NCBI GenBank assembly: GCA_027604705.1
Contig: JADHYV010000058.1
Span: 55,618 to 119,617 of the forward strand
DNA length: 64,000 bases
DNA from: Allomyces arbusculus
Lineage: Eukaryota > Blastocladiomycota > Blastocladiomycetes > Blastocladiales > Blastocladiaceae
Direction: 5' to 3'
The position numbers and the translations under genes were made by a program. Position 1 is the first letter of the stretch. Each line of letters starts with the position of its first letter. Below, one piece after another: positions 1-64,000 of the stretch. The notes under the pieces were generated by a model, which searched no databases, was not told the DNA's origin, and was given only the letters and a program-made list of their open reading frames with translations.

Positions 1-280
1 GCGGGCGCGAGCGCCAAACGACTTGGGCGGGACCGTGTTCTTGAACGCGACCTTGACGACGCCCGAGTTGCCGTGCGGACGCGCGACGCGGCCCCACATG
101 ACGCGGACCTTCGAGCCCTTGATGGCACGCTCGGCCTTGTAGACGTAGGCGACGCGCTTGCCAAGGTAGAAGTCGGTGTCCTCCTTAGTCTGCACACCCT
201 CGATGCGCAGCAGGACCTGGTTGGTCTGCTGGTTGCGCAGCGAGCGCTTGTAGCCGAGAATGCGGGCCTTGGCGTAGAGA
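1..280 (-). CDS. RPL33: 60S ribosomal protein eL33 (RPL33/RPL35A), C-terminal exon, cut by window edge
   Basis: A component of the large cytosolic ribosomal subunit. The reverse strand reads through KRSLRNQQTNQVLLRIEGV, then FYLGKRVAYVYK, then RPHGNSGVVK and PPKSFGAR, which is the eL33 family pattern in the right order. The window begins about ten residues before the expected C-terminus, so the stop codon is not visible. The exon opens at 280 with one base of a split codon behind an AG acceptor at 281-282, so at least one upstream exon exists. A possible first exon starts with ATG at 656 and ends at a GTTGTT donor, giving a five-residue start (MVAET) like the short variable N-termini of other fungal eL33 proteins. 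That exon is a guess; the family call is firm. Confidence 0.9.
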
Positions 281-282
281 CT

Positions 283-1137
283 GTGTGAGAAGCGCAAATT
301 GCACCGGTCAGTTGGACCGTTGGTTCAGTTTGAGGCAGAACGGCGCTGACAACGCTGTCACCACCGTCATCGCGCACAGTCCCACCCCGCACCGCAACGC
401 TGCCCGCACGACTGCCAGTGTTTTGCAAGAGCGCCGTCTCGCCGGATGCGAGCGGGTCCGCTGAAATTAACGAATCCGCCGTCTCGCCGCTGCGTAGCTC
501 AACGAGACGAAGTGAACCACCGTGACCGAGCCGACGTCTTTCACGCCGAACAAACGGTCAAGACGGTTCCAAGCCCGTTCGTGCGTTTCCTGCGGCAGTA
601 TCACCCCAGACCGCAACCGCGCACAAAAACCGCCATAACAACGTTTCTGCAACCATTCTCAGTCGAATGGCGCAGTTTCGGCGGTTTTGGGCGGTTTTAC
701 GGGGTCGTAGGTTCGGCCTGGAGCGGGTGGTCACGGCGGTCCATCCGTTTCAGACGGCGGGTCGGTCGTCTCGAAACACAGCGGGCAATCGTGCGGTGGT
801 CGCAGCGCAAAGCGCAGGCGCGGGGCGGGGCGGGGTGTCGGACGATGCGCGAGGTCGGTCGGCGGTGACGGTTGGGCTTCGTTGCGGGGTGCCAACCGTA
901 CCGGACGTCCTGGGTCATTGCGGCAAGTTGATCTCCGCCCGGAATGAACTGGTGGCGATGTCGAGAAGAGGGTCGGACAACGGTGTGAGGTGCGCACGGT
1001 TCCCGGGCGCAACGCCTGGGTGGCTCAGCGGGCAAGTGCACGTGAGGTGAGAAACTGCCTGGCCGTGATCAATTCCCCACTCTTCGTACTCTCTCGCTCT
1101 GCTCCTTCAACTTCAAGATCACTTCATCCATTCAACG
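283..1137. other. Intergenic / 5' region between eL33 (-) and the DUF1764 gene (+)
   Basis: About 850 bases between two divergently transcribed genes. It should hold the upstream eL33 intron and first exon and both promoters. Open frames here are short, overlap on both strands and match no family I recognise. No RNA gene or repeat was seen. Confidence 0.5.
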
Positions 1138-1861
1138 ATGGCCAAATCCAACAAGAACAAGGCCGCACCAACGCCCGCAAAGGATCAGCTCCAGAGGACA
1201 GCGGCAGCTCCGGCGACCAAGGCCGGCAAGGCCGCGGCCAAGGCGACCGGTGCCAAGACTGCATCAGTATCACCAGCACTGGCCAAGAAGCAAAATGCTG
1301 CAAGCGAAATGGACGACATCTTTTCCGGCAAGGGCGCGGCGACCAAGCCGGCGGCCGCGGAAATTGACGACATTTTCGGCGGCAAGGCCGTGCCTCTCGC
1401 TTCATTCAGCAGCAGTGCTGACCCGACCGACAAGAAAAAGAAGAACAAGAAGAAGAAGGCCGCGGACATGGCTGCAGAGGATCCCGTAACCGGTGCTGAC
1501 GCAGAACCGGCCAAGCCCACGACCAAGCTTGTGAGTAAAGTCGTCGAAGTTGTTGACGCGTCAACGGCCAAGGGCGAGGTCGCACCGGCAAGCTCTGCTG
1601 CAGCCGCGTCGTCCGACGTCAAGTCCAGGAAGCGCAAGGTGGAGTCAAAGGATGAGTTCCTGGGCAACTCGGGCAAGAGTACGTCGGCGGCGTCTCGCTG
1701 TTTTTGGGGGCACGCGGATTCGAGCCGGACTGACCATCTATGGCTCTTCGAAAGAACGCTTCACCGACGACGGCCATCCGATCTATTACCTGGAGGATTT
1801 GATTGCGCAGGAGGGCGGCGACACGGAGCTCTGTCCGTTTGATTGTGAATGTTGTTTTTGA
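1138..1861 (+). CDS. DUF1764 family protein (conserved eukaryotic protein of unknown function)
   Basis: Two exons, 1138-1678 and 1725-1861, separated by a 46-base intron (GTACGT donor, GAG acceptor) that is among the shortest in the window. The N-terminal two thirds is low-complexity, rich in Lys, Ala and Ser, with a lysine block (KKKKNKKKK). It carries the motif DDIF twice (MDDIFSGKG and IDDIFGGKA). Splicing joins GKTG to the conserved C-terminal block: SSKERFTDDGHPIYYLEDL, then GGDTELCPFDCECCF at the very end. That terminal CPFDCxCCF signature behind a DG-PIY stretch is what defines DUF1764 (Pfam PF08576). The function is unknown; the closely spaced cysteines suggest metal binding and the basic region suggests a nuclear or nucleolar location, both inference. 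Without splicing the frame shifts before the signature, which supports the intron. Confidence 0.85.
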
Positions 1862-2173
1862 TTGTTGGAAGAGAGGGGAGGGCAGTTGTGATGATTTTGA
1901 GCTGGGACCGCAAGTACCCTCCCTCCACTCTGTCTCTTGGCAGGATACAACATGAGTTGAGCGGGCCGCGACATTTCGAGTCCAAGCACGTTGCCAAAGG
2001 CCGGAACCCCCGAACCTGTATTGTATCGAAACAAGAGAGAACGTTCGCGCGACCGCAATCGGAAACCACAAAACAAAGCAAAAGCAGAACGATGCACCAT
2101 CAACCCAAAACCGGACCCGATAAGGAACGCAATTAAGCGCCCAAACGAGCCCGCGGCGCGACACCCCCGCCCG
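1862..2173. other. Short convergent intergenic region
   Basis: About 310 bases between the 3' ends of the DUF1764 gene (+) and ArfGEF gene 1 (-). No coding or structural signal seen; it presumably holds both 3' untranslated regions. Confidence 0.5.
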
Positions 2174-5100
2174 CTATTGCATGATGAACTGCTCGGTGCG
2201 CAACAACACGGCATGCAAGCTCGTGCGCAAATCCTCGGCCACCTCGTACATCAACAAGTCGATGGCGAGCCGGTAGAACCGCTTGATGTGTCGTTGGAAC
2301 GGCTCGTCATCGAGCAAGACCAGACCATTCAAGATCGTAAGCAGCACCGGCTTCCACGCGGCCGCGTTGCGCTTGCGCGACTCGGCGTCCATGTCGCGGT
2401 AAGCCTCGAGAATCGCGACCGCCAGCGGGACCAACTTGTTCTCGACGGCGGCACGCTCGGCCATCCGGTCAAGCGACGGGTCGCCGTACATGTGGAAGAG
2501 CAAGTGCAGCAGGCACGTTACCGACGACGTCTCTTGCTTGAGCAAATTGGGCAATTGCTTGGTGAACCCGGACTTCCACAAGGCCGTGCGCAGCTCGAGG
2601 TTGCCGTTGAACGCGCGTGCAAACTGGTACGACTTGTCGAGCGCGGCAACGAGGGCCAGCAAGTGTCGCGCCTGCATGCTCGCATACACGGCCTCGATCG
2701 AGGTCGTCTCAAGTACCGTCTGAATGAGAAGCAGCTGCAGCACGCACTTGACGATTATCTGCTGGAACCGCGCCTGCTGGTCGGTCGCGGACGTGGCGCC
2801 GTCAAGCGGAGACGCAGCTGTGGCCGGATCCATGAGCGCGACCGCCGTCGTCGCTTCAAACAAGTCGGACCACGTCGCGCATACTTGGTCCCACTCGCTG
2901 TCCGACAACATCTTACAGTTGCGTTCCATGAGCTGCTGTAAGCACGAGGTACCGAGCCGGGCCAGCGTCTCGTTCTCCTGCATGATGCACGCCTTGAGCA
3001 GCGACAGCACGTCCGTGAGCTTGTGCACAAGCTGGTCGTAATACGCCCCAAACAAGTCGATGAACTGGCGCAGTGCCGCAATTAACGTCGTGCTCAACCA
3101 GACACTTAGTTCCTCGCCGCGTGCGGCACGTGAACTCGTCGGTTCCATGACGGGCGCAAATAGCGCAAACAAGATATCTGCGGCCACGCGTTTCCAGAAC
3201 GCTGGCGAGAACCGCGCGCCGTGGTCACGCAGGACGGCAAACAGGTAATTGAGCGCGCGCGTGCGCACTTCGAGCTCGCATTCCACGACGACGAGATAGA
3301 GCGCATGCAACGCCGCAAACCACTCGGGCTCGTCAAACTTGTCGCGGTCGTCGACGAGCACGCGCAATGACCGGTGAATCGTCTCGACCGCTTGCAGCGC
3401 CACCTTTTGCGACACTTTCGCGGCCCGGCAATACGCGACTAGCGTGTCCATGGCGTCCGTGTAGTACCCGGCCTCGCGCACTGCCGGCAAATGCTGTGCG
3501 AAAATTACCTTGGCCGCATCAAACGAGAACGTGAACAACGGCTCGTACGTCTCGCGCGCGGCCATGGCCGTATACACGGCCAACACGGCCTTCCACCCGG
3601 ACCGCAATACGGGCGCGCGCGCGGCGACAATCTGCTGTAAACACCGCACGGCCATTTCGCGCACAGGGATCGCGTCGTGGTGCGCGACGACATGTTCAAA
3701 CGGCCGCAGAAACTCGCGCTGGAACTTGAAGTTGGGCAATTCGTCCTTTTCCAAGAACTTCATGGCGAGTTGCCGCAGCGAGTCGAGCGCGAAATATGCG
3801 ACTTGTTCGTTGGCATTGCACCCGACGCGGTTGAAATGCTGCCCGAGAATCGTCCACAGGTTGACCCACTCGACGCGAATGCGCGACATGTTGTAGTAGC
3901 TGATTTCCACGAGCTTGGTGAGCGAGTACATGCGCGGAATCTCCTCGGTCGAGACGGTGCACAGCGCATCAACGAAATCGACGATACCGGCACCGTTCAG
4001 CTTGGCCGACCCGGCAAAGATCTTGTCAGTCGCCACGACAATACTCTGCGAGGTTGTTTCCTGGTGCACGGCAGAGAGCGGGCCTTCGGTCTTTTCCGCG
4101 CCAATCACGTGGAAGCGCTCGAGCTGCGAAATGCACCGCAAGACTTCGAGCCACGATTTCTTGAGCGCGTTCCCCTGCGTCATGGCCACTTCGAGCAACG
4201 TCTTGATGGCCCCGAAATTCTTGTCGCGCATATCCGTCGCGCTCGCCGAGAGCAGCGTGAAATTGTAGACGGTCGTGACCAGCGCATTGCGTTCAAGCTC
4301 CAAGTCAAACACGCACGCGACCGTAATCGCGTGCTTGAACGCCTCGAGCGTCTGTGCTGTCGCCTGCGGGTCGTCGGACGTTTGCAGCACCGTCGAAAGC
4401 GCCGCGAGCGATGCCATCCAAACGAGCTCAAACATGTTGCGCACGTGCTCGGAATGCAGCGCGACAATCCACGACGGAGCGCGCTTGTTGCGCTTCTTGT
4501 CAAAAATCGCCTCCACCTTGGCGACGATTTCCTCGAGCGCCGACGCAAACGCTTCGCGCCGGGCACGACGGGACACCGACACGGCCGACGTGTTGGAAAC
4601 CGCCGCTTTCGCGGCCGCCGCCGCGAGCGGGTCGTCCTTGAGCTTGATCTCATGCTCGGCAATCGTGTCGTAAATCTCGAGCAAAAACTCAGCGGGCAAG
4701 TCCTCGTTATCGTTGATGCCGCGGTTGTTGCGCAAGAAGTCGTCCTTGGACATGCGTTTCTTGACCTGTGGCGAATGCAAGTCGGTGTTGAGCAGAATCA
4801 CCGAGTAGGCCAAGACGTAGGCCGCGTCAGGGTTCGCAAACACGTTCTCCGGATCGACCTTGGCGTTTGTGTAATACCGTTCGGCAAACTTGAGCATCAT
4901 GCGATCAATCTTTTGCGACTCGCCCGGAAGTCGAAACTGCTGCAAGAACTCGCGCATCGCATCGACAAACGACATGCCCGTGAAATCGAGTTGGTCGACA
5001 AACGCGTGCATTACGGCAATCGCCTCCGGGTCGCCCTCGCCAAGGTACTCGCCGAGCGACTGCTTGTTGAGCCCCTCCGTATTATGCAGCCACTGCGCAA

Positions 5101-7612
5101 TCTCGCCCGGGTTCGCCGTGAGCATGCCATGATCGACCAGGTACTGCAACCCGCGCTTGGGTTTGCGATTGAACTGCTGAATCGCCTCGGTCAATACCGT
5201 CTTCTTCTGCTTGCTCGTCTCGAGTTGTTCCGGGTTATCGGCCGCGACCGACAGATCGGCCCCGGCGCCAACGACAGACGGCGGCCGAGCACCACCGACG
5301 ACAGTCCCGGCATCGCTCGCCGACCCGTTCACGCCATCCACCAACGACCCAACCATGGACGGTGCGCGCCCATGCGTTGCCGCCGACCCCGACACTGCGA
5401 GCGACCCGCCCGTGCCCGAATCTGCCACGGCCGAGGCCGCGGCAGCACCGACCTGCGACGCCGACAGCGGCCGCGGCGCCCGATGGATTGCAATCCACTC
5501 GGCGAGCGACTTCAACCCGGTACACAGCGTCGTGAGCGCGACCTTATGCACGTCTTGCGCCGCCGCGGCCGCCGGGTCGGTCGCCGGATCCAGGGGCGGC
5601 AACATGGACGGCGGCGCCGTGACTTGCCGCGCGGCCAAGTTCATGATGCGCTCGTAGATGTTATCGAGCGCGTCCGGATTACAGTCGTAGTTGATATAAA
5701 TTTCGACGACGACCTGTGGCCGCGCCATGATTTTCGTGAGCGCCTGCAGAATGGCCGATTTCTGGGCCGTGGTGGCCGCGCGCATTTCGAGAATGCTGAG
5801 CACGACTTCGCTGAGCAGGACCTCGATTTCCTTTTTCAGGCTTTGCCGCAGGTGCAACACGAGTTCGACAAACACGTCGAGCGCGACCTTGTAAATCGGC
5901 GGGATCGGCGAGGCCAGGGCGCGGCCGACGGCCAAGCCGAGGTACGCGCGCGTTGCTTCGAGGAATGTTGAGGGTACCCACGCCGATCCCGGTGGGGCGG
6001 GGGGCGCCGGCGGGACGTAGCACCCGCGGAAGAAGACGGCCGTGTAGGACGTGATGCACAGCTGGATCAGTTGCAGCGACAAAACGCGTGAGTTGATCGA
6101 TGCCGACCGCACGTCGAGTGAGGTGGACTCGCTGACGGCCTTGGTCGAGAGCTTGCACAGCGCGCGGAAGACCAGGTAGGCATCGCGCACAAAGAGCTCG
6201 TTGGTCGTCGCGGTCGCGGGGTCTTCGAAAAACTGCACCGACCCGCGTCGCGCATCGAGGTGCGGGGTCGCAGGGACAGCTGTCGTGGTTGCGGGTGAGT
6301 CGGGCACGGAACCCGTTGCTGGGGTATCGGACGCAGGTCGCTCGGTGTCATCGCCCTCGTCGTCGTCACCACGCGTGCGCGCGTCGTCGTCGTCGTCAGA
6401 GATCGGCGGCGCGTGCGGGACGTGCGGCGACGGCGGAATCGCAGTCGCCACGGCTGCGGCCAAATCGGGTGACCCGAGCGGCGAGTGCGTCGGCGTCGGT
6501 TCCACGACTTCCGGCCGAATCTGCGACGGCGGTGTCGAGATCATACTCGGTGCGACCGAGGACCTTTGCACATTCGTGCCAATCGTGCTCGCGCGGCCCG
6601 CGGTACTCGACCGCGCCATGAGCGGGTTAGGTGTCGTGGCCGCACGCGCGAAAATGACATTGATCATTTGCGTGAGCGCACCCTGCGCAACCGTCTGGAT
6701 CGTGATTGACTTTGTGACGAGAAAAATGTTCCAGGACGTGCGAACGGCCTTGAGCAGCACGTTGCCATGAATCGGGACGCCCGTCGACGAAACGGCGGCC
6801 AGCAACGCCTTGATCACTTGCAAATGCACTTTTTCGTCCGTGTTTTCGCCGATATTGCATTCGCAAATCAGGTCAATGGCCACGTCGAGCAGTGGGCGCG
6901 ACTCGTTATTGGCGCTGTCAGTCGTGCTGCCACCAGATGGTGGCGCAGAAGACGTGGCATTGAGCAGGTCCGGCATCGACTCAACATCTTGCCGAGCGAC
7001 CGAGGCCACGTCGCGGTCGACGAGCACGTTGTAGGAAATGAGTTTCGAAATGCAGTCGAGCGAAATGGCGATCAGGGCCGCGGACCGCGACGCGCAGGCG
7101 AGCTGGAAGGGCTCGAACATGGCGCGCATGACCTCGGGCGTGAGCAGGTTCATGCCGCTAGCGAACGGAAAGGACCGACGGTCAGTCGAATATCCCTTCC
7201 CTGGCGCCACGCGAACGACTCGGGAGCAGTCGCATGGGCGTATTCAATGAGGCGAGACGCGCGTACCTTGGTGCCGTGTCGGACGAGGCCTCGTCAATGA
7301 GCGTCTTGAGCTTGTCTAGTTAATGCAATAAGCGCATCTCGTCGTCAGTCTCTCTGTCGCTCATTCAGGAGCCGGCACCGCATCGTCGACTCGCGCAGTT
7401 GCAACCTGAGCCCCGCAAAGGAAACACGCCAAGAAGAACGTACTCAGCGCGGCCGACGACGAGTCCTTGAGCTTGGGCAGCCGGCGCACGTCTTTGAGCG
7501 CGAGCATCTTTTGCAGCGCGTCCACGACAAAGACGGCGGCCGGGTTGGCAGCGCCGCTCGCCTGCGAGACAGCGCGCAGCTGCGACTGCGCCGCACCGGC
7601 ATGGCCGTTCAT
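2174..7612 (-). CDS. SEC7: Sec7/BIG-type Arf guanine nucleotide exchange factor (copy 1, 1733 aa)
   Basis: Activates Arf GTPases at the trans-Golgi by GDP/GTP exchange, driving coat recruitment. Exons in transcript order are 7444-7612, 7267-7315 and 2174-7157 (donors GTACGT and GTACGC), giving 5202 coding bases. The N-terminal DCB region (VVDALQKMLALKDVRRLP, then FEPFQLAC and LDCISKLISY) is followed by an HUS region (AYLVFRALCKLS; NYDCNPDALDNIYERIM). The Sec7 domain lies at about residues 718-915 with the catalytic glutamate near 780 (LGEYLGEGD), FRLPGESQKIDRMM and VILLNTDLHS. C-terminal HDS repeats include ISQLERFHVIG and LVEISYYNMSRIRVEW. In the region that sets brefeldin A response it has the Y-S-D-M combination (AYS...LLNTD...KKRM) typical of sensitive enzymes. 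Two short 5' exons restore the DCB start that the long exon lacks. The length fits fungal Sec7 and human BIG1/2. A second paralogue lies at the other end of the window. Confidence 0.93.
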
Positions 7613-8430
7613 GGTGGTGATGGTGGTGGCGGATTGGCAGTGCACAGGCGCTCGACAGGATCGGCAGCGGAGCTGGTGGGCGGCAGGAACCCAGGAGCGA
7701 GCCCGCCGATATCGCGGGCGCGAATGCGCGTAGACGGATGGCGCGGCCGGAGGGTGGCGGCACGGCGCGTCAAAGAGCGGATCGGCGCGTGTGACAGGTC
7801 GTCGAGCTGGAGCTGCTGGTGCCGTTGCTGATCACTGCAGGCGCGACTTGACCAACTCGCGACGGGCGGCCGGCGCGCGGGCGGCGACCGATTCTTGTGT
7901 TGACTTGAGCGTTCTCTGCGTGCAGTGCAGACAGTGCCGCAGGCAGGCGGGCCAGTTGGTGGTGGTGGGCGCGGTGGGCCGACGATGTGGGCCGACGTTG
8001 CAGAAGGGCAGGCGACTCTGCGACGTGCAAGTTGCCAAATCCTCGCCGAGACTCAAGGCAGCTGGCGTTTGGCGACGGGGTTTGTGACGAGTCCCGCAAC
8101 GTTGTGGGGTGCGCCATCCGGGTTTCGACCGCACGACCGCAGCAAAGAAGATGCGAATCGAATCCTGATCAGGATCCGAGACACAATAGACAGGCTCGGC
8201 CAGCACCAAGTTTGCCGAGTGACCGATACACCACCGCACACCACCCGCACACCACCCGCACACCACCTGGCCAACACCGCCAGCACGGCGCCAGCACGGC
8301 GGCAGCAAGCATCGAGAGCAAAGTAGACAGGATTGAAAGAAAAAACAAGGTTCATTTGCCACATCATCAATAATCACGACCTCAACGACAGCACGTGGTC
8401 AACACCATCCACTCACCCATCCCCTTCACG
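7613..8430. other. Intergenic region upstream of ArfGEF gene 1
   Basis: About 820 bases between the Tra2-like gene and ArfGEF gene 1, both on the reverse strand. It holds the ArfGEF promoter and the 3' end of the Tra2-like gene. Apart from a short CA-rich direct repeat near 8231-8268 I see no feature; open frames are short and unlike any known family. Confidence 0.45.
8231..8268. repeat. Short tandem repeat, 11-base CA/CC-rich unit
   Basis: About three and a half copies of the unit accacccgcac (accaccgcac, then accacccgcac repeats). It lies in the spacer upstream of ArfGEF gene 1; a simple minisatellite with no evident function. Confidence 0.6.
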
Positions 8431-9999
8431 TTACCGCCGCCCGTACTCGTCCCCACGCGTCGTGCCATACCCATAGTCGGCCCCTGGCGCCGCCGCCGCA
8501 CTGCGCCCGCCACTATACGCGGCATACACGTCGTCCACGCCGCCCGGCACCGCCGGCATCGGCGGCGCGCGACGGTCTGGCGCGTACCCTCCCGCACTGC
8601 GATCGCGCGGCGGGTAAGCGTCGCGCGGCGCCGACCGCGGTGGGGGTGGGGGCAAGTACTCGCGGTCGTACCCCGCGTAGTCCCGGCCGCCCGCACCCGC
8701 ATAGTACCCAGCATAATCGCCACCCCCGGATGCCGGGTAATGATCGCGCGGCGCCGCCGACCGCGGTGGAGGCGGAGACCGTTCGCGCGCGTAGTACGGG
8801 TCGCGGTCGCGGCCGCCACCGTACCCAGCGTAGGACCCACCGCCCGAGCCGTAGTAGGGCGCGCCACGGTCGTAAGACGGGCGGTCGTACCCGCCACCGC
8901 GGTCATAAGACGGACGGTCGTATGAGCGGTCGCGCGGCGCGTACCCGCCCCGGTCATAGGACCGGTCGTACGCGCGATCACGGTCGTAGGCGCGGTCGCG
9001 GTCGTACGGGCGGTCGCTGCCGTAGGGGCGACGCGCGCGGTCGTGGAACTCTGGATGTGCAGAGTGAAGAGTCAGAAATGTGAACGGAGAGAGAGAGCGA
9101 CAGGCAGAAGGAAAACACGTACCACGGCGCGGCGGGTGCCGACCCAGGTATTCGCCGGGCGTCTTTGGGCGCGGGCGCGTGCGACGCGACTACAAAGCCG
9201 ATCGAACAGAAACACGGCGGTCATTGCTCCGCACTCCACAGCAGTCGAAATCCGAGCACGACCAGTGCAAAAAGTACGCACATGCTCCACAATCAGCGTG
9301 CGGCCGCGGAACTCGCGGCCGTTTTCGCCTTCAATGGCCTTTTGCGATTCTGCGTTGGTGGCAAACTTGACAAAGGCGAACCCGCGGCACTCGTTCAGGT
9401 GCGGGTCACGCACAAGACTGAGTTCCAGGATCTGGGGTCGGTTGGTCGACGGATTTGGCAAGAAGCAAATCAGTGAGTTCCATGTCCGCGTCGTGGTGCT
9501 CCACCCACGGCACTGATACAGAATTCGAGCACCGCCGATGCAGAAAACGTACCGGTCCATAGGGCTCAAACAGCTCGCGCACGTCTTCCTCGGTGCACCG
9601 GAACCCGAGGCCGCGCACGTAGAGCTGGTTGCCCGGGTTGGCCGCGTCGCGGTCGTCGTCCAAGTCGTCACCGGCATACGACGACGCGGGCGCCGTGGTC
9701 GGCGCTGGATTCTCGGTGGGCGCCGATGCCGAAACTTTCGCCGTGGTTTCATTCGGAGCCGATGCGGTCCCGTCAGCGGCCGCGGCAGCAGCGGCCGCGG
9801 CAGCAGCAATGGCCGCCTCGTCGGCAGCCGCAGCCGCATCAGCGAGGGCAGCCGCGGCAGCGACGGCAGCGGCCGCGTCGGCGGCTTCACGCGCGGCGAC
9901 GTGCTGATTGTACTCGCGGATGGGCGAGGCCGGCGCGCCAGGCGAAGCCGAGGCCTTGGCAGGCGAGGCCGGAGCGGCTTTCGCAGGCGAGGCAGACAT
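8431..9999 (-). CDS. Tra2-like SR-family RNA-binding protein (single RRM, RGG/DRY-rich tail)
   Basis: Probable splicing regulator of the transformer-2 type. Exons in transcript order are 9553-9999, 9282-9431, 9123-9189 and 8431-9050 (introns 121, 92 and 72 bases; donors GTACGT, GTGCGT, GTACGT), giving 427 residues. An Ala-rich, low-complexity N-terminus leads into one RRM: RNP2 is LYVRGL, then FEPYGP spliced to ILELSLVRD, then RNP1 as RGFAFVKF. Right after the RRM comes a linker RPRPKTPGEYLGRHPPRRG, closely resembling the RPHTPTPGIYMGRP linker that marks Tra2 proteins. The tail is about 200 residues of Arg, Asp, Tyr and Gly (repeats such as PYDRDRAYDR and RSYDRPSYDR) in place of a classic RS domain. 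In-frame ATGs at 10086 and 10095 would add about 30 residues; I chose 9999 because MSASPAK opens the low-complexity domain, but the start is not certain. Confidence 0.82.
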
Positions 10000-10920
10000 G
10001 GTGGTGTCGGTGCAGTTGTGCAGCGGCCGCTTGGTGGAGAATGCACTTGCAGCAGAGAGCAGTGTGCTGGCAAGCTGGCTGGTCATGGTTGGCAAATTGG
10101 ATTGGAGAGCGTCGGACCCGAATTAGTTGGACGTGCAGCAGACTGGAGACTGGCCATCATCATCACTGGGGTAATTACTGGCAGGTTCGTGCAGAAGCTG
10201 GGAGGACGACGGCGTTGCAGCGCGACGGGAGGAGTGGACGACGGCCGCGAGGAGCGGAGGAGAGAGCTGGAGGAGAGAGAGCGCGGAGTGGACGAGCCAA
10301 ACGTGAGCAGGCCCGTCAGGCCCGTCGGCCGTCAGCTCGTCCTGATCTTGATCTTGCCTCCGTCTTGCCCCGCACCGTGGGAAAAAACCGGGCGCACGAC
10401 CTGCTTTTCGTCCAGCTTTCCGCCCGCCATCCAGCCGCTTTCTGGCCCTGGTTTTGATGAGTGTTTGTGGCCGTTTTTCACCTCGAACCTCAGAGCGACG
10501 TCAAGCAGACTGTCCCTGATATCCAATGAATGGGTTGATGAAATGTATTTTCCGCAAATGATGCGAAAGAACATAACCTCGTTTTCACAGTTTTTTTACG
10601 CCACCGTCCGTCGAGCTGCGAGAGCCGAGAGACGCGCTCCACCAACGCTTCACCACAGCTTCGTTCCCGCTCATCCTGGTTCTGAGATCCGCGCGACGAC
10701 GACGTCAACGACAAAAAAACGGCGCGGCACACCGCGCTGCAAGCCATTGCAAGCCTGAAAGACATAGACGACAGCATTGCCCGCCCTGCCGACGTGCTGC
10801 ACCTGCCCTGCCTTGCACGCGCTCTGCTCTTTACCCGCCAAATTTCCGTGCAAGCACGACCTGCAGCCCCGAAATCCAGCCAGCACCGCCCTCGCCGCCC
10901 ATCATCACCCGCCTACAACC
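10000..10920. other. Divergent promoter region, Tra2-like (-) / kinesin (+)
   Basis: About 920 bases between two divergent start codons. The first 100 may be coding or leader of the Tra2-like gene. The rest includes a T-run near 10590 and a C-rich stretch just before the kinesin ATG. No RNA gene or recognisable open frame. Confidence 0.45.
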
Positions 10921-12688
10921 ATGAACTCGCGCGTGCACGTTGCCGTACGCGTGCGCCCGCCCAAGCCCTCAACGAGCGCTGACCCGGACTCGCTGCCCGT
11001 CGTGCACTGCCGCGACCGGTCCCGCGTCGCCGTGACGATGCCGTCCCCCGTCATGAGCTCTCCGCCCTCCTCAGCGGGCTCGTCTCTGGCGCGTCCACGG
11101 ACGCCGCCCATCAGTGCCTGGGGGTCTGACGCGAGTCTGTCGCCGAGTCTGGGAATCGGGGCGGCTCTTGGGAGCACAAGCTCGCTTGCAGCGGGTGCTG
11201 GAGCTGGTGCGGCGGCAGCGATGCAGACACTCGAGTTTGAGTTTGATACCGTGTTTGGGCCTGCCGCAGTGCAGAGCGACGTGTACGTCAGCGCTTCGCT
11301 CTCGTGTTCTCGAATCATTAGTGGAAGGGGATTTGACAAGAGTCTGGTGATAGCTACGAGCAAACGGTCGCGCCGCTCGTCGACGCGTTCACCAACGGGT
11401 TCAACGCGACTGTCTTTGCTTACGGCCAAACGGCCAGCGGTAAGTCGTATACGATGGGGACCGCAGGACTGCCGCGCAACGAGGAGTGCCACGGTCCGTT
11501 TGGTCACCATTGAATTAAATCCAATTTGTCCACGCTCACGTCCTACCCACATCACACAGGCATCATTCCACGCGCCCTGCGCGCCATTTTCGACACTATC
11601 AGCGACGACGCCATGGCCGTGCAGGCCAAACTGTCTCTGGTCGAAATCTACAACGAGGACATTATCGACTTGCTCGCCTCGCCGCCATCCACTTCCGCCT
11701 CGCCATCGAGCAGTCCGGGTGGGCCGGCATTGCGGCCCGGGTTGACCTTGCGCGAGGATCCGTCGGGCAATGTGTTTGTCCTGGGCGCGACCGAACGCGC
11801 CGTCACGTCCGCGGCCGAGTGTCTTGCGCATGTATTCTGCTTTGGTTTTCGATCCGTCACCCAAGCGCGCGCGCTCATTGGACCTACCCCGTTCTTTACC
11901 CATCCAGTTTCCTGCACCAGGGCCTCACCAACCGCACGACCGGCGCGACTTCCATGAACCCGCACTCTTCCCGGTCGCACGCGATCCTGACCCTCGCCCT
12001 CACTCAGCACCGCGCGCCACACACGACCCTCGCCTCCAAATTCCACTTTGTCGATCTCGCCGGGTCTGAACGGCTGAAACGGTCGCGCGCGGAAGGCGGG
12101 CGTCGGCGCGAAGGCATTGCCATCAACCAAGGCCTGCTCGTCCTGGGCCAAGTCATTTCCGCCCTGGCCGCGCGGGCCGCCAATCCTACGTCCAGTCCGC
12201 AACCACACGTGCCTTACCGCGACGCGAAACTATGCCGACTGTTGCAGCCGGCGTTGGGCGGGAATTCGCGCACGGTCATGGTCGCGTGCGTGTCCGGGGA
12301 TAAGGCGGACGTGGGAGAGACGGTGAATGCATTACGGTACGCGTCGCGCGCACGCGCGATCAAGAACAAGTGCTGCGTGAATGTGCAGGCCTCGGCGACC
12401 GGGGTGGATGAGGCGCGGATCGCGCAGTTGGTGAGCGAGAATGAGCGGTTACGCGCGGTGATTGCGGCGATGCAGGCGGAACGCGCGATGGCTGTGGGGG
12501 TGGAGCCAGTGCCAGTGGTCGAGGTGGAGAATGAGCGGGAGCGCGACGCTCAGCGGCGGCACGACTTGAACGCGTTTTATGCGCAATGTACGTCCTTGAT
12601 GGGCCGGACGGCCGCGTTGCGGTCCAAGTTGTGCGCGATGAGTGGTGGGGAGGCACGGCCGGGGCTTGCACAGACGGTGTGGGCGTGA
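10921..12688 (+). CDS. Kinesin-4-like motor protein, short form
   Basis: Microtubule motor with an N-terminal motor domain. Exons are 10921-11282, 11354-11493, 11560-11831 and 11921-12688 (donors GTACGT, GTCCGT, GTATTC), giving 513 residues. Motor motifs occur in order: HVAVRVRPP at the start; a Ser/Ala-rich insertion of about 60 residues before FEFDTVFG; P-loop GQTASGKS (residues 145-152, Ser where Thr is usual); [13 protein letters not shown]; switch [11 protein letters not shown]; switch [13 protein letters not shown]; and [22 protein letters not shown] around the P-loop and [11 protein letters not shown] at the neck are typical of the kinesin-4 family, which acts on chromosomes, the midzone or cilia. 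The protein ends about 130 residues after the motor with one short heptad-like stretch, much shorter than KIF4 or KIF21. The third intron's acceptor is my least certain boundary: an alternative AG 13 bases upstream would give FLHQG before LTNRTTG but breaks the frame with this donor. Confidence 0.82.
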
Positions 12689-12890
12689 GTAGAGCGGCTT
12701 GGACGAGCGTGCACGAGCATGTACTGGGACAGGAACGGTGAATAGACGCGACTCATGCTTGGCTAGAGTTGACCATGAAGCAGAGCGAGCGTGCGCTGGG
12801 CAAATCAATATCAGATCGCAATCTATCGACTTGCTGGTTTCAAAAAGAGGGTACAAAAATCACAAGCACGCCCACACTGACACGGTCCGA

Positions 12891-13962
12891 TCACTTGTGC
12901 ACGCTCTCGCTCAAGAAATGAATAAACAACTCCTTGACCTTGCTCACGTCGTTGGTCGTGCGCTGCTGGTTCAGTTTCAAAAACTGGCGACGAATGCCCT
13001 TGAGCGTGGCCAACGCCACGGTCATGGCAGGGATTTGGATCTTGGTCGTGCAGTCCAAGAGCGTGACCATGGCACCCGGCGGGTTGTTTGATTGCGCCTG
13101 GAAAAACGCGAGCACGAGCTCATTTGTGGCCTTGTCGAGCTCGTAGACATAGTTGGTTTCGGTCAAGGGTTTCTGGAGGGTATGAAGCGACCAAGAAATC
13201 AATCGTCGGATCGACGCGAATTCGGGTGGACAAGGTCAGCAACGCACCGACATGGTCGACTGGTTGGGTGGCGGCGCCTTGCGGTGGACAATGGCGTCCT
13301 CAATGGCGGCAAACGGCAGCGACTCGTCCCAGTGCATGACAAAGAAGAGTGGGGCGTCCCAGCGGTTCTTGCCGTCGGGCTCTTCGTAGCGCGACACGAG
13401 TTCGTCGAATCTGGTGGCCAGACAGGGACACGTGAGCGCCATCGAGGAAGAAAAACTGATTCTGATGCTGGGGAAACGCACGTCTTCTCGTCATAGCCCT
13501 CGTCCCCTCGTGCCCTGTTCCACTCGCGCGCGACCGGCTCCTGGACACCACACTGGATCTAGCGTTGTTCACGTTCCGTTGGTTTATGTAATCTCGCACA
13601 GCACCAACCAGCACACCGAAAAACGAACTTACAACGCAATGCGGCGTCGTCAAATTCCGCGCAACGCAGTAGAGCTGGTAACGCAACCCTTTGATGTAAT
13701 TCATAGCATCGACAATGACTAGCACGTCGGGCGAGAGTAGTCGCTCGACGGCCGAGAGCAGGGCGGCGCGCGCCTGCTTTTCAGTGGCAGCCGTCTGGTA
13801 GTCGGATCGGCTGATGCGTAGTGCTTCGTCGTTGACAATGTGCACGGCCTTGGGCCAGCCGTCGGGACATGGAGTTGGGGTGGCTTCAAAGTGGGCGCGC
13901 AGCTGCTCGGCGCGCCTGGTCTTGCCGCTGCACGGGAAGCCTGAGAGGATAATGAGCGGCAT
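12891..13962 (-). CDS. KTI12: KTI12, Elongator-associated P-loop ATPase
   Basis: Kti12 works with the Elongator complex in modifying wobble uridines of tRNA. Exons in transcript order are 13633-13962, 13482-13552, 13248-13410 and 12891-13172 (donors GTAAGT, GTGCGT, GTGCGT), 281 residues. The Walker A loop is at the very N-terminus (MPLIILSGFPCSGKT, Lys14). VDAMNYIKGLRYQLYCVAR follows, a hallmark of the family (yeast has DSLNYIKGYRYQLYC). Splicing then gives CGVQEPVAREWN, RYEEPDGKNRWDAPLF and, in the last exon, KPLTETNYVYELDKATNEL, all at family positions. The length is close to yeast Kti12 (313). The related seryl-tRNA(Sec) kinase PSTK is an alternative, but the RYEEPD-NRWD block and the fungal context favour KTI12. 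Convergent with the kinesin gene, about 200 bases apart. Confidence 0.93.
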
Positions 13963-14483
13963 CGTTGCAGCAAGTCGTTGCGTGCGCGTGAGGTGTCGTT
14001 GCGTCTGCAGGACGTCGTCATCGTGCGTGACGACCGAGGAGGTTGGCCTGGTTCAGAGTGTCCCGCAGGTGTCTCTCGGGCGCAGCGTCCAAGTCATACA
14101 TCAAGTCATGCGCTGATCGTGCCAGATCTGTCGCCAAGCCCTGCCTATGCGCTCTGCCGTGTTGTGTTGGGACTTGCTCGCTGATCGCTGATCGCTTGTT
14201 GCGACAAAGGGTTCCACTGACGATTCTGTCACTGTCGCTCCTCCATCGCCTGCTTCCACACCCGCCGGCTATCGACGGCCAACCCTTCACGCCCACTGCA
14301 GCCCCACCAGCTGCACCAAGGACTCCAGCTCCCGAGCGGCCGCATTTGAACCTGCGCTCCCCACCCTCTCCCATTGTCAATTTTGCACGTTTCCGACCTG
14401 GATCGAGCAGCAGCAGCATCATAGGCAGCACGGTCGACTTTGTGTCCAACTACCAATCCATCCCTCCATACCAAGCATCAACC
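13963..14483. other. Divergent promoter region, KTI12 (-) / ferredoxin (+)
   Basis: About 520 bases between divergent start codons. A long open frame continues upstream from the ferredoxin ATG but has no start or domain support, so I treat it as leader sequence. No other feature seen. Confidence 0.5.
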
Positions 14484-15114
14484 ATGTCCCTGCTCCGCGC
14501 CGCCCTGCGACCGCATCTGGCGCGCGCCCTCGTGCCCGCCGCCGCGTCCCGTTCCTTCCGCACCTCCACGCTCCAGGCGCACGGCAAGGCGACTGCCGGG
14601 TCGGGCGCGTACAGCGTCACGTTTGTCACGGCCGAGGGCGACACGGTGGTTGTCAAGGCTGACGAGGACGAGTCGCTCTTGGACGTGGCGCACGCCAACG
14701 ACATTGATCTCGAAGGTGCCTGCGAAGGATCGCTGGCGTGCTCGACGTGCCATGTCATTGTGGACCCGGCATTCTACGATAAGATCCCGGAGCCAACTGA
14801 CGAGGAAAACGATATGTTGGATTTGGCGTTCGGGTTGACCGACACGTACGTCCCGTGAATTTCGCGGGTCGTTGGATCGTGGTGAAACGAGGGCTAACGA
14901 ATGGCAAATGGCATCGATATAGGTCGCGACTCGGGTGCCAGGTCGCCATGTGCAAGGACCTCGACGGGATCAAGGTCACGATCCCGAGCGCGACGCGAAA
15001 CATGGCTGTGGATGGTGCGTTTTCATTTTCTCCTTTTTAAACCAATTGCAAGCGTGATGGCATGCTGATCGCTGCGATGGCCTTGCTCTAGGCTTCAAGC
15101 CAAAGCCCCACTAA
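14484..15114 (+). CDS. YAH1: Mitochondrial [2Fe-2S] ferredoxin (adrenodoxin/Yah1 type)
   Basis: Electron carrier of the mitochondrial matrix for Fe-S cluster assembly and heme A/ubiquinone synthesis, reduced by ferredoxin reductase. Exons are 14484-14845, 14923-15014 and 15092-15114 (both introns 77 bases; donors GTACGT and GTGCGT), 158 residues. The first 30 residues are Arg/Ala/Ser-rich without acids ([17 protein letters not shown]...SRSFRTS), a matrix presequence. The cluster ligands are in the adrenodoxin pattern [10 protein letters not shown]: Cys80, Cys86 and Cys89, with the fourth, Cys126, restored by splicing (DTSRLGCQV). [14 protein letters not shown]-like spacing between the clusters (here [14 protein letters not shown]) matches the family. 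The last exon encodes only GFKPKPH. Length and organisation are normal. Confidence 0.95.
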
Positions 15115-15366
15115 AAACCGGTTTCTTGGTCCATCCATTTGTTCCCCAGCTTGACATGAATCAGTTTTGGAATCGGTTGCGTTGGCGACGTCCAAGGGAG
15201 AGTCGAGCAAAGTGGAGCGATGTGATGATGCGCGCACCGTCTTGTCTTGTTCCGCTCCATCAGCCAGTGTAAAGTTGCACCAGCGCTACCAGCGCCAGCG
15301 TTGTGCCAAATCAAAACTATATATCAATAGGTACACTAGACAACCAACGTGGCACTCCATCAACGT

Positions 15367-16816
15367 CTACTTGCGCGGCGGCTCCTGCACCTTCTCCTTT
15401 TGCAGGCGCGCCTTCTTCTCGTTTTCCTTGCTCGCCGCCTCCAACGCGGCCTTGAACCCCTCCATGAACCCCATCTCCTTGGTGCCCGCCGCCGGGACCA
15501 CCGGCTCGTGTGCGATCAACTTGGGGATTCCGACCTTGGCGCGAATCGTTTCGTTTTTCAGAATTTGCGCCTGCACGAGCGTGAACAGGTTCGAGGTGAT
15601 CCAGTAAACAAAGACGCCCTACAAGTCAAGATGCAGAGCGCGTAAGCAATGTAATAGAGGGGCAAGATCACACCACACAGAGCAAAGGCACGAACCGACG
15701 GCATCGACGCCGTAAGCGGCACCATGGCGACACCAGCAATCCGCATGTACTTGCGCATCGTGTCGGTCTGCGCATTGCGCACACCCGTCTCGGCACCCAA
15801 CTCAATCACCGTCAAGAACCCGGCCGACGCAGCAATCGGCAGTACATAATATGGGTCAGCAGCACCCAAGTCGGTGAACCACGCGAGCCCGCCGTGCGCA
15901 AAGGACGGGATATTGGCCTCGGCCAAGTTGCGGATCGCAAGGAAGAACGAGATCATGATCGGCGCTTGCATGAGCGGCACGCCGAGGGCCTTGAGCGGGT
16001 GCACATTGTGCTTGTGGAACAAGTCCTGCGCGGCCATGGCGGCCTCCTTCATCGCCGCGGCATCCCCCGCCTGCTGCGCTGTCTGGATCGAGGCCGTAAT
16101 CCGGTCCAATTCGGGGCGAATGTTGTGCATGACGACGGCGTTGCGCTGCAGCTTGACCATGAGCGGGAACAGTGCAAAACGGATGCCGACCGTCATGGCC
16201 GCGATCGCCGCCCACCACGGCAGACCGGCCGTCGCGTGCAGGACTTCGAGTCCTTGTTGGATCCACCCAACGGGGGTCCATGCGCTCGCGAGCCCCGCAG
16301 CGTGCAGGTCGCCAATGGCGTGCACGACGGTCGCGGTCGTCGCATCGCTCGTGGTGCTGATGGCGTCAACGGCGGCACGCGCCGCGTCGGCACGCGCGAG
16401 CGGGTCGTCAAAGTGGAATTCAAAGGGTGTGAGCAGCGCATCGGGTTGCTGCGGCGGCTGCGAGGGGGTGGACGAGGACGAGAGCGAGGGCGAGGAGGAA
16501 AAGGCACGGCGCGCGACCAAGTTGGCGGGGGCCAGGCCGCTATGGATTGCGAATTGGGCCAGAGCGCACTGGTAAGTCGACTTGCTCGTGCAATGGACCC
16601 ATCAACGTGCACACCGCACCGCGCTCGACCATGGCCAAGGGTCATGGCCAGGCTTGCTTGTCAACGAGTGCAGGAGACCCACCATTGGGCAGTCGACGGG
16701 CGCGATGCACGCAACAGGTGTGCTTGACGTGCAGTCGCAGCCCATACGGGCGACGGGCGAGCAGGTGCCGACGACACGGCGCGAGCGACCAGTTGGATCC
16801 TTGCTGCAGCGAACAT
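15367..16816 (-). CDS. OXA1: OXA1/YidC-type mitochondrial inner membrane insertase
   Basis: Inserts mitochondrially made and some imported proteins into the inner membrane. The secure exons are 15696-16568 and 15367-15618, joined across a 77-base intron with a GTTCGT donor (phase 0; ASMPS joined to GVFVYWITSNLF). Hydrophobic segments include WWAAIAAMTVGIRFALFPLM, PIMISFFLAIRNLA and VLPIAASAGFLTVIELGA, with the conserved KLQRNAVVMHN loop and the GVPLMQAPIMISFF segment of the family. The last exon gives a soluble basic C-terminal tail (KENEKKARLQKEKVQEPPRK) like the ribosome-binding tail of Oxa1. The 873-base exon opens at an AG acceptor (16569-16570), so an upstream exon is needed. An ATG at 16816 begins MFAAARIQLVARAVSSAPAR, a good presequence; its donor (GTATGG near phase 0, or a later GTCTCC) is undecided. 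Convergent with ferredoxin. Confidence 0.9.
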
Positions 16817-17227
16817 GATTGCAGAAAGGCACGGGCCAAATTGTTGCTGGATTGTCGGATGCCCAACGCGGTTGGGTTGATGGTGGTGGTGGTGTGAGGG
16901 AGGCTGGTCAACAAGGGGGTGATCGGGGAAGTGTCCCCCGCGGCGTGCCGTCACGGCAAGGGCCCACCGCAACTGTCTCCCCGCCCACCGTTGCTCACTG
17001 CTCGACAGCCGACGTGGACGTCGTCCATGACGGCCGCCAGTGATTCGACCTTGATCCATTCTCGCCGTCGACTCCCACATTCAGCAAGCAATTCGCTGCA
17101 ACACCACGCTACAGCAAGCGCGGCGACAGATCCAGCTACTCAACCGTGTCCATCAAACCATCGCGCGCTTGCCCTCGCCCGCCCTTCCGCTTGCTAATTG
17201 CCCATTGTACCCAACCGACCGACAACC
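16817..17227. other. Divergent promoter region, OXA1 (-) / NDC80 (+)
   Basis: About 410 bases between divergent start codons. C-rich before the NDC80 ATG. No other feature seen. Confidence 0.5.
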
Positions 17228-19249
17228 ATGGCCAGCCGGCGCGCCAGCGCCGCCAACATGAGCAAGCCGGACCCGCGCAAGATCCGGTCGGCCGAGTTCC
17301 AAGACGAGGCCATTTCGGTCCTCTCCGACTTTTTGCGCGACAAGCGGTTCCCGGACATGGTGCCGGCGTCGCGGTGGAATTCTGGGCTCACGCAAAAGGA
17401 TTTCTCGAGCATTTTCCGGTTCTTGTTTGCGCGAATCGAGCCTGACTACCAGTGGTCGTCCAAGTCGTTTGAGACCGAAGTGACCAACATCTTGAAGAAC
17501 GTGCTGCGGTACCCGTTCGCCGATACTGTCTCGAAAATGACGCTCATGGCCGTTGGGTCGGTCAAGTCGCGGCCGACGATTTTGGGGTTGCTCGTGTGGA
17601 TGGTCGAGATCATCAAGGTTTGTACGCTCATTTGCTCGCTTCGGTTCGCTTGATGGTCGTGTCGCTGACAATGCCCCCTGCATCTACAGATCTACGATAC
17701 AGTCGAGGACGACGACGACGATTATTCTCTCGGCGAGCCGTCGCAGGCCTATCGCGACATGTGCAGCACCATGAGCATGCGGCTCAATGGCATGACCGAC
17801 GAGGAGATTGACCAGAGCATTCACAACAGCTACCGTACGATCGTTGCCCTCGTCCTGTTGCCCTCCTCCTGGCGTTCACGCCTCGTTACTCGTCGCACGA
17901 CCGCACCCTCGGCATTTCCTCATGATGCACGCTCACCACCATCACACCGTACCACTTCTCCGATAGACGAGAAACAAGTCCTCATTGAGCGCGAGATTGA
18001 AGAGACCAAGTCCAAGTGCGACACTCTCAAAGCCGAGATCCAGCAGCTCTGCGCCGCGCCGTCGGCCCTGGACGAGGCCGAAAACATAAGCTATCGCCTA
18101 CAGAGCGACATCAAGGCCTTCAACGATAAGGTGGCCGAGCTCGAGAACAGTGCCGCGCGTGCCTTTGTCCAGCTGCAGGACAGGACCGAGGAGCATCAGC
18201 AGTTACTCGCCAACATTGCCCGGCAGCGCGACCGCAATACCGAGCTCCAGCAGCGCATCGAAAACCAAGAAATCAAGCGCGAGCAGGCCGAGCGCATGGC
18301 CGCCGAGCAAGATGGGCTCACGCGCATGATCGAGGAGTTGCGCGTGCGCAACGACGCTGACGCGACCTTGTTTTGGAACAAGAAGCTCGAGCTCGACACG
18401 GTGATCCAGGAGGCCAAGAAGCTGTTTCGCGAGTACGCGATGCAGGCGCAGACGCTCGGCCTAATCCCGTCGTCGGCGTCGCCCGTGGCGCAAAAGTACG
18501 GTGTCAAGTTTGAACTCGTGTTTCAGCACGACGCCAAGGACCCGCGCGCCATGTGCCCGGCCGCGGCGCGCGACCCGATTCGCGACGCGCTCGACCGGCT
18601 TATGACGGAACTCCGGGTGGAACTGTCGTCGGGCCGGAGCAAGCTCGCGGCCTTGGAAGAGGAGATTCGGGCCGGGAACGACCGCGTGCACGAATTGCAG
18701 GCGGCCAAGGACAGGCTCGAGGCTATTTTGCGCGGCCAGTACGAGTCGCGCACGCAGTTGCGCAGACAGCACGACCACGACGTTGAGCAGCTGCAAAGTG
18801 CGACCTTGGAGGCGCGCACGGCCAAAGGGCGCATCGAGAAACGCGCGCGTGGTAACCAGTGGGAATTGGAAAACGCGTCGCGCAAAGTGAATGCCGACCA
18901 TAACCGCGTGCACGCCAAGCTGCGCATGGTCGACAAGCATACGACCGAGTACCTCGGCAACGTGTTCACGTCGCTGCGCGCCGCCAAGGAACAGGTGCGC
19001 CAGGAACTCGTCTTGCTGCGTGACGAAATGCACGGGCTGATGTTGCCGCCGCCCGAGTTTGACGACTTGCCGGTCGGCGGCGACGCTGAGATGGCCGAGG
19101 CAGCCGTTGGCGGCGCGGGTGCGGGGATGTTGGACGCGGACGCGGCGATGGCGGTGCCCGGACCAGGACAGGCTCCGGCACCGGCCAGGGTGGAGACGGC
19201 AGAGGAGGCCTTGAGTCGCGAGGCCGACGCGTTCTTTGCCGCTCCGTGA
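17228..19249 (+). CDS. NDC80: NDC80/HEC1 kinetochore protein
   Basis: Outer-kinetochore subunit that binds microtubules through its calponin-homology head. Exons are 17228-17617, 17690-17834 and 17967-19249 (introns 72 and 132 bases; donors GTTTGT and GTACGA), 605 residues. The head carries the Ndc80 pattern: DPRKIRSAEFQDEAISVLSD, then LTQKDFSSIFRFLFARIEPD, then FETEVTNILKNVLRYPF and TILGLLVWMVEIIK. From about residue 180 to 550 the sequence is charged and heptad-like (IEETKSKCDTLKAEIQQL, ERMAAEQDGLTRMIEEL), the coiled-coil rod. The basic N-terminal tail is very short (about 20 residues) compared with the roughly 80-residue Aurora B-regulated tail of human HEC1. The C-terminal 60 residues are acidic and Ala/Gly-rich. 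Slightly shorter than yeast (691) and human (642) proteins. Confidence 0.93.
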
Positions 19250-19728
19250 TTGTGACTGCGCTCGCTGTTGGCTTGATTGGTTCGCGCAGCTGCTCCTTGT
19301 AAATACATTGATGATTTTTGGCAGTACTTCACCAGCTATTGTTGTAGAATCATGTTCCTTTTCCGTGCCAGAACCGCGTCCTGCACGCGAACTTGTCCAT
19401 TTTGTTCCCGCTCCTGATCGTCGTCAGCGTCACCATGAGCAGCGGTGTACGTATCAAATTTTAGATCAGGTTTACGCGCGTTCGACGGGCAAAACGGCAG
19501 GAGGAAAACCAAAGTCGCCTCCTCCGAACTTTGCCGAGTTTGAGCTTTTGGGCCCGCGTGTCGTTTTTTGCTGGGCGCGTTTCGGTTCGCTTTGTGCCTT
19601 GCAGCAAACAGGATTGGCCGAGGTGTTCGCCGTTGCAACATGCCCGCCCGCTCATCCTCTCTCTCTCCTCGACGACAGCTTGGAATCCAGCCTTTCAACA
19701 GGAATCAGCACCACCGCCGCCCAGCACC
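19250..19728. other. Intergenic region, NDC80 to GCSH (tandem, +)
   Basis: About 480 bases. Holds the NDC80 3' end and the GCSH promoter, with a CT-rich stretch (tcctctctctctcctcg) about 60 bases before the GCSH ATG. No other feature. Confidence 0.5.
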
Positions 19729-20563
19729 ATGTCCATCCGCACGCTTGCTGCCCGCACGATTGTCGCGGCCCGTGTCGCCACGGCGTCGCCGCTGCGCCTG
19801 GCCGTGCGCGGCTACGCGACCGGTGAGCCTTCTTACCCAGCACCACGACCTCTTCAACGCAAATGCCCCAGCACGCCGTGAGCTCATTCTCGACTCGCAC
19901 GCGTTCTTTCTACGTAGCCGGCCGCCGCTACACCAAGGACCACGAGTGGGTCGTCGTTTCTGAGGACGGCAAGATTGGCACCATGGGCATCACCGACTAC
20001 GCCGCCAAGGCGCTCGGCGACGTGGTCTTTGTGGAGCTGCCGGAGGTGGGCAAGACCGTGGCGATCAAGGGTGCGTGATCTTGCGCGTGCATGGCGCCCC
20101 ACGCGGGCCCAACTCCGACCCGACGCGGCTGGGTTGAAACGAAACGACACGAAACTGGAGCGCCGAACCTGACTCTGACAACTGTTCCTGCCCTGCTCGC
20201 TGCTCACACACAGACACGATCGGTGCCGTCGAATCGGTCAAGGCCGCGTCCGACATTTACGCGCCGATTTCGGGCGAGATTGTCGAGGCCAACGAGGCGC
20301 TCGAGGCCGAGTCGGGCCTCATCAACGAGTCGCCGTTTGACGAGGGTGCGTTTGGTTTTGATCCTTCTCGGTTGATTGGGTGGCCGTGTCGTTGCGACGA
20401 CGACGCCGACCGCAGTGGACCATGTCCTGGGTGCGCTGCTGACGTGTCGATTTGCGTCGTGGTCCATGTTCCAGGCTGGCTCTGCAAGATCAAGATCTCG
20501 AACGAGGCCGAGCTCGAGGCACTGCTCGACGAGGCCGCCTACCTTAAGCTCACGTCCGAGTAA
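19729..20563 (+). CDS. GCV3: Glycine cleavage system H protein (lipoyl carrier), mitochondrial
   Basis: Carries the aminomethyl group on its lipoyl arm between the P, T and L proteins in mitochondrial glycine catabolism. Four exons: 19729-19822, 19918-20070, 20214-20345 and 20475-20563 (introns 95, 143 and 129 bases; donors GTGAGC, GTGCGT, GTGCGT; all phase 1), 155 residues. The N-terminus ([20 protein letters not shown]...VRGYAT) is a matrix presequence. The mature part follows the H-protein pattern: [34 protein letters not shown], and the lipoylation site [19 protein letters not shown] with Lys92, then [17 protein letters not shown]. Length is normal. Exon 2 starts after a TAG at 19915-19917, which fits reading [11 protein letters not shown] directly after the presequence. 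Confidence 0.95.
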
Positions 20564-21665
20564 GTTGTGTTGGTGAGTTGTCCCACCCGCCGCGCCGCGG
20601 CGAGCTGTTCGATAGTTTTTATATACATGAACGCGGTTTTTGGTCGCTGTCGGTGAGCTGTAATTCGTGGTCTTCGTCTCTGCCCGTCATTGCCCATGCT
20701 CGCTCACCCATCCTTGCCGAGGCTTCGACGATGTCAACGCATGGCCACACGAGTAGAAGGGACGAGGTGTCAGCAAACCGTCATCGTGCGGTTCTCCAGC
20801 GTGATGGCCCCTCGCTCCTCACGGCTGCATCAGCATGACGATCAATTTCAACGAACGGACAGCGTTCAGAGTGCAAGGCCTCTCTGCCATAAAGCCAGCA
20901 AATGCAAAAGCGAACTGCAGATGTGCCTCCGTATGTATGCTGGAAGAACATGGTGGCAATGTCCACAACCAACGACCGTATGTTAGAGACGATATACAAA
21001 ATCGTCTTGGCAACACGTTTTGACAGCTGCCGGCCACAGCATATGGGCGCGGAACTGCTTCGATCGTGCCTGAGTGTTGTAGAGAAACATGAAATGGTGT
21101 TGGAAGTGGCCACTTTGAAGGGTTGTTGATTTGCATCACGTGCGCTGTTGCAGTGAAGAAAGAGTGTTGCAGGACATTTCTGGTGTGCAAACGTGCGCCA
21201 ATGCTCCTTTTTCTTGGTTTGAGACGTTTAGACCCGGTCACGACGTCGACGGACAGTGATGTTCTGCAAGCCGTATCGTTGATGTGCGCCTGCGTGGGAA
21301 GATGGCGAAGGCTTCGTGCCGGCGAGGGAATGGTGAAGTATCAACAGGCTGCAGGGGAGGACGAACCACAACTATGCGCTCGGTTGCTCAAGGAACGCGA
21401 TCGGCGTGTGTTGATGCTGGGCCGTGGTGGTATCGCAGGGAAACGGAAGGCCCGACGAAGCCCGAATTTGTTCTATCGTTTATGAAAGATGATTTGGAAT
21501 CATTTCCTGAATTTGAGCTTGTCTCACCAAGCGCGCATTTGTCTGTCGGTCCAAATGAACGGCGGCTTGGATTGAAAAAGAACAGGGTGACTGGTGCCTT
21601 TGAAAGAATATACCCAACGCGGGGATGTATTTCTTGAACCCGTTGCCGGGAAACACGCGACGAGC
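20564..21665. other. Convergent intergenic region, GCSH (+) / P1 (-)
   Basis: About 1.1 kb, noticeably richer in A and T than the flanking genes. Open frames up to about 140 codons occur but use codons unlike the neighbours, lack domain signals and overlap on opposite strands. I see no RNA gene or repeat. Confidence 0.5.
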
Positions 21666-22459
21666 TTAGTCGAAGAGACCGAAGCCCATGTCGTCGTCCG
21701 ACTCCTCCTTCTCCTCCTCCTCGGGCTCGGCAGCAGCCTCAGCGGCGGCAGCGTCACCACCAGCGGCGGCGGCACCAGGCGCGGCGGCACCGGCGGGGCC
21801 TAAGATAGGGTGGAGAGGGTGGCGGAAAGTCAGTCTCACTCGTCGAGTGGATGCGAAGGTAGCGGCCGACAAGAGAGCGTACCCGAGCCGACGTTGTTGA
21901 TGAGGTCCGTGACCGAGACACCGGCAAGGGCCTTGGCGAAGAGCGAGAACCAGATCGAGTCGACCTCGACACCGGCGGCGTCGGTGAGCTGCTGGAGCTT
22001 CTCGGCCTACAAAAGGGAAACCATGATGACGCGGCGTGAGAAAACGGTCCGGGAACAAGAACAAGAAGCATCGGCCAGCACTTGGTACGTGCGCACAACA
22101 CGTTCAGGAGTGCGATGCAGCACGGTATGCCACGCTGCCCCGGTACAGCGTCCCCTCATGGAGTTGTGGCCAGCGACGATGCACCGTCACAAAGGCATGG
22201 GCGCGGGCTCGGCGTCCCGTGCGACGCGAGCGAGCAGGTGGGCAGGGAGTGTGGCAGCGAGCGGCGCGAGCGCTTCCTCGACGTGAGGCAGCTGGCCCCA
22301 TAGGCCATACATGTGCGTGCGTGCATGCGTGCGTGCGTGCAAGTGCGCGAGCGAGCAGCCCAGGTGGTGGAAGAGTCGAGTACTCACGGTGACCTCGATG
22401 CCCTCGTCGGCGAGGATCAGGGCGGCGTACGCGATGGCCTTCTCAGCAATGTCGGACAT
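21666..22459 (-). CDS. RPP1: 60S acidic ribosomal protein P1
   Basis: Acidic stalk protein of the large subunit that recruits translational GTPases. Exons in transcript order are 22388-22459, 21883-22006 and 21666-21796, 108 residues. The N-terminus [20 protein letters not shown] is followed after splicing by [20 protein letters not shown] and [20 protein letters not shown], the P1 dimerisation fold. An Ala/Gly hinge leads to the universal stalk tail [16 protein letters not shown]. The first intron is 381 bases, several times longer than most introns here, and contains a (gtgc) repeat; the second is 86 bases. Donors are GTGAGT and GTACGC. Length is typical. Confidence 0.96.
22312..22343. repeat. 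GTGC/GCAC simple repeat inside the P1 first intron
   Basis: A run of gtgc units with one gcat interruption (gtgcgtgcgtgcatgcgtgc and on). It lies in the long first intron of the P1 gene, near the donor end. Confidence 0.7.
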
Positions 22460-23987
22460 GGTGATGATTCTGAAGGGAGAGCAAGAACGGGTCGGGTGCT
22501 GGTCGCTGATTCGAGTTTCTGTGTGGCAGGGGTGGTGTGTGTCCCAACGGCGAATGGCCGGAGGCAAGCCGGCATGTTGACAAGAGCACGTGCAAAAGGC
22601 GTGACCCGTTGCTTTTTTGACCTTGAAGAGAGGATGATGGTTTTGACACGCTCATTCTCTCAGGTCGCGCACACGTCTCGCACCCGGCGATGGAACTTGA
22701 ATGCCCATGCTCCTTTGCGGCCGCGCCGGACCACCCATTCGCTCGTTTGCAATCATGTTTCTGGGCATCGACGATTCAATTCGGTTGCAGCGGTGTCGCC
22801 GAACTGCGGAGCCCAACGCCCTACAAGTTGCCCAAGCTTGATGCCTGCATTGCTGGCCAGTTGACATGAAGAAATGCTAATTCTCCACGCGCCCCCTCAA
22901 CTGTGATATCTAAAAATTGGACTTTAGATGCATGGTATTCTCCTCTCCACCTACTTTTTAAAACGCTCGCCGTTAGTCTCAACGCGATCCATGGCGGCGT
23001 AATCCGTGCAGCATGAAGCATTCTGGATTCAAAGACTGCAATTTGGCATGGTTCATCATGTTTAACATTGCCATCAGATGGGTCCCAAAGGACGGAGCAT
23101 GGGAGAAAATCAGCATGGCCCTTGCGTGGTCCCTGCGTGGTCAAGTCGCAAAAAGAGCTGTTTGATGCAGGTGAACGGAAAACATGTACGCGGACAACAA
23201 CCAAGGCCTGTCATGTTGTGTAACTTGGCAGGCCACGTTCTTCTCGAGCTCACACTAACCGATGCGCCCCGTCGCATTGCTGTGGCCGCTCGCCGCCGCG
23301 CGAGTAATTTCCTGGACGCACACGCGTGCGCGCGCCCGGTCGTGCTGTGTTTGAGGCCATTTCGAGTTTTGGCGGATGACGGTGACGAGAACGGCCGGTG
23401 TGCCCAAAAGTGCGTTTATCTGCCCGTGACGAAGCAACCGCGCTGGTTCGGACTCCGAAACAACACGAGCAATTTGTGTCGAAACCGTTGTCGTTGTGTG
23501 TGGCGCTTCGGCAACAAAAATGAGGCAGCGATGAACGCCCGTTCCAGCCTCCGCCGCGAGCGATTCGCAATGGCGCAGTGACCATGCACGCGCTTGCCGC
23601 CACCTTTTCGTTCTGAATTGCAACGCGTTGCGTGTGGCGGATGCGGGGCTCCGCTCGTACCTGCGTAGCCGTCTCGGATGCCTGCCTCCACAAGCGTGAG
23701 ATAGACCGGAATTCGTTCGTCACCCACCGCCGTCCTGGCCGACAAGGGAGCCCGGCGGGGGACGGGAGGCGGCGGGTGTGCGCGTGCTCAAGTGCAAATG
23801 CTGCTCAAAAACGTCGCTGTCCCTCGCCCTCGCGGCTGCGGTCGTGCAGTTCCCATCCATTCTCTTTCGCTGACTGCCCATCACGCGCGGCTTCCTCGTT
23901 CCGGCTGGTCGACCAACTCGTTCTCGTACCGCTCGATTCCACGTGTTGGGCTTGCCCGTGCCCGCCTCTCTGCTGCAAGCTCCAAGG
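22460..23987. other. Long divergent intergenic region, P1 (-) / tyrosinase (+)
   Basis: About 1.5 kb, the second-longest gap in the window. Open frames exist on both strands (the longest about 165 codons) but overlap each other, lack domain signals and start mid-sequence. I could not support a gene or RNA here. It must hold promoters for a highly expressed ribosomal gene and for the secreted tyrosinase. Confidence 0.45.
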
Positions 23988-26131
23988 ATGAAGAGCGCGA
24001 TTGCGACGACGCTGCTGCTCGCCGTGGTGCTTCTCGCCACGGCCGCACCGGCCGTCGTCGATGCGATTCCGAGCACGACGACCAAGTGCCCGAACGGAGT
24101 TATTTACCGGAAGGAGTTTCGTGATCTGACGGAGCAAGAATGGGACGATTTTGTCGCGGCCATGCTTGGTGCGTGTGTTGTCCTCTGCGGTGGTGGCGGC
24201 GGTCAGGAGCACAGTGATCGTGTTGTGATGGTGAAGGGCACACACTCACACTACTCTCTAATCCCATCGCTGAGCAGGTCTCGCCAAGAAGCCGTCGACG
24301 CGGTACCCGGGGCTCAACAAGCTCGAAGAGTACGCGTCGATCCACTCCAAGAACTTCAACACGATCCACAACAATGCCATCTTCATGCCGTGGCACCGCA
24401 AGTTCCTGATCGAGTGGGAAAAGGATCTGCGCACCGTCAAGCCCAATGTCGCCATCCCGTACTGGGCCGAGCACCTCGACTTCAACCAGCCTGAGAAATC
24501 AGTGCTCTTTGACGCTGATTTCATGGGCGGATCGAACCCGGACAAGAACCTCAAGGCGCAGTGCATCAAGACGGGCCCGTTTGCCAGCTACACGCACCAA
24601 GAGTTTGGGTGCATCTCGCGCGGGTTCGGGTCGGATGGCCGCATTGCCCAGTCGTCGGCCGATGGCCTCGACGGCCGGTTCCATTCAGGCAACAAGATCC
24701 GGTTCCCGTCCGGGCCCGAGGTGCAGACGCTCATCGACAACAACAAGGATTGGGAATCGTACCGCAGCATGATCGAGTACACGATTCACCCAATTGCGCA
24801 CTTGTTTGTCGGCTCGGATTCGGGCACCATGGAGATGACCTGGTCGTCGCAGGACCCGATCTTCGCGTTGCACCATGCGTATATCGACAAGAGTACGTCT
24901 TTTCGTGGAGGTGGTGCGCGATGGCCGGGGACTGGAATTGATCGTAAAGTGATTGTTCGTCCCTACTTTCATCTTCCCTTGTCTAGTCTACGCGGCGTGG
25001 CAAAAGTCGTACGGCACCAACGACGCGGCCTACCAGGCGATCCAGAAGAGCAACTTGCCAGTCTACAACGTGCCCGTTAGCTCTGTTGACTCGCTCGAGG
25101 CCAACTGCATCCAGTACCTCGAACCTGGCGCGCTCAACCCGATCCCGGCCACATCCACGTCCACAACGGCGACCGCCACGACCTCCAAGGGCACTTCATC
25201 GACCGCAACGACGGCGACCACGACGGGCAAGGTGACCAGTTCGGCAACGACGACGGCGGCGACCAACGGGACCACATCTGCGACGGCGACTACGACTAGC
25301 GCTGCCAATTCGACCGCTGTGGCTACTTCGGCCGCGACAGTGCCCTCGGGCAACTCGACCAGGAATGCGTCATCGATTGCGACCGCGAGCACCAACGCAA
25401 CGTCGATTGCGACCTCGAGCACCAACGCAACGTCGATTGCGACCGCGAGTACCAACGCAACGTCGATTGCGACTTCGTCCACGGCCCAGACATCGCTCTC
25501 CACCACTTCGTCGGTCGCCAGCAACGCAACTGCCACCTCCACGTCAGGCACGATCAAGCCTACATCTACTGCCGGGGCGACCTCCACCAAGGCCGGAGCC
25601 ACGTCCAAAGCCACAGCCACAGCCACGAGAACCAAGGGCGCGACGACGACCGCCAAGCCGGCGCCGACGGCGACCTGGCCGCCGTACTGGTTCCCAGTCT
25701 TTGGCCACCACGGCTGGGACCTGCCGCCGCGCCGGCGCGGGTACCCGCTCCCGCCTGTGGAATTCCCAGGCTACTTCTTGCCGCCGCTCCCACCCGTTGA
25801 CCGCTATATCCCGCAAATGCCGCGCAAGTTTGCCGAAATGATGGGGTACAACCTCACGGTCGTGCGCGAGTACGAAAAGAAGTACGCGACGATTGTCGAG
25901 ATTGTCGAGGTGCGCGTCAAGCAGGGCGTCTACGTGCCGTCGTTTGGCATGTCCGACGAGACCAAGGACTTGATGACGACGCTGCACCAGGAGACCATTG
26001 AGACTCAAGACCAGATCGTGAATGCCGACCAGGTCACGGCCGAGACGCCGGCGCCGTCGGCGGCGGCAACGACGCGCGCGTCGTGGACGGTCGCGGCGCT
26101 CGTGGCTGCCGCTATCGCGCTATTCAACTAG
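23988..26131 (+). CDS. Secreted tyrosinase-domain copper protein with Ser/Thr stalk and probable GPI anchor
   Basis: Type-3 copper oxidase, probably acting on phenols at the cell surface. Exons are 23988-24168, 24278-24892 and 24987-26131 (donors GTGCGT, GTACGT), 646 residues. A signal peptide (MKSAIATTLLLAVVLLATAAPAV) is followed by the CuA site IHSKNFNTIHNNAIFMPWHR (His83, His91, His100) and the CuB site HPIAHLFVG...DPIFALHHAYIDK, with RYPGLNKLEEYASIH before CuA. After the domain (about residue 300) comes a Thr/Ser/Ala-rich stretch of about 200 residues with many N-T/S sequons, a mucin-like stalk, then Pro-rich and charged segments. The C-terminus, ASWTVAALVAAAIALFN, is a hydrophobic tail of GPI-signal type. 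Melanin or wall phenol chemistry is plausible, but the substrate (tyrosinase or catechol oxidase) cannot be read from sequence. An in-frame ATG 45 bases upstream is possible. Confidence 0.87.
25373..25476 (+). repeat. 30-base coding tandem repeat in the tyrosinase stalk
   Basis: Three full copies and one partial copy of a 30-base unit beginning tcgattgcga at 25373, 25403, 25433 and 25463. Each encodes SIATxSTNAT. It adds N- and O-glycosylation sites to the stalk and is a likely site of length variation. Confidence 0.8.
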
Positions 26132-26406
26132 AAGCCGAGCATTTTGCACGCATTTCCATTTTGGTTACAAGAGATAGTGTAGAGTAGATGTAATCAGAGA
26201 TATTCTTGCTTGATCTATTTCTGCCAAACTGTCGCGAATGCCGCGCCTACGTCGGTCACGATCAGCGCCAGACGCGTGAAGACAAAGTCAAACTATATGG
26301 CTACATTCACGCGTGAGGTCTCCAACGCCCACGCCGCCCGCGTCTTCCTTTAGTCCAGTCACAACTCCAAGCTCAAATCTCGACCAATTAGCCACCCGCC
26401 TCTGCC

Positions 26407-27935
26407 TCAAAGACTCGGCCCGTCCACGGCCTTGGCGCGCGGCTTCCAGTGCGCCGGCACCATGGCCTTGACCCGCTCAAGGGGCACCGGGTCCGCAACC
26501 ACCAGTTGCTCGACGCGCCGCGGCACACGTGCCGTCTTGCGCACGAGCGGGCGACAGACGTCGACGACCGTCTTCTCGTCCATCCAGGTATGCCACGCCT
26601 TGCGCTCTGTGTCGAGCACCTTTTCCGCGAGCATCAGAATCTTGACTTCGCGGTCGCCGATCTGGAGCGTGCGTTTGGGCGGCGGACCAAACAGGCCGAC
26701 CTGGTGCAACATCGTGTCGCTCGCGCCCATGTACTGCGCCGGTCCCGTGACCAGCGACGCAGCACCGCTGCCGGCACTGTCCGTGACGGGCTTGAAGGGC
26801 GCGGTCAGCGGCGTGCCACACCCACTTCCGCGCATCGGCCTCGCGGCCCCACCGAGCCCCAATCTGGACCCGGACCCGGGCGAGGACGGCAGCGGCATGA
26901 GCACCATTTCGTTGGTGCTCGCCGAAATCTCGCCAAACCCGCGCACCTTGATCAGGTCCGGAATCAGCGGAATCGCGTCTGAGTGCGTCGTGACGCTCTC
27001 GCGCCGCTTGGGCAGCTTGGGCAAGACTGTTGGTGAGAGCGGGCGGTGCACATGGAAGGAGACGTGTTTCGGTGCCGGCTGGTGCGGCGGTGGGGGTGGC
27101 CCGAGTACGCCGGGCATGGCCTGCGTACCGAGGAGGTGGTGGACGCGCGTTGCCATGGCGACTTGCTCTTTTTTTAATTGCCGCAGGGCGCGGTGCGTGA
27201 AGAGGGCGTGCTGCCGCTGCTCGTACTCTTGCAGTTGCTCGCGAACGGCCTGCGACTGGAGAATAGGTTGGGTGAGGTTTCGTTCTGCGACACAAGACAT
27301 TTCGTGAACATGCAACCCATACTTTTTCGGCGACGTGGTGGAGGTATCGCTGGCGTAGATAGAAGTCAAAGACGGTCTTACGGCTCCAGTAGCCCCGCCA
27401 TCTAGTGGAGAAGGCGTTAGTCGCTGACCTCGACAGAGCAATTCACGTGGTAGCAACGGGCACGAACAATTTTTGAATCTTGGTCGCCATCGAGTCGTAG
27501 TACGTGCGGTTGGTACGGCGACAGTGCTCCTCGAGTGCAACCTTGATGCGTTTGCGCGCCAGGTAACCGCGGAAAACGCGTTGGATCGTCGTCGCCTGCT
27601 CTCTATCCGAAACCAGACCGTGCTCATAGAGTCAGATACGCTGGCGGGGAACGCATGACACCGGCAAATCGCGGTACCCAAGAAATCGGCGCCACGTCCG
27701 CATCACATGGCGACGCCAGGCATATTGGATCACGACGGCAGCACGGTGCTCGCGAATTCGCTGCCGTTCAGCGTGCCTTGAGTGAAAGACGGCCAGTTAG
27801 CCGGAATTTACATCGAGGCACTCAGTGACAGGGTGGACAAAGTCCGTCCACTCACTCAGAATAAATGAGATACGCTTGGCCCAGGTCCTGGTGCCGGTAA
27901 TGCCAAAACTCGGCAAACACAGCGACGGGGTGCAT
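26407..27935 (-). CDS. SPATA17: SPATA17-like IQ-motif ciliary/flagellar protein
   Basis: Homologue of SPATA17, a calmodulin-binding axonemal protein. Exons in transcript order are 27856-27935, 27678-27776, 27468-27602, 27323-27401 and 26407-27255 (introns 79, 75, 66 and 67 bases), 413 residues. Three IQ motifs are split by introns: AAVVIQYAWRRHVMRTWRR, ATTIQRVFRGYLARKR and ATKIQKLWRGYWSRK. The spacing from the first to the second IQ equals that in human SPATA17 (28 residues in both), and YYDSMATKIQ matches the human YNAMAVRIQ. After the IQs, VREQLQEYEQRQHALF...VHHLLGTQAMPGV parallels the human ARKMHYLLSTKQIPGI region. The C-terminal 200 residues are Pro/Gly-rich with no known domain. The last acceptor could be six bases later. 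The gene implies a motile cilium in the life cycle. Confidence 0.85.
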
Positions 27936-28466
27936 GATGACGGCGAGGACGCTCGTGCGTCAGGCGCACCAAGCGTGTTGCAATCGTAATCAGGTCCAGA
28001 TGGTTGAGTGCTTGTCCGGTCCCGTGAGTCGCTGGTGCAGACAAGTTAAATTCGAGCCGTCCAACACAGGAAGTCGCTTGTTGCCGCTCCCTGATGCGGC
28101 GAGCTGGCGGCTGTCGTTGATTTGTAGTTGATGAATACAGGCTGCAGCGTTTAGCGACCTAAATTCTGAGGTTGGATTCCGAATTTTGTTGTCGATGGCG
28201 AGACCGCTGGCAACGGAAAACTTGAAAAAATTGGCAAATTATCAGCTGCTGTTGGTGGGCATGACAACTGGTCACTTCCCTGCTCGTGACTGAGAAAACA
28301 CCCACCTCCACGCGCATCTGCCCTCTCCATCCAACACGATCAACGCCGTGGGTGTCACGATTTCGACCGCACCGTCGAGCACATTCCGCACAGCGCTCCC
28401 TGCAACCGCCGCATATCGAGTAATCACGACCCTCTTTCTTGATACTCTGCGTCAACGACCTCCACC
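27936..28466. other. Divergent promoter region, SPATA17 (-) / DBP10 (+)
   Basis: About 530 bases between divergent start codons, somewhat AT-rich in the middle. No open frame, RNA gene or repeat supported. Confidence 0.5.
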
Positions 28467-31122
28467 ATGCCGCCCAGCAATCCCTTGGCCATGGGCGCCG
28501 CCGGCGCCAGCAACGCCAAGAAGCGCAAGTCGGGCGGGTTTCAGTCGATGGGCCTCTCGTCGAGCGTGCTGCGTGCCATTACGCACATGGGCTACTCCGT
28601 CCCGACGCCGATCCAGCGCCGGTCGATCCCGCTCATTCTCGAGGGCAAGGATGTCGTTGGTATGGCACGCACCGGGTCCGGCAAGACGGCCGCATTCCTC
28701 GTCCCTCTCGTGGAGCGGCTCAAGTGCCACTCGGCTCGCGTCGGCGCGCGCGCCATTGTCCTCTCGCCGTCGCGTGAACTGGCACTGCAGACGCTCAAGT
28801 TCTTGCGCGATCTCGCCAAGTACACGGATTTGCGCGCCGTCGCGCTGGTCGGTGGCGACAGCATGGACGAGCAGTTCTCGGCCATGGCGGGCAACCCTGA
28901 CATGTATGCATTTCCGTCCGTCGCATGCTCGGAAACGGAGTCATTGTCTGACCGTTTACCAACACATTGCTCGCCTCCTCCAGCATCATTGCTACGCCCG
29001 GTCGTCTTCTGCACCTGCTCGTCGAAATGAACCTCGGCCTGAAGCTCGTGGAATACGTGGTTTTTGACGAAGCTGATCGGTCCGTTAACTTGACGCATCC
29101 TTCTTCGAAGTGACGCTGCGGCAAACATTGATCTTGTTCTTCCCCACCAGACTGTTCGAAATGGGCTTCGAAGTTCAGCTGCACGAAATCCTGCACCGAC
29201 TGCCTGAATCCGAGGACCGGCAAACCGTGCTCTTCTCAGCGACGCTGCCCAAACTGCTCGTCGATTTCGCCAAGGCCGGGCTCAAGCCCGACCCGGTCCT
29301 AGTGCGTCTCGATGCCGAAACCAAAATCTCCAAGGATTTGGAGATGGCGTTTTTCACAGTCAAGCCAACCGAAAAGGACGCGGCGCTGCTCTACTTTTTG
29401 CGCGAAGTCATTGAGATCCCGCAAACGATCCCGGACGCGACCAGCGGGGTCAAGAGCCCGCAGGCGATCATCTTTGTCTCGACCAAGCATCACGTCGAGT
29501 ATCTCAACACGATGCTCACGGCACGCCAGTACCAGGTCTCGTACATTTACGGTTCGCTTGACCAGTCGGTGCGCAACTTGAGTCTGCGCCAGTTCCGCGA
29601 GGGTCGCACCAACATTATGATTGTCACGGACGTCGCCGCACGCGGTATCGACATTCCGATTCTCGACCATGTCATCAACTACGACTTCACGCCGCAGGCC
29701 AAGGTATTCATTCACCGTGTCGGTCGTGTCGCGCGTGCTGGTCGCCGTGGGTGGGCATGGAGTTTGGTCACGCACGACGAAATGCCGTACCTGTTTGACT
29801 TGCAGCTGTTCCTGGCACGGCCATTTGTCTTTGCGCCGACCGACGATGCTGCCGAATCCGTGCCGACGCCCGACTACACGGAACAGATTGTTGTCGGTGC
29901 CGTGCCGTTCCATTTGCTCGAAAACGACGCCGAGTGGGTCAAGACGCGGCTCGACGAGGACGTGGTCCTGCGGTCGCAGCGTGGGGTTGCCGACAACGGG
30001 TACAAACTGTACGTCAAGTCGCGCGTGCCCGCCGCGCCCGAGTCGCACAAACGGTACAAGGAAATGGCGCTCGTACATCCGTTTGGCCAAGGGATTCACC
30101 CACTGCTCGCGAACCGGCTGTCGGACGCCGACAAGCAGCGGCAGTCACTGATTGCGCAGCTCACGCAGTTCCGCCCGACCGAGACGATTTTTGAGGTCGG
30201 ATCGCGCGGGCACAAGTCCGAGTCGGCCGTGCTCATGAAGCGGCGCCGGCAGATTGTCGCACCGTCGATTGTCAAGAACCGCGAGCGCGTCAAGGAGTCG
30301 GCTGAGAAGTTGAAGGCCGCGACCGAGGCGACAGCCGCGTCCGCCGTGGCCAAGAAGAGGCCACGAGATGCCGACAGCGACGACGAGGACGGTGATGGCA
30401 ACGACGCTGACGACGAGGACGTGGACATGGCCGACCTGAGCGGGTTCGTGACTGAGGAGCAGGTGCGCGCGCAGGCCGCGCAGGCCAGGAAGCAGCAGTA
30501 TCAGGCGAGCAAAAAGCAGAAAACGTCGTTCCGCGACGAGAATTTCTACATGGACTATGCGCCCGCCGATCAGAACACGGAAAAGGGCTACTCGATGCAC
30601 ACGACCACGTCGCTGGCGCGCGGTGCGCAGGCGGCTACGCTTGACCTCATGAACGACGACGACTCGCTGCGCAAGGGCACCGGGTCCAGGGGCAAACTCG
30701 TGTGGGACAACAAGAAGAAGAAGTTCAAGCGCGAGACAGTCGGTGCCGACAACGTCAAGCTTATCAAGGGCGAGTCGGGCATCAAGCTGCCGGCCTCGCT
30801 CAAGTCGGACCGGTACGAGCAGTGGCAGGCCAAGACCAAGCTGCGCGTGCCGCGCACGGGCGACACGGAGCTGGCGCAGGCTGCGTCGTTGGCGGCCGAG
30901 GCCAAGAAGCGCAAATTCCGGCATGCAGCACCCAAGGCGGCGCCCAACGAGCTCAAGAACGCTCAACAGATTGCCAAAGATCGCAAGATCAAGGAGAAGC
31001 GCCGCGAAAAGAACGCACGGCCGTCGCACAAGACTCGCGGCGGGGGTGGGGGCGGACGAGGCGGTGGTCGCGGTGGTGGTCGTGGGAGTGGTCGCGGCGG
31101 GCGCGGCGGCAAGCGCCGGTAG
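28467..31122 (+). CDS. DBP10: DBP10/DDX54 nucleolar DEAD-box RNA helicase
   Basis: ATP-dependent RNA helicase for 60S subunit assembly in the nucleolus. Exons are 28467-28903, 28984-29079 and 29151-31122 (donors GTATGC and GTCCGT), 834 residues. Motifs in order: Q motif GFQSMGLSS...PTPIQ (Gln50), motif I ARTGSGKT (67-74), [12 protein letters not shown], motif II DEAD (174-177), [26 protein letters not shown] and [13 protein letters not shown]. Beyond the core, [20 protein letters not shown] and [20 protein letters not shown] belong to the DBP10 C-terminal domain, which separates it from other DEAD-box families. The extreme C-terminus is a Gly/Arg-rich RGG tail. Length is close to DDX54 (881). 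Splicing is needed to form both TPGR and DEAD in one frame. Confidence 0.95.
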
Positions 31123-31527
31123 ACGTCCTGCGCGCGCGGATGCGTTACCGTGGGTCGTGATGGGTCGTGATGGGCGTGAACATACGGGATTTGGTGCTCT
31201 TTTCCACCAACCGCGAACAACCAGATGGCGCACTGGCCAGGGAAGATTTTCGACAGCTTTTACGAGACGCGCCGCAAGCGCGCCGCCAGGCAGGTTTTAT
31301 CCGAGCGCCAGAGGCAGACAGAGGCAAAGCGCAAGCCGAATGGCCCAGGTTTTGCCAAATGCCAAGACGTTGGTCGGTGTTGGACCGTTGGTCTCCTGTT
31401 CTCGGCCAGATTTGCACACTGCCAGCGATGGCCACCAACATCCTCATACTCTTGCCCAGCGCCCGACCCACCCAACGCCTGCAAGTCGCTGCATCCGAAC
31501 CACCTTCTTCACGCAACATCGCGGCTA
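31123..31527. other. Intergenic region, DBP10 to CorA-type gene (tandem, +)
   Basis: About 400 bases. The CorA frame stays open back to about 31225 without an ATG that improves the model, so I treat this as leader sequence plus the DBP10 3' end. Confidence 0.5.
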
Positions 31528-33439
31528 ATGCATCAGGACGACATTCTTCACCCAACGCCGCGACCAATGTCACCCGTGTTCGCTGCCAGCGACGCTGCGG
31601 CTGCTTCAGGCGCTCCTCGCCCGCGTGACCGGATCGACTACGCGCTGCTCGCGCAGTACTTGGCACCATCAAATCCCGACGAGACGAACGCGCTTGCCGA
31701 ACGGCTGCTTGGACCTGGGGCGGCCGAGGGTGCAGGAGCGCACGGCCCTGGACTGTGGGTCGGTCAGCTCGCGAACAAAGCTGCCATGCTTCGTCAAGTA
31801 CGCTTGCACCATGCGCACTATCCATCTGACAGTGGGTCCCTGTGGCGCTCTGTCATGCTTCATGACCGTCTGGCATTGTCCTTACACGAGTCTGGCTCCG
31901 GTGGTGCTTTAGTCGTACGACCCGCGCACCAAGTTCACCTACTTCTCGGCGCGCACGGGCCTGATCCAGCAATCCTCGCTCGCCACGCTCGCACCGCACC
32001 TCGTCGGCACCCCGGACGCATTGAGTGCGTCCCTGGCCGAGCCCTTTTGGCTCGATGTTTACGCGCCGACCGCGGCCGACATGGCCATTCTTGCGCGCAC
32101 GTTTGCGATTCACCCGCTGACAGTTGAGGACATGACAACCGACGACACGCGCGACAAGTGCGAGGCCTATGAAAACTATCTGTTCTTGTGCGTGCGCACC
32201 GTGGCCGAACTTGACGATGTTCCCTTGTCGCCCGACAAGCCCGGGTTCGCGGCCATGGCTGCGGCCGCAGCTGCCGACGATGGGATTCGGTTCCACGAGG
32301 CACAGTACTACATGCTCCTGTTTGGTTCGTGCATTGTCACGGTGCGGTACGAGCCGCTCGACCACGCGTTTCGTGTGATTTTACGGCTCGTCACGTCTTC
32401 GTCCTTGTCGGCGGTCGCGGCGGCGGGGCCCGTCGCGGCGAGCGCGGCTGCAGCACCGGGGTCGCCCACAGCGGCACCACCGGCTGCAGAAGTGTCACTG
32501 CTGCGGCAGTCCGACGAGCAGTTGAGTCCGGGTACGCCCGCAAGTGCTGACTCGGAATCGATGTTGTTGCTGTTGCCGGATCCGACCAAGGCACGAGCGG
32601 CAGTAGCGGCAGACCGTCTTGCACGGCCAGCATCGCCGGAGGCGCAACCGGCATCGGGAATGGGCGCGTCCGCAGTATCGGACCCGCGCGGTTTGGCGCC
32701 CGATTGGGTCGCGTACGCATTGCTTGACGATATTGTCGATACGGTGCGACCCATCATCAAGGCGCTCGAGGTGGACGTGGACGGCATCGACGATTTGGCG
32801 CAGATCTTGCCGTGGGACGAGCAGGCCGATTTGGTGAACCGCATGCGGCGTGCAACGAAGAAGGTGACCCAGGTACGGCTGGCGCGCCCCTCTAGCTATT
32901 GTCTTGCGTTCATTCGTTCCTGATTGAATTGGTGCTGACGATGCCATTGTGCGCCCTCGATATTTCAGCTTATTCGCTTGCTACACTTCAAGGAAGAAGT
33001 CGTCAAGTCGCTCATGCACCGATGCCGTCCGCTGCCACCGACCCCCGCACCCTCCCCTCCGCGCCCGGCCTTCCTGCACCCCGCGACCGCCGTCTACCTG
33101 CGCGACATTCTCGACCATCTCCTCACTCTCCACCAGTCGTTGACCATGGCCAAGGAAACCGTCACTTCGGCACACGCCTCGTACCACGCGCAACTATCCG
33201 TGGCCATGGCCAATGTCGCCAACGAAGCCAATTCGCTCATGAAGCGTGTCACGACGCTCGGTATGATGCTCGCGCCGCTGACGGTCGTGGCCGGCGCGTT
33301 TGGGATGAACGTTCACATTCCGGGCCAAAACTCGGATACTGATGACCCGCACTATGTCTGGTTCTGGGGGATGCTCGGGATCATGGCGGGTGGAGTTTTG
33401 ATCACAGGCGTGATTGCACGGCGGTTCGGGTATCTGTAG
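31528..33439 (+). CDS. CorA-type Mg2+ transporter (Alr1/Mnr2 group)
   Basis: Membrane transporter for magnesium, at the plasma membrane (Alr type) or vacuole (Mnr2 type). Exons are 31528-31797, 31913-32872 and 32969-33439 (introns 115 and 96 bases; donors GTACGC, GTACGG), 566 residues. The soluble part has FWLDVYAPTAADMAILARTF, HPLTVEDMTTDDTRDKCEAY and YLFLCVRTV, typical of the CorA cytosolic funnel. A Ser/Ala/Pro-rich loop of about 100 residues interrupts it before WVAYALLDDIVDTVRPIIKAL. The last exon gives the long helix (LYLRDILDHLLTLHQSLTMA-like: YLRDILDHLLTLHQS) and two membrane spans, the first ending in the signature GMN (LTVVAGAFGMNVHIPG), the second WFWGMLGIMAGGVLITGVIA. Somewhat shorter than yeast Alr1 (859). 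The start is the first in-frame ATG of exon 1 supported by context; a Met 12 codons later is an alternative. Confidence 0.88.
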
Positions 33440-33970
33440 GCCAGCCGTGTGCACCATGCACGTACCCGCATAGCCTGTGCGAGTGTGCTATTCGTGGCGT
33501 TGAATAGCTAGCGGACGGATTGTTGCGCACACGCGCACGTTGGTTGGTATGCCCATTTCTGCTGTGTTTAATTTCGCTACACTCCAGTAAACCCGTTTTG
33601 TGATTTTTGTGATCGGTTCGCTCCTACCTGTTTGGTCCTGGTCTGCGCTTCCCCGCGACGACCTCCCGCGGCAACAAGCGAAACGACAGGCAAAATGCTT
33701 GTGAAGAATTGTTCGTCCTATTCCACCATTCAAGCATTTCATCTTGATCCAACTGGATTCAACCCACCACGGCAGCATACACGACGGGACCAAGCGAGCC
33801 CCGCTCAGCTGCCAGCAAGGAAAATCAAAGAGCCTACAAACGAGAAAGAGCAACCCCACCCCAACGACAACGACGCGCAAGGATTGCCATAAGAAAGGAC
33901 ACAACGCAACGACAAAGCAAACAACGGTTACTCAATCGAAAACGAACGGCACCACACCGTCGCTCGGTCC
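33440..33970. other. Convergent intergenic region, CorA-type (+) / GPD2 (-)
   Basis: About 530 bases, A-rich on the + strand between 33800 and 33950, as expected for the 3' region of a reverse-strand gene. No coding signal. Confidence 0.5.
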
Positions 33971-36900
33971 TTACACGCCCCCACCCGACCGCTCCGTCGA
34001 CACGCGTCCACTGAAACCCGTCGGTTCCGCAGCCGGCACACCGCCGGCCGTCTCGTGCATGCGCTGCAGCTCATCAAACAAGTGCGCGGGCACCCTCTCC
34101 TCGCGCAACGCCACGACCACCTCGAGCACGTCGCTGAACTCGAGCGCGCGTTTCCGGTCGAGCCCCATGGCAGCGAGCACTGGCGCAAGCATGGCCGGAT
34201 CAACAGGCGCGTTGAGCGCATCCGGGCTCGCGGCGGGGATTGCGGGCACAGACGAGGACGACGACCACAGGAGCCACGACGACGATGGCCTTCCGTTCGT
34301 GTTGGCGGAGGACTTCTTGCCATTGGACGAGGCACTCTTGGCGGCCTTGGTCGGTGCAAGCACGCCCGCGTCCGTCAAGACGTTGGCGAGCATGGCGCGC
34401 GGGATACTGCCGTCGCGGTCCATGTCGTACCGGTAAAACACTTCGCGGTACCGCTCAACCTCCTCACGCGTAAAGTAGGCGCGCGAGTACCCGGCCTGCT
34501 GGACCGAGTCGAGCAAGGCTTGCGTCGTTTCCTGCAGCGACGGCGCGGCGGCAGCGGCGCCGGCACTGGTCGTCGCGTCAGCGGGCGCGACCGCCGGGAC
34601 CGCAGCCGTGGCCGGCGGCAGCATTCCGAGCCCCATCGACTTCAAAAACTCCATGGCGGTATCGTACTCGGCCTGGCACCGCGCATCGTCCCACCCGAGC
34701 TCCTGCTGCATGATCGCGATCACGCGCGGAATCGCTTCCGCCGCCGACTGCGCGTTCAAGAACGCGAGTCGCGTACGACGCGCCAGTACGTCAACGGCCG
34801 TACACGCGTACTCGCGCCGCACCGCGTACCGGACCTCGGCCTCGACGTACGGGTAGGTCGGTCCGGCAAGCCGCTTGCCAAACAAGGGCCACCGCTTACC
34901 CGTGGCGCGGGCAAGTGCGGCCACGGCCCAGGCACGGTCGCCGTAGGACGACGCCAAGTGCTTCGCGACCTCGGTGTCGACGCCAAAGTGCTGCACGAGC
35001 TTGATGAACATGGTCTTCGAGTACCCGTGTGACCCGACGAGCAACGTCGTTTCGGTCTGCGACTTCGCGTGCACTGGGTGCAGATCAAACACCTCAATCG
35101 CCTTGTCGACCGTCTCGGCCGCCATGGCACGGTACGTCGTCCATTTCCCACCGGCAATCGTGAGCAGCCCAGACGGCGTGACGTGAATCATGTGGTTCCG
35201 CACGAGCCCCGCCGTCGACTTGGCCGTGGGGTCACGCACGAGCGGGCGAATCCCGGACCACGCAGCGAGGACATCACCGCGGCGCACCTTGACGTCGGGC
35301 GACAAGTACCGGCGCACCTCGTTCAAGATCCAGGAAATCTCCTCTTCCGTGGCCATGGGGTTCGCATCGACGGTCGTGGGCGTATCGGTTGTGCCGGCAA
35401 TCGTCCCACCCTGCCACGGCAAAAAGAAAATCACGCGGCCGTCGGACGTGGCCGGGTCGAGCAAGCCCATGTCAGCAGGCGAGTAGTAGTTGGGCAGGAT
35501 AATGTGCACGCCCGCTGACGGGGCCACAATCTCTTGCGCGGTGGGTGCGTCAAGTTTGCGAATCCCATCGGTGAACGGGCCCGTCGCGTTGACAATGCCC
35601 TTGGCCTTGACGGTAAACGTCTCGCCCGTGAGCGTGTCGCGGCACACGGCGCCGCACAGTTGCGGTTCCGATTTGCCCTCGACGGGCTTCTTGAGCAGTT
35701 CAATCACCTCGACGTGGTTGGCGACGGTCGCGCCGTGCGCAATCGCCGTCAGCGCAATCGCCACGTTCATGCGCGAGTCGTTGTGCTGGCCGTCGTAGTA
35801 GACGAGCGCGCCAACGAGATCGTCCTTGCGCAGCATCGGGAAGGCCTCGAGCGCCTTGGTCTTCGACAGGATGTAAGACGACTCGAGCGCTTCCTTGCCG
35901 GCGAGCAGGTCGTAGGCCTTGCATCCGGCCCAGTAGTAAGGCAGCTGCCACCATTTGTAGAGCGGCAGCATGATGGGCAGCTGGTAGGCAAGGTAGGGCG
36001 CAATGTCGAGGAACGTGGCGCGCTCGTGCAGCGCCTCGCAGACGAGCTTGTACTGCTCATAGTCGAGCTCGAGAAAGGCCTTTTCGAGGTACCGCACGCC
36101 GCCGTGCACGAGCTTGGTCGACTTGGAGGAGGTGCCTGGAGCAGGCGAGGATCGGACATATTATTCGTGAGATGGAGCATCATTCAAGCAATCGCAGAGG
36201 CGCGTTGGATATGGAGTGGAGCAACAGTGGGGCGTGACGGGACAGGCCAGAAGGGATCGAGAACGCGGCGGTCGGCAGGCGGCCTGAAAACGAACCACGG
36301 CCGGCTCGAGGCGATCGGCGGCATCGTTGCCGTTGCGCAAACACGCCAGGATCGCGGCGCCGCCCCCGCATGCCCGCACATGGCCCACGCTGTGCCGCTG
36401 GCAGGCTTCAAGAGGAAATCTGTTGGCGGCGCGGCGTCGACGATGACAACGATGGCAGCGGCAGGGTGCGGCACGCGCAACAACAGCGGCTGCCCGATCG
36501 GGCATGCGCGGCGGAGTGACAGCGAATCCTTGCCGCTCGCAGCACCCCGCCCCCGTCATCTCACGCCGTTCGACTCGGCGTCCGCATGGACGCGCATGGC
36601 CACGCCATTTATGGACGTGGTGGTGGTGGTGGTGGGTGCGCAGGCCGCCGACACGTTTGCCACGGCCAACGCCGACAAACCGACCGACCGACCAACTGCA
36701 ACCCCGAAACGTGCAAGGTGAACGGCGCGTCCCTGCTGGGCACTCACCCACCCCCCATGGCCACCGCACGCCGCACGACGCTCCACAACGGCGAGCTGCA
36801 AAGGGGAAGAGAGAAGCGCAAAGACACGACACGCACCGGCCGAAAAGTCGTCGCGCTCCACGAGCGCCACCTTGAGCCCGCGCGTGGCCGCATCGAGCGC

Positions 36901-37248
36901 AACACCAGTGCCGGTCGCCCCACCGCCAATTACGAGCAAGTCGTACTCGTGGTCATCGGCCGAGGCCTTGAGCGACGCGAGCAGGTCGGCGCGCGACGGC
37001 TGCGGTGGTGGAGCCTCGATCAATGGCGGCGTGCCGCGCGCCGGATCGCCCTCGGCGAGAATGCGCGGCATCCAGACATTGTCAGCGTTGGTGTCGGTTG
37101 AGTTGGTGCCGAACCGGCGCACGCGTCGTTGTGCTTGGTGGTAAGACTGGTACGCGAGGGCGCCGCCGGTCGCGACGACGCCGGCCGACGCGGTCGCGGC
37201 GAGCGCCGTAAGGATGGGACGGCGGCGGAACGAGATCGCGCGCCACAT
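33971..37248 (-). CDS. GUT2: Mitochondrial FAD-dependent glycerol-3-phosphate dehydrogenase
   Basis: Oxidises glycerol-3-phosphate to dihydroxyacetone phosphate at the outer face of the inner mitochondrial membrane, passing electrons to ubiquinone. Exons are 36837-37248 and 33971-36135, joined across a 701-base intron (GTGCGT donor), 858 residues. An N-terminal basic segment and a hydrophobic stretch (ILTALAATASAGVVATGGAL) target and anchor it. The FAD fold follows: YDLLVIGGGATGTGVALDAA, VERDDFSAGTSSKSTKLVHG across the junction, and GGVRYLEKA, with TIAGGKWTTYRAMA later. A C-terminal extension contains an EF-hand-like loop (YDMDRDGSIPRAM) with Asp at positions 1, 3 and 5 but Met where Glu is normally the twelfth ligand, then a Ser/Pro-rich insertion and a second degenerate hand. 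This extended form is animal-like (human GPD2 is 727) and longer than yeast Gut2 (649). Confidence 0.94.
36616..36637. repeat. GGT trinucleotide repeat in the GPD2/GUT2 intron
   Basis: A run of about seven ggt/gtg units on the + strand within the 701-base intron of the glycerol-3-phosphate dehydrogenase gene. Confidence 0.6.
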
Positions 37249-38838
37249 GGTTGATGGTCAAGGGGGCAGGGGCGGCCGAATGCGACGACCGTTGAGCTTG
37301 CAGTTGGTGCGTGCAGGCCAGCTCGAGTCGGGCGTGGAGATGCTTGCTGATCGGCTTTAGTTCAAAGTGGAACGTGACGGCGCGCGTGTCGCGCACGGCG
37401 TCGTGCGTACGGTAAGGAGAGGAGAGGCCTCTTGGGGAGAGTGGGGGAAGCGTGCACGCACGGGGGGATCGCGGATCTTTATTGAATTTGCTGGGAGACT
37501 CGAGCACGCGCGCGAGCGTCCCACGCGGTGTCACCGTCGTCGTCGCTGCCGCTGCCGCCGCATCGCGAACCACACACAGCCCACGGTCGCGTGCTGGTTG
37601 CCCCTTGCCGGGGCGTGGGAGACAACAACAAGTCCGGCAAAACAAGCGCCGCCAGCTGAAAAAATGAGCGGACAAGATTTGATTGCGCCCGTCCCTGGGC
37701 GCGCCTGGGTGATAGATCCCTCCTGGGCCCAAGTCGTGATTATTTTTAATTTCATCGCGGTTGATTTGCGACTTCCCCTTTGGCCGGCCGATGGTTGCGC
37801 GCCGCACCTGGCTGCGACTGCATTGCACGGCTGGCTTGCCCTGCTTCATTTCATTGATCGCGCGTCGTTCCCCTCGTCTTCGTTTTGCGTATCTCCCCTT
37901 TCCCTCTGCCCCCGCAAGCGCGCCGCCCGCGCGGGCGGGACCCAGGACGCGCGCGTGCTGCGGCTAACCCTGCTCCATTCGTGTAGAGGCCTTGCGTGCG
38001 AGCGCGCTCACAGCCTGTTTTGAGCAGCGTGTTGCCCGTAGACCGGGCCGGATGGCGGCGCCATCAAAGTGCGCGAAACGGCGAGAGGACCCATCGGCTT
38101 CAGGCGCGGTGCGTCGCATGTCGCAAGTCGCTCAGGTGTTACGCGCCAAGCGCACAGAATGTGGCGACGCCTGCAAGAACAGTCGGCTCGGCACGGCCCG
38201 GAACAGCGAGTGGTTGGGCGCATGTGGGTGCTTGCTGGGCCTGCCAGGCATGAGTGAGGAACAGAGCGACGAGGACGATGGAGAGCGGTCGCTGCGAGCT
38301 GAGGAAGGGAGAGCGGCAGACGGCGGCGGGCGCGAGACGGTGCGAGGCAACTGCGGGAGACACGTGCTGAGCGCAGCGCGGTCACCTGCTCAAACGTGAC
38401 GCAGCTCCACGACCTTTTTTCGCGCTTTTTCTGCCTGTGGGCCAGAGCCAACAGCACGGACACAGATCACCACGGTCCACGGCACGATCCACGCCCAACC
38501 ACCACCACCACGACGGCAACGACGACGACGACGCGCCGAAGCGCGCCCAAACCACGAGCGCACTTGCCGCATCCGCTCCACAAGGCGCCCTGGCCCTCCC
38601 CGCCGCCTCTCTCGAGGCCGATCGCGCTGCGCCGGCCGCCGACGCCCGGACTGCCTCTGCCGCCACCGATCTGCCGTTGCCGCCGCCGTCGCCGCGCCCT
38701 CGCCACCGCAAATCGCGTCCAGCCAGCTCTCTGCTTGGCCCCGCTGCTGCGCGCGTGTCGTGGGTCCTGCTTGCGTCCGCCTGCGCTCGCCTCGTCTCGC
38801 TCGCGCGCAAGGCCGTCACGCGCCACCGCCGCAAGTCC
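37249..38838. other. Long divergent intergenic region, GPD2 (-) / USP (+)
   Basis: About 1.6 kb. The USP frame is open back to about 38437 but has no ATG before 38839, so 38437-38838 may be leader or may belong to an unseen upstream exon. From 38500 to 38535 there is an ACC/GAC-rich simple stretch. No other supported gene. Confidence 0.45.
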
Positions 38839-41800
38839 ATGAAGCGCTCGCGCGATCAGACCGACGACCTGCCGCAATCCCCGCCTACGCGCCCCGCCCC
38901 CATTGCCAAGCCGACCACGCCGCTCGCGCTTACTCTGATCGCTCAGTCTGACCGTCACGCACGACCCGAGGCCGCGTCGTCGATCCCTGCTGCTGCTGTT
39001 GTTCCCGCCCCCGCTGCTCCTACCACCACCGTCATGCCCATGCCCATGGACGACGCGCCGCCCTCGCCGCCGCGTTCGCCGCCACCAGCGCCCGGATCGG
39101 ACCCGTCGAGCAGCCCGCTCATGTCCCTGAGCCCGACGCTCAGCTCGGCCGGTGCCTCGATCGCCTCAACGCCGCCGCTCTCTGTGACCACGTCGGCCAG
39201 CACCATGGCGCCGGGCACTACGCTTCTCGGCGCCGCGCGCAGCCCGACCGACTTGGGCATGCGCGTGCAGATCCGCAACCTGATCAACCAGTACGAGCAT
39301 GAGCCGCCCGCGGCCGCACGCGCCTACGCGGCGCGGCACGTCGAGGAACAGAATATGGGGTTTACGGGCGTCGCATTGCGGCTCGCAGCCGAAGGCCTGG
39401 CCGAGCGGTATGCCGAGGAACAGCTCCAGGACACCGAGGACGCGCTCAAGGATTCGGTGCGCGCCATCTTTGACGAATATTGGAGCATGAAGCCGATCCG
39501 GACCGTTTGGCTCGAAATGGCCATCATGGCCGCCAAGGAGTGGAAGGCGCCCACGCTCGGGCAGTTGATCGTGTACGTCTGCGCTCGTCCTGGTCAAACG
39601 TCCCCGCCGTGATCGGTGAATTCACACGACATCTCCCTTTCATCCAGTACCGAAATGAACCTCAAGGGCTTCCCATACACGATTGACGACGCGACTCTGG
39701 TCACCCGTCTTCTCGCCGAAGTCAACGTGTGCATCGACGCAGGCCCATCGGCCGTGGTCCCGGCGCGATCGCTCCTCGACGTGGGCACGCAGCAAGTCAT
39801 TACGTCGGTCCCGCTGTGGCGCGCCTGGATTGAGCTAGAATCGCGGTTTGGCAGCTCGGGGTCGCTCGACAAGGTGCGCGAGCAGGCGGCCAAGGTGTGC
39901 CCCGACGCCATCAAGTACGCCTACATTTCTGATGCAAAAATTGGTCGTCGTGGCCGGAAAGACTGACCCCACCCCTCACTCGACTAGAGCGTGCGACGAC
40001 GATGACCTTCTCCACTCGCAGTCGATCACCATTTCACGACAGCCATCGCCCATGGTCTCGTCCTCATCCGAGTCGACCGAGCTCGGCGACCTCTACAGTG
40101 GGTTTGTCCCGGCATCGCAGCGGCCGCGCGCCCTGCCGGCGCCGCACTCGAGTTTCGACACGCCCACCACGACCAACGGCTTTCACGTGCACGGCAACGC
40201 TAGCATGCTCAGCACCACCTCGACCGCCGCGCCGTCGTCCATTTTCTCGTCGCACACGAGCCCCTCGGCCGCACCGCCCGCGTGGTCAAGCTACATCACG
40301 CCGGCGCCGCCACGGCCGGCCGTCAAGCCCGGTCTCCGCGGTCTGCAGAACCTCGGCAACACGTGTTTCATGGCCTCCGCGCTGCAGTGCATGAGCAACA
40401 CGCCTTACCTAATCCGTGACTACCTGGTCCCGGGCAAGTGGCAGGCCGAGGTAAATCTCGATAATCCGCTCGGGATGCAGGGCGCCATGGCGCACGCATT
40501 TGCCGATCTCATGGCGCAAATGTGGAGCGAGACGTCGCCAGCGACGGCGATTGCGCCGCGCCCGTTCAAGGCCACGATTGCGCGGTTCGCACCGCAGTTT
40601 TCGGGGTACGCGCAGCACGACTCGCAGGAACTGCTCGGGTTCTTGCTCGATGGACTGCACGAAGACCTGAACCGCGTCAAGAAGAAGCCCTATATTGAGG
40701 CCAAGGACGCTGACGGGCGCCCCGATGCCGAAGTCGCGGCTGAGGCTTGGGCCATGCACCGCGCGCGCAACGACTCGATCATTGTCGATTTGTTTCAGGG
40801 CCAGTACCGGTCGCAGGTGACGTGCCAAGTGTGCAACCATCATTCCGTCACGTTTGACCCATTCATGGTCCTCACGCTGCCCGTGCCCGTGACAGCGGCG
40901 CCCCGGGCCGTCAAGCTCACGGCCGTCCCGCTCGACCCGACCCGGAAACCGATCAACGCGGTAGTGTACGTGAAGATCGACGGGTGCATTGGCGATTTGA
41001 TCCGGGTCGCGTCGACGGCCTTGTTTGCGCGCGCTTCGCCGACCGCTGGCGAGGACGCGGACGTGACGTCGCCAGCCGTCAAGGCTGTGCCCAAGGGCAT
41101 ACTCGTGGAAATCTGGTCACACCGCGTCTACAAGCACCACCGCGAGATCGAGCCGCTGTCGGAAATTGAACCTAATGACGAGCTCTTTCTCTACGAGCTG
41201 CCGGCCGACGGCGACTTGCCGCCGGGATACTTGCCCGAGCACGTACCCGCCGCGGCTGCTACCGCCAGCGACGAAGACCAGCCTGCGAGGACTTGGGTAC
41301 CCGTCCTGGCGAACCAGTTCAAGGCCGCGGCACCCCGGACTGGATCGGGCATGTACTACTCGACCCCTTCGGATAGCGCCATGGGGATCCCGACGCTGGT
41401 CATGGTTCCGTCGCCGTACGACCCGAAACTCGCGCGCGAGGCCGTGGTCACGGCGATGCAGCGATGGACGACGTTCCCGTGGAAACCGTTCCGCGAGGCT
41501 ATGGCCGCGGCCAAGACGGCGCAAGTTGCTGCCGCTGCCGCCGCCGCGGTGGGACAGGACGCGGGTGAGTCGCCAATGGCCGTCGACACGCAGTCGGTGC
41601 CAATGGACGAGGACGAGCCCGCCGAGACTGGTGCGGCCGAGAAGGCCGCCGACGCTATCAGCGACGAGGCTATGGTCGAGGACCTCGTGCCGGCCCCTGA
41701 CGATCTCGAGCAATTTTTGCGCGTGGAGCGCGAACCGTCCAGCGGCTCGTGGCGGAGCTCCCCACTGCTCGCCGGCGACCTCGTGGCGCCCGGCACGATC

Positions 41801-42931
41801 CTGCGCGTTATCTGGACCGCCGCCGCGGCCGACCAGGCGTTTGCTGACCCGCCGCCCGCGTACGGCGCCAGGCCGCCGCCTCCTCCGCCACCGCCAACTA
41901 ATGTCGCCGTCGGGTTCCATCCAGCCACGGCTATTGGTGGGGTAGGGCCGATTGTTCCGCACGTCGCTCCGCCGAGCCCGAGCTTTGACATTTTCGACTT
42001 GTCAGGTGACAAGAGCGATTCGGACGAGGTCCCGCCGGCGTCGCCATCGACGACGGCAGCCGATGCCGCAGCTCCCGCGCCCGTGTCGTGGACGGGTCGT
42101 GCGTTGTGGCTCGAACGCCAGTCGGCCGTCCCCGTGGACATTGGCAAGCCCTCGGCTGCCGATGCTCTCGAGCGTGCGCGCCCATCGACAATGAACCTCG
42201 ACATGTGTCTCGACGCGTTTGTCGCCGAGGAGCGGCTGGGCGCGACCGATACTGTGTATTGCAGCAAGTGTAAAGAGCATCAGGAAGCGACCAAGAAGGT
42301 GGACTTGTGGCGGTTGCCACAAGTGCTGGTCGTGGCGCTCAAGCGGTTCGGGCAAGGGTCGCGGTACCGCCGGGAGAAGTTGGATATGATGATCGAGTTC
42401 CCGGAAACGCTCGACTTGCGCGAGCGTGTGCTTGGGCCATTGGGTGGCGAGGGCGAGGATGAGGAGGCGAACCCGGAGGGCGTGTATGAGCTGTATGCCG
42501 TGTCGAACCATTATGGCGGGATTGGCGGTGGACATTGTACGTTTTTCTTCGTTTCCCGTCGCGTTGTGTGATCGTGATTCTCACCGCATCTCGCTTCCCC
42601 GTTCACAGACACGGCCTATGCCAAGAGTCTCACTGACGCCAAGTGGTACGAGTTTGACGACTCGCGCGTGACGCCGATCCGGCCAGAGCAAGTGCAGTCG
42701 TCGGCGGCCTATGTGCTGTTCTACCGCCGGCGACATGTCGAGTGCCATATCCCGGACCCGCCCGTGACGGAGGCGGAAGTCGTCGACGCTGCCAAGGACG
42801 TGGCCATGGGCGAGGCTGGCTCGCCGTCATCCTCGCATGAGGTCACGTCGCTGTCGCAGGACCTGGAAATGGCGCTCGACGACGAGGAAGAAGAGGGTGA
42901 CAAGGCGCCCCACGAGGCCATGGCCGCCTAG
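38839..42931 (+). CDS. Ubiquitin-specific protease, UBP12/USP4-15 type, with an unknown N-terminal region
   Basis: Deubiquitinating cysteine protease. Exons are 38839-39572, 39648-39914, 39988-42536 and 42609-42931 (introns 75, 73 and 72 bases; donors GTACGT, GTACGC, GTACGT), 1290 residues. The Cys box is [20 protein letters not shown] with the nucleophile near residue 459; [20 protein letters not shown] follows. The His box is [19 protein letters not shown], with the His near 1183 and the Tyr codon split by the last intron, then [10 protein letters not shown] and AYVLFYRR. The catalytic domain is split by a long acidic, Ala/Pro-rich insertion, and each half has a CxxC pair (CQVCNHH, CSKCKEH), the UBP12/USP15 layout. 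The first 330 residues lack the usual DUSP domain: after a Ser/Pro-rich start they read [14 protein letters not shown] and [20 protein letters not shown], which I do not recognise. Exons 1-2 could be a separate small gene ending at 39966, but the 73-base intron with matching phase favours one gene. Confidence 0.82.
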
Positions 42932-43290
42932 AGGGGTACCTGTGGATGAGCGAGTTTGGTTTCGGTTGCGTGATCTCGTTGTTGGTTTGATCGGCTTCGT
43001 TTGGTTTTGTTTCGATTGCTGTTGCGTTGCATGCTGTTGTTGCTTGGTTTCGCCGGCCCCGTTCCTGTGCAAGAAATAACAAATGGGCATTGTTTCCATC
43101 CTCTTCCTCTCTTGAGTTTGGGCCTCTTTTGATGATGGTGCTCAAGAGTCGCGCTCGTCTCAGGTCTGTTCGGCGAGGTGATGGAAATGGCGGCAGCTTT
43201 ACGGTCTGAGTCATTGATCGGGGCCAGCACAACTGCCGATGCTCTGGTTCTCCTCACCCACTCTCTCTCTCTCGTCCATCACGCTGCGCC
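42932..43290. other. Intergenic region, USP to RAD54B (tandem, +)
   Basis: About 360 bases. T- and G-rich on the + strand in its first half. A CT repeat (ctctctctctctcg) lies about 20 bases before the RAD54B ATG, a common leader feature here. Confidence 0.5.
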
Positions 43291-46200
43291 ATGTATCGCA
43301 AATCGATTGTCGCGGCGCGCGGTACCAACTTCAAGTCTCCATTTAAGGCACCGTCCGCACAAGCAGCACCGTTCCATCCCGCTCCGCCAAGAGCTCCAGC
43401 TAGCAGCGACCAAGATGCCGACACAGTTCCTTCCTCGACACCGGCCCCGAGCCCGACCAAGTTGACCAGAGAAGTGACTGGCGCGGAAATGGCACCGAAA
43501 CGATCGCCCTCATTACCGCGTCCTTCTGGGGCCAGAGGTGTTGCTGCTGGCACTGCGAAGACACCCAGCGCGACGCGATTGCACTCGAGACGACCATTTG
43601 TTTCACCCGCTTCGATGATTCCCGCCAAACGGCCCGCGTCTCGCCCTTCCTCGGACAACACAGGAAGTGGAACGGGGTCGTTGGCGTCGATGCCGTCCAA
43701 GAAGTTGTGCGGGCAAGGACCAGGAAGCACAACGGAGCCGACCGCGTTGGCGACGACAGAACGCATCTACTCGATTCTCTGGTATGACGTGATCAAGCTG
43801 GTGCATCACCGTTTTGTCGCGTGCTGATGTTGATTTTGAGGCGTGTAGGCGCAAGAAGACGACGAAAAAGGTTGAATCTTCGTTGCCATACTCATGGCCC
43901 ACGCTGTTCCATGTTGCTAACCGGCTTCTCCTTTTTTCCTGTCCCTCCAGCATAAGAGTTGGGACGGAGACGGGCGGCTCATCGTTACCGACACGCACGC
44001 GATTTTACTCGACCAAGATGGACGCGATATTGGCAAGGGCCGACGGCCCAACCAGGAGCTGCAAATTGGGATGGAGCTGTCGATCCTGGGCAAGGAACTT
44101 GAGGTCGGTCATCTCGAACCTCAGCGGATGCTCTCAATACAGAGCTCATTCGAGCTTTGCTGACAATCATGTAGATTGTCGGTTTCCTCGAGCCGCGACT
44201 CGACGCACCACCGTCTAATGCATCTGCTGAGCCTGCACTCGCCCCGCCGCCAGCACCTCGACTGCCCAACAAACGTACGCATCCATGTCCTCGTTTTCTC
44301 CACCTAATTGTTTTTCCATGTCTTAATCTTCGCCCGACCTGACCAGAATTCATTGCGCACGCCTCGGCGGAACTCGCCGTGTCCAAGGGCGGCCGTCGCC
44401 AGCAAGGACTTACGCCTCGCCACAACCCAAACGCGCCCGACGCATTTGTGCTCCCGCGCCCGCCAGGGGCCGCTGACAAAGACGACCATGACGAGATTGT
44501 CGACGTGGTCGTCGACCCGGTCCTCACTCGCCACCTGCGTCCGCACCAGCGCGATGGCGTGCAATTCCTGTACGAGTGTCTTCTCGGGTACCGAATGGAG
44601 GGCGGGTCTGGCGCGATCTTGGCCGATGAAATGGGGCTCGGCAAGACGTTGCAGTGTATCACGCTGATTTGGACACTGCTCCGTGCGTGTCTTTTCGGAC
44701 TGCTGCTGCCCATGGTGAGCGGAAACAAGATGACTGACAAACTTTTACCTACAGGCCAGAACCCATACGCCAAGGACCCGCTCGCGAAACGCGTCATGGT
44801 CGTGTGCCCGGCGTCGCTCATCACTAACTGGCAAAAGGAGTTCAAGAAATGGCTCGGCGACGAGCGCATTCGCACGTTCGCAGTCGACGGGCAGACCAAC
44901 GTCAATGATTTCCTGGTCGGCCGGATATACCCAGTTATGATTGTCGGGTACGAGCGGCTGCGGCTCATTTACGACTTGCTCGGCGAGTTCAAGTTCGATC
45001 TCGTTGTCTGTAAGTTATTCTGTTCCACTTGATGTCGACTGAGAGCTGTGTGTGCTGACCAATGGTGGCCGCCTCCTTCCCTTCCAGGCGACGAGGGCCA
45101 TCGCTTGAAAAACTCAAACATCAAGATCAACGAGGTGCGAGCGCTCTTGTCCACCCACTCGCGAGCACTCGTTGGTGACTGACGTTGTGAGGGCCTCGTG
45201 TAGATTATCAAGAGTCTGAACGCGCGCTGGCGCATCATTCTTTCGGGATCGCCGATCCAAAACGACCTCTCCGAGTTCTTTGCCATGATTGAGGTGGTGC
45301 ACCCAGGCATGCTCGGTATGTCATGCCTCGATCCCGTCCCCTCCACATCTGCCCGACCGACCCTCTCACGACCATCGACATACTATCTAGGGCCCTACCG
45401 CTCATTCAAGAGCCGATTTGAGAACGTGATTGTCGCTGGCCGCCAACCCGACACGACCGCTGCCGAACGCACGCTCGCCAGTGAGCGCTTGGCCGAGCTC
45501 ACGGCGCTCACGGACCAACTCGTGTTGCGGCGCACGGGCTACTTGAACGCGCAGTACCTGCCGCCCAAGACCGACGTGCTCATCATGTGCAAACCGGCCG
45601 CGGCGCAGGTCGCCGCGTACCGTGCGGTTCTCGACTCGTCCAAGGACACGACGGGTGACGCCGAGATTTTGGGCCGGCTGAACCGGCTGCGCAAGGTGTG
45701 CAACCACCCGGCGCTCCTCGCGGCCAAGGACGAGGCCGGTGAGTCCGATGCGGAGAATGGGTCGGACGAGATGCACGTGGGTGATTCGAGCAAGCTGGTT
45801 GTGGTCCAGGCGCTGGTCGCGGACTTGCTCGCCAAGACCAAGGAAAAGGTGGTGCTTGTGTCCAACTTCACGTCGACGCTCGACTTGTTGGAGCGAATTT
45901 GTGGCGAGCTCTGTGCCTCGCAGTTTCGGCTCGACGGGTACAAAGCAGTCTCTCTTGCGACGTGGTCTGATGTCGGCGAATCCTCAAGTTTGCCTTCTCT
46001 CCCCGATCCAGGAGCACGACGGTCTCCAAGCGCCAAGCGCTCGTCGACTCCTTCAACGAACCAACGCACCCGACACGCGTGTTCTTGCTGAGTGCACGCG
46101 CGGGTGGACTCGGTCTCAACCTGGTCGGTGCGTCGCGGCTGGTCCTCGTTGACGCGGACTGGAACCCAAGCGTCGACCAGCAAGCCTTGGCGCGGATTTG

Positions 46201-46717
46201 GGTCCGTGCCAGCATTTGCATTTGTTCGTGCATTTTGACAATTCTAGCGGGATCTGACCGAGTATTGTTCCAACTCTGTACGTAGCGAGACGGTCAAACG
46301 CGGCCGGTCTTCCTCTACCGGCTCGTCGTCGCCGGCACGCTCGAGGAACGCATCGTGCAACGGCAAGTGACCAAAGTCGAACTGAGCCACCAAGTCCTGG
46401 ACCGCGACGACGCATTGGCGCTCGATTCGGCGCCCTCGTTTTCGCGCGACGAGCTCAAGGAACTGTTCCAGATCGACCCACACACGCCGAGCTGGCTGCA
46501 CGAGTCACTGTGTGAGTGCAGCGGCGATGGATTGCCATTCGAGGATGCAAGTACAGAGACGGCGGGAGTTACAGCGGGGACGGGTGCGGCCGTGTCGGCG
46601 TGGTTCCATTACCAGATCATGGGCAAAGCGCACGCCCAGATCAAGGACGCGGTGATGAAAGCGGTGTTGGCGACGGGTGTGGTGCGGTTTGTCATGGCGT
46701 CGCAGGCGCTTGCGTGA
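43291..46717 (+). CDS. RDH54: RAD54B/Rdh54 (Tid1) Snf2-family DNA translocase
   Basis: ATP-driven translocase that works with Rad51/Dmc1 in homologous recombination. Eleven exons: 43291-43781, 43849-43870, 43951-44103, 44175-44274, 44347-44682, 44755-45009, 45088-45134, 45204-45315, 45391-45937, 46012-46201 and 46286-46717, 672 residues. The N-terminal part has the RAD54B pattern LWRKKTTKKHKSWDGDGRL (formed across a 22-base second exon), then LLDQDGRDIGKG. Helicase motifs: LRPHQRDGVQFLYE, motif I ADEMGLGKT (Lys355), VVCPASLITNW, motif II DEGH (454-457), ILSGSPIQNDLSEF, then RTGYLNAQYLPPK, SARAGGLGLNLVGASRL and DADWNPSVDQQALARIWRDG. The lobe 2 QxxGRxxRxGQ motif reads QQALARIWRDGQ, so Gly and the first Arg are replaced. 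The DEGH box and the KHK-W block distinguish it from RAD54 proper. It has the most introns of any gene here. Confidence 0.92.
43849..43870 (+). other. 22-base microexon of RAD54B
   Basis: Exon 2 is bounded by TAG at 43846-43848 and GTTGAA at 43871 and encodes RKKTTKK plus one split base. It is needed to build the family motif W-RKKTTKK-HKSW in frame. Listed because automatic gene finders often miss exons this short. Confidence 0.8.
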
Positions 46718-46819
46718 GGTTGCCGCGCAGACAAGAACAAGACATGTTTGTTATCGTTTGGCGTTTTCTACCCGGACAGTGTGCAAACGGAAGCAAGGCG
46801 GCCGCGCAGTCAGGGCAAT

Positions 46820-47704
46820 CTAGGCGATGATACCAAGCAGGCGCAGCGGGTTCGCGTCGTCCGACATTTGCTCAAACCACTTGGCCGCGGGGACGGGCAC
46901 TTCCCAGTAGTAGCCCGTCAAGCCCAGCACGGCCGAGCAAATGGCCGCGACACCGACCTTGGTCACGAGCGACCAGGTGCGCGATGGTGCCGGCGTGGTG
47001 CGGCCTTCACGAAGCCGCGCCAGAGCAGTCCTAGGAAGCGAGTCCACCTGGTGAGACTTGTCATAGCGATTCGCATGGCGAAGAGCAAAGAGAGAGGCAG
47101 TACCTTGCGCCGTTGATCCCGTGAATGACACCGCTGCCCCCAAGGGCCATGTAATACGCCGTGAACCCAACACCATACTTTATGCGCGTGAACATGATGT
47201 AGGAGTAATCGAGGAGACTGTCATGAATGGTCGTTTGCTCGTTACTTTTCCCATCACTCTCATGCAGGGCAGAGCCACAACTGCAGCGTCGTACCTCGAG
47301 TCCCCCCACGCCATCACGGGCGCGACGCGCGTATAGTAAATGTGTCCCGCCATCGACAGTCCGATAATGAGCCCGCTCACACGCGTGAACCAAGTCAGGG
47401 ACCCGGCACGCGCACCGAGTCGACCCTTGCGCACGGCCAGAGCCTTGTACACGCCACATGCCAAGTGCAGCGTCAAGCACGCGGCGCCCGCGAACTCGGC
47501 GACTGGATTCTGGTAAAGCTCGCGTGCAGCGAGCAGGTAGCTGTCGCCGAAACTCGTGTGGCCAGCGAGAACGTGACCGGTGAGGTGAAGAACCGTGAAT
47601 GGCAGCAATGCCATGCCCGTCACGGCCTGGATGCGGTTCACGGTCTTGAGCCCGGCGGTCGTGCTCGGCGTCGCTGCGACGGTGCTGTCGGCGCTTGTGG
47701 TCAT
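46820..47704 (-). CDS. MCP1-like mitochondrial membrane protein (DUF1691/MCP1_TM)
   Basis: Probable outer mitochondrial membrane protein of the Mcp1 family, which in yeast recruits the lipid-transfer protein Vps13 and suppresses loss of ERMES. Exons in transcript order are 47295-47704, 47104-47217 and 46820-47030 (introns 77 and 73 bases; donors GTACGA, GTACTG), 244 residues. Membrane spans: LLPFTVLHLTGHVLAGHTSF, FAGAACLTLHLACGVYKALA, GLIIGLSMAGHIYYTRVAPV, FTAYYMALGGSGVIHGING and VAAICSAVLGLTGYYWEV. The NRIQAVTGMALLPFTVLHLTGH start and the GVIHGINGAR segment fit the family, whose fold resembles cytochrome b subunits; the several in-membrane His (HLTGH, LHLACG, AGHIYY, IHGING) are compatible with that. 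Assignment from pattern recall; a divergent SDHC-like subunit is the alternative. Convergent with RAD54B, 102 bases apart. Confidence 0.7.
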
Positions 47705-48022
47705 CGTTGTTGCAGGTTGGTTGTGGTTGTTTGCTGCTGCTGCTGCCGCGGAGACCGTGGGCCGGTGAGCCCTTTGATCGGAATCCTGACGTCTTTGTTG
47801 ACAGCCGCCAAGGACCGACCAATCAATGTGGTCCGTGCTGCGGCATTTCGGAGAGAGTGTGATATTACGCAACCATGATGATTGATCAAATCAGCGCGCC
47901 GCCGGCATCGTTGAATGCTGACCCCACCAAGGCGCTCCGCTTTCCGCCAGCACGACGGACGGCGAAATCGACAGACCAACAAGAACAAACAAGTGACAAA
48001 AAACGACCAAGAGCAACAAAAA
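47705..48022. other. Intergenic region upstream of the MCP1-like gene
   Basis: About 320 bases between the MCP1-like start and the tRNA 3' end. Apart from a stretch rich in gctgctgctgc near 47735 and the tRNA terminator, nothing seen. Confidence 0.5.
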
Positions 48023-48094
48023 TGGAGATTGCGGGGTTTGAACCCGCGGCTTTCCGCATGCAAAGCGGACGCTCTACCACTGAGCTAAATCCCC
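48023..48094 (-). tRNA. tRNA-Ala (anticodon UGC), no intron
   Basis: The reverse strand folds as a full 72-base cloverleaf: 5' acceptor strand GGGGATT pairs with AATCTCC (one G-U), followed by the A discriminator. The D arm is AGCTCAGTGGTAGAGC (B and A box consensus present), the anticodon loop TTTGCAT between CCGC and GCGG gives anticodon TGC, and the T arm is GCGGGTTCAAACCCCGC. A run of five T directly after the 3' end on the reverse strand (48018-48022) is the Pol III terminator. No intron, and CCA is not encoded. Confidence 0.96.
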
Positions 48095-48216
48095 TGTTGT
48101 AACTACAAAAGTCTTTGTTCTCCTATTCCACTCTACGGAATGCTCTGCCATCTGGTCGCGTTCAGACCGAGGTTGACAACAGACTGACAACTCGACCGTA
48201 AGCAGGAACGCCATTA

Positions 48217-49485
48217 TTATTGCATCAAATAGGCCACCTTCCACTGCTCTCCCTGAATCTCATGCTGCGCCTGCGACGGCGGCAAACTGGTATTGATAAC
48301 GCGCAGCAGCTCGAGCAGCGGCTGCGAGTCTGGCACGACAACGGTCCCCGTCGAGTCGGACGCCAGCCGTCCCGCATCCGGTCCGTCTTCAAGTTCACGG
48401 AACAGCACCTTAAGCGCGCGACTCGACGCGGCAGTGCGCGTGCGGACGCGGCAATTCCAGTTCAGAACCCAGATCATAGCGGTCGCACGCCCATCGCGGC
48501 TCAAATCGGCGACGACAGCACGGTGCGTCGCGTGCGACGTGACATGGTCGAGCAACTCGGCCATGAGCGCCGTCTGCACGACTTTGTGACGGTTCCACGT
48601 GACGGTGCCCTGCGCGGCGAGCAAATTTGTCTTGAACAGGCGAATGCCTTTGGTGAGATCGTTGCGCGCGTGCGCAAACCCGATCATGGTTCCGCACGTC
48701 GTGCAGTGCACAACGGCCGGTGGGGCTGCGCGCACGGTCATGCCGCCGTCGGCGAGCAGTGCCGCACTCTGTGCGGCCCCCGCAGCGGGCTCGGCCCATC
48801 GAATTTGGTCCGCGTGGATTTGCGTCGGGTGCACGAGCAGGACCGTGGGTCCGACGAGACACGTGCCAGGTTCGGCGACGAGGTGGCCGCCGCTCGGCAT
48901 GATAATCTGCTGCTCGTGGCACGCCCAGCATTCGACCATTTCGTGCCAACACGACGACGGGAGCGCACGGCATCGGTCGAACCCGGTTGTAAGCGCGGCA
49001 GAGCACCCGGCGCACGCGAGACGGTCGGCGTGGGCCAGGAACGAAACGTGTAGGAGTGGCGTCACGTCGTAGTGCTTATTGCGCAAAGCCGTCGAGGCGC
49101 GCTCGCCGGGAACGTGCTTGAGCTGCAGGCGTAGGACGAGATCGCCCGCGTGGACGTGTTGCTGCAACGAGCGCGGGTCGATGGCGACGGGGAACCGGAA
49201 CACGTGGTTGGCCACGACGACTTGGTCGGGCGTCAGCAAGAGGCCTTGAACAATGTCGGCGTTGTTGGTCGCGACGTTGGTATTGATGTCGTTGTTGGAA
49301 TTGGTGGAAGTGACTCGCAAGTCGCCAAGGGCCACGGCAAACGTCAGGCCCTGGACGTTCGGCGCGACCTCGATCACAAACCGCGGCTGCGACACACCGG
49401 GCTGGCCCGTCTTCACGGATGCTTGCGGTTCATTTGCGGCCTTGGTCGTTGGTGTTGGTGCTGGCGAAGAGACGGTTGCGGCCAT
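48217..49485 (-). CDS. HECT_2 / UBE3D-like E2-binding ubiquitin ligase
   Basis: Member of the HECT-like E2-binding family (Pfam PF09814; human UBE3D), which binds UbcH10-type E2s. A single exon, 422 residues, starting at the first in-frame ATG (49485). Supporting features are three cysteine pairs in family order: LACAGCSAAL, HEMVECWACHEQQ (compare the WxxxxWxCH box of UBE3D) and VHCTTCGTMIGF, the last followed by GIRLFKTNLL. Near the C-terminus, TAMIWVLNWNCRVRTRT and KVLFREL match the segment around the conserved tail. Length is close to human UBE3D (389). There is no catalytic HECT domain of the classical kind, so ligase activity is inferred from the family. The start lies only 180 bases from the divergent eL8 start. 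Confidence 0.8.
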   Translation of the reverse strand: MAATVSSPAPTPTTKAANEPQASVKTGQPGVSQPRFVIEVAPNVQGLTFAVALGDLRVTSTNSNNDINTNVATNNADIVQGLLLTPDQVVVANHVFRFPVAIDPRSLQQHVHAGDLVLRLQLKHVPGERASTALRNKHYDVTPLLHVSFLAHADRLACAGCSAALTTGFDRCRALPSSCWHEMVECWACHEQQIIMPSGGHLVAEPGTCLVGPTVLLVHPTQIHADQIRWAEPAAGAAQSAALLADGGMTVRAAPPAVVHCTTCGTMIGFAHARNDLTKGIRLFKTNLLAAQGTVTWNRHKVVQTALMAELLDHVTSHATHRAVVADLSRDGRATAMIWVLNWNCRVRTRTAASSRALKVLFRELEDGPDAGRLASDSTGTVVVPDSQPLLELLRVINTSLPPSQAQHEIQGEQWKVAYLMQ

Positions 49486-49665
49486 TTTGCATTCGTTAGT
49501 GAGCAAATGGCCGAAATACAAAGTGATCAATCAGTTGATAATAAAGTAAGGCGCACGTGACTCGTCGTTAGGCCACGCCTCTTGCTTTTCCCCGTCACCA
49601 GCGACCTTTTCTGCTCCGTCTCTCCCTGTCCACGGCCGTTTCCTCAGTCGCGACAAGTTTCAACA
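49486..49665. promoter_or_regulatory. Short bidirectional promoter, HECT_2 (-) / eL8 (+)
   Basis: Only 180 bases separate the divergent start codons of a presumably weakly expressed ligase gene and a ribosomal protein gene. Both promoters and leaders must lie here or extend into the neighbours. I could not identify specific factor sites. Confidence 0.6.
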
Positions 49666-51241
49666 ATGGTAATGTCCAGCAGTCACCTCTACCACCACCT
49701 CGACCATGCCGCCCCGATTTTACACTGTCGCCACGTCTGCAACGTGTGGAACCGACGACTAACCGAGCTTCGCATTGTTCCGTCCCCTTACCCGTCGTCT
49801 CCGCTGGGTGGCCACGCGCTTCCATCCGTTTCTCGTGACCGTCCAAAAACCATGCCCATGACCCCCCATTTTGGTCGCCACTTACGGCTCCATCTGGGAT
49901 GCTGCCCGACTTTGGCCCTTTGTTGTTGGTGTGCACTTCGCATCGGTCGTTGCGCTGGTTTGATGCTTCCAGGCCCCGAAGGGTAAGAAGATCGCCGCCG
50001 CGCCGTTCAAGGCCGCCGCCAAGTCGGGCAAGGCTGTCCGTGACCCTCGCATCGAGGCCACGCCCCGCAACTTTGCCATTGGTGCGCATCTTCTTTGCTC
50101 CAGATCCTTGTGTTCCGCGCCGCGGCTGCTGCAAAGCACCACGGTTGCGAGCCTTGGTGACGGTCGAGAGTGAGCCCGGGCACCCTAGGCATGGTTTTTG
50201 AGACGCGATCGCTGCTGGCTTGTTGAGGTCGCGTTGGGCACGCGATTTGGTGATTTTGGTCGGATCCGGTCGGTGACACGACTGCGTTGACCTCTTTGCC
50301 GAACACTCCAACGTTTTCTCTGTGTACTATCGTCGTCGTGCTCGCGCGCGTCGACGATGGCGGCCATGTGCTCGTTGATTCGCACATTTGCGCTCGACTG
50401 TCGGCCTGCAGTGTTTTGCGTCTCGAAAAGCTTTTTGCTCTTTGGGTAGACCCGCCTTCTCGACTATCGCTGATGCTCGTCGTGGAACTTTGGACTCGAT
50501 TGACTTGCTTGCGAACTTTGTTTCTTTTTCTCACTCATCACCGCTCGTCGCGGCCAATCAGGCAACGACCTGCAGCCCAAGCGCGACCTGACGCGCTTTG
50601 TCCGCTGGCCCGAGTACGTGCGCCTGCAGCGTCAGCGCGCGATCCTCAAGCGCCGTCTGAAGGTGCCGCCGACGATCAACCAGTTCTCGCGCGTCGTCGA
50701 CAAGAACGTGGCCACGCAGCTGTTCCGCCTGCTCAACAAGATCCGCCCGGAGACCAAGCAGGAGAAGAAGCAGCGTCTTCGCGCCGCCGCGGAGGCTAAG
50801 GCCGCGGGCAAGGCCGTTGAGGCCGGCAAGAAGCCGATTGTCGTCAAGTACGGCATCAACCACGTCACTGCCCTGATCGAGGCCAAGAAGGCCAAGCTCG
50901 TCGTGATTGCCCACGATGTCGACCCGATTGAGCTCGTCGTCTTCCTGCCGGCGCTCTGCCGCAAGATGGGTGTGCCGTACATGATCGTCAAGGGCAAGGC
51001 CCGCGTCGGCACTGTTGTGCACAAGAAGACTGCCACGGCGCTTGCTATTGTTGATGTCAAGCCCGAGGACAAGCAGGAGCTCGCCGCGCTCGTCCAGGTC
51101 GCTCAGGCCAACTTCAACGACAAGGCTGATGAGATCCGCAAGACGTGGGGCGGCGGTATCATGGGCAAGAAGTCGCAGGACAAGACGCTCAAGCGCCAGA
51201 AGGCTCTGGCCAAGGAGGTCTCGACGGCGCACCTTGCCTAA
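49666..51241 (+). CDS. RPL8: 60S ribosomal protein eL8 (RPL8/L7a)
   Basis: Large-subunit ribosomal protein with an L7Ae-type RNA-binding fold. Exons are 49666-49668, 49973-50081 and 50562-51241, 263 residues. The first coding exon is the ATG alone (caacaATG then GTAATG); exon 2 resumes [19 protein letters not shown] and [15 protein letters not shown], which is the right start for eL8. Exon 3 gives [56 protein letters not shown], then [20 protein letters not shown] (the L7Ae core) and [16 protein letters not shown]. Length is usual for the family (yeast 256). Introns are 304 and 480 bases, long for this genome. I searched both introns by eye for box C/D snoRNAs and found no convincing C and D boxes. 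Confidence 0.95.
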
Positions 51242-51910
51242 GCTTGAAGCGTGTTGTTCTGTGCTCTTGTAATACAGACGCTCTTCATTTCTCATTGTTC
51301 CGTTTCTCGTGGAGGGCTGTCGCGGATTTTTCATTTGTGTTGGCCCGTTGGCTCGCTTTTTGGCCGCTTCTTGGCTCTCGGAATTCAGCATTCATAAGAC
51401 AAATGCGTGCGCGCCGTCGCGCCTGGTCAGGCGTCGTGTTCGCGCGGTTCACCCGCCCCCCTGGCCTTTTTCTTTGCGTTTGGGCAAGTGGACTACGCAC
51501 GGTCAAGCAAAACCGAAAACGCAAGGTGCACGCGCGCACCGCTTTGCAGGCGGGCAGGCAGGCAAGCAGGCTTGCTGCACGCGCGGTTGTTGGCTGCTGC
51601 TGCTGTCGCCGCCAGTCGCCACCGCCACGGCAGGCGCACCACCGACAAAGCACAACAGCCCGTCCCCGTCGTCACCAACTGACCCGAGATCCTTCAGCGC
51701 ATCCAACCCTCCCGCTCAACGGCCGCCTCGCCGCTCCACTCCGCACCCGACTTGCCGCAACGCTCTGTGCGCGGCACCAGCGCGCCGGCGCCCCTTGTCG
51801 CCGGCCCGCCCTCGCGCTCGTACCGCTCGCGGCCGCCAACACCAAGAGTTTGGCCTGCCGCCAAGAGTTTGGCAGCGCGCGACGATTCTCCACCGGGAGA
51901 CTCGCCAACA
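51242..51910. other. Intergenic / leader region, eL8 to PIP5K (tandem, +)
   Basis: About 670 bases. The PIP5K frame is open back to 51752 without an ATG, so this may include leader or an upstream exon. Runs of gcaggcaggcaagcaggc near 51550 and ctgctgctgt near 51597 are the only simple sequences noticed. Confidence 0.5.
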
Positions 51911-54900
51911 ATGCCGCAGCTCGCAATGTCCGCGATGCCTGCCATTGGCGCGCCGTCGCCGCCGCCGCCGCCCTTTGCCACGGCACGCATGATGGAGAGC
52001 GGCTCCGTCGATAGCAACGACTCCGGCGTCTACTCGCAGATGCCCACCCCGCGCGATGCGCCCGCACCCGCCGTTCCCTATCTCCCACCGCCGCCGCGCC
52101 GCGTCTCGTCGGTCAAGGCCCTGCGCCAGCAACCGGCCGTGCTCTTGCCGTCGTCGGATGAGCCGGTGCCTGCCCCGCCCGCCTCATTGACCACGCTGCC
52201 GACCACATCGATGGGCCACACTGCTCTTGCGACACCAAACGGTTCGGCATCGCTCTTGACGAGCGCGCTCGCCGCTTCCTATGGTGATGCCGCCCCGCCG
52301 ATGCGCACGTCGAGCGCGGCGGCCTTTCCCGACGCCGACTTCGTCGCGACCACGACCACGGCCACGATAGTCGCCACTACCAAGACGATGACGCCAATGG
52401 CGGCGAACACGACCACGCCCAGTGGCACCCTTCCACCGCCACCGCGCCGCACGCGATCGCGCCGCGGTGGATCCGACCCGGCTCCGCTGCGCTTCCCTGC
52501 CCCGAGCACGTCGGCCGGTGGTGCTGCTGCCAACGGCACTGCTCCGATTGGCATCACGCCCCACCCAGCACGTCGTCCCGGGTCCGACAGTCTCTCGCGC
52601 GAGCGACCGCACTCGGTCCGATCCGGCGTGAGTTTCCAGACCCCCGTTGCCACGACCGCTGCTGCTCGGTCGGCGTCCCCGCCGCCGCCGCATGTCGGCA
52701 GCCCACTCGGACGCAACGAGCCGCTGCAGCTTCCGGCGCATCCGGCCACGCCCACCAGTACCGGGTCGATGCCGCGGCCGCACTCGGTCGGGTCCGTGAC
52801 GGGACTGGCCAATGCCTCGCGCCCGCCAGTCGTGCGTCGCCATACGGGCCACCCGAACTTGGCCGAGTCGTCCAACAACCCGGCGCTCAGCAGTTCCACG
52901 AGCTTTGACCATTCGGCCGGCGGCGAAATGCCGCCCGGGTCACCAACGTCGTCGAGCGCGCCCGTGCGCCGGCGCACCTTGACGCGCAAAGTCTCAGAGC
53001 ACGTCGGGATTGGCAACAAGATCGACAAGCACCACCAAAAGTACGCGTTCATGTACCACCTGCTCACGGGCGTGCGGCTGTCAGTCGGCCGCTGCGAGAG
53101 CAAGGAGGACCGTCCGCTTGTGCCCGACGACTTCAAGGCCCAGCACAAGCTGGCCTCGGATGTGTACGTCTCATCTTTTTTTTCCACTCTGGTGGCGTGG
53201 CAGACCGCACTTAGGCATCAATTGCTCACGCATCGCACTCACCGTCCGTTCCATTTCCTTTCGCTAGCACGGGCAAGGAACTCGAGCCGTCGCAGCGCTA
53301 CGACTTCAAGTTCAAGGACTACTGCCCCATGGTCTTCCGAAAGATCCGCACCGCGTTTGGGCTCACGGCGTCCGATTACCTGAGCTCGCTTACGGGCAAG
53401 TACATCATGTCGGAACTGTCGAGTCCTGGCCGGTCGGGCAGTTACCTCTACTACTCGCACGACTACTCGATGATCATTAAGTCGATTCACCACGCCGAGC
53501 AAAAACTGCTCTTGAAGATATTGCCCGACTACGTCGAGTACATTAGCAAGAACCCAAACACGCTGCTCGCGCGCTACTACGGGCTGCATCGCATGAAGAT
53601 CCCAGGCCAGCAAAAACCCATTCATTTCGTCGTCATGGTGCGTCTACATCTTGCGGCCCCGTACCCGGTTGCGATCGACTCTGACGGACTCTGCCACCTC
53701 TTTTGACCATGAACAGGCCAACGTGTTCCCACCCAACTACGACATCCACCTCACGTTTGACCTCAAGGGCTCGACGATTGGCCGCGAGACGAGTCCCGAG
53801 GACATTGCGCGCAAGGGCAAAAAGGCCGTTCTAAAGGACATTAACTGGCTCAAGATGAACCGCAGGCTTATGCTCGGCCCGGAAAAAGCCAAAATGTTCA
53901 CCGACCAGCTCGAACGCGACATGCTCTTCCTCATGACCAACAAAATCATGGACTACTCGCTGCTGATTGGCGTACACGATTTGACCAAGGGCAACGGGCC
54001 ATGGCGAGATCAGCAGATTCGTGTCTTCGAGGTATGTTGCGCTTGATCGGGTATTCCGTTCGCGGGAGCGAACGACTCAGCTGACCCTGTTGCTCTCGCT
54101 CGTTTCTTTCTACAGCCAAACCGCCAGACCCTACAGCGCACGCCGTCTACGTCGCGCGCCGACGCTGTGCGCCGCGCGCTGCAACAGCCTGAGATCGTGG
54201 CCGCTGACCGCATCTCGGCATTGCAGCTTCCACCTGTTAACTCGCGCCGTGGGCACAAGTCGCTGTTTGTCGCCGACAACGGCGGAATCTTGGCCACCGA
54301 CCAGCAGAACCGACCGGGCACCGAGCTCTACTTTCTCTCGATCATCGACATTCTCACGCCGTACAATGCGACCAAGAAAATAGAACACGCGTTCAAGTCG
54401 GTCACGCAAGACCGGCACCAAATCTCGGCGGTGAACCCCGTCGAGTACGGTAAACGGTTTGTCGCGTTCATGAAGGGGCTCGTCGGGACCCCCGCCGCGT
54501 GGCCCGTCGAGCAGCGGCCTCCGCCGCTCAATACCGCCGCGACAGCCCCGGGAATGCTCGAGAACACCGAGGGGAATGGCGGTGGAGGCTCCGGCGGCGC
54601 CGGCGGGGGTGGGCCGGGATTGGCGCCGGCCGCGGAACCTTTGGCGGCCAATTCGACAGCGTCGTTGCCGCCGGGATTCACGCCCATTGGCCGACCGCCA
54701 CCCCGCACCACGTCGGCGCGCGCTCCCGGTCAGCAGCAGCAGCAGCAGCGCGGGCGACCCGGGTACGGCCGGACCGGTCCCGTCGCCAGGAACGGTGTCG
54801 AGGAAGCACTTCTCGCGGCAACAAGTGCCGAGGCCGCGTCGGCGCCGCGGACTGGCGTTCCCCCCATCGGCGTTGCGTTTGAGGACGACGGCGCCCCGCC

Positions 54901-54967
54901 GAGACAGTTGTCGTCGGGTGGAACCGCGCCTGCTCGCGTCACGATTGGAGCCGCCTACGCGTCGTGA
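51911..54967 (+). CDS. MSS4: Phosphatidylinositol-4-phosphate 5-kinase (type I, Mss4-like)
   Basis: Makes PI(4,5)P2 at the plasma membrane. Exons are 51911-53163, 53268-53637, 53717-54031 and 54116-54967 (donors GTACGT, GTGCGT, GTATGT), 929 residues. The first 360 residues are disordered, Pro/Ser/Thr-rich. The kinase begins at HHQKYAFMYHLLTGVRLSVGR; FKFKDYCPMVFRKIRTAFG and LSSPGRSGSYLYYSHDYSMIIKSI (nucleotide-binding Lys in MIIK) follow, then FDLKGSTIGRE, the catalytic MDYSLLIGVHDL and IIDILTPYN. The activation-loop segment KKIEHAFKS carries Glu where type II enzymes have Ala, indicating PI4P preference. The C-terminal 160 residues are Gly/Pro-rich with a six-Gln run (CAG repeat at 54731-54748). 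Domain order and size match fungal Mss4/Its3. Confidence 0.93.
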
Positions 54968-55561
54968 TCGGAGACGCGAAAGCACAAGTGGCGAGATCGC
55001 CGGTGCGCACCACCATCGTCACTTCTCCGCTCTTCCTTGCTCTTCCCTCCCCCTTTGGTCTGTTCGGTTCATGGTTGATGAATCGGTTTTCATTTCCTTT
55101 TGCCCAAAACTTCCACCCTTTCCGTGACCGTTTTTTTTTTCTTTTTTGGCGTCTGTTGTGCTTAATCCAACAGTGGCTGATACGCGATTTTGGATCTTGG
55201 TCGTTGTTTCTTTCTCTCATTCTCGATTCGCTACATCGCCGCGGTTCGATTGCCCTGTCTTCCTTTCCCCCATCTCAGCTCCGTCCCTCCCCTCCCGGCA
55301 ATAAACACCCTGTGCCCCGAAAGTCGAAAATAGACCAAGTCTGGAAATGGAACTCCCCTCACATTCAAGTCCAAACCGTGTCGGCACCAATCGTGTTTCC
55401 AGTTTTCTACAAACAGGACGACCCACGCGGCCGTCCCGCAGCCGAAGTACACGTCCTCCCCGTCGCCCGCACCCGTCTAGTCCCTCCCCGTGCTTCCATT
55501 TCCATCTTGCCAATCGCCCGGTCCGGCCTGCGGCCCGGCGCAGCGTCGACGCCGCATCCTG
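54968..55561. other. Convergent intergenic region, PIP5K (+) / NIPA-like (-)
   Basis: About 590 bases, pyrimidine-rich on the + strand with a T-run at 55130-55147. No coding or RNA signal. Confidence 0.5.
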
Positions 55562-57907
55562 TCAGTCGTCGTGGAACACGAGCCCGCCCATGGTCCCACC
55601 TCTCGCGCCAACCGTCCTATCGGCCACCGCGACGACACGATGGTGCACGACCTCAAACGATGCCGACTTCTCCAAATCCGAGTCAATTTCGGTCGCCGCC
55701 ACAGCGGGATCCGAGTCGCTGGGTGTCGCCGAGTCCGGTTTGGGCGACGCTGGCGGCGGCGCCGGTACCGATCTGAGCCGGCCCGTCAGGCACAGTACGC
55801 CGAGGAACGTGAGGCCAACACCGACACCGAACATGGTCTGTTGGTCGCTCGACATGGACGAGAGTTCGTCAAAGTAGACGGCGGCCGAGAAGATGCCACA
55901 GAGCGTGTAGACGACATAAAAGGACGGGATCTGCGGTCAAGTCGAAATTAAGGTCAGAAACTGGGGAATCAGGTGGAGGGAAGTGGGAAAACGCACCTGC
56001 AAGAGCGCATCGTAGCGCCGCAACCCTTCGTTGATGTAGAACACTTGCCCGAGCCCCGTGACAAAGATGCCGCCGAGAATCAGGTAGGTCTGGTAGTAGA
56101 CAAACTGGTTGCTGCCGGCCACGGACGTGACGACCAGTTCCGCTGCCGATTTGGCAAAGAGCACCGTCAATCCGCCCATGACACCGCCAATCCCGGCATA
56201 GGCAAACGGAAGCATGTACCGCAGCGCCGGCGAGTTGGCATCGACTTGCAGCCACCGGTTGGTACTGCAGCACCGACGCTGTGCGCGTCTATTCGCGGAC
56301 GCAATCGGGTCGGTCGACGACATTGGGCTCGTGCTCGTGTGCGCGTGCGGCGGCGGCGGGAGTGTTGTTGATGACCCGGCAATACCGCTCTTGATGGGTG
56401 CAACGCGAGCACCGCCGAGCACCGAGCTGGACCCCGCCGCGTGAGCAGTTGCAGCCACGACGTGCGCGAGGTGCGGCGGTAGCTGGTCCTCAGGCACGAC
56501 TGTGAACAGCTGCCGCTGCGCAAGCCGCGCCTGGTTCAATTCCATGATCTTGATAAATACCCACAGAACGAGCGCGATCCCGCCCATGACGCCGAGATAG
56601 ATGATGACGCTCGTGCGCGAGTAGTAGGCGAGCAATGCGCAGAGACTGTGTGCCGTCTCGTCGTGGTTCGAGTAGAGAACGACGAGCACGGTGCCGGCGG
56701 AAATGAAGGAGATTGAGATCGCGTCGAGAATACCAAATGGCTCCTTGTTGATGAGGGGGGCCGCAACGGCGTTAGAGAGGAGCGAGACAGCACCGAGTGC
56801 GGCAATGAGCGATTGCGCGGCAAACGAGAGCGCGACAAAGCTGGCGACGTTGCCGCAAAGCCAAATGGCAAAACCGAGGACCCACATCTACCCAAGAAAT
56901 GCGGCAGATGAGAAAGAGATCGGGTGGGGAGAAGAGCACGTGCGTGGCGAGAGAAATACCGGCATCTTGTAAACGGGCTTACGCAACGACGAGTCGAGCA
57001 TCTCGTTTTTGCGAAAAGCGTACTTTTGCAAGTTCAGGCCAATGTTGAGCACGATACTGCCGGCGACGCTGATAATAACGCCGTAGATCCAACGCGTGCT
57101 GGTTGGCTTGGTGCAGACGGTCGCGTCCCGCGAGCCATGTCTTCTCATGTACGGCTTGTACCCGTTGCCGGACGCGTCGCTCTCCTCGTCATTGGCGTAG
57201 TCGTCATCATTGTATGGATCAAGCATCCCAATCAACGACGACCGGTGCGGATGGTGGTGCGTGGCCGGAGCGGCACCGCCGCCGCTGCCGCCGCCGAGAA
57301 GGACTTGCTGGCCCGACGACTTGGTCGTGAGCGCGCGCTTGGGCAAGATCAGCGGCGCCCACCGGTCGGCGAGCGACAGCGACACGCTGCTGCGGGCCGG
57401 CGACCGGCTGGTCGTCGACGAGGCCGCAAGGCACGCGAGCCCGCGCGCGCACGGATCAACGCCGGCCGTCACCGAGGTGTCACACGTGGTGCCTGCTGGA
57501 ATACCGGCACAGCACCGTTGCGCGAGTCCCGTCGCAGGTACGGCGGCGCCGCACGGCGCATCAACGTCACACGATGCCGTGCACGCGTTGGTGCCGAGCA
57601 CGGCGAACGATGCGCAGTCCGAGTGCGCCGTACAGTATTCACCTGGAGCAGCCACAGGGCGACACGTTCCGGCAACACAGGTCGTAGGCACACCGGTGGA
57701 GAAGATGTCAACACAGTTTGCGGTCGCGGTGCAATTGGTTGTCGTATAGGCAGAGGTAGCAATGGGGGCGAGGTCGAGGAAAACGAGGATAGCTGTGAAG
57801 ATGAAAGCCCAGAGACCTGGATGAATCTGGCGACGGTGCTGGTTCCCGGCACGGCGCGCGAGGGCGCGGCGCGGGCGTGGGTCGGGTGGTCGAGCGTCGC
57901 GGAGCAT
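55562..57907 (-). CDS. NIPA-like Mg2+ transporter with an N-terminal cysteine-rich ectodomain
   Basis: Multi-pass transporter of the NIPA group in the drug/metabolite superfamily. Exons in transcript order are 56960-57907, 55997-56887 and 55562-55930 (introns 72 and 66 bases; donors GTATTT, GTGCGT; all phase 0), 735 residues. The transporter part begins at IYGVIISVAGSIVLNIGLNL and continues KPVYKMPMWVLGFAIWLCGN, then FAAQSLIAALGAVSLLSNAV (the NIPA PLGAxSV region), ILDAISISFISAGTVLVVLY, GGVMGGLTVLFAKSAAELV and FYVVYTLCGIFSAAVYFDEL. Before it lies a signal-like span (GLWAFIFTAILVFLDLAPIA) and about 110 residues with some sixteen Cys (NCVDIFSTG...TCVAGTC, EYCTAHSDC, CTASCDVDAPC, RCCAG), a small disulphide-rich domain I do not recognise. 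A Ser/Gly/His-rich loop links the two. Ordinary NIPA proteins (300-450 aa) lack such a domain. The start is the first in-frame ATG. Confidence 0.82.
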
Positions 57908-58552
57908 GGTGCGGCAAGTCCTTGGCGAGGGAGCAAGAGAGCAATGTGGAGAGAAGCAGGTTTGCCCAGAAGCGGCGAGCACAAGGAAGCGAGCCGTTCA
58001 GCGAAATGTAAATTTGAGCACCATGACTGGACATCGAGATATAGAGCTAATCAAGCTTTCGCTTCGCCTTCGCCCGCTTTCGCTTTGCAAAACATCATAT
58101 TGGCGCGTGTTTCGCTCATTTCGCCCTCTTCCGCCCCTTCCGCGTATTGTACTCAACTGGCTCCGTGCTGGGCGACCGAGGCGACCGGGCTTGGTGATCC
58201 GACGTGTTGCCTGAACGGCTAGCATGGCGACTGTCGAGGAAGCTGCCCGTCGAGGACCCCGTCGCCGTGCGCAATCCGGCGCGTTGCTCGCGCATATCAC
58301 TTACCGCAACTCGCCGCAATTGTCTGCTTGCACCACGCGACTGAATTGATCCGCGGACCAGCAGCAACTTCGTCAAGGACCAGTTCGCCAACCACGGCCC
58401 ATTACCAGTTGACCTTTGGAGCGGCGGACAATCACAAGTAAAAACGGCCGGCACGACCGCGGCCAACGCGGAGACAACTTCTAACACGCCATCACGCCGG
58501 CTCACGCGTGCGGACGGGCGCCGCCATCGGAGATCAGCACGTTGCTGCCACC
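57908..58552. other. Divergent promoter region, NIPA-like (-) / ArfGEF 2 (+)
   Basis: About 640 bases between divergent start codons. Open frames run through it on both strands but lack starts and domain signals. No RNA gene or repeat seen. Confidence 0.5.
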
Positions 58553-61500
58553 ATGTCGGGAATGGCCTCGCCCACGTCGCCTGCCGCCGTGCGCGCCCTT
58601 TACGACAAGATTGGTGCCGAGTTCCCGTCCTCCTACGCGAAAAAGAACAAGGATGTCGTCGACGCCTTTGCCGCGCTGACCAAGCGCCTCGACTCGGTCG
58701 GCGTGCCATCACTCTCCACTCTGCCGACGCTGCCCATCTTCCCCGCGAGTGCTGCAATGAAAGGCATGCTCTTTTCGATCTCGGGATCAATACTCTCCAC
58801 ACGGAACTATTTGCTTACCCCGCCCAACGCCATTGCCAGTCGCAGACCCGACATCAGCCGATTCGATCGCGCTTGCACCCGAGCCCATCATCCCGCCCGT
58901 CGACCTGTTTGCGCCCCTGCGTCTCGCTCTCGACGTGCGCCATAACCCACGCATTCGCGAACTGGCGCTTGATGCTGTCCAAAAGCTGCTCGCCATGGGT
59001 CTGCTCAACGGACCCGTGCCCGGGTCCGAGGTGGCTGATGCTGTTGGCACGCCCAGTGCGGCCAAATCGCCGACGCTCTCGCCAACGGCCATGTCCTCGT
59101 CCGGATCGGCGGCCGATGCTGACACGGTTCCCGCGGGCACGGTTCTGCAACTCGAAGCGACGACGAGTGCTTCCAATGACGACGGGATCAGCGTCCCAGG
59201 CGGCGGGGATGATGCAATCGGCAGCCATACGCCTGCGATCCCGTCGGCGATTCTTGCCGAGGTGCCGAGTACCGGTGCGACGGCTCCGGCGCGCCGCATG
59301 CTGCTCGAAGATGTCATTTCCGCGAGCGCGAGCTGCTTCGCGCCGCTCTCGCAGAGCATTGGCGCTGAGGAGGCGATTCATATCCAGGTCATCAAGGTCA
59401 TCTTGACAGCGACGACGCTGCCGAGCCTGCAGGTGCACGACGTGTCGCTGCTCAAGTCGCTGCAGACGTGCTTCAACTTCTTTCTCTACTCGCGCAACAA
59501 GAACATTATCACGACCGCGCGCGCGGCACTCACGCAGATTCTCTCGTCGGTCGTCTTGCGCACCGTCGCAGACCTGTCGCCGCAAAACGCGCGCGATGCC
59601 TTCATCTCGTTCCGCGCGCTGTGCAAGCTTGCGGCAAAAACGTTTGCCGAGCGCGATGGTGGCGGCAGCTCAGCGGAGCCGTCACCCTTGACTGTGCGGT
59701 GCCGATTGCTCGCGCTCGAGCTGCTCATGACCATGCTCAACCAGTTGAGCCAGGCAAAGTGTCCCGTCGTCGCCGACATTTTGACGAGCCAGGGCGGCGA
59801 TCTGTGCGTTGCCATTTCCAAGAACGCTACGTCGAGTCATGCCGGCTTGTTTGAAAACTCGCTCGCGCTCTTCTCGCTCATCTTGACGCAGCACCGGCAC
59901 CTGTTCAAGCCGCAGATCCCCGTGCTTCTGTGTGACGTCTACTTGCCCGTGCTCGCCGGTAACGCGACGCTGCAGCATAAGCAGCTTCTGCTCCAGTCGC
60001 TCGCGCTCTGGTGCACACAGCCGCAGACGCTCGTCGACCTCTACGTCAACTTTGACTGCGACCTGCACATGCCGTCATGCATCGAGGACCTCCTCCACCG
60101 GTGCTGCCAGGCGTACGCGACGCAACCAGCGCCGGCGCTTGCGGTGCTTGAAGGCGTGCTGAGATCGCTCGCTGGTTGGATGGTCCCGGCGCACCCAATG
60201 TCGCCGATCAACGGCCGCACCAGCGCGTCGCCGCTCGGCGAGGACGGGCAGCCGACGCCTAGCCCGACGGAACTCGGTGTCGGTCCGGCCGAGAGCAAGG
60301 CGTCCGAGGAGAGCGTGATCCAAATGAAGCAGCACACCAAGCATGGACTCGAACTGTTCAACCAGAGCCCGCAAAAGGGTATCGACTACCTTTTCGCGTT
60401 TGATGTAGTCCCGCGCAACGACCCGCACGCGCTTGCCGCCTTCTTGCACGCGAACCCGCCGTCCAAGAGCAAGCTCGGCGAGTTTCTTGGCGAGCTCGAC
60501 CAGTTGGCCGTCATGCACGCATTTGTCGACGCACTCGATTTCCACGGACTTCAATTTGTCGATGCGCTGCGCAGTTTCCTGGCGTTGTTCCGTCTGCCGG
60601 GCGAGGCGCAAAAGATTGATCGGTTCATGGAAAAGTTTGCTGACAAGTACTGCGGCGATAACCCGGACGTGTTTTCGAATGCCGATACGGCCTACGCGCT
60701 CGCGTGTACGTTTGAAGCTCTTCTCTCGTTTATCGCGAATTGGTTTCATCGCGGCCACTGAAACATTGATTGGCGATCACATTCTCTTATTCCCAGTTTC
60801 GGTCATCATGCTCAACACGGACCTTCACTCGAAGCAAGTCAAGAGGCGCATGACCGAGGACGACTTTCTCAAAAACAACCGCCGCATCACCGACAGCCAG
60901 GCGCTCTCGGACGAGTACTTTATGAAGATCTACGACGACGTACGCGGCTCGCTCGTTGCTGGTTCCGGCGCGCAGCTCATGTCGACTCACGGCTGGCTCG
61001 CGCGCACTTACCTCGATTAGATTCGCGCCAACGAGATTCATTTGGAGGATGTGCCCAACGAGGTCACCGAGGACGAGGACCAGCGCAAGGAGCTTTACAA
61101 GCGCGAGAGCCACGTAATTGAAAAGCGGTCGCAGCAAAAGATGAAGGTGCCCAAGGACGTCTCGGCTTGGAAGACGGCCGAGTTGCCCGATTACGCGCGG
61201 CTTATTTTTCAAGGGTCGTTCCGGTCGATTTTGCAGTGTCTCGTTCCGGCTAAGAGCTACACGGGGCTGCGGTCGGCGCTGCAGATTGCGACGCGGTTCG
61301 CGCTCACCGAGGAGCGGCAAGAGTCGCTCGAGGCCTTGGCGCAACTCACGGGGCTCATGACGCCGTCGTCGAGTCTGGCCTCACCGTCGTCGTCTAATGC
61401 CGCATCCGCCGCCGCGGTCGTGTCGGCGCTCGACATGCAGGCAGTGGCGACGCTCGTGCAGGTCGCGCACTCGCTGGCGCCGTCGATCAACGAGTCGTGG

Positions 61501-63507
61501 CCGGTTGTGTTGCAGGGCCTGTCGGAGCTCGACAAACGGTCGATTGACGTGCCCAACGACACGACGGTCCTGATCGACTGCATTTTCACGAGCACGGCTG
61601 CGATCCCGGCACCGGCGCTAGTACATTTTATCATGGCGCTCTGCAGCGTGTCGCGTACCGAGGTCGCGGAAAAGCGGTCCTACTCACTCAAGCGACTCGT
61701 CGAGGTGGCTTACTACAACTTCAACCGCATTCGGTTCGAGTTTAACCAGTTTTTTCCGATCATTCTCGAGCACTTTGTCGAGGTCGTGCAGCTCGACGAC
61801 GATATTGCCACGTTTGCCGTCGACTCGCTGCGGCAGCTTACGTCCAAGTTTCTCGAGCGCGACGAGCTCGCGCACTTCAACTCGCAGCTCGAGTTTATGC
61901 GCCCGTTCCACACGATGATGACGGTCGTCAAGGGCGAGGCGCTGCAGGAGATCATCTTGACGTCACTGCACCAGCTGATCCAGGCGCGGTTCCGCAATCT
62001 CAAGTCTGGATGGAAGGGTGTGTTTCCAGTACTCAACGCCGGCATCCGGTTTCCCATGACCGAGCAGATTCTCGTGCTCGTCTTCCAGCACTTTGCCGAA
62101 CTGCAGAACCAGCACGTTACCGTCGACTACATTGAGTGCCTGGCGCGCGCGTGCTGCGTCGTCGAAAAGACGAGTTTACTCGATCTGCTCGTGTCGGTCC
62201 CGAGCGACCGGATCGCCGTGCTGAGCGGCGTCGTGCAAGTGATCTTGCAGCACCAGCATCTCGCAATGCGCAGCCGCGCGACCGAAGCGCTGTTCCACCT
62301 GCTCGCGGGCGGCGACGATCTCGACACGGATGCGATTGTCGAGCGCGTGCTGCTGCCGCTGTTCCGCGAGAATGATCGACTCGACGTCGTGTGGGTCCAA
62401 GCACTGCAGCAGTTTGTGCGGCTATGGATGGCGGGCATGGAACCCAAGGTGCTGCGCGGTCTTTGTCAAGTACTCGAGCTGTCGGCCGTGCAGCGCAGCG
62501 AGACGGTCGCGCAATGCGCTGTCGTGTGTTTCCAGGAAGTGCTGAAGCACCTCTTGGCGACAGCGGCCGAGTGTGAGCATGCGCACGGCCACACCGCTGC
62601 CGCGGCGTCGGATTCGGCCGACCCAATCACCAACGGGTTGCCTCCGGCAAGCTCAAATACGGCGAGCGAGTCCAGTGATCCGGCAACAGCACCGGTGCCC
62701 ACGGCCAATGCTTTTCCACCCTCGCGTGCGCAGCACGCGGCGCTTTCTCGCTCTGATCTCGGCACGTCGTGGACCCTTGTCATTGCCTGCATGGTCGCCA
62801 TGGCGCAACAGACGCTGCCCAAGGATCTCGAGCGCGTGCGTGGCCCTGGCGCACCGTCAGACGACCCGACCGCACTCGACCCGGCCGATTTCCCGTACGT
62901 GACGCAAATGTGCGCGGTGCACTTGTCGATTCTGTCGATTTTGCAGCCGTTCCTGGGCGCGCACCACACGGCCGTGCCGCTCGAGTTCTACACGGGCGCA
63001 CTCCCGTTCCTCAAGGCCTCGCGCGACTTTGCCATGTCGTTCAACAACAACAACGAGCTGCGGTCGCGCATCTGGAAGGCCGGGCTCACGTCGAACCCGC
63101 CCAATTTGCTGCGGCAAGAGTCACTCGGCACGGCGCTCACAATCATGTGCCTGTGCTGCATTCTCCAAGGGTTTGAACGGCAAGAGCTGCCGTACCTGCG
63201 GTCATTGCGTGACGCGGGTGAGGACGTTGTGAACGAGTTTTTACAGCTGCCGGCCATGACCACGTCCTCAGCGCTCTCCATCAAGACCAAGACATTCATG
63301 GCTCCCAATGTCGCGCTGCTCTACACGCGGCTCGCCGACCTTGCATTCAACATTCCGGGCAAGACGGCGATCATGCCGCTCATCAAGCCGTTTTTCCAGC
63401 TTGGGATCGACATCGTCAAGGATGATGAACCAGCAGCTCGTGTCGCTGTTGCGACCTTCCTTCAGCTGGTGATGAGAAATGTTCTCGACTCGCTTTGGGT
63501 TGGCTAA
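58553..63507 (+). CDS. Sec7/BIG-type Arf guanine nucleotide exchange factor (copy 2, 1563 aa)
   Basis: Second large ArfGEF of the window. Exons are 58553-58748, 58840-60705, 60797-60939 and 61021-63507 (donors GTGCTG, GTACGT, GTACGC), 1563 residues. DCB: VVDAFAALTKRLDS, then LFAPLRLALDVRHNPRIREL. HUS: DAFISFRALCKLAAKTF and NFDCDLHMPSCIEDLLHRC. Sec7 domain at about residues 550-740: FLGELDQLAVMHAFVDALDF with the catalytic Glu near 617, FRLPGEAQKIDRFMEKFADK, then across an intron AYALAFSVIMLNTDLHSKQV and IYDDIRANEIHLEDVP. HDS repeats follow (VEVAYYNFNRIRFEFNQFFP, LEFMRPFHTMMTVVKGEALQ). Compared with copy 1 it has Phe, not Tyr, at the first brefeldin-response position (F-S-D-M). The first intron's acceptor could be 58838-58839 or six bases later. 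It ends about 65 bases before the telomere. Confidence 0.92.
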
Positions 63508-63572
63508 ATGAGAGAATGCATACTGTTTTGTTTTGTTCACCCCTGCTCCCATTGGAGTTTAATGCTTTTGAC
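63508..63572. other. Spacer between the last gene and the telomere
   Basis: Only 65 bases lie between the stop codon of ArfGEF copy 2 and the first telomeric unit. It contains an ordinary AT-rich 3' end (gttttgttttgttcacc) and no subtelomeric repeat. Polyadenylation of the last gene may occur here or inside the telomeric array. Confidence 0.7.
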
Positions 63573-64000
63573 TAGGTTAGGTTAGGTTTTAGGTTTTAGG
63601 GTTTTAGGTTAGGTTAGGTTTTAGGTTTAGGTTTAGGTTTTAGGTTTTTAGGTTAGGTTTAGGTTTTAGGTTTTAGGTTAGTTTTAGGTTTTTAGGTTTA
63701 GGTTTAGGTTAGGTTTTTAGGTTTTTAGGTTTAGGTTTTAGGTTTAGGTTTTTAGGTTAGGTTAGGTTTTAGGTTTTTTAGGTTAGGTTTAGGTTTTTAG
63801 GTTTTTAGGTTTAGGTTAGGTTTTAGGTTTTTAGTTTTTTAGGTTAGGTTTAGGTTTTTTAGGTTTTTAGGTTTTTTAGGTTTTTTAGGTTTAGGTTTTT
63901 TAGGTTTTAGGTTTTTAGGTTTTAGGTTAGGTTTTTAGGTTTTAGGTTTTTAGGTTTTTAGGTTTTTAGGTTAGGTTTTTAGGTTAGGTTTAGGTTTTAG
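63573..64000 (+). repeat. Telomeric repeat array, irregular T(2-6)AGG
   Basis: 428 bases to the window end made almost wholly of units T(n)AGG with n from 2 to 6, mixed without a period: ttagg, tttagg, ttttagg, tttttagg and ttttttagg all occur many times. Exceptions are one AGGG (63598-63601) and two units with AG in place of AGG (about 63679 and 63834). The G-rich strand runs 5' to 3' towards the window's right end, as expected for a right chromosome end. The canonical fungal and animal unit TTAGGG is absent. The array may continue past the window. Confidence 0.95.

Follow-up and report, generated by a model that had tools for sequence, protein, structure and literature searches.

Irregular telomeres are already known. 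In fission yeast the G-run is the variable part of the unit, and in budding yeast the irregular order of the repeats arises from variable template use. Our comparison with published repeats draws on excerpts of the papers cited, in which the fission yeast telomere is termed irregular and the budding yeast telomere is given as G(1-3)T, alongside TTAGG in arthropods (PMC6410037). The excerpts further give TTTTAGG for Klebsormidiophyceae, intermingled TTCAGG and TTTCAGG for Genlisea and TTATT(T)AGGG for Galdieria (PMC7046594), as well as TTTAGGG and TTTTAGGG for Theileria annulata (PMC10100673); T6AGGG is among the reported telomere repeats, and those of Malassezia are TTAGGG or variants such as TTAGTG, TTAAGTG and TTAGGA (PMC12506658, PMC10100673) and TGTTAG (PMC12352072), on which ground this genus was set aside as a candidate source. 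In Tetrapisispora, sub-repeats in the template probably permit alternative annealing registers, and for its family the annealing part is reported to span 1-10 nt (PMC8211666). No T(2-6)AGG telomere is described in the excerpts among the matches listed from the open-licence literature, and a description may exist in the genome report of the species itself.

We analysed a 64,000-nucleotide stretch of Allomyces arbusculus DNA (the window) whose right end lies within such an irregular array. The features that bear on its reading are the following.

63573 to 64000, + strand: irregular array of telomere-like T(2-6)AGG repeats, with the G-rich strand reading 5' to 3' toward the window end

63573 to 63576, + strand: array onset TAGG, preceded by ...TTTTGAC; first unit, excluded from counts

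63995 to 64000, + strand: last unit TTTTAG, truncated by the window end, excluded from counts

63508 to 63572, no strand: spacer of 65 bp from the last stop codon to the array onset, free of called tandem repeats

58833 to 63507, + strand: last gene, a Sec7/BIG-type ARF-GEF paralogue, open to its C-terminal BIG2_C domain

2174 to 7210, − strand: second Sec7/BIG paralogue, an ORF of 1678 aa

We parsed 64 T-runs between 63573 and 64000 and, leaving aside the T1 at the flank and the last run cut by the window, obtained 62 complete units, in which T2 occurs 15 times, T3 12, T4 14, T5 15 and T6 6 times, with no length outside 2-6. The core is AGG in 59 of the 62, AG in two and AGGG in one. All bases from 63577 to the window end match T(2-7)AG(1-3), with the A always single and no substitutions; the array runs without interruption, and the window end falls inside it. 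The original prediction had placed the array, its core and its range of lengths correctly. Tandem Repeats Finder called the interval 63582-63985 with a period of 8 and 20% indels, and within the 64-kb window neither this program nor run parsing found a second array of the T(2-6)AGG kind. The other 63,572 bases hold TTAGG three times on the + strand and seven times as CCTAA; chance would supply 0.02 copies of + strand TTAGG per 428 bp, and the density in the array exceeds this so far that a chance origin is excluded. Single-strand folding, a method blind to G-quadruplexes, turned up nothing, and a scan for bacterial promoters and terminators found none. In the whole window, homopolymers of at least eight outside the array are limited to T8 at 53176 and T10 at 55131. 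The sole AGGG unit sits close to where the array begins (63573-63610), in the part with the shortest T-runs, and might have survived from an older repeat resembling TTTTAGGG.

As far as the excerpts allow comparison, the array resembles each described system in part. It shares with the fission yeast telomere an irregular build of variable homopolymer plus core, although the G-run varies there and a T-run with two Gs varies here. The budding yeast telomere is likewise irregular in order, but has no A, uses a TG alphabet and varies in its number of Gs. Genlisea, like Theileria a milder case of T-run variation, shares the two Gs, a T-run that is off by one and intermingled units, yet it has two variants with C where this array has five lengths with A. 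The units of Klebsormidiophyceae and arthropods both occur in the array, whereas each is reported there as a single unit and not as a mixture. In Theileria annulata and Galdieria the T-run also varies, by one, but with three Gs and two lengths. Tetrapisispora, whose template sub-repeat probably gives more than one register, differs in having units of 28/25 nt and two registers, as opposed to a mononucleotide run and five (PMC8211666).

Genes and introns mark the window as eukaryotic; its GC content is 0.54-0.67 (2-kb steps), and it carries one tRNA-Ala. A Pfam scan of 48 hand-picked ORFs out of those in the window gave 25 with a match, some under the curated cut-off. In addition to the two ARF-GEFs, the genes matched include DBP10, a USP15-like hydrolase, glycerol-3-phosphate dehydrogenase, kinesin, eL8, KTI12, tyrosinase, CorA, NIPA, HECT_2, SNF2 and PIP5K. 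Against solved structures, the DBP10 ORF scored 424 bits with the DBP10 chain of 8i9v, which we take to be that of a filamentous ascomycete, 352 with DDX54 and 318 with the DBP10 chain of 8v84, presumably from yeast; for the eL8 ORF, chains that we assume to be from plants and vertebrates score slightly above those assumed to be fungal, and the kinesin fragment has KIF4 chains as its best matches. These matches suit an early-diverging fungus, as a weak indication, and the GC content had pointed, as a guess, to Blastocladiomycota.

The gene next to the array has DCB, HUS, Sec7, HDS and BIG2_C domains spread over two ORFs, with the DCB domain matched only in its own second part, and more exons may lie upstream. 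Two probable introns, both GT..AG, lie at 60706-60796 (91 nt) and 60940-61020 (81 nt), and their removal yields a single open frame to the TAA at 63507. We considered that it might be a decayed subtelomeric gene, given an in-frame TAG at 61018-61020 and an ORF break at 60761. Both fall in the plausible introns, and this reading was rejected because intron removal restores the frame through the Sec7 domain. The two Sec7/BIG ARF-GEF paralogues lie within 62 kb and share 29% identity in the main stretch of their alignment; the BIG2_C match reaches 191 bits in the 2174-7210 paralogue versus 56 bits in the terminal one, and the best solved relative of the former is a 1937-residue SEC7 protein (1010 bits).

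We read the array as a telomere because (i) the G-strand points outward, (ii) the onset is abrupt, 65 bp past a gene, and (iii) the AGG core stays constant while the T-run varies. The TTAGG-type strand is the + strand, running toward the right end of the window and away from the genes, the right side being assumed to be the chromosome end. The whole feature is one array at one end, and we see about an even chance that it is a physical end made by telomerase and, at the same time, that the template proposed below acts there. Neither TERT nor a Myb protein was found among the 48 scanned ORFs, no Rfam match to a telomerase RNA reached the gathering score within the window, and the window contains no CCTAAAA beyond the array; AACCTAA occurs there once, at 41169, and CCTAAA at 28158.

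The window stops within the array, so that the contig end is not in view, which favours an alternative reading as an internal or ancient telomere-like satellite, decayed by mutation and unequal exchange. Decay should have substituted A and G as well, yet there is no substitution from 63577 on and AGG is kept in 59 of the 62 units; duplication should have left multi-unit repeats, yet no four-unit word recurs. The units differ only by their run lengths, and the duplicated multi-unit words or spread substitutions of a microsatellite or degenerate internal tract are missing from the array. Scans of other DNA bear on the same alternative. The array had no match in viral contigs, and a pattern requiring a T5 unit recovered 53 stretches from genome contigs, bacterial by title, in which the longest T(2-7)AG(1-3) runs among the best 8 of the 53 have at most 11 joins. 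Five of these eight (L014, L044, L045, L048 and L049) mix two or three T-run lengths in short runs, which lends the satellite some plausibility, whereas L009, L043 and L023 have essentially one T length, and the longest runs among the eight (L009 and L043, 11 joins) compare with 63 units here. We consider a decayed internal satellite very unlikely. L009 (1-93) and L043 (5300-5392) belong to one Calditrichia MAG; both contigs terminate in regular CCTAAAAA tandem runs (T5AGG on the opposite strand), and assembly may have split a single locus at a microsatellite. Shorter runs are found in L014, L023 and L048.

We compared models of T-run length by AIC. A uniform distribution over 2-6 (199.57), which has zero free parameters only since its limits were taken from the data, and a truncated geometric (199.75) fit equally well, followed by a shifted Poisson (208.3), a binomial (217.1) and an unbounded geometric (226.0). 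By chi-square the uniform model is not rejected (p 0.33), and the geometric is (p 7.6e-5). One true unit with symmetric indels, tried for T2 to T5, gave values from 230.7 (T4) to 265.6 (T2). These values argue against an assembly or sequencing artefact, in which a uniform unit such as TTTTAGG is blurred by homopolymer miscalls. Coverage is commonly thin at contig ends and T-runs are an error-prone class, yet a fixed unit of T2 to T5 fits far worse (AIC at least 230.7), and a true T4 would mean that 48 of the 62 units are miscalled. Homopolymer runs of at least four number 105 in six ORF stretches (16.3 kb, all with Pfam matches) and show no frameshift, which sets a 95% upper bound of about 3% on the frameshift rate per run; the stretches were picked as open frames and are biased toward this outcome, only two of the 105 runs reach six, and coverage at the contig end may be poorer. 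The array is poorly explained as a single fixed unit blurred by indel error, and we regard such an artefact as very improbable.

The same models bear on polymerase stutter, in which telomerase slips while copying a short A-run and gains or loses Ts but reproduces the AGG core correctly. The variation does sit in the T-run, the excerpt of PMC8211666 gives stalling, stuttering and misincorporation as proposed sources of error, and a geometric truncated at 6 fits as well as the uniform model. A constant slip rate without bounds predicts a geometric tail, which is rejected (AIC 226.0 versus 199.6; p 7.6e-5), and stutter requires an extra rule for the limits 2 and 6. The stuttering suggested in the original prediction therefore survives only in a bounded form, and we hold it to be unlikely. 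The template proposed with it, CCTAAAACC, would, if simply copied, yield a fixed T4. A 3' A-run acting as a sliding annealing zone is in better accord with the sharp limits 2 and 6.

The order of the units provides a further test of how the array was built. Over all 64 runs, the lag-1 autocorrelation of T-run length is 0.08, and among eight lags tested the autocorrelation is nominally positive at lags 4, 5 and 8 (p 0.019, 0.044 and 0.018). Mutual information between neighbours lies below that of 98% of 2000 shuffles. All 59 four-unit words are distinct, as was also the case in 180 of the 2000 shuffles, and the longest recurring word has three units. There is no sign of local duplication as the builder of the array, since neighbour dependence is not in excess and the four-unit words are all distinct. 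Four-unit words that never recur and neighbours free of excess mutual information are predicted by independent draws but not by recent duplication. Bounded lengths would also result from a mixture in which several telomerase RNA genes or alleles, whose fixed A-runs differ in length, alternate at one end, and the excerpt of PMC8211666 describes three telomerase RNA paralogues with distinct templates in Zygosaccharomyces sapae. About five species at near-equal use would be required here, however, and one processive enzyme should leave runs of the same unit, whereas the lag-1 dependence is not above that of shuffles. We judge such a mixture to be distinctly unlikely.

We favour a choice of register by telomerase, with the 3' A-run of the template as a sliding annealing zone, for the lengths T2-T6, because these are bounded, near-uniform and without excess neighbour dependence; our confidence in it is evenly balanced. 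The telomerase RNA template is probably like 5'-AACCUAAAAAA-3', of the general form CCTAAAAAA, and under the register model the RNA would carry AACCTAAAAAA. Copying of the 5' part of the template would make each round stop at ...AGGTT, whereupon the two terminal Ts of the GGTT product could re-pair at any of five registers in the six-A annealing zone. The As left ahead (4, 3, 2, 1 or 0) would then be copied to give T6 to T2, so that each new unit would consist of 2 plus 0 to 4 Ts, drawn afresh each round. Both limits would be hard, with 2 being the Ts already made and 6 the length of the A-run. Tetrapisispora, where more than one annealing register is probable, offers a precedent (PMC8211666). 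Against the register model, pairing through two T:A bases is weak.

The original prediction saw no fixed order among the units. This holds for neighbours, whose dependence is not in excess, and less so for the array as a whole, in which the T-runs tend to lengthen toward the outside (Spearman 0.28; p 0.012 by permutation). With one variable homopolymer, a constant core and no set order, the array is of the irregular, slippage type, the outward rise being the exception. On average the T-run measures 3.35 across the inner half of the array (31 units) and 4.16 across the outer half (31 units; p 0.018). The first T5 is unit 12 and the first T6 unit 32, a pattern that 0.2% of shuffles reach and that was spotted post hoc in a single array at a single end. 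The maximum is T4 in units 1-11 and T5 in units 12-31, and T6 occurs only in units 32-62; the counts within these layers, from T2 up, are 4, 2 and 5; 5, 5, 5 and 5; and 6, 5, 4, 10 and 6, each nearly uniform. The absence of T5 before unit 12 and of T6 before unit 32 is not predicted by a template with a constant run of six As, and neither is the nominally positive autocorrelation at lags 4, 5 and 8. The gain in likelihood from a growing limit is matched by 0.13% of 20,000 shuffles in one direction and by 0.29% in any of four directions. The array might accordingly be a layered record of the evolution or state of the telomerase RNA, in which the A-run of the template lengthened from four to five to six and the older repeats lie chromosome-proximal. 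We treat this as doubtful, a long shot from a pattern seen post hoc, whose gain exceeds that of 99.7% of the 20,000 shuffles with any of four directions allowed.

TRF-type dimers, TRF1 included, tolerate variable site spacing. Successive AGG cores in the array are separated by 5 to 9 bp in 58 of 60 gaps counted; in the remaining two, which fall at the AG units, the distance is 11 and 16 bp. The array holds 59 copies of the 7-mer TTAGGTT. A duplex-binding Myb protein would therefore meet a constant TTAGGTT at changing spacing, and a flexibly linked dimer would need no set spacing. The difficulty that had been raised for such a protein is softer than proposed, since the 7-mer is kept where full units meet (59 counted).

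By the account of its own paper, in the excerpt available, the telomere finder tidk relies on runs of identical units, which suggests that finders of this type could miss T(2-6)AGG ends. If the end is real, a single telomerase RNA template with a homopolymer annealing zone would make register choice, which is hidden in the normal case, a readable output, as the number of Ts per unit would report where the primer landed. Such an end would offer a natural assay of the annealing register and of the tolerance of telomere proteins for a core spacing of 5 to 9 bp, and perhaps the history of a template could be read along one telomere.
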